A stretch of 55,157 bases of DNA, taken from assembly GCA_016124665.1 (NCBI GenBank), contig WGNH01000045.1, forward strand, positions 1-55,157. The letters run 5' to 3'. This stretch comes from Alphaproteobacteria bacterium. GTDB lineage: Bacteria; Pseudomonadota; Alphaproteobacteria; Caulobacterales; Maricaulaceae. This document shows, in pieces, positions 1-55,157 of this stretch (positions are counted from its first letter, which is position 1; the number at the start of each line of letters is the position of its first letter). The translations under genes were made by a program, and so were the position numbers. Below the pieces are notes generated by a model. That model worked only from the letters and a program-made list of their open reading frames with translations, did no database searches and was not told the origin of the DNA.

Positions 1-2749
1 CCCCTTCAGGGCCGAGATCAATCAGCCAGTCGGCGGTCTTGATGACGTCCAGATTATGCTCGATCACAATGACGGAATTGCCGGTCTCGACCAGTTCGTG
101 CAGCACTTCCAGCAGCTTGTTGACATCTTCGAAATGCAGGCCGGTCGTGGGCTCATCCAGGATGTAGAGCGTCTTGCCGGTCGCCCGTTTTGACAGCTCC
201 TTGGATAGCTTCACGCGCTGGGCTTCACCGCCAGACAGCTGTGTTGCCGGCTGGCCGATCTTCACATAGCCGAGGCCGACACGTTTGAGCGTCTCCATCT
301 TGTCGCGTACGGCCGGGACCGCCTTGAAGAAGTCCGCGCCCTCTTCCACCGTCATGTCGAGGACATCGGCGATCGACTTGCCCTTGAACGTCACTTCCAG
401 CGTTTCGCGGTTGAAGCGCGCGCCATGACAGACATCGCAGGGCACGAAGACATCCGGCAGGAAGTGCATCTCGATCTTCACCACGCCATCGCCTTGGCAC
501 GCCTCACAGCGCCCGCCTTTCACATTGAAGGAGAAGCGTCCGGGCTTGTAGCCGCGGGCCTTGGATTCCGGCAGGCCGGCAAACCATTCGCGGATCGGTG
601 TGAAGGCCCCTGTATAGGTGGCCGGATTTGATCGCGGCGTGCGGCCGATAGGGGAGTGGTCAATGTCGATGATCTTGTCGAGAAATTCGAGGCCCCTGAT
701 CCGCTCATAGGGGGCGGGCACACTCTGTGCCTTGTTCAGCTTGCGCGCCGCCGCCTTGTAGAGTGTCTCGATGGTGAGTGTGGATTTACCGCCGCCGGAG
801 ACGCCGGTGACGCACAGGAAAAGCCCGAGCGGAAATTCAGCCGTCACATTCTTGAGGTTGTTGCCAGTGGCCCCTTCGACAACGACCTTCCGGCCCTTTT
901 TCGGTTTGCGGCGGGTTTCCGGAATGGCGATTTCCTTTGCGCCGGACAGATATTGCCCGGTCAGGCTTGCGGGATTGGCCTTGATTTCCTCCGGCTTGCC
1001 CGAGGCGATGATCTCGCCGCCATGAATTCCGGCGAAGGGGCCCAGATCGACCACATGATCGGCGGTGAGGATGGCCTCCTCATCATGTTCGACGACGATC
1101 ACAGTATTGCCGAGATCGCGAAGACCGCGCAGAGATTCGAGCAGGCGGGTATTGTCGCGTTGGTGCAGTCCGATGGACGGCTCATCCAACACATAAAGCA
1201 CGCCGGTCAGACCGGACCCGATCTGGGATGCCAGACGGATGCGCTGGCTTTCGCCCCCGGACAGTGTGCCGGAGGCGCGATCCAGCGTCAGATAATCCAG
1301 CCCGACATCGACCAGAAATCTCAGACGCTCGCGGATTTCCTTGAGGATGCGTTCGGCAATCGCTTTTTCCCGCGGCGTGAAGTTGTTGGCGACCGTTTCG
1401 AACCATTCCGCGGCGTGGCGGATGGATTTGTCGCTGGCCTCCGAGATATCGTGTTCGCCGACCTTCACCGCCAGGGCTTCCGGTTTCAGGCGCTTGCCGC
1501 CGCAAGTCTCGCAGGGCTGGGCAGACTGGAAGCGGGCCAGATCATCGCGTACCCAGCTGGAATCGGTTTCGCGCCAGCGGCGTTCCAGATTGGGGATGAC
1601 GCCTTCAAATGACTTGGTGGTCTCGAACGTGCGCAGACCGTCTTCATAGGTGAATTTGATCTTTTCATTCGTGCCGTAGAGAACGACTTTCTTGAAGTCA
1701 TCAAGCAGGTCACGCCAGGGTTCGACCATGGACGCGCCGAAATGGCCGGCCAGCGCGGTCAGGGTCTGCTGATAGAGTTTGGACGTTGTCCGGCTCCAGG
1801 GCGCGACGGCTCCGTCCATCAGGCTTTTGCCGCGATCCGGGACGACCAGATGCTCGTCGAATTTCAGCGACTGGCCGAGGCCATCACAGGCGGGGCAGGC
1901 CCCGAAGGGATTGTTGAAGGAAAACAGGCGCGGTTCGATTTCCTCGATGGTGAACCCCGACACGGGGCAGGCGAATTTTTCGGAAAACACGATGCGCTGC
2001 GGCTCGGTTTCACCCTTGGCCATGTCGGCGAATTCGGCAATGGCGATGCCATCGGCAAGCTTGAGCGCGGTTTCCAGCGATTCCGCGAAGCGTTGCTCCA
2101 TGCCTTCGCGGACGATGACGCGATCCACCACGACATCAATATCGTGCTTGAATTTCTTGTCGAGCACGGGCGGCTCTTCGAGCGAATGGAATTCGCCGTT
2201 CACCTTTACCCGTTGAAAGCCGGATTTCAGCCAGGCGGCAAACTCCTTGCGGTATTCACCCTTGCGGCCGCGCACGGCGGGGGCGAGGAGGTAAAGCCGG
2301 GTGCCGTCTCCCAGCTCCATGAGCTTGTCTACCATCTGGCTGACGGTCTGGCTTTCAATCGGCAAACCGGTTGCCGGGGAGTAAGGCACCCCGACGCGCG
2401 CCCACAGAAGGCGCATGTAATCGTAGATCTCCGTCACCGTGGCGACGGTTGAGCGCGGATTTTTGGAGGTCGTCTTCTGTTCGATGGAAATGGCGGGGGA
2501 GAGGCCCTCGATCGAATCGACATCCGGCTTTGACATCAATTCGAGGAATTGCCGCGCATAGGCGGACAGGCTTTCCACATATCTGCGCTGGCCCTCGGCA
2601 TAGATGGTATCGAAGGCGAGGGAAGATTTGCCTGAGCCGGAAAGTCCAGTGAACACAATCAGCTGGTCGCGTGGAATCTCGATCGAGATGTCCTTCAGAT
2701 TGTGTTCGCGCGCGCCCTGGACGCGTATGAACTTCATGGGATCGGTCAT
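1..2749 (-). CDS. uvrA: UvrABC excinuclease subunit A, 3' end off the window
   Basis: UvrA is the DNA damage-recognition ATPase of nucleotide excision repair; it loads UvrB on damaged DNA in the cytoplasm. About 916 codons are present. The N-terminus has the Walker [15 protein letters not shown]. The first zinc module is read from about 1980 down to 1895 (ACPVSG, then [11 protein letters not shown]). The second is near 540-430 (RCEACQGDG, then [11 protein letters not shown]). The C-terminal ABC signature [12 protein letters not shown], Walker [13 protein letters not shown] and the switch [12 protein letters not shown] follow. No stop occurs before base 1, so roughly the last 30-60 residues lie outside. 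The ATG at 2749 gives [19 protein letters not shown], the usual N-terminus. It is divergent from ssb across a LexA box, fitting SOS control. Confidence 0.97.
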
Positions 2750-2803
2750 GGACTTCGGCCTCGTGGTGCGTTCAACTGCGGGGAATCGCGCGATTGACTG
2801 CGG

Positions 2804-2818
2804 GAACATTATGTGAAC
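2804..2818. promoter_or_regulatory. LexA (SOS) box between uvrA and ssb
   Basis: GAAC-ATTATGT-GAAC is an exact match to the alphaproteobacterial SOS box GTTC-N7-GTTC read on the other strand. It lies in the 126-bp gap between the divergent uvrA and ssb starts, both classic LexA targets. Its position just upstream also argues that ssb starts at 2876 and not at the in-frame ATG at 2813, which would lie within the box. LexA binding is an inference from the motif. Confidence 0.75.
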
Positions 2819-2875
2819 ATTTATCTCCGGTCCATCCTTGAAGGTGGGCCCGAGCAGACAGAGGAAGATGGGGAT

Positions 2876-3349
2876 ATGGCGGGCAGCGTCAATAAGGTCA
2901 TACTTGTCGGCAATCTTGGGGCCGATCCGGAAATACGGCGCCTGAATTCAGGCGACCCGGTCTGCAATCTCAGAATTGCGACATCGGAAAGCTGGCGGGA
3001 CAAGAATTCCGGCGAGCGCAAGGAAAAGACGGAATGGCATAATGTCGTGATATTCAACGAAAATCTGGCGAAAGTTGCGGAGAATTATCTGAAGAAAGGC
3101 TCCAAGGTCTATATCGAGGGCCAGCTTCAGACCCGCAAGTGGCAGGACCGCGACGGCAACGACAAATATACGACCGAAGTCGTCTTGCAGCGTTTTCGTG
3201 GTGAATTGCAGATGCTGGACAGCCGGGGCGACAATGCCGGCGGTGGAAGTTATGATAGGGCCAGCGATCAATCCGGTGGCGGCGGGCAGGTGTCCGATAA
3301 CCGCGACAATTTCCGGAATGACGACATGGACGACGAGATACCGTTTTGA
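2876..3349 (+). CDS. ssb: Single-stranded DNA-binding protein
   Basis: SSB coats single-stranded DNA in replication, repair and recombination. The 157-aa product has the OB fold at about residues 1-108 ([19 protein letters not shown], then [19 protein letters not shown]). A Gly/Ser/Asp-rich linker follows, then the acidic tip MDDEIPF, the conserved docking peptide for partner proteins. An in-frame ATG exists 63 bp upstream, but the ATG at 2876 has GAGGAAG 8 bases before it and gives the standard N-terminus. The stop TGA overlaps the TTG start of the next gene (TTGA), suggesting translational coupling. A LexA box lies upstream. Confidence 0.96.
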
Positions 3350-4092
3350 TCAAGTATTCCAGATTCTTCGGCGGCTTTTTGGCCGCAGCCGCTTTCGCCG
3401 GTCTGGCCTCGGCACAGATGGAGGTCGGCGGCACGCGCCACCCGGTTTTGACGGAAGTCGAGCTCGCGGACGGCAACACAACGCATTTCGTGGTCGGTGA
3501 TGGTGCCTGGGGTGAGGTGCTGGCCGAAATGGGCGTGATGCGCGGTGAAGACCGGTCGCGGGACCGGGAGATCGCCGAGCAACTCTACAATTCGCGCGAT
3601 GTGATTCCGGCGGCCTATCTGTTTGAAGCCGCACGGCGTTATGCATCGTTCGACCCGGACCAGGCCGTCTATGTGTTTTTCCTGGCGCGGGCGCGGACGC
3701 TGTATGATGCGCTGCGGTGTCTGGACTCCACTGCGACCAATGCGGTTCCGATTGTCTCGGATATGGCGGGCGGTGATGTTGCCGCCTACATGAATATCTC
3801 TGATGACGGTGCGGCCTTCGGCAATGTCACCCGGATGCAGGCCGCGCTCGACCGTTTGCAGGAGACTGGCGAGGCCTTCACGGGTGAATTCACACCCTGG
3901 TGGGTCTGTTCGGCGTCGGACAGCGTATTCATCGCGGCGTCGAATGAAGCGCCCATGCCGGAAAATGAATGGCTGAAACCGCGGGATGTCTGGCCAGGCG
4001 CGCAGCGCGCGGTCGAACAGAATATCGAACGTAATCGCGCTCTGCTGGCGGTGACGCTGGGGACGCGGGAACTGGCCAACGGGGACGAGTAG
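3346..4092 (+). CDS. Secreted protein of unknown function, coupled to ssb
   Basis: The 248-aa product is not recognised. It starts with a clear Sec signal peptide ([23 protein letters not shown], cleavage after ASA). The mature part is about 225 residues, of mixed alpha/beta appearance, with two cysteines (in LRCLDS and WWVCSAS) that could form a disulfide in the periplasm. The only start compatible with the signal peptide is TTG at 3346, which overlaps the ssb stop as TTGA, so it should be translated by re-initiation after ssb. Nothing in the sequence links the protein to DNA metabolism; the coupling may reflect genome packing only. No terminator is seen after it; a 6-bp stem near 4100-4130 has no following T-run. 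Confidence 0.8.
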
Positions 4093-4171
4093 GGCATTTT
4101 GTCCGGACATGTTTTTTCTCGTGTCCGAACCTGATTTCGCTTAGTTTTTCTGATTGATCGCGCACATTGCC

Positions 4172-4193
4172 TGCCGTGTACAGGCTGTGCCGT
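4172..4193. promoter_or_regulatory. Direct repeat TGCCGT x2, possible RHH operator
   Basis: Two copies of TGCCGT lie 16 bp apart, start to start (4172 and 4188), just before the Shine-Dalgarno of the RHH/EF-hand gene. RHH regulators often bind short direct or inverted repeats at their own promoter, so autoregulation is conceivable. A six-base repeat can occur by chance; this is only a candidate. Confidence 0.25.
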
Positions 4194-4217
4194 ACCGCAA
4201 TCAGGAGGACTCGCGAC

Positions 4218-4949
4218 ATGACTGGCCCGCGCCGCACGGAAAAGAAAAGCGAAATGATCGAGGTGCGGATTTCGCATTCTCAGAAAATGGCGCTTTCGGC
4301 TCTATGCGAAACGCAGGGACGCAGTCTCAGCGAAACAGTCCGCAGTCTGATTGACGGAGAACTTGCAGGCGCTGCCCGGCACGTTCCCGACAACAGATTG
4401 AGGATTGAAACCATGACTACCCTGATCAAAACGCGCCCGCGCGCCCTTGCCGCGTCCATTATTGCGAGCGCCGGTGCGCTGTCAGTCGTGCTGGCGGCAC
4501 CGTCTTCTGCCGGTCCTTCCGGCCCGGCATTCGACGCTATTGATCTCGACCGGAACCAGCAGATCGAGCTACATGAATTCATGGAAGCCGCGGCGGACGG
4601 CGGGCTCAGTCTGCAATCCTCCGCAAGCCGTGGCGACCGCGCGTTTGAACAATATGTTCACCTCGAATTTGTCCGCTATGACCGCAATGCGGACAATGCG
4701 ATTTCGCCGGACGAGTTTTCGGGCCGCTATATTCCGTTAATGGAAGCCAGTTTTCATGCGCTGGACGTCAATCGCGATGGCGGGATTTCTGTGGATGAAT
4801 TGTCTTACAACCTTGCCCGAGGCGGCGTGCAAAGTGAACACGCTGCCCTGCCGGAAGGCCCGCAACAGCTGGCGGAACGCTATGTCCGGGAGCTCGATTC
4901 TGATGGGGATGCCTCGCTGAATCTGGCGGAGTTCATGGCCAACAACTAA
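4218..4949 (+). CDS. Ribbon-helix-helix / EF-hand fusion protein
   Basis: The 243-aa product has two unlike halves. Residues ~12-52 (MIEVRIS strand, then two helices in QKMALSALCETQ and SLSETVRSLIDGEL) look like an Arc/CopG-type ribbon-helix-helix DNA-binding domain. Residues ~76-95 are a hydrophobic segment after TRPR. Residues ~109-238 hold four EF-hand loops with canonical D-x-D/N-x-D/N spacing and a closing Glu: DLDRNQQIELHE, DRNADNAISPDE, DVNRDGGISVDE, DSDGDASLNLAE. The start at 4218 has AGGAGG 9 bases upstream. An in-frame ATG at 4413, with GAGG upstream, would yield only a signal peptide (MTTLIKTRPRALAAS, ending in SSAG) and the EF-hands. The gene may therefore make a membrane-tethered calcium-responsive DNA-binding protein, or two products. 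Domain calls are by eye. Confidence 0.8.
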   Translation: MTGPRRTEKKSEMIEVRISHSQKMALSALCETQGRSLSETVRSLIDGELAGAARHVPDNRLRIETMTTLIKTRPRALAASIIASAGALSVVLAAPSSAGPSGPAFDAIDLDRNQQIELHEFMEAAADGGLSLQSSASRGDRAFEQYVHLEFVRYDRNADNAISPDEFSGRYIPLMEASFHALDVNRDGGISVDELSYNLARGGVQSEHAALPEGPQQLAERYVRELDSDGDASLNLAEFMANN

Positions 4950-5051
4950 TTCACGGATGATGCCGGAGCGGACCATTGCCATGGCCGTCCCGGCTTTGTC
5001 CTTTTGCCGCCTCAATTTCCTGGAAGGCTTTGCAAAAAGAGGAGGGAATAA

Positions 5052-5840
5052 ATGCGGCTTCTGATAATATTGGGACTGCTGATATCAGCGACTGTGCACG
5101 CACAAGAGCTGGATCCGGTCTTTGCGCGCCACGATGCGGTGGGCACAATCGTCATCGAACGCCTGTCCGATCAGCGTCAATGGACCGCCAATCCCGAACG
5201 TGCGGCGCAGCGCTTCCTGCCCGCCTCGACCTTCAAAATCCCCAATTCACTGATCATTCTCGAGACCGGCGTGATCGGGGATCCGGCAGGGTATATCATC
5301 GCCTGGGACGGTGTCGAACGCGGCGGTGGCTGGGATCAGGACCAAAGCCTGCGCACCGCTTTTCGCCGGTCCGCGGTCTGGGCCTATCAGGCGTGGGCCC
5401 GCGAGGTCGGTCACGACCGCATGCAGCGGCTCGTTTCGGACATGGGCTATGGCAATGCCGATACCGGACCGCCGGGTGCCGTCGATCTTTTCTGGCTTGA
5501 AGGCCCGCTGGAAATTTCCGCGCAGGAGCAGATCGCCTTCCTCGGGAGGCTATATGCCCGCGACCTGCCATTCCGGGCCGAGGTCATGGACGGTGTGGTG
5601 GAAATCATGGAGGCGGGCCGCGGCGAAGGCTGGATTCTGCGCGCCAAAACCGGCTGGGCGATCCGCGATGACCCGAATACAGGCTGGTATGTGGGCTGGC
5701 TGGAGACAGAGGATGACGTGTTCTTCTTCGCGCTGAACATGGAACTGGATTTTACAGCTGATGACGGACGCAATCGGATCAGGATAGCCCGGTCCGCGCT
5801 TGAGGCGGTGACGGGTCTTGATCTGTCACCGGAGGATTGA
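5052..5840 (+). CDS. Class D (OXA-type) beta-lactamase
   Basis: This is a 262-aa periplasmic serine beta-lactamase homologue that would hydrolyse beta-lactam antibiotics. The signal peptide is MRLLIILGLLISATVHAQ. All class D motifs are present: S59-T-F-K62 (nucleophile and the lysine that is usually carboxylated), S107-A-V109, Y133-G-N135, W148 in DLFWLEGPLEIS and K199-T-G201. The stretch GGGWDQDQSLRTAF matches the usual W..DQ.L..A. segment. The start ATG has AGAGGAGGG 7 bases upstream. It stands alone with no regulator or mobile element nearby and its base composition resembles its neighbours, so it looks like a native chromosomal gene. A penicillin sensor (BlaR-like) is unlikely because no membrane domain is attached. 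Confidence 0.92.
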   Translation: MRLLIILGLLISATVHAQELDPVFARHDAVGTIVIERLSDQRQWTANPERAAQRFLPASTFKIPNSLIILETGVIGDPAGYIIAWDGVERGGGWDQDQSLRTAFRRSAVWAYQAWAREVGHDRMQRLVSDMGYGNADTGPPGAVDLFWLEGPLEISAQEQIAFLGRLYARDLPFRAEVMDGVVEIMEAGRGEGWILRAKTGWAIRDDPNTGWYVGWLETEDDVFFFALNMELDFTADDGRNRIRIARSALEAVTGLDLSPED

Positions 5841-6012
5841 ACCGGCCGGTTTCCGGCATCTTCCGGCCTGCGTCCGCGCGGCCTTCGGCGTTTGATAAAA
5901 GCCCCTCCAGACGATAGGCTGGCTGCCAGCTATTGCCGGTGATTCCTGAACCGGTGCCTATCCATGATTGCCCGTCCGGGCCGTTGTGTCTGACAGACCG
6001 GAGAAGTCGCTC

Positions 6013-8799
6013 TTGAACGACGAAAACGAACCGCCGATACCGGAAGAGACCCCGCCTGCGTCGAGTGGCGTGAGTTCCATCTCCATCGAAGCGGAAATGA
6101 AGTCCTCCTATCTTGATTATGCGATGAGCGTGATCGTCAGCCGGGCCATTCCGGATGCGCGGGACGGGCTGAAGCCGGTTCACCGGCGCATTCTGTGGTC
6201 GATGCACGAGCAGGGCTATACGCACGACAAGCAGTATCGCAAATCGGCCCGCGTGGTTGGTGACGTAATCGGTAAATATCACCCCCATGGTGATCAGGCC
6301 GTTTATGATGCACTGGCGCGGATGGCCCAGGACTTCTCCATGGGCCTGCCTTTGCTGGACGGTCAGGGCAATTTCGGCTCGGTCGACGGTGATCCGCCGG
6401 CCGCCATGCGTTACACCGAAGTACGCATGGACAAGCCGGCCGAGGCGCTGCTGGCCGATATCGACAAATCCACTGTCGATTTTGCCGAAAACTATGATGG
6501 CTCGGAGAGCGAGCCCGTGGTGCTGCCATCGCGCTATCCCAATCTGCTGGTCAATGGCGGTGGCGGTATTGCCGTGGGCATGGCGACGAATATTCCACCC
6601 CATAATCTGGGGGAAATTGTCGATGCCACACTGGCGATGCTTGAAAACCCGGACATCACGGATGCCGAATTGCTGGACATCGTACCGGGACCGGATTTTC
6701 CGACCGGCGCGCAGATTGTCGGCCGCGCAGGTGCCCGTTCCGGGCTGCTGACGGGCCGTGGTTCGGTCATCATGCGTGCGAAATCGTCAGTCGAGGAGGT
6801 TCGCAAGGACCGCCAGGCGATCATCGTCCACTCGATTCCCTATCAGGTGAACAAGGCGTCGATGATTGAAAAGATAGCCGAACTGGTGCGCGACAAGCGC
6901 GTGGAAGGCATTTCCGATCTTCGCGATGAATCCAACCGTACCGGTATGCGCGTCGTGATCGAGCTGAAAAAGGATGCCAATGCCGAGGTGATCCTGAACC
7001 AGCTCTATCGCTGGTCGCCGATGCAACAGAATTTCGGCGTGAACATGCTGTCACTGGTTGGTGGGCGGCCGGTGTTGATGGGCATGCGGGGCTATCTGAG
7101 CACGTTCCTGCGCTTCCGCGAGGATGTTGTGGCCCGCCGTGCGCGCCATGATCTGAAGAAAGCCCGCGACCGCGCCCACGTCATTGTCGGCCTGGCGCTG
7201 GCGGTTGCCAATATCGATGAAGTCATTGCGACCATCCGCCGGGCGCCCAATCCGGCCACCGCGCGCGAGCAATTGATGGAACGTGACTGGCCGGCGCAGG
7301 ATGTGGCCTCGCTGGTCGCGCTGGTGGCGGACCCGCGGTCGATCCTCTCCGACGGACAGACACTGCGGCTGACGCTGGAGCAGGCGCAGGCGATCATGGA
7401 TCTGCGTCTGGCCCGCCTGACCGCGCTCGGCCGGGAAGAGCTCGGCGATGAGGCCAAGGGGCTTGCGGACAAGATCAAGGATTTGCTGGATATTCTCCGC
7501 TCGCGGGCGCGTGTGCAGGAAATCATCCGGTCGGAATTACAGGAAGCCCGGGACCAGTTCGCCGTGCCGCGGCGCACCGACATTCTTGATGTCGAACTGG
7601 AGGTCGAGGACGAGGATCTGATCGCCCGCGAGGAAATGGTCGTGACCGTCACGCATGGCGGGTATGTGAAGCGCACACCGCTGTCCGATTACCGCGCGCA
7701 AAGGCGCGGCGGCAAGGGCCGTTCGGGCATGTCGATGAAGGAAGAGGATTTTGTTGCGACGCTGTTTGTGGCCAACACGCATGCGCCGCTGCTCTTCTTC
7801 TCATCAGACGGAATGGTTTATAAATCAAAGACATGGCGGTTGCCGATCGGCGCACCGAATACGCGTGGCAAGGCTTTGGTCAATCTCTTCCCGCTCGGCG
7901 AAGGCGTGACGATTACCTCCGTCATGGCGCTGCCGGAAGACGAGTCCGAGTGGGAAAAGCTGGACGTCATGTTCGCGACTGCTTCGGGCACTGTGCGCCG
8001 CAACAAGCTGTCGGATTTCGTTCAGGTCAACCGGAATGGCAAGATCGCAATGAAGCTTGAGGGCGAGGACCGCATCGTCGATGTGCGCCTGTGCACGGAA
8101 GCCGATGATGTCCTGCTGACCACGCGTAAAGGCCGTGCTATCCGCTTTGCGACCACAGATGTCCGCGTTTTCCGCGGCCGTAATTCGGTCGGCGTACGCG
8201 GTGTCCGCCTGGGCAAGGGCGATCATGTGATTTCGATGGCCGTGCTGCATCATGTCGATGTCACGACCGAGGAAGCCCGTGCCTATCTGAAACATGCTGC
8301 TGCCATGCGCCGGGCCGTTTCCGGTGCTGAAGACGGCGACGACATTGAAGATGTTTCGCTGGAAGCCGATGGTGAGGATGCGGCGCTCTCGTCCGAGCGT
8401 ATTGCCGAGCTCGGCGCGGCCGAAGAGTTTGTGCTGACGGTGGCGTCTGACGGGTTCGGAAAACGTTCCTCTGCCTATGAATACCGGGTCATGAATCGCG
8501 GCGGGCAAGGTGTGGCTGCGCACGATTTGTCCCGGGGCGTGCCGCTGGCTGCCAGCTTCACCGTCGAGGATGCCGACCAGATCATGGCGGTGACCGATGG
8601 CGGGCAATTGATCCGATTCCCGCTGGACACGGTGCGCATTGCCGGCCGTGCGACCAAGGGCGTGACCTTGCTGAAGCCGCGTGCCGGAGAATCGGTCGTC
8701 TCCGTTGTCCGCATTGCCGAAAGTGGTGAGGATGAGGTCGAGGCAGACGGGAGCCTGGACGATGCCGGTCCGTCAGCAGAAGGTGATTCCGGGGAATGA
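6013..8799 (+). CDS. gyrA: DNA gyrase subunit A
   Basis: GyrA is the DNA breakage-reunion subunit of gyrase, which introduces negative supercoils. The 928-aa product has the winged-helix/tower core from about residue 25. The catalytic Tyr is Y134 in AAMRYTEVR, and the C-terminal beta-pinwheel contains the GyrA box QRRGGKG, which separates it from ParC. The region [10 protein letters not shown] carries Gln95 where E. coli has Ser83, with Asp99 at the Asp87 position. An acidic insert (about [18 protein letters not shown]) lies in the C-terminal domain. The start is uncertain: TTG at 6013 has GGAG 9 bases upstream; an in-frame TTG at 5968 would add 15 residues. The stop overlaps the coaD start (ATGA). 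Confidence 0.97.
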
Positions 8800-9287
8800 C
8801 CCAACGCATTGCGCTCTATCCAGGGACGTTTGATCCCATCACCAACGGTCATGTCGACATTATCGGCCGGGCCGTGAAGCTGGTCGACAAGCTGGTGATC
8901 GGTGTGGCGATCAATGAGGACAAGGGCCCGCTCTTTTCCCTCGCCGAGCGGGTTGCGATGGTCGAGGCCGTCGCCGATAGCCTTGAAACCAGTACAGAAA
9001 TTATTGTCCGCCCGTTCGATGGCCTCCTCATGCACTTCGCCGAGGAAGTCGGTGCCAGCAGCATCATCCGCGGATTGCGCGCGGTCTCGGATTTCGAATA
9101 CGAATTCCAGATGGTGGGGATGAACCAGCGGTTGAATTCAGAGATAGAAACCGTGTTCTTGATGGCGGATCCGCGTCATCAGGCCGTCGCCTCGCGGCTG
9201 GTCAAGGAAATTGCCCGGCTGGGCGGGGATGTCAGTCCCTTTGTCTCTCCCTCGGTCAAGAGCATGTTGTTGGAGAAATTTGCGTGA
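8796..9287 (+). CDS. coaD: Phosphopantetheine adenylyltransferase
   Basis: CoaD transfers AMP from ATP to 4'-phosphopantetheine, giving dephospho-CoA, the penultimate step of coenzyme A synthesis. The 163-aa length is normal for the family. The nucleotidyltransferase motif TNGH is at residues 16-19 after YPGTFDPI. The second signature is [17 protein letters not shown], and [12 protein letters not shown] near the end matches the usual ISSS-type C-terminal segment with an altered sequence. The start overlaps the gyrA stop by ATGA, and the stop overlaps the next gene as TGATG, so the run appears co-transcribed. Confidence 0.97.
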
Positions 9288-10306
9288 TGAAACGATTATG
9301 GATGTCGAGTGCGCTGGTTCTGGCCCTGACGGCGAGTGCGTGTGCGGACAACAATGCGTCCGATGCGGAAACGGACAGTGCGGAGGCTGCGAGTGCGGCG
9401 GCAGAGTCCATTGATACGGCCGAAGCTGCAGGTGAGGCACAGCTGGCGGCATTGATTCAGGACGATACCGGTTCGCTGGCGGTGGCGGAAGAAACACCGG
9501 ATTATGATTTTCCGGATGATGTCTGGCGCACAGTGGAACAGGATCGCCTGCTCTATATCGAAACCGATCATGGCATGATCGTGGTCGAGCTGGCTCCGGA
9601 ATTTGCGCCCCTGCATGTCGAGCGGATGACCACGCTGGCCAATGAGCGCTTTTATGATTTTCTGGTCTGGCACCGGGTGATTGACGGCTTTGTCGCGCAA
9701 GGCGGCGGCAGCCGGACCAACCCTTCCCATTCTACGGATATGGACCGCGTGCCGGGCGAATTCACCATGCGGCGCGACCCGAACGAGATCGTGATTTTCG
9801 AGACCCAGGACCGCGTCATCAATCCACGCAGCAATCCGGCCATCGCGCGCGCCGGCTTCTGGAACGGTTTTCCGGCCGGCACGCAGGCCGCGGCCCTGGC
9901 CAGTATCACCGCCGATGGCATGGTGGAAAGCTGGCTGTTGCATTGCGAGGGGGCGGCTTCCATGGCCCGGACGAGTGACCCGAATAGCGCGGGCAGCCAG
10001 TTTTACATTACGCGCGGTGATGCCGAGCATCTGAATGCGCAATACACGGTCTGGGGCCGGGTACGCGCCGGACAGGATGCGGTCAATGCAATAGCCGTGG
10101 GAACGGCAGGGCAGGATCCCGGTTTTGCGCCGGACACGATCCGTTCAATGCGGGTCGGATCCGATCCGGACTTTAGTGGTCAGGTCACGGTTGAAGTGAT
10201 CGACACCAATTCACAAGCCTTCGCCGACTGGCTGATGGCGCAGGGCGAGGGCGGCGAGGCACCGGATGTGTGCGCGGTCGATATTCCCGTTCGTATTACG
10301 GAGTAG
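9287..10306 (+). CDS. Cyclophilin-type peptidylprolyl isomerase lipoprotein
   Basis: This is a 339-aa cyclophilin that isomerises Xaa-Pro bonds, probably in the periplasm. [19 protein letters not shown] ends in a lipobox, so the protein should be lipid-anchored at Cys19. An Ala/Glu/Asp-rich linker of about 50 residues follows. The cyclophilin domain starts near residue 80 and includes FLVWHRVIDGFVAQGG (catalytic Arg, Phe and Gln) and MARTSDPNSAGSQFYI. An insert of roughly 60 residues (from RRDPNEIVIF to MVESWLLHC) splits the domain compared with the compact paralogue that follows. The ATG at 9287 shares a base with the coaD stop. A GTG one codon earlier is possible. Confidence 0.92.
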   Translation: MKRLWMSSALVLALTASACADNNASDAETDSAEAASAAAESIDTAEAAGEAQLAALIQDDTGSLAVAEETPDYDFPDDVWRTVEQDRLLYIETDHGMIVVELAPEFAPLHVERMTTLANERFYDFLVWHRVIDGFVAQGGGSRTNPSHSTDMDRVPGEFTMRRDPNEIVIFETQDRVINPRSNPAIARAGFWNGFPAGTQAAALASITADGMVESWLLHCEGAASMARTSDPNSAGSQFYITRGDAEHLNAQYTVWGRVRAGQDAVNAIAVGTAGQDPGFAPDTIRSMRVGSDPDFSGQVTVEVIDTNSQAFADWLMAQGEGGEAPDVCAVDIPVRITE

Positions 10307-10312
10307 ACTTCA

Positions 10313-10765
10313 ATGGCTGATCAAAATCTGGTTTTCCAACTCGATGGCGGTGATGTCGTCATCAAATTGCGTGACGATCTGGCGCCGAAACATGTGGCCC
10401 GGATATCCGAGCTGGCTGCTGACGGCTTTTATGACGGACTGACCTTTCACCGGGTCATCGACGGTTTTGTTGCGCAAGGTGGCTGTCCGAATGGCAATGG
10501 TATGGGCGGTTCCGGCCAGAATATCGACGCGGAATTCAATTCCGAACCGCATGTGCGCGGCACGATGTCCATGGCTCGGGCGTCGGATCCGAATTCTGCC
10601 GACAGCCAGTTCTTCATCTGTCTCGACGAAGTGCCGTATCTCGACAACCAGTACACGGTCTGGGGCGAAGTGATTTCCGGCATGGAGCATGTCGACGCCC
10701 TGCCGAAGGGCGAGCCGCCGCGCAATCCGGGCAAGATCATTTCGGCAAAACTGGTCGACGCCTAG
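10313..10765 (+). CDS. ppiB: Cytosolic cyclophilin peptidylprolyl isomerase
   Basis: This is a 150-aa single-domain cyclophilin without a signal peptide, so probably cytoplasmic. The catalytic stretch LTFHRVIDGFVAQGGCPNG and the segment MARASDPNSADSQFFICL are intact, as is DNQYTVWGEV. It starts 6 bp after the stop of the lipoprotein cyclophilin, in the same operon. The two genes are paralogues that serve different compartments (inference). The symbol is given by analogy to E. coli PpiB. Confidence 0.93.
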   Translation: MADQNLVFQLDGGDVVIKLRDDLAPKHVARISELAADGFYDGLTFHRVIDGFVAQGGCPNGNGMGGSGQNIDAEFNSEPHVRGTMSMARASDPNSADSQFFICLDEVPYLDNQYTVWGEVISGMEHVDALPKGEPPRNPGKIISAKLVDA

Positions 10766-10865
10766 CGTTTACGCCGGCCGCTGAGGGCCGGAGTGCCTGG
10801 CGAGGGGTGCCGCTGAACAGTGGCAAGCTTGCCGTGGAATGCGGCAAAAGATAGACCCCGCGGCC

Positions 10866-11924
10866 ATGCGCCTGAGCGATTTTGATTTCGACCTGCCGGA
10901 TGACAGGATTGCCCTGCGGCCTGCACGGCCGCGGGATGCGGCGCGTCTGCTGCATATTCCCGCCACAGGACCATTTGGCGACCATGGCATGCTGGATCTG
11001 CCGTCGCTCTTGCAGCCGGGCGATCTGCTGGTGCTGAACGATACACGTGTCATGCATGCGGCGTTGACCGGGACCCGGCGGGCCCGGAGCGCCGATAGTG
11101 GTGATGTGCCGGTCTCTATCAATCTTCACAAGCGCGCGGGACCGGATCGATGGCACGTCTTCGCTAGGCCCGGCAAACGCTTGCGCGCCGGGGATGAAAT
11201 CCGCTTCACCAAGATGTCGGCCCGCATTGAAGCGAAATCTGAAGGCGGGGATTTCCTGATTCAATTCAATCAGTCAGGTGCAGCGCTTGATAAGGCGATT
11301 CAGAATGAAGGGGTGCCACCATTGCCGCCCTATATCGCCTCGAAGCGCAAGGTTGATGCGGCGGATGAAGACGATTACCAGACCACATTCGCTGCGGATG
11401 ACAAGACGCAATCGGTGGCCGCACCGACGGCGGGGCTGCATTTCACCAATCGTCTGATGGCGGCGCTTGAAGCGCGGCGCGTCGGGACAGTGACGGTCAC
11501 CCTGCATGTGGGAGCGGGAACATTTCTTCCGGTGAAATCAGAAAATATTGAAGAACATCAGATGCATGCAGAGTGGTGTGAGATTTCTGATTCAAGTGCG
11601 GCCCTCATCAATCGCGCGAAGCAGGACGGCCGCCGTATCATTCCGGTCGGAACCACTGCATTGCGGACAATCGAGAGCATGGCCGAAGGTGAAGGTGTCC
11701 GTTCTGGCACAATGGAAACCGATATTTTCATTACACCCGGCTACCGGTTTCGTGTGGCGGATGCTTTGTTGACCAATTTCCACTTGCCGAAATCGACGCT
11801 GTTCATGCTGGTATCGGCACTGTCCGGTCTTGACCGGATGCAGGCGGCCTATGCCCATGCCATCGCCGGACACTACCGGTTTTTTTCCTATGGCGACGCC
11901 TGCCTGATCGAGGCTGCACCATGA
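10866..11924 (+). CDS. queA: S-adenosylmethionine:tRNA ribosyltransferase-isomerase
   Basis: QueA transfers and isomerises the ribose of S-adenosylmethionine onto preQ1-modified tRNA, giving epoxyqueuosine. The 352-aa product begins [20 protein letters not shown], the family's standard N-terminus. It contains [37 protein letters not shown] and [15 protein letters not shown]. An in-frame ATG at 10839 would add nine residues; neither start has a strong Shine-Dalgarno, so the homology-based start was chosen. The stop overlaps tgt (ATGA). Pairing with tgt supports the queuosine pathway assignment. Confidence 0.96.
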
Positions 11925-13051
11925 GTGTTTTTTCCTTCGATATCCATGCAACGGACGGAAAAGCCCGCACCGGCCTCTTGAAGACGCCGCGCGGCAATAT
12001 CCGGACGCCTGCCTTCATGCCGGTCGGCACGGCCGCGACCGTGAAAGCGCTCTATCCGGAGCAAGTGAAATCGGCCGGCGCGGATATCATTCTGGGCAAT
12101 ACCTATCACCTCATGCTGCGGCCCGGCGCGGAGCGCGTGAAGCGGTTGGGCGGTTTGCACGCCTTCATGAACTGGGATGGCCCGATCCTGACCGATTCCG
12201 GAGGCTTCCAAGTCTGGTCGCTGGCGGGATTGCGCAAGCTGACAGAAGAGGGTGTCGAGTTCCAGTCGCATATCGACGGTTCGAAATACAATCTGACGCC
12301 GGAACGGGCGATCGAGATCCAGGCCGATCTGCTGGGAGCCGACATTTCGATGCAGCTTGATGAATGTACCAATTTCCCCTGCTCCGAGGACGAGGCACGG
12401 GCCTCCATGGAAATGTCCCTGCGCTGGGGGGCGCGGTGCAAGTCGGCCTTTGGCGAACGCGATACCCAGGCGCTGTTCGGTATCGTCCAGGGATCGGTTT
12501 TTGAACATTTGCGCAAGGAATCCGCAGCACGTCTCGTGGAGACCGGATTTGATGGCTATGCGATTGGCGGCCTGGCGGTGGGCGAAGGGCTGGAAACAAT
12601 GTGTGCGGTGCTGGACTATACGGTGCCGGCCCTGCCGAACGCGCGGCCGCATTATCTCATGGGCGTAGGCAAACCCATTGATCTCGTTGAAGCGGTCGCC
12701 CGCGGAATCGATATGTTCGATTGCGTCATGCCGACGCGATCCGGCCGGCATGGGCAGGCGTGGACGGATTATGGTCCTGTGAATCTCAAGCGCGCGGAAT
12801 TTGCCGAGGATGAGTCACCGCTGGATCCCGAGATCGATTGTCCGGCCAGCCGCGATTATTCCAGAGCCTATATTCACCACCTCGTCCGGGCAGGTGAATA
12901 TCTCGCGGCCATGCTGCTCAGCTGGCACAATATCGCTTATTATGAACACCTGATGGCGCGGATGCGCACGGCTATCGAAGCGGGTGAATTTGACCGGTTC
13001 GCGGCAGATTTCCGTTTGCGATGGGCGGAGGGTGAAGCGCGGCGCAGCTAG
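11921..13051 (+). CDS. tgt: Queuine tRNA-guanine transglycosylase with altered zinc site
   Basis: TGT exchanges guanine 34 of tRNAs with GUN anticodons for preQ1. The 376-aa product has the general acid/base Asp92 (TDSGGFQVW), the substrate segment IGGLAVGE and the nucleophile Asp267 in [14 protein letters not shown]. The usual zinc motif CxCxxC...H is degenerate here. The stretch [14 protein letters not shown] keeps only Cys307, with Ile305 and Ser310 in the other two cysteine positions; His336 (WHN) is present. The enzyme may fold without zinc or with a weaker site (inference). The gene is coupled to queA and ends 4 bp inside the convergent lipoprotein gene. Confidence 0.96.
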
Positions 13052-13665
13052 CGCTCCTCATCCGCAATGGACAATCCGTATTCATTGAATGCGCGGGTCA
13101 GATAGTCATCTGTACAGCCAAAACCATCAAACAGGCCGCGCAAATAGGCGCGCCGATTAAGGGCTGTGGTTCGCTGGGCGCGGGCTTCACGTTCAATTTC
13201 CCCCGCCCGTCCGACAAAGCGGAGAACGGGCCGGGCCGGATTGAGCCCGACAATTGTTGACCTGTAGAGGTCGCTGGCACCGGACGAAATGGCATCGCCG
13301 CTACGATCAGCCCACATGGCGGATCGTTCCCGCCAGCTGCGTTCTTCTTCGGTTTCGTCCTCGCGCTCATCGGGAACATGGATCGCTTCCGGGCCAAGAA
13401 CGGCTGTCAAACGGGCGATATCCCTCGCTGTCGTGGAGCAAACGCGCCGTGCGCCCTCACCGCCATAGGGGGTGGGGACTGTATTATCACCCTCATCGAC
13501 CATGATTCTGCCCGGCCGCTCGCGTGGCAGCCCGACAGCGTCGCTTACGGCGCTCCTTGTCTCGTCCATACCTGTTTCGGTCACAGATTGAGCATCCGGT
13601 ACCGACGAACAGGCGGCGAGGAAAAGGAGCCCCCCGGAACATATGAGAAGGAAAAAGGGTTTCAT
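13048..13665 (-). CDS. Lipoprotein of unknown function
   Basis: The 205-aa product is not recognised. [19 protein letters not shown] ends in a good lipobox (LAAC), so it is predicted to be lipid-anchored at Cys19. The mature part is rich in charged residues. It holds the stretch [20 protein letters not shown], an acidic [12 protein letters not shown] segment, and helices to the C-terminus with one further cysteine (GFGCTDDYL). It is convergent with tgt and overlaps it by 4 bp. Upstream, 106 bp separate its start from the tRNA-Lys gene on the other strand. Confidence 0.82.
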
Positions 13666-13726
13666 GCTCTAAATCTAGCGTTTGGCTGCGGCATGCCAAG
13701 ATACTGCCCAAAAATATGGCTGCTTG

Positions 13727-13755
13727 TTGACGGATCAGCGGGAAGGGGATACGTC
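13727..13755 (+). promoter_or_regulatory. Possible sigma-70 promoter for tRNA-Lys
   Basis: TTGACG (13727-13732), a 17-bp spacer and TACGTC (13750-13755) would start transcription about 10 bases before the tRNA 5' end. The -35 is a good match to the alphaproteobacterial TTGAC; the -10 is weak. The position makes it the best candidate. Confidence 0.4.
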
Positions 13756-13771
13756 CGGCCATCCATTTTGG

Positions 13772-13847
13772 GAGCCTGTAGCTCAGTTGGTAGAGCAACT
13801 GACTTTTAATCAGTAGGTCCAGGGTTCGAATCCCTGCGGGCTCACCA
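13772..13847 (+). tRNA. tRNA-Lys (anticodon TTT)
   Basis: A 76-nt cloverleaf. The acceptor GAGCCTG pairs with CGGGCTC (one G-T). The D arm is GCTC/GAGC, the anticodon stem ACTGA/TCAGT has loop CTTTTAA (anticodon TTT), and the T arm is CAGGG-TTCGAAT-CCCTG. The CCA end is encoded. Unlike the three other tRNAs in this window, it is not followed by the CAGCCTTCGCT repeat. Confidence 0.97.
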
Positions 13848-14159
13848 ATTTCAAAGGACCGGGCGTTCCAAGTTTCAGCTCGTGTGCCTGTTTTGTTAAA
13901 TCGCAAAAAACCGATGCTGATTTGCAACACAGGATTTTCCGGCAAAATCCGGCCCTGATTCAACCCACCGCTTGTGGCGCAGGGCAGAATAGCAAGCCTG
14001 CACAAACGATTTTCGTGTTTCAGGCGATTTTTGAGGAACCGCATACTGCGCGGGGAAAGCCGCAGGCAAAGGGCAATGAGAAAGCGGTTGGGGCTGGCCT
14101 CTGCAATTTTTTTCATGTAGTCAGAGAACAGCGCGTATCGTTATTGCGCTTTATCTGTG
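13848..14159. other. Intergenic gap, no gene seen
   Basis: The 312 bases between tRNA-Lys and the ompA leader hold no convincing gene. An 86-codon frame from 13922 has no Shine-Dalgarno and atypical composition. I see no clear hairpin terminator after the tRNA. Confidence 0.5.
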
Positions 14160-14175
14160 CTTGGAATTTTCCAAG
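14160..14175. promoter_or_regulatory. Perfect 16-bp palindrome upstream of the ompA-like gene
   Basis: CTTGGAATTTTCCAAG is a perfect palindrome that ends 46 bases before the ATG. It could be an operator for a dimeric regulator or, if transcribed, a hairpin. No promoter could be fixed with confidence next to it. Confidence 0.4.
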
Positions 14176-14193
14176 TGTTTAGTTTCACGCGAT

Positions 14194-14209
14194 GGAGGCA
14201 TTTGCCTCC
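14194..14209 (+). promoter_or_regulatory. Leader hairpin next to the ompA-like ribosome binding site
   Basis: GGAGGCATTTGCCTCC can form a 7-bp stem with a TT centre, directly before the ribosome binding site GGAGGGGG (14210-14217). The CCTCC arm could instead pair with the real Shine-Dalgarno, and the first GGAGG is a decoy copy of it. It may stabilise the mRNA, as the 5' stem-loop of E. coli ompA does, or tune translation (inference). Confidence 0.5.
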
Positions 14210-14221
14210 GGAGGGGGTAAA

Positions 14222-15421
14222 ATGAAAAAGTGGCTACTCACAGCGGCCGCAACCGGTGCCATCGCGATGGCGTCCGCCGGTGCCGCGAACGCTGACGAAG
14301 GTTGGTATGCCAGCATCGGTGCTGGTAATGGTGGCTTCAGTGACACTGAAGTTCAGGGCTATCGTCTGGGCGCTGAAATTGATGGTGCCGGTGATTGGCG
14401 TCAGAACGCAGCATTCGGTTATGACTGGGCCGATGGCTGGCGGGCTGAAGCCGAAGTGGCACATCGCTACAATGATTTCGGCGCTATTGGCCATCACGAG
14501 GACTCATCGTCAGATCTCCACATCTGGAGCCTGATGCTGAATGTGTATCGTGACTTCAACGAAAGCGGATTTATCTCGCCCTATATCGGTGCCGGTGTCG
14601 GTGCTGCACAGGTCAGCTTCAATGGTACCGGTTGGGATTCGGGCGCACGTCCGACCTTCGGACCGGGCGGAATTCCTGGCCCCATCGTTGCTCCGGCTGC
14701 AGGTGCCCGCTTTGTAACCACCAATGATGACGATCTCACCTATATCGTGAATCTCATCGCCGGTATCGGCTGGCGTCTGTCGGATCAGTTCATCATTGAT
14801 ACGCAATATCGTTATGTCCGTCTGGGTGAAACCAACTACAGCGGTGCTTCACCGACTGCTGTTGGCGGCTCTGGTGTGACCCGCCAGGGTGGCAACTCCT
14901 TCCCGGGCACGACTGTTGGTGGCGAAACCGGCATCAGCGATGTGAATGGCCACGAAGCGTGGATTTCGATGCGGTATCTGTTTGCGGCTCCTCCGCCGCC
15001 TCCGCCGCCTCCGCCTCCGCCTCCGCCTCCGCCTCCGCCGCCTCCTCCGCCTCCGCCGCCGCCGCCACCCGCGCCTGTGTGTGAAGACGTTGGCTTTGTG
15101 GTCTATTTCGAGTGGGATCGTTCCAACCTGACCGATCAGGCTCGTGCGGTGGTCAACCAAGCCGTTGATCAGGCCCGTAACTGCGGCGTATCCAGCGTCT
15201 CCATCGACGGTCACGCTGACCGTTCCGGTGCCGCTGCCTACAATGTTGGCCTGTCCGAGCGCCGTGCTCGTGCGGTTCGTGACGAACTGGTCCGCCTTGG
15301 CGTTCCGGCGAGCGCGATCTCGCTTCAGGCCCTGGGCGAAAGCCGCCCGGCGGTTCAGACACCGGACGGTGTCCGCGAGCCGCTCAACCGTCGCGCCGAG
15401 GTCCTCGTCGACCTGCGCTAG
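14222..15421 (+). CDS. OmpA-family outer-membrane protein with 27-proline linker
   Basis: A 399-aa protein that should anchor the outer membrane to peptidoglycan. It has a signal peptide (KKWLLTAAATGAIAMASAGAANA) and an N-terminal OmpA-like eight-stranded barrel (GWYASIGAGNGGF to EAWISMRYLF). Next come 27 consecutive prolines (14990-15070), then a C-terminal OmpA domain with FEWDRSNLT, IDGHADRSGAAAYN and LSERRARAVRDELV. The Asp and Arg that bind diaminopimelate lie in this last domain. The ATG at 14222 has GGAGGGGG close upstream; an in-frame ATG at 14192 lies before the leader hairpin and is rejected. Such a proline run must need EF-P for translation (established for polyproline stretches). 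A strong terminator follows. Confidence 0.93.
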   Translation: MKKWLLTAAATGAIAMASAGAANADEGWYASIGAGNGGFSDTEVQGYRLGAEIDGAGDWRQNAAFGYDWADGWRAEAEVAHRYNDFGAIGHHEDSSSDLHIWSLMLNVYRDFNESGFISPYIGAGVGAAQVSFNGTGWDSGARPTFGPGGIPGPIVAPAAGARFVTTNDDDLTYIVNLIAGIGWRLSDQFIIDTQYRYVRLGETNYSGASPTAVGGSGVTRQGGNSFPGTTVGGETGISDVNGHEAWISMRYLFAAPPPPPPPPPPPPPPPPPPPPPPPPPPPAPVCEDVGFVVYFEWDRSNLTDQARAVVNQAVDQARNCGVSSVSIDGHADRSGAAAYNVGLSERRARAVRDELVRLGVPASAISLQALGESRPAVQTPDGVREPLNRRAEVLVDLR

Positions 15422-15446
15422 TCTGACGGTTAGCTAACTCTGAGAG

Positions 15447-15479
15447 CGGTCCGGCCTTTTGGCCGGGCCGTTTTCTTTT
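15447..15479 (+). terminator. Rho-independent terminator after the ompA-like gene
   Basis: CGGTCCGGCC and GGCCGGGCCG form a 10-bp stem (one G-T) with a TTTT loop, followed by TTTTCTTTT. It starts 26 bases after the stop codon and insulates the downstream arginine operon. Confidence 0.9.
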
Positions 15480-15553
15480 GGGCTCATACCGGATGGCTTG
15501 ACCGGCCGGGCGGCGCGGCTAGACAGTCTGCACGCAGCCAAGTGGAGGTGTGA

Positions 15554-16834
15554 ATGGACGCTCGGAATGACAAATCCTCCCGGCCCGGACGGCGGCATTC
15601 TGCCCGGACCCGCCTCATTCATGAGGGCTATGATGCGTCGGCGCATTCCGGGGCCGTAAAGGCACCGATCTATCACAGCTCCACCTTTCTCTTTGAGAGC
15701 GCTGAGGACGGGGCCGCCTTTTTCCGGATCAACAACAAGATGGCTTTGCCAGGCGACCCTGGTCAGGCCGGGCTAATTTATTCGCGCTTTTCGACGCCGA
15801 ATGTCGATCTTCTTGAAAAACGTCTCGCGATTCTCGACGGCGGGGACCGGGCGTTGGCATTTGCTTCCGGCATGGCGGCGATCGCGACGACTTTGATGGC
15901 GTTTGTCAGTGCTGGTGATGTCATTCTCTATACAGCGCCGCTCTATGGCGGCACAGATGCCTTTCTCAACCGGGTTTTGCCGCGGCAGGATATCCGGCTG
16001 ACGGCCGTGGCCGCTGAAGCTGATGAAGGAGAATTCCGGGCGGCGGCTGCTGAGGCAATGGAAAAAGGGCCGGTGCGTGTTTTTTATACCGAGACGCCAA
16101 CCAACCCCCATAATGAAATCGTTGATCTGGGCCTTTGCCGGCGAATTGCCGATTATATGGAAACCGTTCAGGGGTTTGCGCCCGTTGTTGTTTGCGACAA
16201 CACGCTTCTGGGCCCCGTGGGGCAGCAGCCGCTGAATCACGGCGTCGATCTGGTTATTTATTCACTTACGAAATATGTCGGTGGGCACAGTGATTTGCTG
16301 GCCGGTGCCGTGATCGGCCGAAGGGACCTGATTGATGCGGTTTATGGCCAGCGAAGCCTTCTGGGCGGTGTCATTGATCCACATACAGCCTGGCTGCTCA
16401 CCCGCTCGCTGGAGACGGTGACGCTGCGTATGAAAGCGGCCTGTGACAGTGCCAGCCGGGTGGCTGCTTTTCTGAACCGGCACCCCAAGGTGTCCCGATT
16501 GAACTACCCGGGTCTCCTGGCTTCCAATAGCCGCCGCGGACGATTGCACAGACAGCAATCGAGCCTTGATGGTTCGACGTTTTCGTTTGATGTGGGGGCG
16601 AGCCGTGAGGAGGCGTTCCGTTTTCTTGACGCGCTGCAGCTCATCAAGCTGGCCGTTAGCCTGGGCGGTACGGAAAGCCTGATATTGCATCCGGTCTCGA
16701 CCAGTCATTCCAATATTGATCCGGCGCGCCGTGAAGCACTCGGCTTTACCGAGGCCATGGTACGCCTGTCCGTCGGTCTGGAAGACCCGGATGACCTGAT
16801 AGACGATCTGGAACAGGCGTTGGCAAACGTCTAA
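15554..16834 (+). CDS. PLP enzyme of the cystathionine gamma-synthase family
   Basis: A 426-aa fold-type I PLP enzyme of the Cys/Met metabolism family. It shows SSTFLFESAEDGAAF, YSRFSTPNVDLLEKRLA, FASGMAAIATTL, ETPTNPHNEIVDL and CDNTLLGP. The PLP lysine is Lys240 in SLTKYVGGHSD. Family members are synthases, beta- or gamma-lyases; the sequence alone does not fix the reaction. The N-terminal ~18 residues are Arg-rich and extra. The start has GGAGG 6 bases upstream. It lies 34 bp before the M20 hydrolase-astA-astD-astB run, so it may take part in arginine breakdown, but it is not a class III aminotransferase and so not an AstC orthologue. Confidence 0.85.
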   Translation: MDARNDKSSRPGRRHSARTRLIHEGYDASAHSGAVKAPIYHSSTFLFESAEDGAAFFRINNKMALPGDPGQAGLIYSRFSTPNVDLLEKRLAILDGGDRALAFASGMAAIATTLMAFVSAGDVILYTAPLYGGTDAFLNRVLPRQDIRLTAVAAEADEGEFRAAAAEAMEKGPVRVFYTETPTNPHNEIVDLGLCRRIADYMETVQGFAPVVVCDNTLLGPVGQQPLNHGVDLVIYSLTKYVGGHSDLLAGAVIGRRDLIDAVYGQRSLLGGVIDPHTAWLLTRSLETVTLRMKAACDSASRVAAFLNRHPKVSRLNYPGLLASNSRRGRLHRQQSSLDGSTFSFDVGASREEAFRFLDALQLIKLAVSLGGTESLILHPVSTSHSNIDPARREALGFTEAMVRLSVGLEDPDDLIDDLEQALANV

Positions 16835-16868
16835 GCCCTTATCCGAGCAGTTCCAAAAGGACGACAGC

Positions 16869-18134
16869 ATGACCGTAAAAGTCGAGCTGAATGCGGACGA
16901 GCGTGCAGCGCTCGACTGGATAGACACCCGCCAGGATCACATGGTCACGACGCTACGGGACTGGGTGAATATCAATTCGGGCAGCCGGAATGCGGACGGC
17001 CTCGAGGCCATGCGCGGGAAGCTGAATGACGCATTCGCCGAGCTGGGTGGCGAAATTCGGGCCGAGGGGCTCACGCCCACAACGGTCGTAGAAAAAAATG
17101 GCGACGTCCGGGAACAGGACTTCACGCCGGCCTTTCATCTTATCCAGCGTCCGGATGCGCCGGTCAAAATTGTCCTGACCGGTCATCACGACACGGTTTT
17201 TCCGGCCGAAGACAGCTTTCAGCGCTGGGTGATGCGGGATGATAACATCATGAACGGGCCGGGGGCCGCGGACATGAAGGGTGGCTTGCTTGTCATGTTG
17301 CACGCCCTGCTGGCCCTGGAGCGCAGCCCGCTGAAAGACCGGATCGGTTATGACATCCTGATCAGTCCGGATGAAGAAATCGGATCACTGGGTTCGGGGC
17401 CCATTCTCCATGCCCTGGGCGCAAAAGCCGATATCGGCATGACCTATGAGCCGGCGCTGGCAGACGGCTCCCTTGCCGGCGCGCGCAAGGGCTCCGGGAA
17501 CTGGTCGCTGAAGGTTTCGGGCAAGGCCGCCCATGCCGGGCGGGAACACCATCTCGGACGTAACGCCATTGTCGCGGCCAGTGAATTTGCGCTGGCGCTG
17601 GATAATCTCAATGGTCAGCGTGACGGCGTGACCTTCAATGTCGCACGCATTGATGGCGGCGGGCCGCCCAATGTGGTGCCGGCCAATGCGGTTGTTCGCT
17701 TCAATATCCGCGTCAACGATGCTGAAGATCAGGCTTGGGTCTTGTCAAATCTGGAGCGATTGAGTGGTGCAACCGCGCGACGCGACGGCATTTCGGCGGA
17801 ATTGTTTGGCGGATTTACCCGGCCGGCCAAGCCGATGACACCCGCCAATGCACAGATGTTCGAATGGACGAAGGCGGCCGGCTCTGCGCTGGGCCTCGAC
17901 ATCAAGTGGAATGCGACCGGCGGCGTCTGTGAAGGCAATAATCTGTGGGCCGCCGGATGTCCGAATGTCGATACGCTGGGTGTTTGCGGAGCAGACATTC
18001 ATTCCCATGAGGAGATTGTCCTGCTCGACAGCCTGACCGAACGCGCGAAGTTGTCTGCCATCATGCTGATGAAGTTTGCGTCGGGTGAATTTGATGCCAG
18101 AACCGCGCGGAAGCTGGCGAGGGGAGAAGCCTAA
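16869..18134 (+). CDS. M20-family hydrolase in the arginine succinyltransferase operon
   Basis: A 421-aa cytoplasmic zinc amidohydrolase of the M20/carboxypeptidase G2 type. Metal and catalytic motifs are LTGHHDTVFP, GPGAADMKGG, ISPDEEIGS and HSHEE near the C-terminus. The dimerisation domain includes SGKAAHAGREHHLGRN. It directly precedes astA (stop TAA next to ATG), followed by astD and astB. No recognisable astE (succinylglutamate desuccinylase, a different carboxypeptidase-like family) is present, so this enzyme is a good candidate to cleave N-succinylglutamate to succinate and glutamate (inference). A general N-acyl amino acid hydrolase is the alternative. Confidence 0.88.
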   Translation: MTVKVELNADERAALDWIDTRQDHMVTTLRDWVNINSGSRNADGLEAMRGKLNDAFAELGGEIRAEGLTPTTVVEKNGDVREQDFTPAFHLIQRPDAPVKIVLTGHHDTVFPAEDSFQRWVMRDDNIMNGPGAADMKGGLLVMLHALLALERSPLKDRIGYDILISPDEEIGSLGSGPILHALGAKADIGMTYEPALADGSLAGARKGSGNWSLKVSGKAAHAGREHHLGRNAIVAASEFALALDNLNGQRDGVTFNVARIDGGGPPNVVPANAVVRFNIRVNDAEDQAWVLSNLERLSGATARRDGISAELFGGFTRPAKPMTPANAQMFEWTKAAGSALGLDIKWNATGGVCEGNNLWAAGCPNVDTLGVCGADIHSHEEIVLLDSLTERAKLSAIMLMKFASGEFDARTARKLARGEA

Positions 18135-19145
18135 ATGCTGAGGGTCCGGGCGGCACGCCGCGATGATATAGATGCCTTCGTGGCATTGTCCGAGGCGGCG
18201 GGGACCGGCTTCACCAGCCTGGCAGTGACGCCGGATATACTGGCTGAGCGCCTGGAAAAATCTCTGGCCGCTTTTGCATCGAATGCCGGCGCACCAACCG
18301 AAGTCACTTACCAGATGATGCTGGAGGACACGGAAAGCGGCAAGGTTCTCGGCTGTTCGGCGGTCAAGGATGCCGTCGGAATTTCAAAGCCCTATTATGA
18401 TTTCAAGATCATCACACTGGCGCAATCATCTGCGGAAGCGGGCCGCCGCTTTGACATGGATGTGATGATCCTGGTCAATGATTTTGCCGGGTGTTCGGAA
18501 GTCGGTACGCTTTTCGTGAATGATGCTGCGCGGGGCAGCGGGGCGGGCCGTCTGGTCGCGCAGACACGCTACCTCCTGATCGCGGCCGATTATGACCGCT
18601 TCGGACCGCATGTTCTGGCGGAATTGCGCGGTGTGGTCCGCGAGGATGGGTCGTCTCCGTTTTTCGATCACGTTTCGCGGCCGTTTTTCCGCATGACGTT
18701 TGACGAGGCCGACCGGCTTAGTGCGGCTTCAGACAACCAGTTCATTCTGGACCTGATGCCCAAGCACCCGATCTATCTCGACTTGCTCCCGCCGGCCGCC
18801 CGGGAGGTGATCGGCCTGACGCATGAGCAGGGTATTGGCGCGCGTCGCCTGCTGGAATGGGAAGGTTTCACCTATAACCGCTATATCGATATTTTCGATG
18901 GCGGCCCGCTCATGTCCGTGCCGACGCGCCAGGCCCGGACAGCGCGTGAAAGCGAATTGTTCGAAATTGCGACCGGCAGCGGTGAAACCGAGGCAATTGT
19001 ATCAAGCGACAATTTCTCGAATTTCCGGAGTATTCGTACGCCCGTCACACTGATTGACGGCAAGGCGATGATGACTGCGGAAGCCCAGGCCGCGCTTGAG
19101 ATGGGCGAAGGCGAGACTGTACGCGTATGGAGACCACAATCATGA
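18135..19145 (+). CDS. astA: Arginine N-succinyltransferase
   Basis: AstA transfers succinyl from succinyl-CoA to the alpha-amino group of arginine, the first step of the ammonia-producing AST pathway. The 336-aa length is normal. Typical stretches are MLRVRAARRDDIDAFVALSE, the segment GTGFTSLAV, LGCSAVKDAVG, RGSGAGRLVAQTRYLL, FGPHVLAELRGV and the conserved FFDHVSRPFFRM. It starts immediately after the stop of the M20 hydrolase and overlaps astD by ATGA. No regulator (ArgR/AstR type) is visible nearby. Confidence 0.95.
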   Translation: MLRVRAARRDDIDAFVALSEAAGTGFTSLAVTPDILAERLEKSLAAFASNAGAPTEVTYQMMLEDTESGKVLGCSAVKDAVGISKPYYDFKIITLAQSSAEAGRRFDMDVMILVNDFAGCSEVGTLFVNDAARGSGAGRLVAQTRYLLIAADYDRFGPHVLAELRGVVREDGSSPFFDHVSRPFFRMTFDEADRLSAASDNQFILDLMPKHPIYLDLLPPAAREVIGLTHEQGIGARRLLEWEGFTYNRYIDIFDGGPLMSVPTRQARTARESELFEIATGSGETEAIVSSDNFSNFRSIRTPVTLIDGKAMMTAEAQAALEMGEGETVRVWRPQS

Positions 19146-20599
19146 CCCCAGGACAGTGTTTTATCGGAGGCGAATGGCGGCCGGGTGGTGGCGGAAATAT
19201 TGTCTCCATCGATCCGGCCAGCGGTGAAACGGTCTGGACAGGCAATGCTGCGAATGCGGAAGATGTCGATGCGGCCTTCATGGCTGCGCGTGCCGCGTTT
19301 CCGGGCTGGGCGCGAACGCCGCTGGCGGACCGGCTTGCGATTGTTGAACGCTTTGGCGCCCTGCTGAGCGAGAAAAAGGCGGAGGTTGCGGAGCTGATCG
19401 CGCGCGAGACCGGAAAGCCGCTGTGGGACTGCCAGGGCGAGGCCGCGGCGATGGCGGGCAAGATCGCCATTTCGATCAAGGCCTATCACGACCGTACGGG
19501 TGAAACGCAGGCCGAGATGGATTTCGGATCGGCCGAATTGCGTCACAAGCCGCTGGGTGTCATGTTTGTCCTCGGCCCGTATAATTTCCCGGGACATTTG
19601 CCCAACGGCCATATCGTACCCGCACTGATTGCCGGAAATACCTGTGTTTTCAAACCTTCGGAGCTGACGCCGGCGGCGGGTGAGTGGATGATCCATGTCT
19701 GGGAGGAGGCGGGGCTTCCACCCGGCGTGCTCAATCTGGTGCAAGGCGCGCGTGAAACCGGGGCCGCCGCCCTTGATCACGCAGAGCTGGATGGCGTTCT
19801 GTTTACGGGCTCGCACAATACCGGCCAGTTCATTCACAAGAAATTCGCCGGCCGGACCGGAATACAGCTGGCGCTGGAAATGGGCGGCAATAATCCGTTG
19901 GTCATCTGGGATGCGGAAGACGCCGAAGCTTCCGCCCGGCTTGCGGCATTCTCTGCCTTTGTCAGTTCCGGTCAACGCTGTTCGTGTGCGCGGCGGATCA
20001 TCCTGCCGGCAGGGACGGCGGGAGATGCCGTCGTTGAGCGCCTGATCGGGATTTCCCGCCGTATTCCTGTTGGCCGCTGGAGTGATGATCCGGAGCCATT
20101 CATGGGCCCGCTGGTGACCACCGATGCTGCCCTGCAGGTTATCAAGGCGCAGGAAAAACTCGTCGCGGGTGGCGGGCAGTGTCTGCTCGAGGCGCGCATT
20201 CTGGACCAGGGACCGGCCTTCGTGTCGCCGGGAGTCATTGACGTGACCGGGACGGAACATCCGGACGCTGAAGTCTTCGGTCCGCTGGTGAAGATCATCC
20301 GCGCGGACAGTTTCGAGGCCGCCTTGCAAGAAGCCAATCATACGGCTTATGGCCTGTCCGCCGGTCTGGTCAGTGATGATGCCGGACTGTGGGACCGGTT
20401 CCGCGTCGAAGTTCGCGCCGGCATCGTCAACTGGAACCGCCCGACGCCGGGCGCGGCCAGTTCAATGCCTTTCGGTGGTCCGGGACAGTCCGGAAACCTG
20501 CGGCCATCGGCCTATTATGCAGCGGATTATTGTGCCTACCCTGTCGCCAGTCAGCTGGCTCCGCGGCCTGAACGGATCGCTATACGGGGCGTGGAATGA
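19142..20599 (+). CDS. astD: Succinylglutamate-semialdehyde dehydrogenase
   Basis: AstD oxidises N-succinylglutamate 5-semialdehyde with NAD+, the fourth AST step. The 485-aa aldehyde dehydrogenase has GPYNFPGHLPNGHIVPAL (coenzyme site), the general base Glu246 in LALEMGGNNP, and the catalytic Cys280 in VSSGQRCSCARR. The ATG at 19142 overlaps the astA stop (ATGA) with GGAG 8 bases upstream and gives the usual short N-terminus; an ATG at 19127 would add five residues. Its stop overlaps astB (ATGA). Confidence 0.94.
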   Translation: MTPGQCFIGGEWRPGGGGNIVSIDPASGETVWTGNAANAEDVDAAFMAARAAFPGWARTPLADRLAIVERFGALLSEKKAEVAELIARETGKPLWDCQGEAAAMAGKIAISIKAYHDRTGETQAEMDFGSAELRHKPLGVMFVLGPYNFPGHLPNGHIVPALIAGNTCVFKPSELTPAAGEWMIHVWEEAGLPPGVLNLVQGARETGAAALDHAELDGVLFTGSHNTGQFIHKKFAGRTGIQLALEMGGNNPLVIWDAEDAEASARLAAFSAFVSSGQRCSCARRIILPAGTAGDAVVERLIGISRRIPVGRWSDDPEPFMGPLVTTDAALQVIKAQEKLVAGGGQCLLEARILDQGPAFVSPGVIDVTGTEHPDAEVFGPLVKIIRADSFEAALQEANHTAYGLSAGLVSDDAGLWDRFRVEVRAGIVNWNRPTPGAASSMPFGGPGQSGNLRPSAYYAADYCAYPVASQLAPRPERIAIRGVE

Positions 20600-21933
20600 C
20601 AGCTGTTGAAGCCAATTTCGACGGGATTATCGGACCGACGCACAATTATGGCGGACTGAGTTTCGGCAATATGGCATCCGACAGGAATAGGGGCGCTGCA
20701 TCGGCCCCCCGTGCGGCAGTGCTGGAAGGTCTGAAGAAAGCCAAGACCCTCGCCGATGCCGGGCTGTTACAGGGCGTTCTGCCTCCGCAGGAGCGTCCGG
20801 ATACCGGTTTTTTGCGGCGGGCCGGATTCTCGGGTTCGGATGCGCAAGTCCTGGAGGCGGCAGCGAAATCCGCACCGGCGCTGTTACGCAATGTGTATTC
20901 GGCGTCGCCGATGTGGGCGGCGAATGCCGCTACCGTGTCACCGTCCGCGGATACCGCAGATGGCCGTCTCCATCTGACGCCAGCCAATCTGATCACGACT
21001 TTGCACCGGTCCATCGAAGGCCCGGCGACGGAGCGCGCCCTGTCGCGGATTTTTACCGGCGACCGGTTCGCTGTGCACTCCCCCCTGCCGCCGCAATCGA
21101 CTTTCGCGGACGAGGGGGCGGCAAATCATGTCCGCCTGTGCGCGCAACATGGCGGCCCGGGCGTGGAAATATTCGTCTATGGCCGCGAAGCCAGCGAGAC
21201 CTGGACCGGCCGGTATCCTGCCCGCCAGACCCGCGAAGCCTGCGAGGCCGTGGCACGCGCACATGGGCTGGATCCGAAGCGCTGTGTGTTCATCCGGCAG
21301 GGGCAGGTGGCGATAGATGCCGGGGCGTTTCACAATGATGTGGTCTGCGTTGGCACGTTGACCACGCTTTTCTTCCATGAGCTGGCATTCGAGGACAAGA
21401 CTGGCGCGATGGCCGCCATCCGGGCTGCCGCCGAGGGGCTGTTCGAGCCGGTCTTTGTAGAAGTGCCGGAAAACGAAGTGCCGATTGCGGATGCGATCTC
21501 GAGCTATCTTTTCAATTCACAATTGCTGGCGATGCCGGGTGCGGACCGTTTGATGCTGAATGCACCGGTGGAGACAGAGGAAACCCCGTCCACGCAGACT
21601 TATTGTTGCAGAATGACATCGGGCAACGGTCCGATCAGCACAGTGAATTATGTCGATGTGCGCCAGTCCATGCGCAATGGTGGCGGGCCTGCCTGCCTGC
21701 GGCTGCGTGTGGTGTTGACGCCCGAGGAGGCGCAGGCCGTCAACCCCTCCTGTCTGCTGACCGATGAAATCTATTCGGCGCTCTGCAAGTGGGCCGAACA
21801 GCATTACCGCGACACGCTGAGTGTCGAGGATCTGGCGGATCCGGCGCTGATGCAGGAAAGCCGGCAAGCGCTGGATGCGCTCACCGGCCTTCTTGGTCTG
21901 GGATCGGACTTCTATCCGTTCCAGCGGCGCTAA
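20596..21933 (+). CDS. astB: N-succinylarginine dihydrolase
   Basis: AstB hydrolyses N-succinylarginine to N-succinylornithine, CO2 and ammonia. The 445-aa product carries the amidinotransferase-fold catalytic triad in recognisable positions: Glu173 in FADEGAANH, His246 in AFHNDVV and Cys367 in NGGGPACLRLRV. The start is typical (EANFDGIIGPTHNYGGLS). It is the last gene of the operon. Its stop overlaps by 4 bp the convergent crystallin-like gene, so no terminator hairpin fits between them. Confidence 0.96.
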   Translation: MTAVEANFDGIIGPTHNYGGLSFGNMASDRNRGAASAPRAAVLEGLKKAKTLADAGLLQGVLPPQERPDTGFLRRAGFSGSDAQVLEAAAKSAPALLRNVYSASPMWAANAATVSPSADTADGRLHLTPANLITTLHRSIEGPATERALSRIFTGDRFAVHSPLPPQSTFADEGAANHVRLCAQHGGPGVEIFVYGREASETWTGRYPARQTREACEAVARAHGLDPKRCVFIRQGQVAIDAGAFHNDVVCVGTLTTLFFHELAFEDKTGAMAAIRAAAEGLFEPVFVEVPENEVPIADAISSYLFNSQLLAMPGADRLMLNAPVETEETPSTQTYCCRMTSGNGPISTVNYVDVRQSMRNGGGPACLRLRVVLTPEEAQAVNPSCLLTDEIYSALCKWAEQHYRDTLSVEDLADPALMQESRQALDALTGLLGLGSDFYPFQRR

Positions 21934-23204
21934 TAGCTGCGGACCGAGCTGACCCGATTGCCCAGGCCCCACTGGTTCAGATTATGGACATCGCGATCAA
22001 ACTCATGGCACCGGCCGCCGAATGAGGCATGTTCGCACAACAACCAGCGGCCCCGGCCATTGATCGTCATCGACATGGCGCGGTCATTGAAACGGACAAC
22101 GTCCAGATTGTAGGTGTCGCGGTCGATCGTGACGGACGGGCCGGTGAAATTCGGGCCGGCATAGAGCGTGATCGAGTCATACTGGTTGTAGCCGCCGCCA
22201 GGGCCGCCATATCCGCCGCCATAGCCATATTCGGGCCGTGCCGAGGAAATGCGGTTGCCAAGACCAAGCGTATTCAGATTCCGGACGCGGCCGGAGATTG
22301 TCCGGCAGGGTGTGCCGAAACTGACATCTTCGCAGACTGTCCAGCTCTCATCGCCATAAGCAATGGCAGACATGGCCTGATCGTTGAAACGCAGCCGGAC
22401 GAAATTGCTTTCCTCGCGGTCAAGTTCGATCGACTGACCGGTGAAATTCGGACCGGAAAACAGAACCAGTGTTCCCGCGCGGCTGCCATAACCACTGCCA
22501 GGACCTCCATAGCCAGGACCGCCATAGCCAGGGCCACCATATCCGCCACCATTGTCATATTCCGGTTGAGCCGACGAGACCCGGTTACCCAGACCATAGG
22601 CATTCAGATTGGGAATGCGCCCGGAGATCGTGCGGCAGGGCGTACCGAAATTGGCGTCCTCGCAAATTGTCCAGCGACCGCGGCCTTCGACTTCAGCAGA
22701 CATGGCGCGGTCGTTGAATCCAAGTCCCGTCAGATTGTTCGTCTGGCGGTCGATATTGATCGATTGTCCGGTGTAATTCGGACCCGAGTAGAGAGTCAGC
22801 GAACCATCGCCACGCGGGCCGCCGGGATAGCCTCCCCCGGGATAACCGCTACCCGGACGGCCGCCGGCCCCGTATTCCATGCGCGCCGAGCTGATATGGC
22901 CGTCAAGGCTGATGGTTGCCAGATTGGGGACATCATTTGATATCTCCCGGCAAACGCCCCGGAAATCGGCGTGTTGACAAACCGTCCAGCTGCCACGGCC
23001 CTGGACCCGGATGGACAAGGCGCGGTCATTGAAATTGATGGTCTGGAAATTTGTCACATCGCCATTGATGGTAACGGATTGACCGGAAAAATCGGTTCCC
23101 GAATAGAAAGTCAGGGCGCGCGGTCCACCGCCGCGTTGAGCCTCTGCGGCAGCGCCTAGCGCCAGAGTGCTGGCAAGCGCGCAGATGAACATATTGAATT
23201 TCAT
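21930..23204 (-). CDS. Secreted protein with four beta/gamma-crystallin-like domains
   Basis: A 424-aa exported protein with signal peptide MKFNMFICALASTLALGAAAEAQ. Four repeats of about 80 residues begin near residues 28, 136, 240 and 335. Each has the pattern LxxYSGxxFxGQSxxIxxDxxNxxxxxFNDRAxSxxxxGxxxWxxC. Each ends with xxFGxxCRxIxxxxxNLxxxGLxxxxSSxR. The Gly/Pro/Tyr-rich linkers between repeats (GPGYGGPGYGG) are low complexity. The pattern fits double Greek-key beta/gamma-crystallin domains, which often bind calcium or stabilise surface layers; two cysteines per domain could form disulfides. The exact function is unknown. The family call is by eye. Confidence 0.8.
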   Translation of the reverse strand: MKFNMFICALASTLALGAAAEAQRGGGPRALTFYSGTDFSGQSVTINGDVTNFQTINFNDRALSIRVQGRGSWTVCQHADFRGVCREISNDVPNLATISLDGHISSARMEYGAGGRPGSGYPGGGYPGGPRGDGSLTLYSGPNYTGQSINIDRQTNNLTGLGFNDRAMSAEVEGRGRWTICEDANFGTPCRTISGRIPNLNAYGLGNRVSSAQPEYDNGGGYGGPGYGGPGYGGPGSGYGSRAGTLVLFSGPNFTGQSIELDREESNFVRLRFNDQAMSAIAYGDESWTVCEDVSFGTPCRTISGRVRNLNTLGLGNRISSARPEYGYGGGYGGPGGGYNQYDSITLYAGPNFTGPSVTIDRDTYNLDVVRFNDRAMSMTINGRGRWLLCEHASFGGRCHEFDRDVHNLNQWGLGNRVSSVRSY

Positions 23205-23302
23205 GATAGTCTCCCATTCTGACGAATGCCGGATTCGTCTATCTCCCCACCTATATGGCTATTCTATTGTGAACCTTCGGCAACGGAAGTGACAGACAGG
23301 TT

Positions 23303-25408
23303 TTATCTGCCGCCATCGCCGGTTGCCGTTCTTTCCTCTTCATCATCTTGCTGCGATGAGCCTCTACCAAACAGGTCACGCAAAAGGCGCTCCGCGGGAT
23401 CGACGTCTTCTTCAGCCGGTTCGCCTTCCGGATTTGTCTCGTCCGATACCGGCTGCGTGCCGCCAAGGCCCAGAGCGTTGCCCAAGACATTGCGGATTGC
23501 GTCTTCAGGGTCTTCGCCGCTTATGGCCCCCTGAATGGCGCCCTGGAGAAGGGCACGGCCCACGACATCCCAGTCAATGCCGACGCGGGGATTGTTGAAG
23601 GTGCCGTTGATGAGGATGGGAACGACAACACCCTGAAGATCACGTTCGCCGCCCTGGCCTTCAATACTGGCTACAGCCCTGGGGCGGAGACGGTAATCAA
23701 GTGTTTGGCCCCCGATTCCCACCGTGCCGGCACCATCGACACGGACCAGCGGACTTAGCATGATCAGGTCATTGTTGGTGGCAATGCCATTGGCGACCGT
23801 GAAGGTACCTTCCAGCGCCGAGAAATCGGTTTCTTCCTGTTCTCCGAATCCGTCCGGCAGGCGGCGGTTGGCCAGTGCTGACTCTATGCCGCGTATGGCC
23901 TGCGCCAGGTTCACACCGCGAATCGCGCCATCGGCAAAGGCGAAGCCGCCGGTTCCGCCAAGGCCATTCATCAATTCGGCTTGGGAATGACCGGAGGTCA
24001 ACAGGTCGATCGTGAGGCGCCCTGTCCCCGAGAGGCGGTCAAAACCCGCAGCCGCCTCAAGAAGCGGCAAGGCGGCAATCGATTGCAGGTCCGCAAACAG
24101 GCTGAAGGATGGTGTCGCCGTGCGGCCATTGGCGACAAAGCTTGCCCGCCCGCTGCCCTCATAGAGCGAGATGCGGGTCAAATTCGCTTCCAGCCGTGAA
24201 TTGACCAGCTCGACATCCAGCGCCGCATCCGAAATCTCGATGTCCTGAACCGTCAGTTCACCCACAGTGAGATCCAGGTCAGCATCGACCAGGCCAAGCG
24301 CTGAGACATCGATGCGTTCCGTCGACCAGGCCGGCACATCACCCGAAGGCGTCTCTGTTTCGGGTACAGCCGGCATGTAGGGGCTTACGTCGAGCCGGGG
24401 CAGGTTCAAGGTGCCGTCAATCGCCGGGCGCGCCCCGGCCAGTGACACGCTGAAACGGCCAGTGCCCGAGATGTCATCGAGACGGATATGGTCATTCTGT
24501 CCGGCATTGGACGCGTCCAGCGTAAAGGCGTTCATGCCGCCCGAGAGATTTCCGGACAGCTCGAAATTCTCCAGCCCGGCACCCGCGGGAAGAGGGGTAC
24601 CTGCAAAGGCGGCAAGGGCACGAATTGAGGGAATGTCGGAGGACAAGCGGCCGGAATAGCGGACATCCTCGCCCTCCAGAATGTTCCCGTCAAAGCCGAG
24701 GTCGATCAGATTGCCGCCGAGGTCCAGCCGGGCCGCCACCTGCTCGCCCTCAAAAAAACCGCGGACAGATCCGAGATGCAGATTGAGGGTCATGTTTTCG
24801 CCATCGGCGGTCAATGCGCCCGTGATGTCGAGCGGATCATCCAGTCCGGGCATGTGGATATCGAGATCCAGCCCTTCGATCTCGCGGGATTGCGTGCCAT
24901 CGGCGAAGCTGATGAAGCCGTTCTCGATGCGGATATCGCCCAGCGAGGCTTCAAACGGCAAGGCCCCGGGACGGCGGACAAAACCAGCGTCTGCCGGGGC
25001 TTGCGCTGCGGTGCCGTCATCGGGTCCGAAGGACCAGTTATTGCGATTTCCGCGTTGTTCCAGCCGTATTACAGGGTCGATGAGGATGAATTCCTCGATC
25101 ACGACCGTGCGCGAAAGCAATGGCCAGAGCTGCACACCGACGCGCATTTCCGCCATCTCTGCGAACGGGACATCGCCAAAGCCGTCCTCGTTGGCAATCG
25201 AGACATTGTGAGCCTGGATCTGCACATTTGGCAGCAGGCTGAGACGGACATCACCTGCGAGGGTGACCTCGCGCCCCAGATTTTCACTGGCCGCTATCTG
25301 GGCCCGGTCCCGGTAAACCGACTCGGGAATCAGGAAGGGGATGATGATGGCGGCGATCACGACAACGAGGATCAGGCCGATAAGAAAAGTCAGAAGGCGG
25401 CGGATCAT
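23303..25408 (-). CDS. AsmA family protein
   Basis: A 701-aa inner-membrane-anchored periplasmic protein. One N-terminal membrane helix (RRLLTFLIGLILVVVIAAIIIPFLI) is followed by the AsmA N-terminal pattern REVTLAGDVRLSLLPNVQIQAHNVSIANEDG. The C-terminal AsmA signature GGTGGFAFADGAIRGVNLAQAIRGIES is present, then an IEGQGGERDLQGVVVPILING segment and an acidic tail. AsmA-like proteins are thought to form beta-groove bridges for lipid transport or outer-membrane homeostasis (family knowledge). The ATG at 25408 has AGGGAG upstream. An in-frame start at 25435 adds nine residues ahead of the helix and is less likely. Confidence 0.9.
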   Translation of the reverse strand: MIRRLLTFLIGLILVVVIAAIIIPFLIPESVYRDRAQIAASENLGREVTLAGDVRLSLLPNVQIQAHNVSIANEDGFGDVPFAEMAEMRVGVQLWPLLSRTVVIEEFILIDPVIRLEQRGNRNNWSFGPDDGTAAQAPADAGFVRRPGALPFEASLGDIRIENGFISFADGTQSREIEGLDLDIHMPGLDDPLDITGALTADGENMTLNLHLGSVRGFFEGEQVAARLDLGGNLIDLGFDGNILEGEDVRYSGRLSSDIPSIRALAAFAGTPLPAGAGLENFELSGNLSGGMNAFTLDASNAGQNDHIRLDDISGTGRFSVSLAGARPAIDGTLNLPRLDVSPYMPAVPETETPSGDVPAWSTERIDVSALGLVDADLDLTVGELTVQDIEISDAALDVELVNSRLEANLTRISLYEGSGRASFVANGRTATPSFSLFADLQSIAALPLLEAAAGFDRLSGTGRLTIDLLTSGHSQAELMNGLGGTGGFAFADGAIRGVNLAQAIRGIESALANRRLPDGFGEQEETDFSALEGTFTVANGIATNNDLIMLSPLVRVDGAGTVGIGGQTLDYRLRPRAVASIEGQGGERDLQGVVVPILINGTFNNPRVGIDWDVVGRALLQGAIQGAISGEDPEDAIRNVLGNALGLGGTQPVSDETNPEGEPAEEDVDPAERLLRDLFGRGSSQQDDEEERTATGDGGR

Positions 25409-25500
25409 GAAAAACTCCCTGAAGCCGGATGACATCTGTTCTCTGACGAGAATTTCGGGCTAGTATACTCCACAGAATGACAGCCGTTCAGGGGGACAGC

Positions 25501-26283
25501 ATGAAAATTCAAAAAATATCCATGAGCCGCCGCGATATCCTTATGGGACTTGCGGCCGGGACGATCCTGCCGGTTGCCGGTTGCGCCCAAAACGATGCGC
25601 TGGGGCGGAGCCAGCTGCAGCTGGTGTCGGAAAACCAGATCATGGCACTTTCGCAGCAGGCCTGGCAGGATGCCCTTCAACGGGAGCGCATTCTACGGGA
25701 CCCTGGCTATAACCGGCGGCTGCAGCGCGTGGGTGCCAATATGGTACGCGCCACAGGAATGACCGGACTCGACTGGGAATTTGTGGTGATCGATTCCGAC
25801 CAGGTCAATGCCTGGGTGTTGCCGAACGGCAAGGTCGCCTTCTATCGCGGCATTCTGGATATCATGGAAGAGGACGGGCATATCGCGACCGTGATGGGCC
25901 ATGAGATGGGGCATGTGGCCGCGCGCCATTCTGCCGAGCGTGCCAGCCAGCAACGGGCCAGCCAGATCGGGATGCAGATAGCCGGCGCGTTGTTGCAGCA
26001 GCAGGGCGTCGATTTCAATCAGGATATGGCGGCCGCCCTCGGGGCGGGCGTTACCTATGGCATCATCATGCCGTATTCGCGCCAGCATGAGTTCGAGGCC
26101 GACCGTCTGGGCGTGGATTACATGGTGTCAGGCGGGTATGCGCCGCACTATGCGACCGATTTCTGGCTTGCCATGTCGACGCGCCACCAGAATGCCGGGT
26201 TCGAATTCCTGTCCACCCACCCATCGGACGAAGCCAGGCTGGATGCCATGCGCGCGCATATCGCGGCGCGAGGTTATTCCTGA
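25501..26283 (+). CDS. M48-family metalloprotease, probable Tat-exported lipoprotein
   Basis: A 260-aa zinc protease. HEMGH at residues 134-138 is the HExxH zinc motif, and QHEFEADRLG at about 195-204 supplies the third ligand region; STHPSDEARLDAM follows as in other M48 proteases. The N-terminus MSRRDILMGLAAGTILPVAGC has a twin arginine and a lipobox (VAGC, Cys28), suggesting Tat export and lipid attachment. The start at 25501 follows GGGGGA; an ATG at 25477 would add eight residues. The likely role is turnover of misfolded envelope proteins, as for BepA/LoiP-type lipoprotein proteases (inference). Confidence 0.9.
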   Translation: MKIQKISMSRRDILMGLAAGTILPVAGCAQNDALGRSQLQLVSENQIMALSQQAWQDALQRERILRDPGYNRRLQRVGANMVRATGMTGLDWEFVVIDSDQVNAWVLPNGKVAFYRGILDIMEEDGHIATVMGHEMGHVAARHSAERASQQRASQIGMQIAGALLQQQGVDFNQDMAAALGAGVTYGIIMPYSRQHEFEADRLGVDYMVSGGYAPHYATDFWLAMSTRHQNAGFEFLSTHPSDEARLDAMRAHIAARGYS

Positions 26284-26687
26284 TCGTCTGACGCCTCAGC
26301 AGCTTCCGCGCGCTCTGCGATGAGGGCACGGGCGGCATCGACGCTTTCGACTTCCTCGACCGTATCAATGGCACAGCGGAAACCATTGTCCGGCGTGATA
26401 TATTCCACGACCGGCGGACACAGCGTGGCGTTCTCACCGAACGACGTGGCCAGCTGGACGCCGAAGTTCAAATCCGGGCAGCTGTGACGCAAGGTCGCCA
26501 GATAGTGACGGCTGGCACCGCCGCGGAACACGACATGCTCACGGTCGATAACGCTGTAACCATTGATCTGGACCATGCGGACGCAGCGCGGTGCGGCCTC
26601 TTCGCCGTCTTGGTGGTGATCGGTGGCAAGCACAGGTGCGGTCGCGAATGCACAAGCGGCCAGTGATACGATAGTCAGGGATTTCAT
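26274..26687 (-). CDS. Small secreted protein, probably DUF6491-like
   Basis: A 137-aa exported protein with signal peptide MKSLTIVSLAACAFATAPVLA. The mature part has RCVRMVQINGYSVIDREHVVFRGGASRHYLATLRHSCPDL. I associate this pattern with the small DUF6491 family of alphaproteobacteria, of unknown function; this recall should be verified. Four cysteines could form two disulfides. The ATG at 26687 has AAGGAGG 5 bases upstream; the longer frame to 26846 is rejected because it would run into the divergent oxidase gene. It overlaps the M48 gene's end by 10 bp. Confidence 0.82.
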   Translation of the reverse strand: MKSLTIVSLAACAFATAPVLATDHHQDGEEAAPRCVRMVQINGYSVIDREHVVFRGGASRHYLATLRHSCPDLNFGVQLATSFGENATLCPPVVEYITPDNGFRCAIDTVEEVESVDAARALIAERAEAAEASDDQE

Positions 26688-26742
26688 CTTGTCCTCCTTA
26701 CCGGCTGGACAGGTTACACCACTGGACATGACGCCGAGCTGA

Positions 26743-27840
26743 ATGGATTTCAAGTCAAAACCCCGTGTAAGGATCGCCATAGCGGGCGGTGGCATTGCCG
26801 GTCTGGCGTGTGCAAAGGCTCTGCTGAATCGCGGCGCGGCTGTCACCGTCTATGAGGCTGGGGCCGCTGGCCAAGGGGCATTGTGGGCATCCGGAGGCAT
26901 GCTGGCGGGCGGGTTTGAATGCGCGGAAGCCAATGCATCCCCGGCATTTGCCGAATTGGCCCGGCGCGGCATGGCGCTCTGGTCTGACTGGGCGGAAGAT
27001 CTGGGTGCCGCCCGGATTGGCTACAGGGTCGGCGGTGTGATCAGCCCGGCCAGTGACTTTGCCGGCCTCGACTGGCTGGATGTCCTGGCGGAGCGTGCCG
27101 GACAACTGGATATTCCGTATCGGCGTCTGCGCCGGTTGCCGGAGTGTGTCCGGGCCCGGTCTGCCATCGAATTTCCTGAAGATGGCGAGCTCGACAACCG
27201 CCTTCTCGGCCCGCGCCTTGCCGCTTTCGTGCGGGAGGCCGGAGGGCACATCCTTGAGCGTACAAATGTGACGGTGCTGGCAACCGACGGTGACCGTGTG
27301 CGGGTTGAAACGAACGAGGCCAGCCATAACTTTGATGCGGTCATACTGGCGACGGGCGTTGCCGGGCAGGCCCTGCAGCCAGCCGAGCCGGCACTGAGCG
27401 CCATCCGGCCTGTGAAAGGGCAGATGTTGTCGCTGCAGGGGCCGGGTGAGCAGCTCGCTTTCTGCCTGCGGGCGCGCAATGCCTATGTTTCGCAAAAAAC
27501 GGACGGCCGGTTTGTCATTGGTGCCACCAGTGAGACCGGGAAAAGCGATACGCATGTGGATGATACGGCCATCTCAGCACTCCGGCGGAATGCTGAAACC
27601 TGGCTGCCTGGACTGGAAGGTAGGGAGGTCACGGAAAGCTGGGCGGGAATCCGCCCGGGAACGCCGGATAATCTGCCTATTCTGGGGGCGGGCGCATTGC
27701 CGGGTGTTTATCTGGCGCTAGGGCTATACCGGAACGGGGTTTTGCTGGCCCCGGCTGTTGGCGAACTGATGGCTGATGCCATTCTTTCCGGAACGGCACC
27801 GCCAGTGGACTTCGGGGCTGCACGCTTCTTTCAGCGTTAA
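26743..27840 (+). CDS. thiO: FAD-dependent amino acid oxidase, ThiO-like
   Basis: A 365-aa flavoprotein of the DAAO family. The FAD-binding motif is RIAIAGGGIAGLACAKALL at about residues 9-27. The second conserved region has FVIGATSETGKSD, and AGIRPGTPDNLPILG and GLYRNGVLLAPA near the end are typical of glycine oxidase ThiO, which makes the imine precursor of the thiazole of thiamine. No other thi gene and no thiamine-pyrophosphate riboswitch is visible (only 55 bp upstream), so the exact substrate is uncertain. It is divergent from the small secreted protein gene. Confidence 0.82.
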   Translation: MDFKSKPRVRIAIAGGGIAGLACAKALLNRGAAVTVYEAGAAGQGALWASGGMLAGGFECAEANASPAFAELARRGMALWSDWAEDLGAARIGYRVGGVISPASDFAGLDWLDVLAERAGQLDIPYRRLRRLPECVRARSAIEFPEDGELDNRLLGPRLAAFVREAGGHILERTNVTVLATDGDRVRVETNEASHNFDAVILATGVAGQALQPAEPALSAIRPVKGQMLSLQGPGEQLAFCLRARNAYVSQKTDGRFVIGATSETGKSDTHVDDTAISALRRNAETWLPGLEGREVTESWAGIRPGTPDNLPILGAGALPGVYLALGLYRNGVLLAPAVGELMADAILSGTAPPVDFGAARFFQR

Positions 27841-27851
27841 CGCCAAGTTAG
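27837..27851. promoter_or_regulatory. Possible CtrA site upstream of the transglycosylase gene
   Basis: TTAA-CGCCAAG-TTAG differs by one base from the CtrA consensus TTAA-N7-TTAA. It starts within the thiO stop codon and lies 44 bases before the transglycosylase start. CtrA controls envelope and polar-organelle genes in Caulobacterales. A single site of this quality can occur by chance. Confidence 0.35.
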
Positions 27852-27894
27852 CGGCTCGACCCAACACTGCGCGCATGTAATGCGAGTCGGCACA

Positions 27895-28713
27895 ATGAGT
27901 ACGATTTCCCCGCCTGGCGAAGCCACGCATGCCCTGATCGCCCGCGCATCACGCGAGACCGGGGCCGATTTCGATTTCATGGTGCGGACGGCGGCCCGCG
28001 AAAGCAATTTCGACCCCAATGCCCGCGCGGCAACATCGTCTGCCGCCGGCATGTATCAGTTTCTCGATCAGACGTGGCTGGCGATGATGAGCCGGCACGG
28101 CGGCGAGCACGGATTGGCGCGCGAAGCCGGGATGATCGAACAATCCGAAACCGGGCGCTATACAGTGGCCGACCCGGCCGAGCGTCAGCGCATTCTGGAT
28201 TTGCGGTTCGATGCCGGTGTCGCAGCGCGAATGGCGGGCGAACTGGCCGCAGAGAATGCGTCCATCCTGCAATCGCGGATTGGCCGCCAGCCGACATCGG
28301 GAGAGCTCTATGCCGCGCACTTTCTGGGCGCTGGCGGTGCATCAGAGCTGATCAATGCGGCAATGGAGACTCCCACCGCCCGTGCCGACCGCCTGTTTCC
28401 TGCGGCGGCCGCGGCGAATCGCAATGTCTTTTATGATGGAGGGCAGCCGCGCAATGTCCGGGATGTTCTGGCGGGCCTTACCCGTGAAGAGGCCGTGACG
28501 ATGCCATCGCGGATTGAGCTGCCCGCAGGAAATACGGAAGCGGCCCCGTCATTGCGATTCCAGTCGCCGGCACCAGATCAGGGCGTGGCCTTCATGTCGC
28601 GCCGGATCGGGATCGCGCAGGGTGGTGGAACGCTGTCTCCGGCGGTTGTTGCCATTCTGGCTTCACTGGAAGCACCAGGCGGCCGGAATGATCGCGATGA
28701 ACGGGAAAGTTAA
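27895..28713 (+). CDS. SLT-domain lytic transglycosylase-like protein
   Basis: A 272-aa protein whose first half is an SLT (lysozyme-like) transglycosylase domain: VRTAARESNFDPNARAATSS with catalytic Glu36, then AAGMYQFLDQTWLAMM and ELYAAHFLGAGGASELI. It would cleave peptidoglycan glycan strands. No signal peptide is visible, so export may be by an unusual route or the protein may act with an envelope machine; Caulobacter PleA, required for pili and flagella, is a conceivable analogue (inference). The second half is unstructured-looking. The start is uncertain: ATG 27895 or 27880, neither with a strong Shine-Dalgarno. A CtrA-like site lies upstream. Confidence 0.83.
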   Translation: MSTISPPGEATHALIARASRETGADFDFMVRTAARESNFDPNARAATSSAAGMYQFLDQTWLAMMSRHGGEHGLAREAGMIEQSETGRYTVADPAERQRILDLRFDAGVAARMAGELAAENASILQSRIGRQPTSGELYAAHFLGAGGASELINAAMETPTARADRLFPAAAAANRNVFYDGGQPRNVRDVLAGLTREEAVTMPSRIELPAGNTEAAPSLRFQSPAPDQGVAFMSRRIGIAQGGGTLSPAVVAILASLEAPGGRNDRDERES

Positions 28714-28814
28714 CCGCAAACCGTCGCGTCTAAGGATTCATTAACACGAGAGTCAGAGCCTGTTGTCAAAGGCGAATCGCGATGGGGCGATTCGCGAGCA
28801 ACAGGATCATGCCA

Positions 28815-29960
28815 ATGAGCATCGTAGCGATGCGTTCGCGCCTGACCGACGACGATATCCGGCGCCTTGTAAAAGGTGAGGACGCCGAAGATCGCGCTCT
28901 GGCTGCCCGCAAGATATGCCAAAGAATTGATACGCCCGAGCTGACATCTGAAGAACGCGAAGCGGCTGACGCAATCATTGGCATGATTGCCCAGGATGCG
29001 GCGACGCTGGTGCGGCGCGCGTTGGCTGTGACGCTTCGCCAGTCGCCGCATTTGCCGAAAGATGTGGCGATCAAGCTGGCGCAGGACATTGATTCCATCG
29101 CGGTGCCTGTCATTGCGGGAAGCCCGGTCTTTGATGATGCCGACCTGATCGAGCTGGTCCGGACACAACCCGCGGCGAAACTTGCAGCCATTGCTGCGCG
29201 TCAAAGCATTTCCAAGCCCGTTGTGATGTCGCTGATCGACCATGCCGATGAAGGCGTTATGGGGATTGCGGCGGCCAATGATGGCGCCGAGTTCGATGAT
29301 GAAGCCTTCGACAGGACGATTGCGCGATTTGGGGAGTCGCGGGCTGTCATGGATTCGTTCGTTTCGCGCTCTGTCCTTCCCATCAGCTTCACCGAGAAGA
29401 TTATCGCGCGGGTCAGTGATGATGCCTTGCAGCGGCTGGTGCGGCGTCATGCCCTGCCGCCCCAGGTCGCGGTTGACCTGGCCGAGAGCGCCCGCGAGCG
29501 TGCGACAATTGACCTTGTGGACCAGGCCGGTGTTGCGCCCGACATGCCGCGCTTCATTGAACAGATGCAAAGCTCGGGGCGCCTGACGCCGTCGCTGATA
29601 CTGCGTGGATTGCTGCGCGGGCATATCGAGTTTTTCGAACATGCCGTGGCCCGGCTCGCGGGTATACCGCATTCCAAGGCTTGGTTGCTGATTCACGATG
29701 CCGGCCCATTGGGATTGAAAGCTGTTTTCGAACGCACAGGATTGCCGCAGCGGCTTTTGCCCGCCATTCGCTCGGCTATTGATACCTTGCATTCCATTGA
29801 AATGGGCCCGGGCGAATCTGGCCGGATACTTTTCCGCCGCCGGTTGGTCGAGCGGTCCCTGACCCAGTTTCAGGGCGTTCCGGAAGAAGATCTCGAATAT
29901 ATCCTGTCGCGTCTTGATCAGGACGAGAGTGAAGATCAGCCTGCGCGGGCGACCGGCTGA
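28815..29960 (+). CDS. DUF2336 protein (first copy)
   Basis: A 381-aa cytoplasmic, all-helical, HEAT-like protein matching DUF2336 by its pattern (LTDDDIRRLVKGEDAEDRALAARKICQRI, then repeated short helices such as PHLPKDVAIKLAQDID). The function is unknown; the family is common in dimorphic alphaproteobacteria. Possible starts are 28782, 28809 and 28815; 28815 has AGGA about 9 bases upstream. Its 3' end overlaps the convergent Hpt gene by 25 bp. A second DUF2336 gene lies 1.8 kb downstream on the other strand. Confidence 0.82.
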   Translation: MSIVAMRSRLTDDDIRRLVKGEDAEDRALAARKICQRIDTPELTSEEREAADAIIGMIAQDAATLVRRALAVTLRQSPHLPKDVAIKLAQDIDSIAVPVIAGSPVFDDADLIELVRTQPAAKLAAIAARQSISKPVVMSLIDHADEGVMGIAAANDGAEFDDEAFDRTIARFGESRAVMDSFVSRSVLPISFTEKIIARVSDDALQRLVRRHALPPQVAVDLAESARERATIDLVDQAGVAPDMPRFIEQMQSSGRLTPSLILRGLLRGHIEFFEHAVARLAGIPHSKAWLLIHDAGPLGLKAVFERTGLPQRLLPAIRSAIDTLHSIEMGPGESGRILFRRRLVERSLTQFQGVPEEDLEYILSRLDQDESEDQPARATG

Positions 29961-30454
29961 TCCTCGAATTCAGCGACCAGATCCAGAACCTGCGTCTCCA
30001 GCTCGACCGCCAGAGCTTTTCCGACCGGATTGTTTTCGTCGCGAATGTCCTGTCGCAGGGCTGCGCGGATGGCTCCGGTATGGGCAAGCGCCAGTTTGGC
30101 AGGCGCGATAGCGCGTTTCTCTTCGGTCTCGATCAGTTTTGACAAGGAGCCGGCCATGCGGGTGATGATCGGGAATTTATAGGTTGTACCCATGCCGCGC
30201 AGATCGTGCGCACGCGAGAAAAGCTCGATACCGGCTTCACCATCAAGCCCTTCAGCCATGACACGTTTGGCTGCGGCCTCAAGCTTCTGGACCTCGGATT
30301 CCAGCCACTCAGCGAAAACCTCTTTCATATCGTCCAGCGCTGCTTCCGCACGGGCAATTGCGGCTTCGTCGATGGGACCGATGCGCCCGCCGACTTTCAC
30401 GCGCAGCATGTTCGGCGGCGTGATCATCTCGATGGGTTGTTCTTTTTTGGACAT
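29936..30454 (-). CDS. Hpt-type histidine phosphotransferase
   Basis: A 172-aa helical protein with a histidine-containing phosphotransfer signature FSRAHDLRGMGTTYKFPIIT, the candidate phospho-histidine being His83. Two longer helices follow (ITRMAGSLSKLIE and the VLDLVAEFEDQ end). Hpt proteins relay phosphoryl groups between hybrid kinases and response regulators. The next gene on the same strand, 26 bp upstream, encodes a receiver-like protein, so the two may form a small relay module. No kinase is in the window. The start has a well-placed GGAAAT only; the family N-terminus is not conserved. Confidence 0.78.
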   Translation of the reverse strand: MSKKEQPIEMITPPNMLRVKVGGRIGPIDEAAIARAEAALDDMKEVFAEWLESEVQKLEAAAKRVMAEGLDGEAGIELFSRAHDLRGMGTTYKFPIITRMAGSLSKLIETEEKRAIAPAKLALAHTGAIRAALRQDIRDENNPVGKALAVELETQVLDLVAEFEDQPVARAG

Positions 30455-30479
30455 CTGGATTTCCTTAGGCGACGTGAGT

Positions 30480-30854
30480 TTACAGTGCCATCGTGGCAGG
30501 CGCTCGAGCGGCGCTGACGCTGACAGAATGGATGAGGGACGCTTCCAGATCCTGTATCCGGAAGGGCTTCTTCAAGGTTGGAATGCCGGTCTGGGGGCCG
30601 TCATCGGCCAATGACACCATCGGCAGGTCCGGGGATATTTCCTGCAAGGTGTTTACCGCGCACGCGTCTGTAACCAGTGCTGTCTCGACATGCTGAACGG
30701 ACAAAACGCTCTTGGCCTCTTCAACCGAGCCGGCCGTCACGACGACTTTGCAGCCCATGGCATGGAGGCTGGATTGCAGCGCTTGCTGCAGCGGGCGTGA
30801 TTGGCTGTAGATCAGAACCGTCATTCCCAGACCACCGGAAAGCTGTTGCATCAT
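30480..30854 (-). CDS. Degenerate receiver-domain protein
   Basis: A 124-aa protein with a single receiver-like fold: MTVLIYSQSRPLQQALQSSL (strand 1/helix 1), ALVTDACAV (strand 3 with Asp63) and IPTLKKPFRIQDLEASL (the conserved Lys-Pro). The acidic pair normally found at the end of strand 1 is replaced by Ser-Gln, so Mg2+ binding and phosphorylation at Asp63 are doubtful. It may act as a phosphorylation-independent partner of the neighbouring Hpt protein (inference). Starts at 30872, 30854 and 30824 are possible; 30854 follows GAGG at 6 bases. A CtrA-like site lies 58 bp upstream. Confidence 0.72.
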   Translation of the reverse strand: MMQQLSGGLGMTVLIYSQSRPLQQALQSSLHAMGCKVVVTAGSVEEAKSVLSVQHVETALVTDACAVNTLQEISPDLPMVSLADDGPQTGIPTLKKPFRIQDLEASLIHSVSVSAARAPATMAL

Positions 30855-30911
30855 CACCATCCTCTTCCGCATCTCATTGGCGGATTGAGGAAAAGTGGTA
30901 GCAGATGATGC

Positions 30912-30926
30912 TTAACGCCGGCCTAA
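30912..30926. promoter_or_regulatory. Possible CtrA site upstream of the receiver-Hpt pair
   Basis: TTAA-CGCCGGC-CTAA reads TTAG-N7-TTAA on the minus strand, one mismatch from the CtrA consensus. It lies between the nadK stop and the receiver gene, about 58 bases before the chosen start, on the coding strand of both genes. It is consistent with cell-cycle control but unproven. Confidence 0.38.
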
Positions 30927-30930
30927 GCTG

Positions 30931-31716
30931 TCAGGCTTGGAATTGTTCGATGAGTATACGTTCGCCAAGCGCTCGGCCTTCATCAAACAGCATATGGAGG
31001 CTGACATCTGCCGCCTCCTCGATATCGACCGAAGCAATATCCCGGAATTCCTGATTGTCGGCCACGGCAGACACCGGGCGCTCTTCCGGGCTGAGGACAT
31101 CAAAGCGGACCTTGCTGTCATGGCTCAGCAACGCCCCCCGCCAGCGCCGAGGCCGGAATGCACTGATCGGCGTCAATGCCAGTGTGCGCGAACCCAAAGG
31201 CAGAATAGGCCCGTGAGCCGAGGCATTATAGGCGGTGGAGCCGGCAGGGGTTGCGACCATGACACCGTCGGCAGCGAGTTCTGCCAAGCGAATCCGGCCA
31301 TCGACGGAAATCTGTATCTTGGCCGTCTGGCGTGTTTCGCGCAGAAGGGAAACTTCATTGATGGCAAGGGCTGAAAACCGATTGCCATGGATGTCGGTGC
31401 CGGTAGCGCGCAGTGGATGAATCGAGGTTTTCTCGGCCCGTCGTAAATGGTCTATGAGATCGCTCTCGGCCGGATTGTTCATCAGGAATCCGACCGATCC
31501 GTAATTGATCCCGTAAACAGGAATGCCGGTATCCATCACTGCATGCAGCGCTTCCAGCATCATGCCATCCCCGCCGAGGGCGACGACGATGTCCGCGTCC
31601 CCGACGGGGACGTTGCCATACCGGTCCTGCAGCCGCTTGCAGGCATCCTGCGCATCCGGGCGGTTGCTGGCCATGAAGCTCAGCGAAGGCGTTTCTGACA
31701 GGGGTAGCGGGCTCAC
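30931..31716 (-). CDS. nadK: NAD kinase
   Basis: NadK phosphorylates NAD+ to NADP+ with ATP. The 261-aa product has the hallmark VALGGDGMMLEALH, GINYGSVGFLMN and the second motif MVATPAGSTAYNASAHGP. The N-terminal strand LSFMASNRPDAQDACKRLQ is typical. No ATG precedes this strand in frame at a sensible distance; GTG at 31716 with AAGGAG 7 bases upstream is the best start. A longer frame to 32016 is an artefact that overlaps the upstream DUF2336 gene. It follows that gene on the same strand after 28 bp. Confidence 0.94.
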   Translation of the reverse strand: MSPLPLSETPSLSFMASNRPDAQDACKRLQDRYGNVPVGDADIVVALGGDGMMLEALHAVMDTGIPVYGINYGSVGFLMNNPAESDLIDHLRRAEKTSIHPLRATGTDIHGNRFSALAINEVSLLRETRQTAKIQISVDGRIRLAELAADGVMVATPAGSTAYNASAHGPILPLGSRTLALTPISAFRPRRWRGALLSHDSKVRFDVLSPEERPVSAVADNQEFRDIASVDIEEAADVSLHMLFDEGRALGERILIEQFQA

Positions 31717-31744
31717 TCCGGTCTCCTTGATCGGGCCGGAATAT

Positions 31745-32800
31745 TCAAACCTGCGCTGCCAGCCGGCGCAAGGCATCATGGGCGCTGCCGGGCGTGAATT
31801 TCTGGAAGATATTTGCGGCGCTGACCATGGCGTCCGGAGGCAGGTCCTCCTGGATACGCCCGGTTTTCTGCATGCCGCGGACGACCGACGGGAAGAGCGA
31901 TGTATCAATACGCGCTGCGCGGCACGCGAGTGCCGTTGCCCGCATGCTGGACATGCCAAGCGCGGCCCGCCATTGCTCGACGGACAGGCTGCACAGATCG
32001 GCAATGGCATAGTCAAACAGCAGACTCTTGCCGTCTGTCAAAGCCCGAACAGCGACCGTGCCATTGAGTTCGCCGGCTGCGGCCATGCGCTCGACCAGTT
32101 TCCGCGCTTCGGTTTCGCTGTCTTCCGCAGCGGCGGCCGGTTGTGCATTGGTTCCGATCTCGTCCAGCTTGCCTGCTTCCAGGCCGAAATGCTGTGCGAC
32201 CTGATCGCGCACGGCTTCCAAAATCCGGGCGGTGAGCCGGTCGACAAAAGCGGGCGGAATATCATCGCGCTCCAGCATCAGGCGGGACAGGCTTTCATCG
32301 GCGATCGCGGTCTCCATGCAGACCGACATGGCGGAATCGGAAATCCGGGCGGTCGTATTGCGGATCAAGCGGTCAATGACTTCCGGTTCTGAATACGCGA
32401 TAACCGCATCGCTGACAGCGATGCCGATATGGCACCGCCCGGCGATCAGGATGCGATGTTCGCGGGACCCCGTATTGGCCAGTTCGACAAGATCTTCCGG
32501 TTCGAGGACCAGGCTTTTCCGAATGACGGCCTCCGCCACGCAGGGCGCATCAAACGCCAGATAGCGCACGATGCCCCGGGGGGCCCATTCGCATTCCGCC
32601 AGCCGCGAAGCCATCTGGATGCGAACCGATTCCTCCACCTTGAGCGCCAATGCCAAAAGGATGTCATTTGCGAGGGGCTGGGTCCGGTTGGTGAGCGGAC
32701 TTCCGACACAGATGTCCGTGACACCCAACGCCAGTGCCGCACGGCTTTGCGGATCGCGAATGCGCGCCAGATGTGTCAGGGCCGATGCAATGTCGCTCAT
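31745..32800 (-). CDS. DUF2336 protein (second copy)
   Basis: A 351-aa helical protein of the same DUF2336 type as the one at 28815, but clearly diverged. It starts MSDIASALTHLARIRDPQSRAALALG and contains VEESVRIQMASRLAECEWAPRGIVRYLAF and GSREHRILIAGRCHIGIAVSDAVI. The C-terminal half carries an Ala/Glu-rich linker (AQPAAAAEDSETEAR) and the segment LFPSVVRGMQKTGRIQ. The start at 32800 is preferred over 32896, which would extend into the promoter region of the divergent aldolase gene. It is upstream of nadK on the same strand. Confidence 0.8.
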   Translation of the reverse strand: MSDIASALTHLARIRDPQSRAALALGVTDICVGSPLTNRTQPLANDILLALALKVEESVRIQMASRLAECEWAPRGIVRYLAFDAPCVAEAVIRKSLVLEPEDLVELANTGSREHRILIAGRCHIGIAVSDAVIAYSEPEVIDRLIRNTTARISDSAMSVCMETAIADESLSRLMLERDDIPPAFVDRLTARILEAVRDQVAQHFGLEAGKLDEIGTNAQPAAAAEDSETEARKLVERMAAAGELNGTVAVRALTDGKSLLFDYAIADLCSLSVEQWRAALGMSSMRATALACRAARIDTSLFPSVVRGMQKTGRIQEDLPPDAMVSAANIFQKFTPGSAHDALRRLAAQV

Positions 32801-32950
32801 AACGCTGCCTGATTTCCAATCCCTATAAAAGCCTGAGTCTGCAATGGATTCCAGCCCTGGTTTATCCGCCGTTAAATCCTGATGGCAGAGCTGCAATTGA
32901 CGCAGGCCCCGTGTCGTTCAATCTTGTGGCAGAGATTTCGGGAGGCCGGC

Positions 32951-33718
32951 ATGGATGATCAATCAAAACAGAGCGTCAGAGACGTAGTAGGCGAAGACGA
33001 ATGGAAGGCACGCTGTGATCTGGCGGCGCTTTACCGGCTTGTTCACATGCATGGCTGGGACGATCTGTTCTTCACCCATATTTCCATGCGTGTTCCCGGT
33101 CCTGAAGAGCACTTTCTGCTCAATCCGTTCGGACTGCTCTACGAAGACGTTACCGCGTCAAATCTGGTGAAGGTCGATCTGGACGGAAATGTACTCCCGC
33201 CCTCGACTTACGGAATCAATCCCGCGGGGTTCACGATCCATTCGGCCATTCATGCGGCGCGTCACGATGTGACCGTTGCGATGCATCTTCATACCGATTG
33301 CGGCGTGGCCGTTGCAGCGCAGAAGGGCGGGCTTTTACCGATCTCGCAACTGGCAATGAACATCATGTCCGATGTTGCCTATCATGACTATGAAGGCCTT
33401 GCTCTTGTGGAAGCGGAAAAGGCCCGTCTGGTGGCCGATCTGGGCGAGAAAAATGCCATGATCCTGCGCAATCACGGGACGTTGTCGGTCGGTTCTCACC
33501 CGTTCCAGGCGTATTTACGTATTTATCTCCTGGAGCGTGCGTGTAAGATACAGACCATGGCACAGGGCGGCGGGGAGCTGATCCAGTGGGACAAGGAGAT
33601 GCAGGACAAGGTCTACAAGCAGGGCGAAGAGGGGGTGCTGAACGAATTCTTCCTCGAAATCGCCTGGGCGGCCTTGCGTGCGCGCGTCGACCGGGAATCG
33701 CCGGGCTACGATCAGTAG
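32951..33718 (+). CDS. Class II aldolase/adducin family protein
   Basis: A 255-aa protein of the class II aldolase/adducin family, which includes zinc-dependent sugar-phosphate aldolases and epimerases. It shows LYRLVHMHGWDDLFFTHISMRVPG, the zinc-binding MHLHTDCGVAVAAQ and ILRNHGTLSVG. LNPFGLLYEDVTASNLVKVD is the usual substrate loop. The substrate is unknown; no sugar pathway genes are near. The ATG at 32951 has GGAGG 5 bases upstream; a longer frame from 32882 is unlikely. It overlaps the next gene's frame by 133 bp. Confidence 0.9.
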   Translation: MDDQSKQSVRDVVGEDEWKARCDLAALYRLVHMHGWDDLFFTHISMRVPGPEEHFLLNPFGLLYEDVTASNLVKVDLDGNVLPPSTYGINPAGFTIHSAIHAARHDVTVAMHLHTDCGVAVAAQKGGLLPISQLAMNIMSDVAYHDYEGLALVEAEKARLVADLGEKNAMILRNHGTLSVGSHPFQAYLRIYLLERACKIQTMAQGGGELIQWDKEMQDKVYKQGEEGVLNEFFLEIAWAALRARVDRESPGYDQ

Positions 33719-34479
33719 CACTCTTTTGCGTCCTTCTGATTTCCGCCCCGGCCTTTGCTGGCGCGTGGGTTCAGGAAAAAGGCCACGGCATCACGATTTC
33801 CGGGCTTCTGCTGTCCGAGGCCAGCAGCAGTCTGGACCGGAATGGCGAACGGCAGCCGGGCCTCTATTTCTCGAAATATGAATCGTCATTTTATACGGAA
33901 TACGGCCTTACAGACCGTTTAACCCTCATCCTGCAACTCGCGGGTCAACGTGTCAGCCAGGACAATAACGGTATCACGGACACCGCCGAAGGCCTGGCTG
34001 CCAGCCGCGCAGGCCTTCAGGCGCGTCTTCTCAACTTTGGCCGCTGGACGTCATCGGTCCAGATCGCGGGCGTCATTCCGGGCGGAGGTGAAAACGTTGC
34101 CGACCGGCCGCTCGGCGATGGCGCCAACGGCGTGGAATTGCGCGCACTGGCAGGACGATCCGTGGGTTCGAACGGGTTTCTGGACTTGCAGCTTGCACGC
34201 ACATGGCGCGCTGACGAGTATCCGGCTGAAACCCGCCTGGATGCAACTCTGGGCTGGCGCATCCGCGAAAACTACATCGTAATGGCGCAATCCTTCTATA
34301 CCGTCGCGGATGCGGATATCACGCGCAACGGGCGGGAATACAGGCAGCACAAGGTCCAGTTCTCGGCGGGGCGGAATTTTGGCCGCGGCCGTCTGACGGT
34401 CGGTGCCTTCACAACCCTCTCCGGCCGGAATGCCATTGATGAAACCGGCCTCGTTGCGAGTTGGTGGCGGTCTTTCTAG
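33586..34479 (+). CDS. Outer-membrane beta-barrel-like protein, start uncertain
   Basis: An exported protein of about 240 mature residues, with alternating hydrophobic strands (GLYFSKYESSFYTEYGLTDRLTLILQ, QARLLNFGRWTSSVQIAG) and a terminal WWRSF ending in an aromatic residue, as in outer-membrane barrels. The signal core is VALFCVLLISAPAFA, at about 33715-33760. No ATG, GTG or TTG occurs in frame between 33586 and that core. GTG 33586 has a good GGGGAG 8 bases upstream but lies 133 bp inside the aldolase gene and gives an over-long signal sequence; a rare CTG (33664) or ATC (33697) start, or a sequence error, is possible. Function unknown. Confidence 0.65.
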   Translation: MGQGDAGQGLQAGRRGGAERILPRNRLGGLACARRPGIAGLRSVALFCVLLISAPAFAGAWVQEKGHGITISGLLLSEASSSLDRNGERQPGLYFSKYESSFYTEYGLTDRLTLILQLAGQRVSQDNNGITDTAEGLAASRAGLQARLLNFGRWTSSVQIAGVIPGGGENVADRPLGDGANGVELRALAGRSVGSNGFLDLQLARTWRADEYPAETRLDATLGWRIRENYIVMAQSFYTVADADITRNGREYRQHKVQFSAGRNFGRGRLTVGAFTTLSGRNAIDETGLVASWWRSF

Positions 34480-35000
34480 TTTTCTGGCGGAAAACCGGTT
34501 TCATGCATGACATAGGCGATGACATCACGCCGGTCGGTCTCTTCGCGCAAGCCGACAAAGGACATGCGGTTGCCGGGCAGAAAATCGCGCGGATTGGCAA
34601 GCCAGCCATCCAGCTGCTCCGGAGTCCAGACAAAGTCCGCGTTTTCCAAAGCTGTTGAATAATTGAAATTCTCGACCGAGCCGGCCTCGCGTCCGAACAT
34701 GCCGTAGAGATTCGGACCCACGCGGTTACCACCGCCGTCCGCGACCGTATGGCAGGAACCGCACCGCCGGAACAATCTGCGTCCGGAATCGTAATCGGCC
34801 TCGGAATAGGGCATGGGCAGATAGGACAGATCAACCGCCTCGGCCGCTGCGGGTGGCTCTGCCGAAGCCGGTGTTGCCGCTTCCTGTCTGGTGCTTGCAG
34901 CCGGATCCGGGGTTTCCGTGTCGTCTGCGGTTTCAGAATTGCTGCCCCCGCCACAAGCCGTCAGCAAGCCGGTGGCGGCCACAATGATCATCCAGCGCAT
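34476..35000 (-). CDS. Lipoprotein cytochrome c
   Basis: A 174-aa class I c-type cytochrome. MRWMIIVAATGLLTAC ends in a lipobox (LTAC), so the protein is probably lipid-anchored. A linker of about 50 residues rich in Ala/Glu/Pro/Thr precedes the haem domain with CGSCH (haem attachment) in LFRRCGSCHTVADGG. GPNLYGMFGREAGSV and the axial methionine in LPGNRMSFVGL complete it. It resembles cytochrome c552/CycM electron carriers to terminal oxidases. ATG 35000 has GGAG 8 bases upstream; GTG one codon earlier is possible. It is convergent with the beta-barrel gene (4-bp overlap). Confidence 0.9.
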   Translation of the reverse strand: MRWMIIVAATGLLTACGGGSNSETADDTETPDPAASTRQEAATPASAEPPAAAEAVDLSYLPMPYSEADYDSGRRLFRRCGSCHTVADGGGNRVGPNLYGMFGREAGSVENFNYSTALENADFVWTPEQLDGWLANPRDFLPGNRMSFVGLREETDRRDVIAYVMHETGFPPEN

Positions 35001-35206
35001 CACATCAACTCCATGTCACCAACTGTTCGGAACCTAGCTGAATATTCAGGCAAATCCACCAGTGGAGCCGGGAATAATTGCCGCACTTGGTCTGGCACCC
35101 TGCGGCACTAAAGACGCCCTGTAAAGCTGATCGGGGGCGGCACGCTCCTCCTGTTATTGGCGGCGGAGAAGATGAGCGCTAAGCTGAAGGCAATAGGGAG
35201 AACGTG

Positions 35207-35740
35207 ATGATCCTGCTGATTGTCCTGCTTCAATCGGCCTTGCCGCCGGCGACGTCGCAAACCGAAGAGACAACCCGTACCGATCGTTTCGAGGTCGAGT
35301 GGAGCTGGTCCAGCGAAAGCCGCTCCGAAGAAGAGACCCGTTCGGAGTTCGAGCGGGCCAATGAGGACAGGCCGGCGCGCGCAACAGGCTGGGTCGAAAC
35401 GTCTCCGGGTGTCTATGAATTTCGAGCGCTTGAGCCCGCAGTTTCCGGGGAAGATGATGGGGGACTCGGCGACCTTGATTTCCAGCAGAATGCGGGTTCG
35501 AACGAAGATTCCGGCAGACGATATGATCGCCTTTCGACCAGGGGGCAGGAATTCGGAAATTGCACGCCTGAAGAATATCGTCAGCGCCGGGCCGCGGCTG
35601 ATGCACTTGGCGCGAACCGGACAGGCTGCGAGATCGACCGGGACGCTGCCCGCGAAGCCGCGCAGGAGGCTGAGGCCGAAAGTGACACGCCACGCTGGAA
35701 CGGGCGGGTCGAGCTGGCCCCCGAGGACACGGAAGACTAG
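35207..35740 (+). CDS. Exported charged protein of unknown function
   Basis: A 177-aa product with a short signal peptide (MILLIVLLQSALPPATSQ) and a highly charged, Glu/Arg/Asp/Ser-rich mature part with few hydrophobics. It includes ETTRTDRFEVEWSWSSESRS and an AAREAAQEAEAES helix. Two cysteines (GNCTPEEYRQRRAAADALG and TGCEIDRD) are about 25 residues apart. No family is recognised. The ATG at 35207 follows GGGAG; the GTG one codon earlier is possible. Long frames on the opposite strand here are shadows. Confidence 0.68.
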   Translation: MILLIVLLQSALPPATSQTEETTRTDRFEVEWSWSSESRSEEETRSEFERANEDRPARATGWVETSPGVYEFRALEPAVSGEDDGGLGDLDFQQNAGSNEDSGRRYDRLSTRGQEFGNCTPEEYRQRRAAADALGANRTGCEIDRDAAREAAQEAEAESDTPRWNGRVELAPEDTED

Positions 35741-35751
35741 TTCCCTCCGGC

Positions 35752-37056
35752 ATGGCTGACTTATTCCCCACCCAATGGCTTCGACCAGCCTTTCAGGCTG
35801 TCGCGATTGACGATGAGGGCCAGGCCTGCCGCGATATTCCCGAGAGCGCCTGCCAAGAGGAAGCCGGGAATTTCTTCCGTCATGTCGGCTCGCTGTCGCT
35901 GAGCAAGATTGCGGACGGGCTGATTGATCCGAAACTGGTTTTGAGCTGGCTGATGCTGTCGCTGGGCGCACCGGCCGCGCTGGTCGGCCTGCTGGTCCCG
36001 ATCCGCGAGGCGGGCGCGCTGTTGCCACAGCTTTTCACTGCAGGCGCGCTCCGCCGGCTGCCGCAGCGAAAATGGGCATGGTCAGCCGGGGCGGCTGTCC
36101 AGGGCTTGTCGGCACTGGCGATTGCCATCGCAGCGCTGACCCTTCGTGGACAAGCCGCCGGACTGGCCATTCTTTTCGCTTTGACCACGCTGGCTCTGGC
36201 GCGCAGCGTTTGTTCGGTCTGCTACAAGGATGTGCTTGGAAAGACGGTTGATAAATCCCGGCGCGGGACCGCTACAGGACTGGCCGGATCCATCGCGTCG
36301 GGAGCGGTCATTGTCTTTGCGGGCCTGTTGGCATCCGGGCTGGTGCAAAGATATGAGCTGGTCGTGTCCGCTATTGTCTTGGCAGGCGCGGCGTGGATTG
36401 CGTCGGCGCTATTATTCATCACGCTCCGCGAGGCCAGAGGCGCAACAGAAGGCGGCAGGTCCGCCATTGCGGCGGCAATGGAAAACCTGGTCTGGCTGCG
36501 CAAGGATGCCCAGCTACGGCGGTTCATAATTGTGCGCTCCTTGCTGACCGCAACGGCGCTGGCCCCACCCTTCATGATCGCGACCGCCGCCGGGGCCGAG
36601 ACCGTCTTGCCGCTTGGATCTCTGGTTCTGGCCTCGGCGCTGGCCGGTCTGCTCAGTGCCTATGTCTGGGGACGGTTTTCCGACCGGTCGAGCCGCAAAG
36701 TGCTGGTCTATGCCGGGCTGGCAGGCGGGTTCGCCCTCTCGATCAGCGCTGTGCTTGGCCTGACGGGCTTGCTGCACCCGCTCTATGCGCTCCCGGCGAT
36801 GATCTTCGTTATCATGATTGCCTATCAGGGTGTCCGGCTGGGGCGGTCGACCCATCTGACCGATATGGCAACGGCCGAAACCCGCGCGGCCTATACGGCG
36901 CTTTCCAATACGGTTGTGGGGATGGTTTTGCTGGCAGGTGGTCTGTTCAGTGTGCTTGCGGCGGTCTCAGGGCCGGCTGCGGCATTGCTGGTCATGGCGG
37001 GTATGGCCGGGCTGGCGTCTGTTCTGGCGCTGGGGCTGGACGAGGTTCAGGTCTGA
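35752..37056 (+). CDS. MFS-type transporter
   Basis: A 434-aa integral membrane protein with about 11-12 hydrophobic helices, matching the major facilitator pattern. An MFS-like loop is visible as VPIREAGALLPQLFTAG, and the mid-protein loop TLREARGATEGGRSAIAAAMENLVWLRKD divides two halves. The first ~45 residues (DDEGQACRDIPESACQEEAGN) are an unusual soluble N-terminal extension. The substrate is unknown. The gene starts 11 bp after the charged exported protein gene. Confidence 0.85.
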   Translation: MADLFPTQWLRPAFQAVAIDDEGQACRDIPESACQEEAGNFFRHVGSLSLSKIADGLIDPKLVLSWLMLSLGAPAALVGLLVPIREAGALLPQLFTAGALRRLPQRKWAWSAGAAVQGLSALAIAIAALTLRGQAAGLAILFALTTLALARSVCSVCYKDVLGKTVDKSRRGTATGLAGSIASGAVIVFAGLLASGLVQRYELVVSAIVLAGAAWIASALLFITLREARGATEGGRSAIAAAMENLVWLRKDAQLRRFIIVRSLLTATALAPPFMIATAAGAETVLPLGSLVLASALAGLLSAYVWGRFSDRSSRKVLVYAGLAGGFALSISAVLGLTGLLHPLYALPAMIFVIMIAYQGVRLGRSTHLTDMATAETRAAYTALSNTVVGMVLLAGGLFSVLAAVSGPAAALLVMAGMAGLASVLALGLDEVQV

Positions 37057-37120
37057 CCCGTCAAACCGGTTGACGGCGTACAAATGATCCGGCCTCCTGC
37101 GCCAAAGGGGAGGAACTATA

Positions 37121-37525
37121 ATGAAGAACGCCGTTGAACCGGATGAGGCCCAGTTGAACGCTTTCATGGCATTGGGAGAGGGGCCGGTTTCGATGCTGAA
37201 CCTGCTCAAATTCCGCAAGACGGCGGTCTATCCGGACGGCCGTGATGCGGATATCTCCGGGCGTGAAGCCTATTTCCGTTATGCGGTGCCAATGACGAAG
37301 TTGGTTCTGGACGCCGGCGGGACGCTGGATTTTAGCGGTGATGTCAAACCGCTGCTGATCGGCGAGGTCGGGGAGCTGTGGGACATGGCTGCGATCATGA
37401 CCTACCCGTCGCCGAAAACGCTGGTGGAAATCAGTCTGACACCGGAATTCCAGGAGATCGCCGTCCATCGCAAGGCCGGGCTGGAAGGCCAGCTTCTCAT
37501 TCCGTGCCGGGTGCCGTCAGCGTGA
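37121..37525 (+). CDS. DUF1330 family protein
   Basis: A 134-aa cytoplasmic protein of the DUF1330 ferredoxin-like (dimeric alpha/beta barrel) type. It shows GPVSMLNLLKFRKTAVYP, GREAYFRYAVPMTKLVLDAGG and MAAIMTYPSPKTLVEI. The function of the family is unknown. The start has GGGGAGG 7 bases upstream. Its stop overlaps the GTG start of the next gene (GTGA), so the two are coupled. Confidence 0.85.
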   Translation: MKNAVEPDEAQLNAFMALGEGPVSMLNLLKFRKTAVYPDGRDADISGREAYFRYAVPMTKLVLDAGGTLDFSGDVKPLLIGEVGELWDMAAIMTYPSPKTLVEISLTPEFQEIAVHRKAGLEGQLLIPCRVPSA

Positions 37526-38610
37526 GTATCCGCTCCTTCGCATCGCAGCTGATTACCAGCCGCCGTATCCGGTCGGCAGCGCGAGGATGGCATGGCACCA
37601 AACGGATTCTGACCGGCAAGCCAAGAACATTGCTCGTATTTCTGGAGCCCGGCGAACCGTATTCGGAGCTGCTTGCCGATGTGGTGCCGGGGTTTGCGGC
37701 ACATTACGGGTTGGAATGGACGGCGCTGGCCGTGCCGCCGCCGGAGAAATCCGCCGCGCCCGAGCCGGAGATGCTGGCGGCCTATGCGAAGCGCGACGCG
37801 GCGGGCCTGCGCACGGCTTATGGCATCTCGGTGGTGGATACCCGTCTCACCCCGGAAGGGGATCCGGCCGCGAATGCACGCTGGCGCAAGAAGCACGGTC
37901 ATTATGGCAGCGGCATGATCTGGTTCGAGGGCGAGTGGTATTGGGGCATTGACCGGCTGCACCATCTTGAACGGCGGCTGGGCGCGAACGAGAATGCGCT
38001 GCTCTTTCCGCCTGTGGCTGAACCCACTCATGCGACAGGCGGATCGTTTGACATGTTTTTCTCGCTGCGCAGCCCCTACAGCTATGTGGCCATGATGCGC
38101 GCTCCGGATCTGGCACGCTTATGGAATGCTGAAATCACGTTGAAACCGATCCTGCCCATGGTGATGCGGTCATTGCCTGTGCCGTCCGAGAAGCGGCTCT
38201 ATATCGTTCGTGACTGCAAACGCGAGGCTGAGCGTCTGGGCATTCCTTTCGGGAAGATCGAGGACCCGGTCGGGACGGGCGTTGAACGCGGCCTGGCTAT
38301 TCTTCACCGTGCCATTCCCGACGGGAAAGGCGTCGATTTTGCGCAGAGCTTCTATCGGGGCGTCTGGGCCGAGGGCCTTAATGCGGCAACGGATAGGGGC
38401 TTGCGGACGATGACCGAGCGCGCGGGGCTGGACTGGGCCTATGCGCAAGACGCCATGGCTGATGATAACTGGCGGGGTACGGTTGAAAAAAACCGGCAAG
38501 AAATGTTCGCACAGGGCCTTTGGGGCGTGCCGTCCTTCCGGGTTAGTGCACATTCAACCTTCGGGCAGGACCGGTTGTGGCAGGTGGGGCGCTGGCTTGA
38601 GGAAAGCTAA
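37522..38610 (+). CDS. Tandem DsbA/HCCA-isomerase-like protein
   Basis: A 362-aa cytoplasmic protein with a C-terminal domain (about 175-362) of the DsbA/2-hydroxychromene-2-carboxylate isomerase (kappa GST) family: FDMFFSLRSPYSYVAMMRAPDLARLW, LPMVMRSLPVPSEKRLYI and the end segment GVPSFRVSAHSTFGQDRLWQV. The N-terminal half ends with GMIWFEGEWYWGIDRLHHLERRLG, which looks like the same family's C-terminal segment, so the protein seems to be a tandem duplication with a shortened first copy. There is no CxxC. A GTG start at 37522 is coupled to DUF1330 by GTGA. The reaction is unknown; it may be glutathione-dependent. Confidence 0.82.
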   Translation: MSIRSFASQLITSRRIRSAARGWHGTKRILTGKPRTLLVFLEPGEPYSELLADVVPGFAAHYGLEWTALAVPPPEKSAAPEPEMLAAYAKRDAAGLRTAYGISVVDTRLTPEGDPAANARWRKKHGHYGSGMIWFEGEWYWGIDRLHHLERRLGANENALLFPPVAEPTHATGGSFDMFFSLRSPYSYVAMMRAPDLARLWNAEITLKPILPMVMRSLPVPSEKRLYIVRDCKREAERLGIPFGKIEDPVGTGVERGLAILHRAIPDGKGVDFAQSFYRGVWAEGLNAATDRGLRTMTERAGLDWAYAQDAMADDNWRGTVEKNRQEMFAQGLWGVPSFRVSAHSTFGQDRLWQVGRWLEES

Positions 38611-39800
38611 GCGCCGAACGCCCGGCCGATAAACCAGAAGGTTCCAACCCCGGCCAGTCCCGCTATGACGGCAGACTGGCCCCAGAACAGCACGCGTTGG
38701 GGTGTGAACAGGCGCAGGATTGCCAGCCCGGACAGTACCGCGGCGACAATCGCCAGCTGACCCAGTTCCACACCGGCATTGAAGCTGATCAGGGAGGGCA
38801 GAAGCCGGTCATCGGATATGTCGATTTCCAGCAAGATGCCGGCAAATCCAACGCCATGCACAAGGCCGAACCCGCCGCTGAGCATCGGAGCGGCGAACTC
38901 CATTTGCCCGCCTTGTCCCAGCCAGTGGAAATAGAAGATCGTCAGCACGATCAGTCCCAGCCAGACCGGCCAGGCGAGGAGCCCGCCCGCAAACACGGAA
39001 ATGCTCGCAAGTGCCAGCAGAACCGCGCCGCCACCCCAGCCCATCCGCCGGAATTCGGCGGACTTTGAAAGCGCCGCTTCGGCTGCGATGAAGAGGATGG
39101 AAAACCCGATAAGGGATTCGACCGCGGCACCCGGCGGGGAGACCCAGCCCAGCACCGCAAGCGCCAGCGTGACGGAATGTCCGAGCGTGAAACCGAGTGT
39201 CACAAGGGCCAGCCGCCGCCAACCCGAGACGATGAGCATCAGGCCGAGAACGAAGGCGACATGATCCGGACCGCCGAGAATATGTTCAAAGCCAAGGATC
39301 AGGAAGCCGGTCCATCCGGCCGGTCCGGCATGGCCGTCCTCGCCAAAGCTGGCTGTGGTCTGCCCGCGGGAAAGAATGCGTTCCTGAACGCCGCCGGCAC
39401 TTTCCAACCTGATGAAGTGAACATGGTTTGCCGACAGCGGCGAAAAAACCTGAACGCCGATATCGACCTGGCCTTGCGCGCCGCAGATCCAGTTGGCCTG
39501 GCCCTCCAGCCGCCCGTCCACGCGCAGGCGGACAGAAGGCGGGGCATCCAGTGTACAGGCCATATCGCCACGCGCCACACGCAGCCCATCCACCAGCCGC
39601 TGCTGATATGCGGATTCCAGCGTTGTCCCTTCGTCTGAAAGCGAAAGAAAAAGCGTGGCCTGCCGTGCATCGAGATAGATCCGGCCGGTCAGGCCGGTCT
39701 CTGTTTCTGTCCATGCCGAATTGGAGCGGCTCCGCTCATGCGCGTAGGCCGTGCCGGTCAATCCTGCCAGCAGGACCAGGCTCAAGAGAAGGCGGATCAT
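38607..39800 (-). CDS. HupE/UreJ-family membrane protein
   Basis: A 397-aa protein with a signal peptide (MIRLLLSLVLLAGLTGTAYA, then HERSRSNSAW) and a periplasmic beta-rich domain of about 140 residues. After that come six or seven membrane helices with the HupE/UreJ patterns FEHILGGPDHVAFVLGLML, LVTLGFTLGHSVTLALAVLG and FGLVHGVGFAGIL. The conserved His/Asp residues in the helices could bind a metal such as nickel or cobalt; related HupE proteins import nickel. No hydrogenase or urease is present. It is the last gene of a coupled trio with the PPIase and DUF3604 genes (ATGA overlaps). Confidence 0.85.
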   Translation of the reverse strand: MIRLLLSLVLLAGLTGTAYAHERSRSNSAWTETETGLTGRIYLDARQATLFLSLSDEGTTLESAYQQRLVDGLRVARGDMACTLDAPPSVRLRVDGRLEGQANWICGAQGQVDIGVQVFSPLSANHVHFIRLESAGGVQERILSRGQTTASFGEDGHAGPAGWTGFLILGFEHILGGPDHVAFVLGLMLIVSGWRRLALVTLGFTLGHSVTLALAVLGWVSPPGAAVESLIGFSILFIAAEAALSKSAEFRRMGWGGGAVLLALASISVFAGGLLAWPVWLGLIVLTIFYFHWLGQGGQMEFAAPMLSGGFGLVHGVGFAGILLEIDISDDRLLPSLISFNAGVELGQLAIVAAVLSGLAILRLFTPQRVLFWGQSAVIAGLAGVGTFWFIGRAFGA

Positions 39801-40579
39801 TCGCCGGAGAAGGGCTGGATGCGGATGTCTGCCTCCCGGCGCAATTCCGCGATATAGGCTTCCAGCGCGGCTTCTGCGGCACGCTCCTGCCAGAGCGCCT
39901 CGACGCGATCGCGATGGGTTTCGAATTCTGGCTGACCGGCTGCTGAAAACTCGATCACGCTCAGCCAGTGAAAGCGTCCGCCATTTTCGACGGGCCCGAT
40001 TTGCTCGCCAGCGCGCAGCGGCAATACCGATGCTGTCAGGCTTTCTCCCAGATAGCGCCGCAGATCCGTCGCCGTCAGCATGCGATCGGGCGGATGTGCG
40101 GCGGGCCGCGCTCGGTTGGTTTCGGGTGACGCAGCAGACTCCCAGCGGATTCGATAGCGGTTCTCTGCGGCGAAGAATTCCGGATTGTTCTCGAATAGTG
40201 CACGCAGGTCCTGTTCGTCCGGCGTCAGATCGGCATTGGACTGGGCGAGGTCGATCATCGTCATCACTATGGTCCGGCGCACGGTGGAGGCATTGCGTGG
40301 CAAGTCGAGATCAATCGCACGCTGGAACAGCAATTCCTCATCAATCAGGCGATCCAGGGCCCGCTGGGAGGAATCTTCCGGCAATGCGTTGCGGCTGTCG
40401 CGGGCCATGGCTTCCAGCGCAATCTCGACATCCTCGACGGGAATTGGATGACCGTTGACGATGGCCGCTACGGGACTGCCGGCCTCCAGTGGTTCATCAT
40501 CCGTCCACAGCACGCTGAGAAGCACCATCGCCCCGCCCGTTACCGCGCCGATGGCCAACGCCCATTTCGGCAAGGTCAT
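39797..40579 (-). CDS. Membrane-anchored parvulin-type peptidylprolyl isomerase
   Basis: A 260-aa protein with one N-terminal membrane helix (PKWALAIGAVTGGAMVLLSVLW) and a periplasmic part of SurA/PpiC type. It has the N-terminal chaperone-like segment VAAIVNGHPIPVEDVEIALEAM and RALDRLIDEELLFQRAIDL. A degenerate parvulin-like domain covers about residues 160-240 (LPLRAGEQIGPVENGGRFHWLSVIEF). The key parvulin residues are not clear, so it may be a chaperone only. It overlaps the HupE/UreJ and DUF3604 genes by 4 bp on either side (ATGA), implying a joint role. Confidence 0.8.
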   Translation of the reverse strand: MTLPKWALAIGAVTGGAMVLLSVLWTDDEPLEAGSPVAAIVNGHPIPVEDVEIALEAMARDSRNALPEDSSQRALDRLIDEELLFQRAIDLDLPRNASTVRRTIVMTMIDLAQSNADLTPDEQDLRALFENNPEFFAAENRYRIRWESAASPETNRARPAAHPPDRMLTATDLRRYLGESLTASVLPLRAGEQIGPVENGGRFHWLSVIEFSAAGQPEFETHRDRVEALWQERAAEAALEAYIAELRREADIRIQPFSGE

Positions 40580-42849
40580 TCGGCCGGCTCTGTCGTGGCT
40601 GACGATTGCAGATGGGTCAGATATATGGGCGAGGACCAGGCCCGATGTTCAACATCGGCGATGCATTCCTCCTCCATATCGGTGCGGTAATCCCCATAGC
40701 AGGGATTGACTGCAATACACTGCCCGTTCTCGTCATAGGTGCACCGCAGATTATTACCGTTCACCTGTCCGGACGGCTCCTGGATGGCCCGAACATAGTA
40801 GATCGCATCCCGTCCGCCGGAGACAAATTCAGGATCAGTGAACTCGACTTCACAGCCTTCGCCAAGGTCATTGCAGGGCAGGACGCGCCAGGCGTCCTCG
40901 ATCAGCGGGTCGACTGGCTCGCCTTCAAAGATTTGCGGCCGGATACGGACCACTTCGATCCGGGTAATCCGGTAGCGTTCATTCCCGGGATTATAACATT
41001 CTCCGCGGCAAAGCTGTTGCAGGCGATCCGGCGTCAGGCCGCGGACAGAATAGTCTGGACAGCCCTCATTCTGACGCAACGACCCTGCGGCCCTGACCCA
41101 GAAGACCGGATTTTCCGCAAGTTCGGCGTCCGCTCCCATGCCGGCCATGCTGTCACCGTTTTCATCGACAAGATCGAACCACAGCAATTGGCGCAGTCCG
41201 GATGTGGCATAGACCTGCCGGTTTTCCAGGGCGTTCCAGACGCCATCGCGCGAGCGCTCGCTGACATGAGCGGCGACCAGGCCGCCGCCGGTGAAGAAGC
41301 TGGCCTGACGCTCAAGCTCGGTCATCTGGAAACCGGCATTGTTGATCAGATCCTCGCGCGTGATGCGGAAGGATTGCGCCGGTGCATCCTGGTCAGGCGG
41401 CAGAAAACGATGGGCGACGTCTTCGGTGACGGCACCACCGGCGTCTGTCATGTAATGGCGGCCAAATGGTTTGTAGCCAATGCCGGGGCGGGCAGTGTGG
41501 GTATCGGATGAACCGATGAAGCCCCAGCGGAAACGGTATTCACTGCCGTCCTCGTCAAAATTGGTGAGCGCCAGACCATATTGCACGCTGGTGAGCGGGT
41601 TGAGATTGAACGCCGGCAGGAAGCAATCCTGACACTGTCCGGAATCCAGCCAATCCTCAATGGTTTCGCCGCGCACGGTCAGATGTCCGGCCAGACCGAC
41701 AAAAGCTGCATTCTCGCGGGCCTCGAAGGCACGATCCGCACATTCCTCATCCGGCAATCCCTGGGCGAGGCAGCGGCGTTCAATAATGACGCCGGCCTGC
41801 CAGCACGCGGGCAGGTAATTGGCGCTGGGCTCCGGGCAGACCGGATTGCCAAGATCACCGGCAATCCGCCGCCAGGGCCGGTATTCCTCCGAATTGCCAT
41901 GGCCGGAAAAGATTTCGATCAGGCGCATGACGTCCGGCCGTTCCTCCGGTTCAAGCTGTTTGTCCCAGCTGGTGCCGGGCGGCGTGTAGAACCCCCAGGC
42001 CGAGCCATGCGGAATGATCAGCGGATCAAGTCCCTGGCTTTCCAGCCGTGCAACCAGTTCGCCGGGCGTTGCGGCAATCTCGTAACAATCGTCAGGCAGC
42101 TCGCCGGACGGTGCGGTCTCATCGCACAGCGGCACATCGCGGACATCCTGAACGAAGCGCCCGAAATCATAATAGGTCTGCCGGTTGGCGAGATCGAGGA
42201 AAGCGATTTGGGGGGGCAGCATGGCTTGCGCATTATCGCGCAGGGCACGCACCGTTACACCCGCCGCAGCGATCGGGCGGGCGGCGATCCCGTCGGGATC
42301 AAGGGTGCGGAAAATGACATTCTTGTGGCCGTAATGATCTTCCGGCAGGGCCCCGACCTGGGTCCACTCAAAGCCGACAAAGGGTATGACGTCGGGGATG
42401 CCGTCCGCGTCTGACCGGGCAGCACATTGCTGCACGGAATTAATGATCTGCGACCAGCGGGTTGGTGTCAGGGCTTCTGCGTGGTCGGTTGCCGCCCAGA
42501 AATCCAGCGCAGAACAATACCGCGCAAAATCACACGCATCAGCGATGGGGTTGGCGCCTTCGCCCCGCAATAGCGGCAAGGCCCAGACAAAGGCATCCGT
42601 CGAAAATGTGGAGTGAACATGAAGGTCGCCGAATAGAATTTCCGTGTCCGGGCTTTCTCCGAGGGCGTCTGCAGCCGCCTGGATGCGCGCGATACGTTCC
42701 TCTATGGATTCCTGCGGAACCGCCTCTGATGTGATTTCGCCGGGGCCGCGGGGTTGTCCATACCAGCCCTGGAACACGCCTGCGACATATATGCCGGTTA
42801 CCAAAATAATGGCGGCCAGTATACCGCCACCAATCATCACAATACGCAT
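40576..42849 (-). CDS. DUF3604 protein, PHP-like phosphoesterase fold
   Basis: A 757-aa exported or membrane-anchored protein with an N-terminal helix (MIGGGILAAIILVTGIYVAGV). The mature part begins with a PHP-like metal motif ILFGDLHVHSTFSTDAFVWA, then DFWAATDHAEALT and IPFVGFEWTQVG. FIGSSDTHTARPG near the middle supplies further metal ligands. The C-terminal third is cysteine-rich (NEGCPDYSVRG, CRGECYNPGNE, GEGCEVEF). The pattern fits DUF3604, whose substrate is unknown. It heads the coupled trio with the PPIase and HupE/UreJ genes. The 143-bp region upstream holds the terminator of the next gene over. Confidence 0.87.
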   Translation of the reverse strand: MRIVMIGGGILAAIILVTGIYVAGVFQGWYGQPRGPGEITSEAVPQESIEERIARIQAAADALGESPDTEILFGDLHVHSTFSTDAFVWALPLLRGEGANPIADACDFARYCSALDFWAATDHAEALTPTRWSQIINSVQQCAARSDADGIPDVIPFVGFEWTQVGALPEDHYGHKNVIFRTLDPDGIAARPIAAAGVTVRALRDNAQAMLPPQIAFLDLANRQTYYDFGRFVQDVRDVPLCDETAPSGELPDDCYEIAATPGELVARLESQGLDPLIIPHGSAWGFYTPPGTSWDKQLEPEERPDVMRLIEIFSGHGNSEEYRPWRRIAGDLGNPVCPEPSANYLPACWQAGVIIERRCLAQGLPDEECADRAFEARENAAFVGLAGHLTVRGETIEDWLDSGQCQDCFLPAFNLNPLTSVQYGLALTNFDEDGSEYRFRWGFIGSSDTHTARPGIGYKPFGRHYMTDAGGAVTEDVAHRFLPPDQDAPAQSFRITREDLINNAGFQMTELERQASFFTGGGLVAAHVSERSRDGVWNALENRQVYATSGLRQLLWFDLVDENGDSMAGMGADAELAENPVFWVRAAGSLRQNEGCPDYSVRGLTPDRLQQLCRGECYNPGNERYRITRIEVVRIRPQIFEGEPVDPLIEDAWRVLPCNDLGEGCEVEFTDPEFVSGGRDAIYYVRAIQEPSGQVNGNNLRCTYDENGQCIAVNPCYGDYRTDMEEECIADVEHRAWSSPIYLTHLQSSATTEPAE

Positions 42850-42937
42850 ATGCGACTCCCCATGTCCGGTGAAAGCCTATACGTGAATGGACGGAAGCGA
42901 AAACAATTTCTGTCCGTATCCGACCGCTCAAAGCGCC

Positions 42938-42969
42938 ACAAAAAACGCCGCCGGGTGTGGCCCGGCGGC
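42938..42969 (-). terminator. Rho-independent terminator of the three-repeat secreted protein gene
   Basis: On the minus strand GCCGCCGGG and CCCGGCGGC form a perfect 9-bp stem with a 5-base loop, followed by GTTTTTTG. It lies 24 bases past the stop of the 42993-44360 gene. Confidence 0.92.
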
Positions 42970-42992
42970 ACCTTTGAGGCGATACGCCCGAT

Positions 42993-44360
42993 CTAGCGGG
43001 AATAAAGCTCCGAGATGGACAGAACGGCATTGGCCGTAGATGAGCCATAGGTTCCGACCCAGATGTCGTACTGACCACTGATGGGCGCCATGCGCAGCAA
43101 GGGGTTCAGCCCCGCATTGCCGCTGTCATCATCGCAGTGCCAGTTGCCATTGGGATCATTGATCACCAGAGTGGTGTCCGAGTTGGAACCGACGGAGAAA
43201 TACAGCTCCGGAAATGAGCCGCCCTGGAACATGAGGCGGACATCCGGCGCGTTGGCTACAAAGCCGGCACACTGACCATTACTCCAGTTCGACGCGCTAT
43301 TCGCGCCACCGGCGACGACCTGCACTTCAAAAGGATCGGGTGTGAAGCCAGACCGCAGCGTATAGGTGCCATAGGTCGGGGCGAGTGTGTAATCCGGGCC
43401 AGAGGGGCGGCGCGGGGGCGGAGCCGTGACGGGCGCGCTGCCATAGGGCAGCTCGGAAACGGACAATGTGGCCGGTGCGGTATTACGGCCATAGGTGCCG
43501 ACCCAGATATCATACTGACCGCTGATAGGCGTCAGTTCAATCAACGGGTTGAGGCCATTGCCGCTGTCGTCATCACACCACCAGGTGCCATTCGGGTCGT
43601 TGACGATCAGCGTGGTGTCGGCATTGGACAACGCCGAGAAGTTGATGCGGTTGAAAGCACCGCCGGTGAAGTTGATGCGGATATCCGGTGCGGAGGCGGC
43701 ATAGCCCCGGCATTCGTAATTTGTCATGGCGCCAACATCGGTGTTGCCACCCGCGACCACCTGGAAAGTCTGCGGATCCGGCAGGAAACCGGAACGCAGA
43801 TTATAGGTGCCATAGGTCGGATTCAGATTGTAATCGGGTCCGGACACCGGCGCCGGCATGACCGGAGCGGGCGGCTGAACCGGCGCGCTGCCATAAGGCA
43901 GTTCGGAAATGGCCAGCGTGGCAGGCGCCGTATTACGGCCATAAGTGCCGACCCAGATGTCATACTGACCGCTGATAGGCGTCAGTTCGATCAACGGGTT
44001 GAGGCCATTGCCGCTGTCATCATCGCACCACCAGGTGCCGTTCGGGTCATTGACGATCAGAGTCGTATCGGCATTGGAAACGGCAGAAAAATTGATCCGA
44101 TCGAAAGAGCCACCCGAAAAATTGATGCGGACATCAGGAGCCTCGGCAGCATAGCCGGCGCACTGACCGCCGGTCGCGGCAGAGACATTGTTCGGACCAC
44201 CGGCGATGACATTGATGGTCTGTGGATCCGGCAGGAAACCGGAACGCAAATTATATGTCCCGTAGGTCGGATTGAGATTGTAATTCTGTGCGGACCCAGG
44301 CGCTGTCAGGCAGGCCATTGCCAACACGGCCACGCTGAGCGTGGCATGATGATGTTTCAT
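42993..44360 (-). CDS. Secreted protein with three pre-peptidase-like repeats
   Basis: A 455-aa exported protein with signal peptide (KHHHATLSVAVLAMACLTAPGSAQ) and three ~145-residue repeats. Each begins YxLxPTYGTYxLRSGFxPDP and contains CAGxxAxAPDVRxxFxGG. Each ends with ADTTLIVNDPNGTWWCDDDSG and GQYDIWVGTYGxxTAxAxLxISE. The repeats are joined by Pro-rich linkers. The fold resembles the pre-peptidase C-terminal (PPC) beta-sandwich, often calcium-binding, in secreted proteins; there is no protease domain. Repeats 1 and 2 are nearly identical in DNA; repeat 3 is diverged. The start at 44360 follows GGGGAAA; the frame to 44438 is rejected. A terminator follows. Confidence 0.83.
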   Translation of the reverse strand: MKHHHATLSVAVLAMACLTAPGSAQNYNLNPTYGTYNLRSGFLPDPQTINVIAGGPNNVSAATGGQCAGYAAEAPDVRINFSGGSFDRINFSAVSNADTTLIVNDPNGTWWCDDDSGNGLNPLIELTPISGQYDIWVGTYGRNTAPATLAISELPYGSAPVQPPAPVMPAPVSGPDYNLNPTYGTYNLRSGFLPDPQTFQVVAGGNTDVGAMTNYECRGYAASAPDIRINFTGGAFNRINFSALSNADTTLIVNDPNGTWWCDDDSGNGLNPLIELTPISGQYDIWVGTYGRNTAPATLSVSELPYGSAPVTAPPPRRPSGPDYTLAPTYGTYTLRSGFTPDPFEVQVVAGGANSASNWSNGQCAGFVANAPDVRLMFQGGSFPELYFSVGSNSDTTLVINDPNGNWHCDDDSGNAGLNPLLRMAPISGQYDIWVGTYGSSTANAVLSISELYSR

Positions 44361-44494
44361 TGATTTCCCCAATAATATTTGGCGCGATTTACCGCGCACG
44401 GCGTTGACTATGCGCCAATCGCGAATTTGCGCAATCAAATACGGCTACAAAGATAAAATAAATTCAAAAGGATATAAAACCCAAACGGGAAATG

Positions 44495-44647
44495 TCTTGC
44501 CAGCCGAAGCTCGTGCAGCGAGCGTCTGCAGACGTTTGCAAAACAATATAGGGTGGTCCGCCTTCGCCAAGGCTATGGCGTGACAGCCTTCGCTCGAATT
44601 CTATGGAATGGCTTGCCTAGCCGTAGCTCGCGTCAGCGAGCGAAGGC
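44495..44647. repeat. tRNA-abutting intergenic repeat, copy A
   Basis: About 153 bp that match, in reverse complement, 54941-55094. Shared parts are TCTTGCC-AGCCGAAGCTCG and CAGCGAGCG at the outer end, CCGCCTTCGCCAAGGCTA and ACAGCCTTCGCTCGAATTC in the middle, and the CGAGCGAAGGCTGG end. The 13-bp arm CAGCCTTCGCTCG (44584-44596) and its complement CGAGCGAAGGCTG (44637-44649) form an inverted repeat, the second arm of which includes the last bases of tRNA-Thr (CA of CCA on the minus strand). About 25 bases in the outer third are not conserved. Confidence 0.85.
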
Positions 44648-44723
44648 TGGTGCCGGCTGAGGGACTCGAACCCCCGACCCCCTGATTACAAATCAGGTGC
44701 TCTACCAGCTGAGCTAAGCCGGC
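44648..44723 (-). tRNA. tRNA-Thr (anticodon TGT)
   Basis: A 76-nt cloverleaf on the minus strand. The acceptor GCCGGCT pairs with AGCCGGC, the anticodon stem CCTGA/TCAGG has loop TTTGTAA (anticodon TGT), and the T arm contains TTCGAGT. The CCA end is encoded at 44648-44650 and forms part of the neighbouring repeat arm. Confidence 0.96.
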
Positions 44724-44787
44724 CCGCTGATGCGCGATGCTTATAGCGAAGCGATGCCCGCCTGCAAGCAGGCATCGCTGATCACTA

Positions 44788-45192
44788 TCAGAAGAAGCTG
44801 AAAATGGCGCCTGCCAGAAGGTAGGCTGCCAGCTGATTGCCGAAATGGATCAGCGTCAGTTCCAGTTTCTGCTTTTCATAGATATGCGCGAGAAGTGCGG
44901 TTGTGGCACTGAAAAAAAGCCAGACAAAAAAGGCCGTCTTCATGGAGGCCAACAGGCCTTCGGCACCTTTCCAGTTCAGCACCAGTCCGATGCCGATCGC
45001 GGCGACAAGTGAGTTTGTTATCCCCTTGCCCATGACGACGGCCATATTGGTGTCTTTCATGGACTCTTCGGTGAAGCCGTTCAGAACCATCCAGCGTTTG
45101 CCAAACAGCGGCCCGTACCAGAGAAAGCCCACAACCATAAAGCCGAGTGTGGCCAGCAAAACTGCTATGATATTGATACCGTAGAATTCCAT
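44788..45192 (-). CDS. DUF1761-family membrane protein
   Basis: A 134-aa protein with four hydrophobic helices. It shows IIAVLLATLGFMVVGFLWYGPLFGKRWM, NSLVAAIGIGLVLNWKGAEG and the C-terminal GNQLAAYLLAGAIFSFF. The pattern fits DUF1761, small inner-membrane proteins of unknown function. The start has GAGGCGG 4-8 bases upstream. It lies 9 bp after a second protein with the same build, so the two are probably co-transcribed. Confidence 0.8.
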   Translation of the reverse strand: MEFYGINIIAVLLATLGFMVVGFLWYGPLFGKRWMVLNGFTEESMKDTNMAVVMGKGITNSLVAAIGIGLVLNWKGAEGLLASMKTAFFVWLFFSATTALLAHIYEKQKLELTLIHFGNQLAAYLLAGAIFSFF

Positions 45193-45201
45193 TACCGCCT
45201 C

Positions 45202-45612
45202 CTATTTCGCGCGGCCAAAGGACAGAACAGCCCCGGCAATCGCAAAGCCGATAACCATGTGCAGGCCATCCATGACAAACATTCTGACATTGTAGGCCGG
45301 ACCATATGCATACCCATACGCCATGGCGGCGACGGCAAATGCAATGGCAAGAAGGGCCCCAAGTTTGACATATCCCATCAAATCCGACTTGCCGAGCTTG
45401 TTGGCGAGCATTGCTATACCCGCTACAGGTATGAAGGGTATGATGAGCCCCAACACCATCTTCCAAGCGGGCGGACTGAAATCGGCAGGAACATTGGATA
45501 TTCTCATCCAGTATTCGCCGAAAATGACACCATACATCAGGAAGCCGAAAATGTAGAAAGCCAGTCCGGCCAGGACAAAAAATAGAAGGTTGTGGCCAAA
45601 TATGCGTGGCAT
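45202..45612 (-). CDS. DUF1761-like membrane protein
   Basis: A 136-aa four-helix membrane protein: [51 protein letters not shown] and [18 protein letters not shown]. The N-terminal GFLMYGxxFGxxWM pattern matches the GFLWYGPLFGKRWM of the next gene, so the pair look like diverged tandem copies. Function unknown. It is divergent from metG, with about 120 bp between the starts. Confidence 0.76.
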
Positions 45613-45732
45613 GTGTTTTCTCCCCAGTCTTTCGCGCGTATGTCTCGCGCTGGATTCGGGCCCGGCCCGGTTCGCGGGTTCGCGCCTCTGGCGAAAACCC
45701 TAAGCATAGATTGCAATCAAGGCGAAGCGAAA

Positions 45733-47454
45733 ATGGCCCGGTATCTGATCACAAGCGCGCTACCCTATATCAACGGGGTGAAGCATCTGGGCAATCTGGC
45801 CGGATCCATGCTGCCGGCCGATGTCTATGCGCGTTTTCAACGCCTGCGCGGCCATGAAGTACTCTATATCTGCGCGACGGATGAGCATGGGACGCCGGCG
45901 GAGCTGGCGGCAGCCGCAGAGGGCATGGATGTACGCGCCTATTGCGACCGCGAGCACGATATCCAGCGCGCGGCAGGGGAGGGGTTTGCGCTGAGCTATG
46001 ATCATTTCGGCCGCACGTCGAACGCGCCCAATCACCGCCTGACCCAGCATTTCGCGGCGGTGCTGGAGGACAAGGGGCTGATCGAGGAGCGCAGCGATCA
46101 TCAGGTTTATTCCATTGATGATGCCCGCTTTTTGCCGGACCGTTATGTCGAGGGCATATGCCCGCATTGCGATTTTGAGCGCGCACGCGGCGACCAGTGC
46201 GACAATTGCGGACGGCTGCTGGAACCCACCGATCTGAAAGAGCCCTATTCGAAGATATCCGGCTCGAAAAATCTCGAAGTCCGGGAGACGAGACATCTTT
46301 ATCTGCTGCAGACGAAGATGGAGCCGAAGCTGCGCGCCTGGGTCGATAACGCCGCGGACAAATGGCCATCGCTGGCGGTGTCGATCGCGAATAAATGGCT
46401 GGATGAGGGGCTGCGCGACCGCTCGATCACGCGCGATCTCGCGTGGGGTGTGCCGGTGGCGCGCGACGGAGTGATCCGCGAGGGATTCGAGAACAAGGTC
46501 TTCTATGTCTGGTTCGATGCGCCCATCGGCTATATCGGCGCGACCGAGGAATGGGCCAGTGCCAATGGCGGCGACTGGGAAAGCTGGTGGCGCACCGACA
46601 AGGGCGCCGAGGACGTCACCTATGTGCAGTTCATGGGCAAGGACAATGTCGCTTTCCACACGGTCTCGTTTCCCGCGACCCTCATCGGTTCGGAGGAGCC
46701 GTGGAAGACGGTAGACCGGCTGAAAGCCTTCAACTGGCTCAACTGGTATGGCGGCAAGTTCTCGACCTCGGAAAAGCGCGGCGTCTTCATGGACACGGCG
46801 CTGGAGCTCCTGCCGGTCGATTACTGGCGCTGGTATCTGACGGCAAATGCGCCGGAGGGTTCGGACACGCAATTTACGTGGGAGCATTTCCAGGCCTGTG
46901 TGAACAAGGATCTGGCCGATGTGCTCGGCAATTTCATCAACCGGATATTGCGCTTCACGGCGTCGCGCTTTGACGGGGCGGTGCCGGCCGGCGGCGAGCC
47001 GGGCGAGCACGAGGCCTGGCTGGCACGGGAAGTGGATGAGCGCCTGGCCGCGATTGCCGACAATCATGAGGCGATGCGTTTTCGCCCGGCAGCGGCGGAA
47101 ACCCGCGCCCTGTGGGCGGCGGGCAATGAATACCTCACCCGCGCCGAGCCGTGGACGCATTTCAAGACCAACCCGGAAAAAGCCGCTGTCGGCGTCCGCA
47201 CCGCACTGAATCTCGCCGTGCTGATGGGCATTGCCGCCCAGCCCATTATACCGAATGCGGCGAAGACGATTCTCGATTGCCTGGGCGTGCCGGACGGAAA
47301 CCGGAAGTGGCCGGATGAGCCCGCCGCCGGCCTGCTGGATGTTCTGCCCCACGGCCTCGCCGTTACTCCGCCGGATGTGCTGTTTGCGAAGATCGATGAT
47401 GATACGGTCGCCGAATGGACCCGGCGCTTTGGCGGTGAGGGTGAACTGCGCTGA
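45733..47454 (+). CDS. metG: Methionyl-tRNA synthetase
   Basis: MetRS charges tRNA-Met. The 573-aa class I synthetase starts [21 protein letters not shown], where HLGN replaces the HIGH motif, as is usual for this enzyme. Zinc ligands are in [23 protein letters not shown]. The KMSKS loop reads KFSTSEKRG, a variant that I recall from other alphaproteobacteria. There is no C-terminal tRNA-binding domain. An in-frame start at 45592 would overlap the divergent DUF1761 promoter and is rejected; 45733 has AAGGCGA upstream. Confidence 0.96.
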
Positions 47455-47756
47455 GTCTGGCGCTGGGGTCCTCGCAGTGCCATGCATTACGGGGATAAAA
47501 ATCCCGCCGGTCTGCGGATAAGGCCGGGGAGACTGGCCAATGTGGTGTGTCGCGGGTGTGCTGCGGCTGTGAAGGACAGGGGCCTGACCGCGCCGGCCAC
47601 GGGTGGCTTGGCCATGCTCTTGTATGCTGCGGGCTCTCCGCTGCGGGCAGTCGGGCCAATATTGATCCGCCGGATCAAAGTCATCACGTCGTCACCCCCT
47701 TGACCGCAATCGCCTGCCGCCGTCCAATGCACGGCAGAGATTCAAAGGGGACTATC
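47455..47756. other. Intergenic gap, no gene seen
   Basis: The 302 bases between metG and the amidohydrolase gene contain no convincing gene or hairpin terminator. A 73-codon frame from 47482 has no Shine-Dalgarno. A promoter for the amidohydrolase-RidA-avidin run is expected here but could not be fixed by eye. Confidence 0.45.
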
Positions 47757-49082
47757 ATGCGTCTGTTACTTGCTTCTGCCGCCGCGATTGCACTGTCCGC
47801 CGGTGCTTTTGCGCAGGACGATCTGCGGTCATCGATCCAGTCGGATTATTCCGGCTATCTGGAAAGCCTGTACGAGCATTTTCACGCCAATCCGGAATTG
47901 TCGCTGATGGAGGTCGAGACCGCAGCTCGCCTGGCCGAGGAGATCCGCGCGCTCGGCTTTGAAGTGACAGAGAATGTCGGCGGCACCGGCATTGTCGCGG
48001 TGATGGAGAATGGCGAGGGGCCGACATTGATGCTGCGGGCGGATATGGACGGGCTGCCGATCGAGGAAAATACCGGGCTCGACTTTGCCTCCACGGTGAC
48101 GGGCACGGACCGGCGCGGTCTGGAAAGTCATGTCATGCATGCCTGTGCACACGATACCCACATGACGGCGCTGGTCGGTGCGGCGCGCCAGATGGTCGAG
48201 CGGCGTGAGGACTGGTCCGGCACGCTGGTGCTGATCGGGCAGCCGGCCGAGGAGCTGGGTCTGGGCGCGCAGATGATGCTGGATGACGGCCTCTATGAGC
48301 GCTTCCCGCTTCCCGATGCCGTGGTGTCCTTTCACACATTCGGCGCCATTCCGGCGGGCATGATCGGCTATGTGCCGGGCTTTGCCATGGCGAATGTCGA
48401 CTCGGTCGATATCACGGTGCGGGGCATTGGCGCGCATGGCTCCACCCCGCATGTCGGCCGTGACCCGGTCCTGTTGTCGGCCCAGATCATCACTGCCTTG
48501 CAGACGCTGGTCAGCCGTGAGATGAACCCTCTGGAATCCGGCGTGGTAACAGTCGGCGCGATCAATGGCGGCACCAAGCACAACATCATCCCTGACGAGG
48601 TGCATCTGCAGATCACGGTGCGCTCCTATTCCGATGCCAATCGCGAATTGTTGCTGTCCGGCATTGAGCGTATTGCCCGCGGTCAGGCGATTTCTGCCGG
48701 CATTCCGGAAGACCGGCTGCCGATTGTCGAGGTGGAAGAGCCCTATACGCCGGCCACCTATAATGACCCGGACCTGACGGAATCGGGCGTCGCGGTTCTG
48801 CAGGAGCGCTTTGGCAGTCTGGCCGTGCGCCAGCTCGATCCCGTCATGGGTGGCGAGGACTTCTCCCGCTATGGCCGCACCGAGGAGGATATCCCGATTT
48901 TCATGTTCTGGGTCGGTGGCACGCCGCAGGACACGCTGATCGAGTATCAGTCGCAGGGCCTGTCCGCACCGGGCAACCACTCCGCCTTGTTTGCCCCGGA
49001 TGCGGAAAGCTCGATTACCATGGCGACCGAAGGCCTGACCGCGATTGCGCTGGACTTCCTGGCGCCAGCCGGCGCGCAATAG
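47757..49082 (+). CDS. Exported M20-family amidohydrolase
   Basis: A 441-aa zinc amidohydrolase with a signal peptide (MRLLLASAAAIALSAGAFAQ), so probably periplasmic. Motifs of the M20D aminoacylase/hippurate hydrolase group are present: FHANPELSLMEVETAARLAE, LMLRADMDGLPIEENTG, MHACAHDTHMTALVGAA, IGQPAEELGLGAQMML and MGGEDFSRYG. Such enzymes cleave N-acyl amino acids or amides. The ATG at 47757 has AAGGGG upstream. It is followed after 2 bp by the RidA gene and then the avidin-like gene, so the three look like one operon. Confidence 0.93.
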   Translation: MRLLLASAAAIALSAGAFAQDDLRSSIQSDYSGYLESLYEHFHANPELSLMEVETAARLAEEIRALGFEVTENVGGTGIVAVMENGEGPTLMLRADMDGLPIEENTGLDFASTVTGTDRRGLESHVMHACAHDTHMTALVGAARQMVERREDWSGTLVLIGQPAEELGLGAQMMLDDGLYERFPLPDAVVSFHTFGAIPAGMIGYVPGFAMANVDSVDITVRGIGAHGSTPHVGRDPVLLSAQIITALQTLVSREMNPLESGVVTVGAINGGTKHNIIPDEVHLQITVRSYSDANRELLLSGIERIARGQAISAGIPEDRLPIVEVEEPYTPATYNDPDLTESGVAVLQERFGSLAVRQLDPVMGGEDFSRYGRTEEDIPIFMFWVGGTPQDTLIEYQSQGLSAPGNHSALFAPDAESSITMATEGLTAIALDFLAPAGAQ

Positions 49083-49084
49083 GC

Positions 49085-49483
49085 ATGGTGGAACGCGTCT
49101 CGTCCGGCGCGGTCTGGGAGGATCGCGTCGGCTATCGCCGTGCTGTTAAGGATGGCCCGCATATCTGGGTCTCCGGCACGGTGGCGGTCGGCGAGGACGG
49201 CCGGCCCTATGCCCCAGGCGACATGGAAGCCCAGACGCGGCGCTGTCTGGAGATCATCGAGGCGGCGCTGGTGAAGCTCGGCGCGTCGATGAAGAATGTC
49301 CGCCGCACCCGCGTTTTCGTCACCGATATGAGCGCGGATGCGCAGGCGGCCTTTGCCCGCGCGCATTCGGCGGTGTTTGGCGATTTCCCGCCCGCCTCGG
49401 CGCTCTATGGCATTTCCGCGCTGGCCGCGCCGGATTTCCTCGTCGAGGTCGAAGCCGATGCCTATCTGGCGGCGGAGGCATGA
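49085..49483 (+). CDS. RidA family protein
   Basis: A 132-aa protein of the RidA/YjgF family, which hydrolyses reactive enamine/imine intermediates or has related roles. It shows VGYRRAVKDGPHIWVSGTVAVGEDG, QTRRCLEIIEAALVKLGASMKNVRRTRVFVTDM and PPASALYGISALAAPDFLVEVEADAY. The Arg that anchors substrate in canonical RidA (in the PxR segment) is not evident, so it probably belongs to a divergent subgroup. No signal peptide. It starts 2 bp after the amidohydrolase stop and overlaps the avidin-like gene. Confidence 0.88.
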   Translation: MVERVSSGAVWEDRVGYRRAVKDGPHIWVSGTVAVGEDGRPYAPGDMEAQTRRCLEIIEAALVKLGASMKNVRRTRVFVTDMSADAQAAFARAHSAVFGDFPPASALYGISALAAPDFLVEVEADAYLAAEA

Positions 49484-49896
49484 TGCGTTTCCTGCTTTTG
49501 ATTTTGTGGGCCGTCTGGCCTGCCACAGCGTTCGCGGATGATCTGGCCGTGCCGTCGGTCTGGGAAAACCAGAGCGGATCGGTGCTTTTTCTCGATACGA
49601 TGGATGATGAGGGCCGCCTGACCGGGCGCTATGTCAACGGGGCGGCGGGCTATTCCTGCCAGGGAATCGAATATGACGTTGAAGGCCGGGTCTTCGAACC
49701 ATTGATCACCTTCAATGTGATCTGGCGCGCGGAGGCGGAAACCTGCCACACCATCACGAGCTGGACCGGGGCGATCGAGGGCGATGTCATCGCCACCGAA
49801 TGGGCGCTGGTGCGCTGGGTGGCGCCGGACCCCGTGAGCGGGGAGGGCGGGTTGGGCCGGTATGCCGGGGAGAGCCGGTTTGTGCGCCGCGACTGA
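49483..49896 (+). CDS. Avidin-family (rhizavidin-like) exported protein
   Basis: A 137-aa protein with a signal peptide (MRFLLLILWAVWPATAFA) and a small beta-barrel matching the avidin family. ENQSGS aligns with YNQLGS of streptavidin (Asn29, Ser33 in the pocket), TGRYVN with TGxY (Tyr50), and Trp81 in FNVIW with Trp79. CHTITSWTG matches the HSATTWSG pocket strand (Thr92, Trp94), and ATEWALV has Trp107. Cys59 (YSCQG) and Cys88 match the disulfide pair of dimeric rhizavidin. The pocket Asp of GxDTF is Ser131 (GESRF). Biotin is the likely ligand but affinity is uncertain. The chosen ATG at 49483 has GGAGG upstream; 49480 is an alternative. It is coupled to RidA. Confidence 0.85.
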   Translation: MRFLLLILWAVWPATAFADDLAVPSVWENQSGSVLFLDTMDDEGRLTGRYVNGAAGYSCQGIEYDVEGRVFEPLITFNVIWRAEAETCHTITSWTGAIEGDVIATEWALVRWVAPDPVSGEGGLGRYAGESRFVRRD

Positions 49897-49973
49897 CGCC
49901 ATTGTGAGCATTTGCGCGTTGCGCGGGCGTGTCAGCCTGCTTAACTGCGGCGCGAAACAGAGGGGCTGACTTC

Positions 49974-51143
49974 ATGGAAACGCTGATTCCCGCCGACAAT
50001 CATTTCGCCGTCATGGCGGGGCTGTTCGTGATCGCCGCTATCGGTTTTCTGGCCGAAAAATCCCGCATCGGAGCGATTCTGACCGGCGCGGTGGTGGCGA
50101 TTTTCCTGGCGATATTTGCCGCCAATCTGCGGATCATTCCGCAAAGTGCCCCGGCCTATTCCTTTGTCTTTACCTATTTTGTGCCAGTGCTGATCCCGCT
50201 CTTCCTGATGAAGGCGGACCTGAAGAAAATCTTCTTCGAGACCGGCCGCATGACGCTGGCATTCGGCGTGGCGGCCCTGGGCACGGTGCTGGGCGCGATT
50301 GCCGCTGTCTCGCTGCTGGATTTCGGCGTGGACGAGGCGGGGATCGCCGGCGTGTTCACGGCCACCTATATCGGCGGCTCTGTGAATTATGCCGCATTGC
50401 TGGACATTACCGGACTGCGCGCCGATGCGGCTTTTGTCTCGGCGGCGACGGCGGTGGATAATCTGGCGTCAGGCCTGTTCCTGGCGCTGCTCGCCATCCT
50501 GCCGGGGTGGCGCTGGCTGGCCACCAGATTTCCGGCCCGTGACCACACGAAAGGCGAGATCGAGGCCGGGGAGAATGGCAAGGCCACGGCGGCCACGCTG
50601 ACCATCACCATTGCCTTCGCGCTGACCATTGTGGCGCTGGGCGATCTCCTGACCGGGGCGCTGGCCGGCCTGCTCTCAGGAATGGGTGTGGAAGATGCCG
50701 CGCGACAGGCCGGAAACTGGCGCTATGCCGTGATCACCGTGCTGACGCTGATCCCCGCGACTCTCATGCCGAAGACCATGGCCCGGCTTCATGGTGGGTA
50801 TGAGCTGGGGATCGGGCTGGCCTTTGTTTTCTTTGCCGCCATTGCCGCCGGGGCGGATATCCCGTCCCTGATTCAGCAGGCACCGCTTTTGATGGCGCTG
50901 GTTGCCATCCTTCTGGGGGTACATCTGATCGTGCTGTTCGGCCTGGGGTCACTCTTGCGCCTGTCCGTGCCGGAACTGATCACCGCTTCCAATGCTGCCA
51001 TTCTGGGCGCGACGACGGCGCCGGCCCTGGCGGCGGCCAAGGGCTGGAAGGATCTGGTGACGCCGGGCGTGCTGGTCGGGGTGTTCGGCTATGCGCTGGG
51101 TACGCTCATTGCCACTGCCGTCTATCAGTTCTGGCCCGGCTAG
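49974..51143 (+). CDS. DUF819 (YjcL-like) membrane protein
   Basis: A 389-aa protein with about ten membrane helices. It matches DUF819 by ADNHFAVMAGLFVIAAIGFLAEKSRIGAI, FVPVLIPLFLMKADLKKIFFETGRM and IGGSVNYAALLDITGL. The C-terminal segment ASNAAILGATTAPALAAAKGWKDL is typical too. Function is unknown; a transport or symporter-like role is often assumed. The ATG at 49974 has AGAGGGG about 8 bases upstream; the frame from 49929 is unlikely. It lies 77 bp after the avidin-like gene on the same strand and may belong to the same transcript. Confidence 0.87.
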   Translation: METLIPADNHFAVMAGLFVIAAIGFLAEKSRIGAILTGAVVAIFLAIFAANLRIIPQSAPAYSFVFTYFVPVLIPLFLMKADLKKIFFETGRMTLAFGVAALGTVLGAIAAVSLLDFGVDEAGIAGVFTATYIGGSVNYAALLDITGLRADAAFVSAATAVDNLASGLFLALLAILPGWRWLATRFPARDHTKGEIEAGENGKATAATLTITIAFALTIVALGDLLTGALAGLLSGMGVEDAARQAGNWRYAVITVLTLIPATLMPKTMARLHGGYELGIGLAFVFFAAIAAGADIPSLIQQAPLLMALVAILLGVHLIVLFGLGSLLRLSVPELITASNAAILGATTAPALAAAKGWKDLVTPGVLVGVFGYALGTLIATAVYQFWPG

Positions 51144-51214
51144 CCACAGACTCGCCGCTAGGGGAAATTTGGAGTAAACTCTCTCCCGCGAGGGGATTTC
51201 AGGGGAGATATTCC

Positions 51215-51643
51215 ATGCTTCGACTCATTCTCATGATCTCGGCTCTGGCAGTCGGTTTCGTTGCCATCGGCGAGTTGTCATTGGTCGATGCGCAGCAACG
51301 CGCCGTCTTGCGCCAGACGCAGGCTCAGACCGACACAAGCTTCAGTGACGCATTCCAGTCCGCAATGGAAAGCGGTGATTATGCGCAAGCGGCGGCTCTG
51401 GTCAGCTCCGGGCGCGCGACAGGTCATCGTCAGCATCGCGCCATGACGCCATCCGCTTCGTCGTCGGCCGCCACCAGCCTGGCTGCCAACACGCCGCCGC
51501 CAGAGACCGCCGACTATACCTGCAACAGTGGCAATTGCGCGTGTGCGGGGGCATCGGACTGTGTGGCCATGGCGCCGATCTGTGTCGAGGGCACCATCGG
51601 CAGCAACGATTACGGCTGCACCTGTCAGGAAGCGACCGAATAG
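51215..51643 (+). CDS. Small exported Cys-rich protein
   Basis: A 142-aa protein with an N-terminal export signal (LRLILMISALAVGFVAIGELSLVDA), possibly uncleaved. A short helical region (DTSFSDAFQSAMESGDYAQAAALVSSGRATG) follows, then a Ser/Ala/Thr-rich linker and a compact C-terminal domain with seven cysteines (YTCNSGNCACAGASDC, PICVEG, GCTCQEATE). An odd cysteine count could allow a disulfide partner. The start has GGGGAG close upstream. No family recognised. Confidence 0.72.
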   Translation: MLRLILMISALAVGFVAIGELSLVDAQQRAVLRQTQAQTDTSFSDAFQSAMESGDYAQAAALVSSGRATGHRQHRAMTPSASSSAATSLAANTPPPETADYTCNSGNCACAGASDCVAMAPICVEGTIGSNDYGCTCQEATE

Positions 51644-51825
51644 ATCTGCTTCGCTGAACCGGGAAAGGGCAGGGCGTCGTCTTTCACGCCGCCCCCCTTG
51701 GCGTGACATCGCCTTGTCTATTCGCCACCCCACATGGGGCACAGACGATTGCGCGGGAATTCCATGCGCGTGCGAGTTTCCCCGGCAACGTTAAAGCCTT
51801 CTTCGGCGATCCGCTCGCCGAGCTC
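51644..51825. other. Intergenic region, nothing recognised
   Basis: The stretch between the Cys-rich protein and the pseudogene fragment carries no gene that I can support. It has no obvious terminator for the Cys-rich protein. Confidence 0.4.
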
Positions 51826-52017
51826 TTAGAGCGGATTGCGCTTCTCGGCGTCCTTGATCAGGCCTTCGATCAAGGCAATGGCGACAGTGTGCTCGCCATT
51901 GGTGACGGGCTTGACCTCGTAATAGGTGGCCAGGGGGTAGAAAGCGGCCGAGCCCGGCTTGCTCTGCCCCCTGGAAAGCCCGAAATCCGCTACCCGGATG
52001 CAGCCGATCCGCCGTGT
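51826..52017 (-). pseudogene. Fragment resembling the end of a 2-oxoglutarate/iron oxygenase
   Basis: In frame directly after the symporter stop codon, 63 codons read without interruption to a TAA. The part SAAFYPLATYYEVKPVTNG and the following VAIALIEGLIKDAEKRNPL resemble the C-terminal strand-helix of PKHD/P4H-type 2-oxoglutarate oxygenases (usual pattern: FYPSxxxHxVxPVTxGxR, then a WxQSxIRDxxxRxLL end). The iron-binding His is Tyr and the 2-oxoglutarate Arg is missing. No start codon or Shine-Dalgarno is found, so this looks like a decayed, N-terminally deleted gene. The family match is weak and by eye; a chance frame is possible. Confidence 0.3.
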
Positions 52018-53376
52018 TTATCGATTCCGGAACGCCAGCGCAGTGGTGAAATAAGCGATTGCTGCGGCTGCAATCGACAGCATGAAGGCACCGGGCAGGG
52101 CGAAGACCCATTCGGCCAGTAAAATTGCCGCCAGTCCGCACAGAATGGCGGCGATGGCCGAGATTTCACCGCCGGTACGGTTGTGCAGGCCCGCGAGCAC
52201 GCAGACCAGAAGGCCGGCACTCCCGAGCGAGGAGGCCAGTTCGACGAGCCCGTAAATGGTTTCGCCCGACAGCGCGATGAGCAAGGCGGCAAGGCCCGCC
52301 GTGACCGTCAGAATGCGGGCAATTTTCAGCCGCTCCCGCTGGTCTGACGCTGGCCGGATGCGGGCATAGATATTTTCAGTCGCCAGCGCCGCGATCGCCA
52401 GAAGGGCCGAATCAACAGTCGAGAGCACAGCGGAAAACAGGGCTCCGGCAAAGATGACGAACAGAAAGGACGGCATCAGCTCGCGGGCCAGAACCGGCAG
52501 GAAGAGGTCCCCTTCGCCGGTTTCGATCCCGAGACCGGGGGCGATCAGCCCGAATGCCAGCGGGATCAGCCCTACGAGGAGATAAAGCCCGGCGGCGACC
52601 AGTCCGCCGGTCCGCGCGACGGCGGCGGAGCGCGCTCCGAGAAAGCGGGCGATGGGTTCCTGCGCGACGAGACTGCCGAGGATCGGGATCATCCAGACAT
52701 CCAGCCGCTCCACCCAGCTTTCGCCGGGTCCAACCAGACGCAGGCGTTCCGGGTCAATCGCCGCCAGTGCGGCGCCCGGACCTCCTGCAGTAGCGAGCAT
52801 CAGGGCCAGTAAAAGCATCAGGCCGGCAAACAGAATCGCGCCTTGCATCATGTCGGTGATCACATCACCCAGCAGACCGCCGAGCGACGTGTAGACGATG
52901 ACCAGCCCTGTTGCTGCGAGCAACATCGGGACGACACCCATGCCGGTGACAACGGCCATCAGAGTTGCCATGGCCAGCAATTGCGCTGCCGCCCAGATCA
53001 CCGAGGTGGGAATGGCGACCAGCACGGCCAGCGTCTCCGCACGGGGTCCGAAGCGGTCGCGGAAAAAATCGGCCAAGGTGACATAGCCGCGCTTGCGGAA
53101 CTGGCCGGCAATCAACAGCGCCATCAGGAGGAGTGTGATGGCATAGCCAAAGGGTTCGGCGCGTGCGCCCGCCAGCCCTTCCTCGGCAATGGTCGCGGTC
53201 GATCCGAGAACCGTCTCGCCGCCAAACCAGGTGGCAAAGACCGAGAGACCGACCGCGATGACGCCGAGGCGGCGGCCCGCAATGAGATAGTCGGTATCGG
53301 AGGCGGTGCGCCGCGACGCCCAGGCCGCTATGGCCAGTTGCAGGATGACATAGCCGAAAACGGCCGCAGCCATCAT
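52018..53376 (-). CDS. Sodium:solute symporter family protein
   Basis: A 452-aa membrane protein with about 12-13 helices, of the SSS family. Landmarks are DTDYLIAGRRLGVIAVGLSVFATWFGGETVLGS (the SSS N-terminal signature), RGYVTLADFFRDRFG, VYTSLGGLLGDVITDMMQG and FVIFAGALFSAVLSTVDSALLAIAAL. It should co-transport an organic solute with Na+; the substrate is unknown. It begins 5 bp after the GFA gene stop on the same strand and is part of a run rlmB-GFA-symporter. Confidence 0.9.
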   Translation of the reverse strand: MMAAAVFGYVILQLAIAAWASRRTASDTDYLIAGRRLGVIAVGLSVFATWFGGETVLGSTATIAEEGLAGARAEPFGYAITLLLMALLIAGQFRKRGYVTLADFFRDRFGPRAETLAVLVAIPTSVIWAAAQLLAMATLMAVVTGMGVVPMLLAATGLVIVYTSLGGLLGDVITDMMQGAILFAGLMLLLALMLATAGGPGAALAAIDPERLRLVGPGESWVERLDVWMIPILGSLVAQEPIARFLGARSAAVARTGGLVAAGLYLLVGLIPLAFGLIAPGLGIETGEGDLFLPVLARELMPSFLFVIFAGALFSAVLSTVDSALLAIAALATENIYARIRPASDQRERLKIARILTVTAGLAALLIALSGETIYGLVELASSLGSAGLLVCVLAGLHNRTGGEISAIAAILCGLAAILLAEWVFALPGAFMLSIAAAAIAYFTTALAFRNR

Positions 53377-53381
53377 TTCTG

Positions 53382-53759
53382 TCAGTCCCGTGCGGCGGGC
53401 CGGGCCCAGCTCAGGGCATCGTCCACAAAAACATTGCCGGCGGGAGGAAAGGCTTCGAGCTCATCGAATGCGCCAACCAGCATGTGCGTTTCGCCCGGCC
53501 ATTTTGCGCCCTGATAGGAGAGTGGTGTGCCGCAAATCTCGCAAAACCCCCGCTTCACACCCGGACTGCTGGTGTATTCGCGGCGGTTGCCACGCCAGGT
53601 TAACTGGTCATCAGAAAATCCGGCCCAAGTGGAGAAAGCCGCGCTGGTGGCACGGTGGCAATCGGCGCAATGGCAATTGGCAACGAAACGCGGCTCTCCA
53701 GCGGCCTGAAATCTAATCCGGCCGCAGCCGCAACCGCCTTCCCGCACAGGCTGATTCAT
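53382..53759 (-). CDS. GFA family zinc protein
   Basis: A 125-aa protein of the glutathione-dependent formaldehyde-activating (GFA)/CENP-V family. Zinc ligands are GGCGCGRIRF, NCHCADCHRATSAAF and FCEICGTPLSY. Members bind zinc; only some act on S-hydroxymethylglutathione, so the substrate is open. The start overlaps the rlmB stop (ATGA). Confidence 0.9.
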   Translation of the reverse strand: MNQPVREGGCGCGRIRFQAAGEPRFVANCHCADCHRATSAAFSTWAGFSDDQLTWRGNRREYTSSPGVKRGFCEICGTPLSYQGAKWPGETHMLVGAFDELEAFPPAGNVFVDDALSWARPAARD

Positions 53760-54544
53760 CTGGGCACCTCCCGCCGGCTACGGTAGCATTCATACAGTGC
53801 AATGGCCGCGGCCGTCGATATGTTCAGGCTCTCTATATTGCCGGTGGTCGGGATCGAGACGAGGAGATCGCAATTGGCGGCGATGCGCGGGCGCAGGCCC
53901 TTATCTTCCGCGCCCATGACCATCACCAGGCCGGGTCCGCCATGCTGGGCGATGGCATCGGGCAGGGGGGTGGAGGCCCCGCCATCAAGGCCGATGACAA
54001 AACGCCCGGCTTCTTTCAGCTCGATCAGCGTGTCGGCGATATTGGTGACGCGGACATGACGGACGGTCTCGCTTGCGCCGACAGACGCCTTGGCGACCGC
54101 GCCGAAGAGAGGCGGGGCCTTGCGGTCCTGCAGGATGACAGCGCGGGCACCGAATGCGGCCGCTGAACGGAAGACCGCGCCGACATTGTGCGGATCGGTG
54201 ACCGAATCGAGCACGATCAGGACGCCATGGGTCGGGTCTGCGACCGCTTTCACCGATTCCGGCTCGGGCGCGGTGGCGCGCATGGCGAAGCCCTGATGCA
54301 CGGCGCCATCGGGCAAATGGGCGGAAATCGCGTCCGGCTTCATATCCTCGAATGGCGTGCCCTCCGGCACTTCGCGCTGGGCGTTCAGGGTCAGCAGCAG
54401 GCGTTTCACCTCACGGCGCGGATTTGCCAGCGCGGCCAGCACGGCATGGCGGCCCCACACCCAGCCGATATTATCGCTTTCAGAATCGCGTGAAGACCTT
54501 GTTTTATATGCTGAATTGGGGCGGTTGCGCCCTTGGTTCTTCAT
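53756..54544 (-). CDS. rlmB: 23S rRNA 2'-O-methyltransferase (TrmH/SpoU family)
   Basis: A 262-aa SPOUT methyltransferase, probably methylating G2251 of 23S rRNA. The N-terminal substrate domain starts WVWGRHAVLAALANPRREVKRLL. The three SPOUT motifs are LDSVTDPHNVGAVFRSAAAFG, LVMVMGAEDKGLRP and SIPTTGNIESLNISTAAAIALYE. The ATG at 54544 is chosen; a GTG one codon earlier is possible. It lies upstream of tRNA-Tyr and tRNA-Gly, the common alphaproteobacterial order leading to tuf. Confidence 0.94.
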   Translation of the reverse strand: MKNQGRNRPNSAYKTRSSRDSESDNIGWVWGRHAVLAALANPRREVKRLLLTLNAQREVPEGTPFEDMKPDAISAHLPDGAVHQGFAMRATAPEPESVKAVADPTHGVLIVLDSVTDPHNVGAVFRSAAAFGARAVILQDRKAPPLFGAVAKASVGASETVRHVRVTNIADTLIELKEAGRFVIGLDGGASTPLPDAIAQHGGPGLVMVMGAEDKGLRPRIAANCDLLVSIPTTGNIESLNISTAAAIALYECYRSRREVPR

Positions 54545-54684
54545 CACTATAGTCCGCGCTCCGTTGATCGGGGCCTCCTGTAACGCCGCCGTGCGACTGC
54601 AATCCGGACCGGATTGACGGAGACGATGTGTTGCATCGGCGTTTTATCTGGCGATAAGACGTTTGTCGCGCATCGAATGCGTAT

Positions 54685-54770
54685 GGAGGGGTGGTCGAGT
54701 GGTTAAAGGCACCAGACTGTAAATCTGGCCGCGAGAGCGTACGTTGGTTCGAATCCAACCCCCTCCACCA
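54685..54770 (+). tRNA. tRNA-Tyr (anticodon GTA)
   Basis: An 86-nt class II tRNA. GGAGGGG pairs with CCCCTCC, the anticodon stem CCAGA/TCTGG has loop CTGTAAA (anticodon GTA), and a long variable arm (CCGCGAGAGCGTAC) precedes GTTGG-TTCGAAT-CCAAC. The CCA end is encoded and directly followed by an inverted repeat. Confidence 0.97.
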
Positions 54771-54799
54771 GCCTTCGCTGACGATGTCAGAGAAGGCTG
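54769..54799. repeat. Short hairpin repeat at the tRNA-Tyr 3' end
   Basis: CAGCCTTC-GCTGAC-GAT-GTCAG-A-GAAGGCTG forms an imperfect inverted repeat, the first arm of which includes the last two bases of the tRNA-Tyr CCA. It shares the CAGCCTTCGCT start with the repeats after tRNA-Thr and tRNA-Gly. The following ~65 bases to tRNA-Gly are rich in further GC hairpin pieces. Confidence 0.8.
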
Positions 54800-54866
54800 C
54801 CACGCTGGAGCCCGAAGGGCGAAAGCGGGCACGTGTCGCCGTCAGCTTCGGCCGGGCAAGCGCGAT

Positions 54867-54940
54867 GCGGGTATAGCTCAATGGTAGAGCAGCAGCCTTC
54901 CAAGCTGAATATGCGGGTTCGATTCCCGCTACCCGCTCCA
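54867..54940 (+). tRNA. tRNA-Gly (anticodon TCC)
   Basis: A 74-nt tRNA. GCGGGTA pairs with the acceptor 3' strand, the D arm is GCTC/GAGC, loop CTTCCAA gives anticodon TCC, and the T arm is CGGGT-TCGATTC-CCGCT. CCA is encoded at 54938-54940 and forms part of the repeat arm that follows. tRNA-Tyr and tRNA-Gly are 96 bp apart and probably co-transcribed. Confidence 0.96.
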
Positions 54941-55094
54941 GCCTTCGCTCGCCTTGCGAGCTTCGGCTGGGCAAGCCAGCCCATAGAATTCGAGCGAAGG
55001 CTGTCGCGCCGTAGCCTTGGCGAAGGCGGACAACCACGCTTCAATCTGAAAAGCACTGCTTTGCGCTCGCTGCGCGAGCTTCGGCTGGGCAAGA
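54941..55094. repeat. tRNA-abutting intergenic repeat, copy B (inverted to copy A)
   Basis: A 154-bp reverse-complement partner of 44495-44647, about 10 kb apart. Starting inside the tRNA-Gly CCA, CAGCCTTCGCTCG (54939-54951) pairs with CGAGCGAAGGCTG (54991-55003). A hairpin CGCTCGC-CTT-GCGAGC lies inside the first arm's continuation, and another, GCTCGC-TGC-GCGAGC, near 55065-55079. The rest up to the right edge is GC-rich with no gene. Confidence 0.85.
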
Positions 55095-55157
55095 AATTCT
55101 AGTTGATCCTTCCTCGCCTCCGCTCGGTCGGTCCTCGCTAAAGCTGCGGGCGCGCGG

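Follow-up and report, generated by a model that had tools for sequence, protein, structure and literature searches.

An avidin-family protein of Hyphobacterium with rhizavidin-type cysteines and serine at the streptavidin Asp128 position, encoded in a conserved gene set

Wilavidin, the closest homologue of the avidin described here, forms hexamers. A full set of contacts to the ureido ring of biotin is expected for classic very tight binding and is unnecessary for membership of the avidin family. One of these contacts is made in bradavidin by Asp107, the equivalent of streptavidin Asp128, which bonds ureido N1 (PMC5398887). Replacement of this residue is reported to be costly. Streptavidin D128A loses 4.4 kcal/mol (PMC4888747), or ~10^3-fold by our conversion, and avidin N118M binds biotin ~10^6-fold more weakly (Kd 4.2 nM) while retaining HABA binding, ~1.5-fold better than wild type (PMC3201017). 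A survey of bacterial avidins takes in 118 species, divided among 11 clades, and treats pocket substitutions in general; neither "Asp128" nor "Asn118" occurs in its main text, and the parts covered here describe no Asp-less group (PMC8033661). The literature covered on wilavidin, on low-affinity avidins (engineered streptavidin only), on Maricaulaceae and on Hyphobacterium, which included few subscription papers, gave no description of this Asp-less variant. The reasons for which bacteria produce avidins are poorly understood, and near-irreversible binding handicaps avidin tools; a natural lineage with the pocket but without the residue whose loss costs a thousand- to million-fold is a direct test case.

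We have analyzed a window, the whole stretch of 55,157 nucleotides of DNA, from a marine bacterium. It encodes an avidin-family protein of 138 amino acids (49480..49896, plus strand), identified by its ORF, PF01382, PDB sequence matches and predicted fold. An earlier note on this DNA had given the ORF 137 residues by starting at the adjacent ATG at 49483; the ORF itself stands, and the ATG at 49480 overlaps the stop of the preceding RidA gene by four bases (ATGA). Residues 1-19 (49480..49536, plus strand) appear by eye to be a signal peptide cut after AFA, and the protein is probably exported. The family membership that the note had read from short motifs is borne out by the Pfam profile (E 1.7e-10, 41.7 bits, cut-off 24). 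The match spans profile positions 4-98 of 116 and ends ahead of strand 8, so that the C-terminal part of the protein diverges by more than one residue. The NCBIfam streptavidin equivalog NF047623 scores below its cut-off (19.6 vs 300 bits). Matches to PDB sequences include wilavidin (1.6e-22), shwanavidin (1.2e-20) and rhizavidin (6.3e-16), and the closest named relative is Hyphobacterium indicum, with 93% identity. The gene is the sole PF01382 match in its own assembly (98.3% complete). An AlphaFold2 model built from three sequences (the window, L002 and L003) has the eight predicted strands of the avidin barrel, with a mean pLDDT of 85.6. Its first Foldseek matches in the PDB were shwanavidin, wilavidin and rhizavidin; among the best 50 matches listed, which also include bradavidin 2 and agroavidin, query TM was 0.75-0.82, and the best E value was 7.7e-10. 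Superposed on shwanavidin and wilavidin, the model has an rmsd of 4.0-4.6, which is not small.

The pocket residues named in the earlier note are all present, in the 138-residue numbering N30, S34, Y51, W82, T93, W95 and W108. Together with N53 and two cysteines they are shared with wilavidin, hoefavidin, afifavidin and shwanavidin; T91 takes the place of a Ser in that alignment. The cysteines were correctly recognized as a rhizavidin-type pair by alignment: Cys60 in the L3,4 loop (49657..49659, plus strand) and Cys89 in the L5,6 loop (49744..49746, plus strand), the predicted first and second members of the disulfide, are invariant across five copies from the genus. In line with the note's reading that Trp120 has no counterpart, these five copies have no Trp beyond the end of strand 7 (the L7,8 stretch); W113, which closes strand 7, is replaced by Met in L003. 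Four of the five ureido-ring contacts (Asn23, Ser27, Tyr43, Ser45/Asn, Asp128/Asn) are kept, and the fifth, Asp128, is Ser. The strand-8 motif is GESRF (49867..49881, plus strand), vs GEDIF in wilavidin, GQDDF in hoefavidin, GSDTF in afifavidin and GQDVF in shwanavidin, all four aligned solved homologues thus having GxDxF. The codon AGC at 49873..49875 (plus strand) specifies Ser132, which the earlier note had counted as Ser131. Because GESRF aligns without a gap on GEDIF, the change from Asp to Ser is no choice of alignment.

Of the 76 distinct rows aligned, four are PDB segments. Both cysteines occur in 20 rows, with Asp in the Asp128 column in 15 and Ser in 5; the Asp rows include an out-of-frame fragment from genus genome G007, whose omission leaves 14 Asp and 5 Ser. 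The division follows the genus: all five Hyphobacterium rows (the window, H. indicum L002, the Hyphobacterium MAG L003, L034 from G001 and L036 from G004) have Ser, vs Asp in 14 of 14 others, among which L065 and L066 nearly duplicate each other. Where the cysteine pair is absent (56 rows), this column has Ser in 27, Ala in 9, Asp in 15, Leu in 4 and a gap in 1. Every one of the 36 Ser/Ala rows belongs to the bacterial family of the window, f1 (e.g. L041, L042, L048); they were grouped by residue before the tree was built, and their being all Asp-less is a definition, not a result. Exceptions within f1 are L004, L005, L009 and L010, which retain Asp, and the remote row L038, which has Leu. PF01382 matches were found in 48 genomes out of 199 drawn from the organism itself and from its genus, family and order (the family being over-sampled), and are uncommon outside this group, with 6 of 385 class genomes and 16 of 398 phylum genomes sampled (own genome counted).

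A tree was made from 69 rows and 106 columns, with the Asp128 column excluded and six rows dropped beforehand. On these 106 columns, for which the bootstrap is unsettled, a branch with support 97/86 sets the 19 disulfide-type rows apart from the rest, and the five genus rows group at 99/94. The Ser/Ala rows are not resolved as one clade: three changes are needed, of which the starred branches force one. Over the whole tree the Asp/no-Asp state changes four times, direction not given. A single origin of all Asp-less avidins was rejected, since the genus rows and 35 of the 36 Ser/Ala rows as a clade gave an AU p of 0.022, on 106 columns with long branches. From the sequences, at least two separate Asp-less groups are therefore likelier. 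An origin from phages or plasmids was also considered and discarded: no phage match was found at E 1e-5, and the 43 plasmid records that match the avidin are all from rhizobial genera, at <60% identity.

The avidin gene lies in a conserved set consisting of M20 amidohydrolase, RidA, avidin and permease. In the window these genes are all on the plus strand, the first two lying 2 bases apart, the second and third overlapping by 4, and the last two being separated by 77: an M20 amidohydrolase (TIGR01891; 47754..49082), the first of the set, with a signal peptide by eye; a RidA-family protein (PF01042; 49085..49483); the avidin; and a DUF819 membrane protein (PF05684; 49974..51143, an upstream GTG at 49929 being possible), a putative transporter. 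The DUF819 literature covered gave no substrate. A small Cys-rich protein follows (51215..51643, plus strand; no Pfam or NCBIfam match), whose membership of the set is uncertain; the protein has a Cys-rich tail and is also found 3' of avidin in L002, L003, L034 and L036. The gene order is repeated in H. indicum and G001, and in G004 with a wider gap ahead of avidin. L003 has M20, RidA, an amino-acid permease overlapping avidin by 4 bases, and then avidin; G006 has M20, RidA, an amino-acid permease and an ORF that is a scar of avidin and DUF819. G002 has M20, with no RidA, avidin or DUF819 match within the stretch taken. DUF819 matches were found in G000, G001, G003, G004 and G007 (split), and none in G002, G005 or G006. 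Elsewhere in the window, on the minus strand, 42993-44438 encodes three similar repeats of ~130 residues (YNLNPTYGTYNLRSGF...) with no Pfam match over cut-off and no NCBIfam match, and 44788-45612 encodes two adjoining DUF1761 membrane proteins.

The earlier note had not recorded the gene set, the linkage to transporters or the Asp-less avidins elsewhere in the family. In 26 of the 36 Ser/Ala loci the avidin is preceded on the same strand by a gene for an NhaC-type (PF03553) transporter. Ten loci lack it; L008, L024 and L039 are cut by contig ends, and most others have ~1.4 kb of flank, so that the gene may be missed, while L045, with longer flanks, has no NhaC-type gene. Among the 26 Asp-keeping loci (mostly ~1.5 kb each side) no relative of NhaC, APC or DUF819 was found. 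By a crude measure, a same-strand neighbour with at least five predicted membrane segments, linkage is seen in all 5 genus loci, in 23 of the 36 Ser/Ala loci and in 1 of the 26 Asp-keeping loci (L073, with 7 segments). By lineage, with lineages of our own grouping, the post-hoc comparison is 2/2 vs 1/16 (Fisher p 0.02). Across the window, 11 of 53 ORFs have such a neighbour, and given this base rate, the post-hoc comparison and the self-made lineages, we rejected the linkage as proof of function. A transporter-linked, reversible role is attractive but draws on two groups and a post-hoc comparison. Its widest form is very doubtful: bacteria of f1, perhaps more than once, would have made avidin a reversible periplasmic receptor, loss of Asp going with coupling to an inner-membrane transporter (DUF819 or an amino-acid permease in Hyphobacterium, NhaC type elsewhere), in which case the permeases would be candidates for the transport of biotin or its amides, and M20 for a bacterial biotinidase-like amidase.

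The avidin is dispensable, as 2 of the 8 genus genomes are without the gene or hold a remnant: in G002 it is absent by PF01382 search of genome and locus, and in G006 there is only a short ORF (L105 3643-3801) that starts like avidin and ends like the C-terminus of DUF819, a deletion scar. In G007 the copy, the sixth of the genus, is split across frames, with GVSRF in a different frame. These three genomes are what favours a decaying gene, whose missing Asp would have no meaning, a reading that we regard as extremely improbable. The G007 breaks are probably an assembly error and were not counted as loss, because the MetG, RlmB, M20, SSF symporter and DUF819 matches in the same 16-kb stretch (L107) are all frame-broken like the avidin match; the pseudogene reading of this copy was rejected on the same grounds. 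The five readable copies show constraint. They share an identical AGC codon for Ser132, their ten pairs have dN/dS of 0.21-0.50, and residues are invariant at 12 of the 13 positions that make up the pocket and the disulfide (a list of our own choice that includes Ser132), vs 36 of the 93 others compared (Fisher p 0.0003). The sequences thus indicate that the Asp-less avidin is a variant kept under purifying selection, not one in decay.

The earlier note had proposed either a natural lower-affinity or reversible biotin binder or one retuned to another ligand. This interpretation is supported in part: the assignment to the family and to the disulfide type is upheld, as are the otherwise intact pocket and the missing Asp; the readable genus copies all carry Ser, and the 12 invariant positions make us lean to the weaker biotin binder over another ligand. 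We infer export, ligand, lower affinity and reversible role alike. It is fairly likely that this disulfide-type exported avidin, without the Asp for ureido N1, has remained a binder of biotin or a close biotin conjugate at the usual site, a weaker and exchangeable one, because mutants of the equivalent residue lose ~10^3 to 10^6-fold in biotin affinity. By analogy with these mutants its hold on biotin or a biotin-like molecule is probably loose rather than near-irreversible. In such a mechanism the usual pocket would have been retained but its hydrogen-bond partner for ureido N1, the Asp, given up; Ser cannot form an equivalent charged contact, affinity would fall by orders of magnitude and release would be faster, and the avidin would act as an exchangeable periplasmic or secreted binder, not as a near-permanent trap. 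The mutant figures come from tetramers with other side chains (Ala, Met), and the hydroxyl of Ser might preserve a bond, either weaker or mediated by water. It is speculative that the ligand might be a biotin amide on which the M20 enzyme acts. Biotin auxotrophy was rejected as a motive for scavenging: bioB is above cut-off in 7 of 8 genus genomes (the exception, G004, is 69% complete) and BioY is found in none of the 8, so that need for biotin is no obvious driver. There is a minor chance that biotin is no longer the natural ligand and that the pocket has been retuned, for example to a substrate or product of the M20 enzyme or the permease. The ureido contact is lost in 5 of 5 readable genus copies, the linkage to M20, RidA and permease is conserved, and avidin N118M keeps HABA while its biotin binding collapses (PMC3201017); however, the residues aligned with the other ureido contacts, N30, S34, Y51 and N53, are invariant, a conservation not obviously required by a new ligand. 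Retention of the disulfide cysteines and of all other pocket residues would also suit an ordinary tight trap, defending by sequestration, in which the disulfide-locked loop compensates for Ser and affinity is near that of rhizavidin. A defence role of bacterial avidins is discussed in PMC8033661. This is quite unlikely, as Asp is kept in all 14 other rows with the cysteine pair, and D128A and N118M, the two published mutants found at this position, lose affinity heavily.

If binding by the Hyphobacterium avidin is indeed reversible, this would speak for roles in transport or buffering in addition to sequestration, and the protein would be a reversible biotin binder of natural origin. Specific candidate genes are indicated by the linkage to transporters.

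Among known avidins the best sequence match is wilavidin (7ouq, 7p8y; 3.1e-34 by the genus-led profile), which has both cysteines, the same pocket and a comparable strand 8 but retains Asp, and whose structure was solved with biotin according to its PDB title. Shwanavidin (3szh, 3szj) and rhizavidin (3ew1, 3ew2) are likewise disulfide-type and among the top matches in both sequence and fold, although both differ in having Asp at the 128 position, within GQDVF in shwanavidin and GQDTF in the Rhizobium gene L065, which is identical to L084, a Rhizobium etli plasmid gene. The other 36 Asp-less avidins of the family resemble the window avidin in having no Asp at this position, but they have no cysteine pair and carry Phe for the strand-5 Trp. 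Streptavidin D128A and avidin N118M have lost the same hydrogen-bonding residue; they are laboratory mutants of tetramers, whereas the change in the window is natural and genus-wide.
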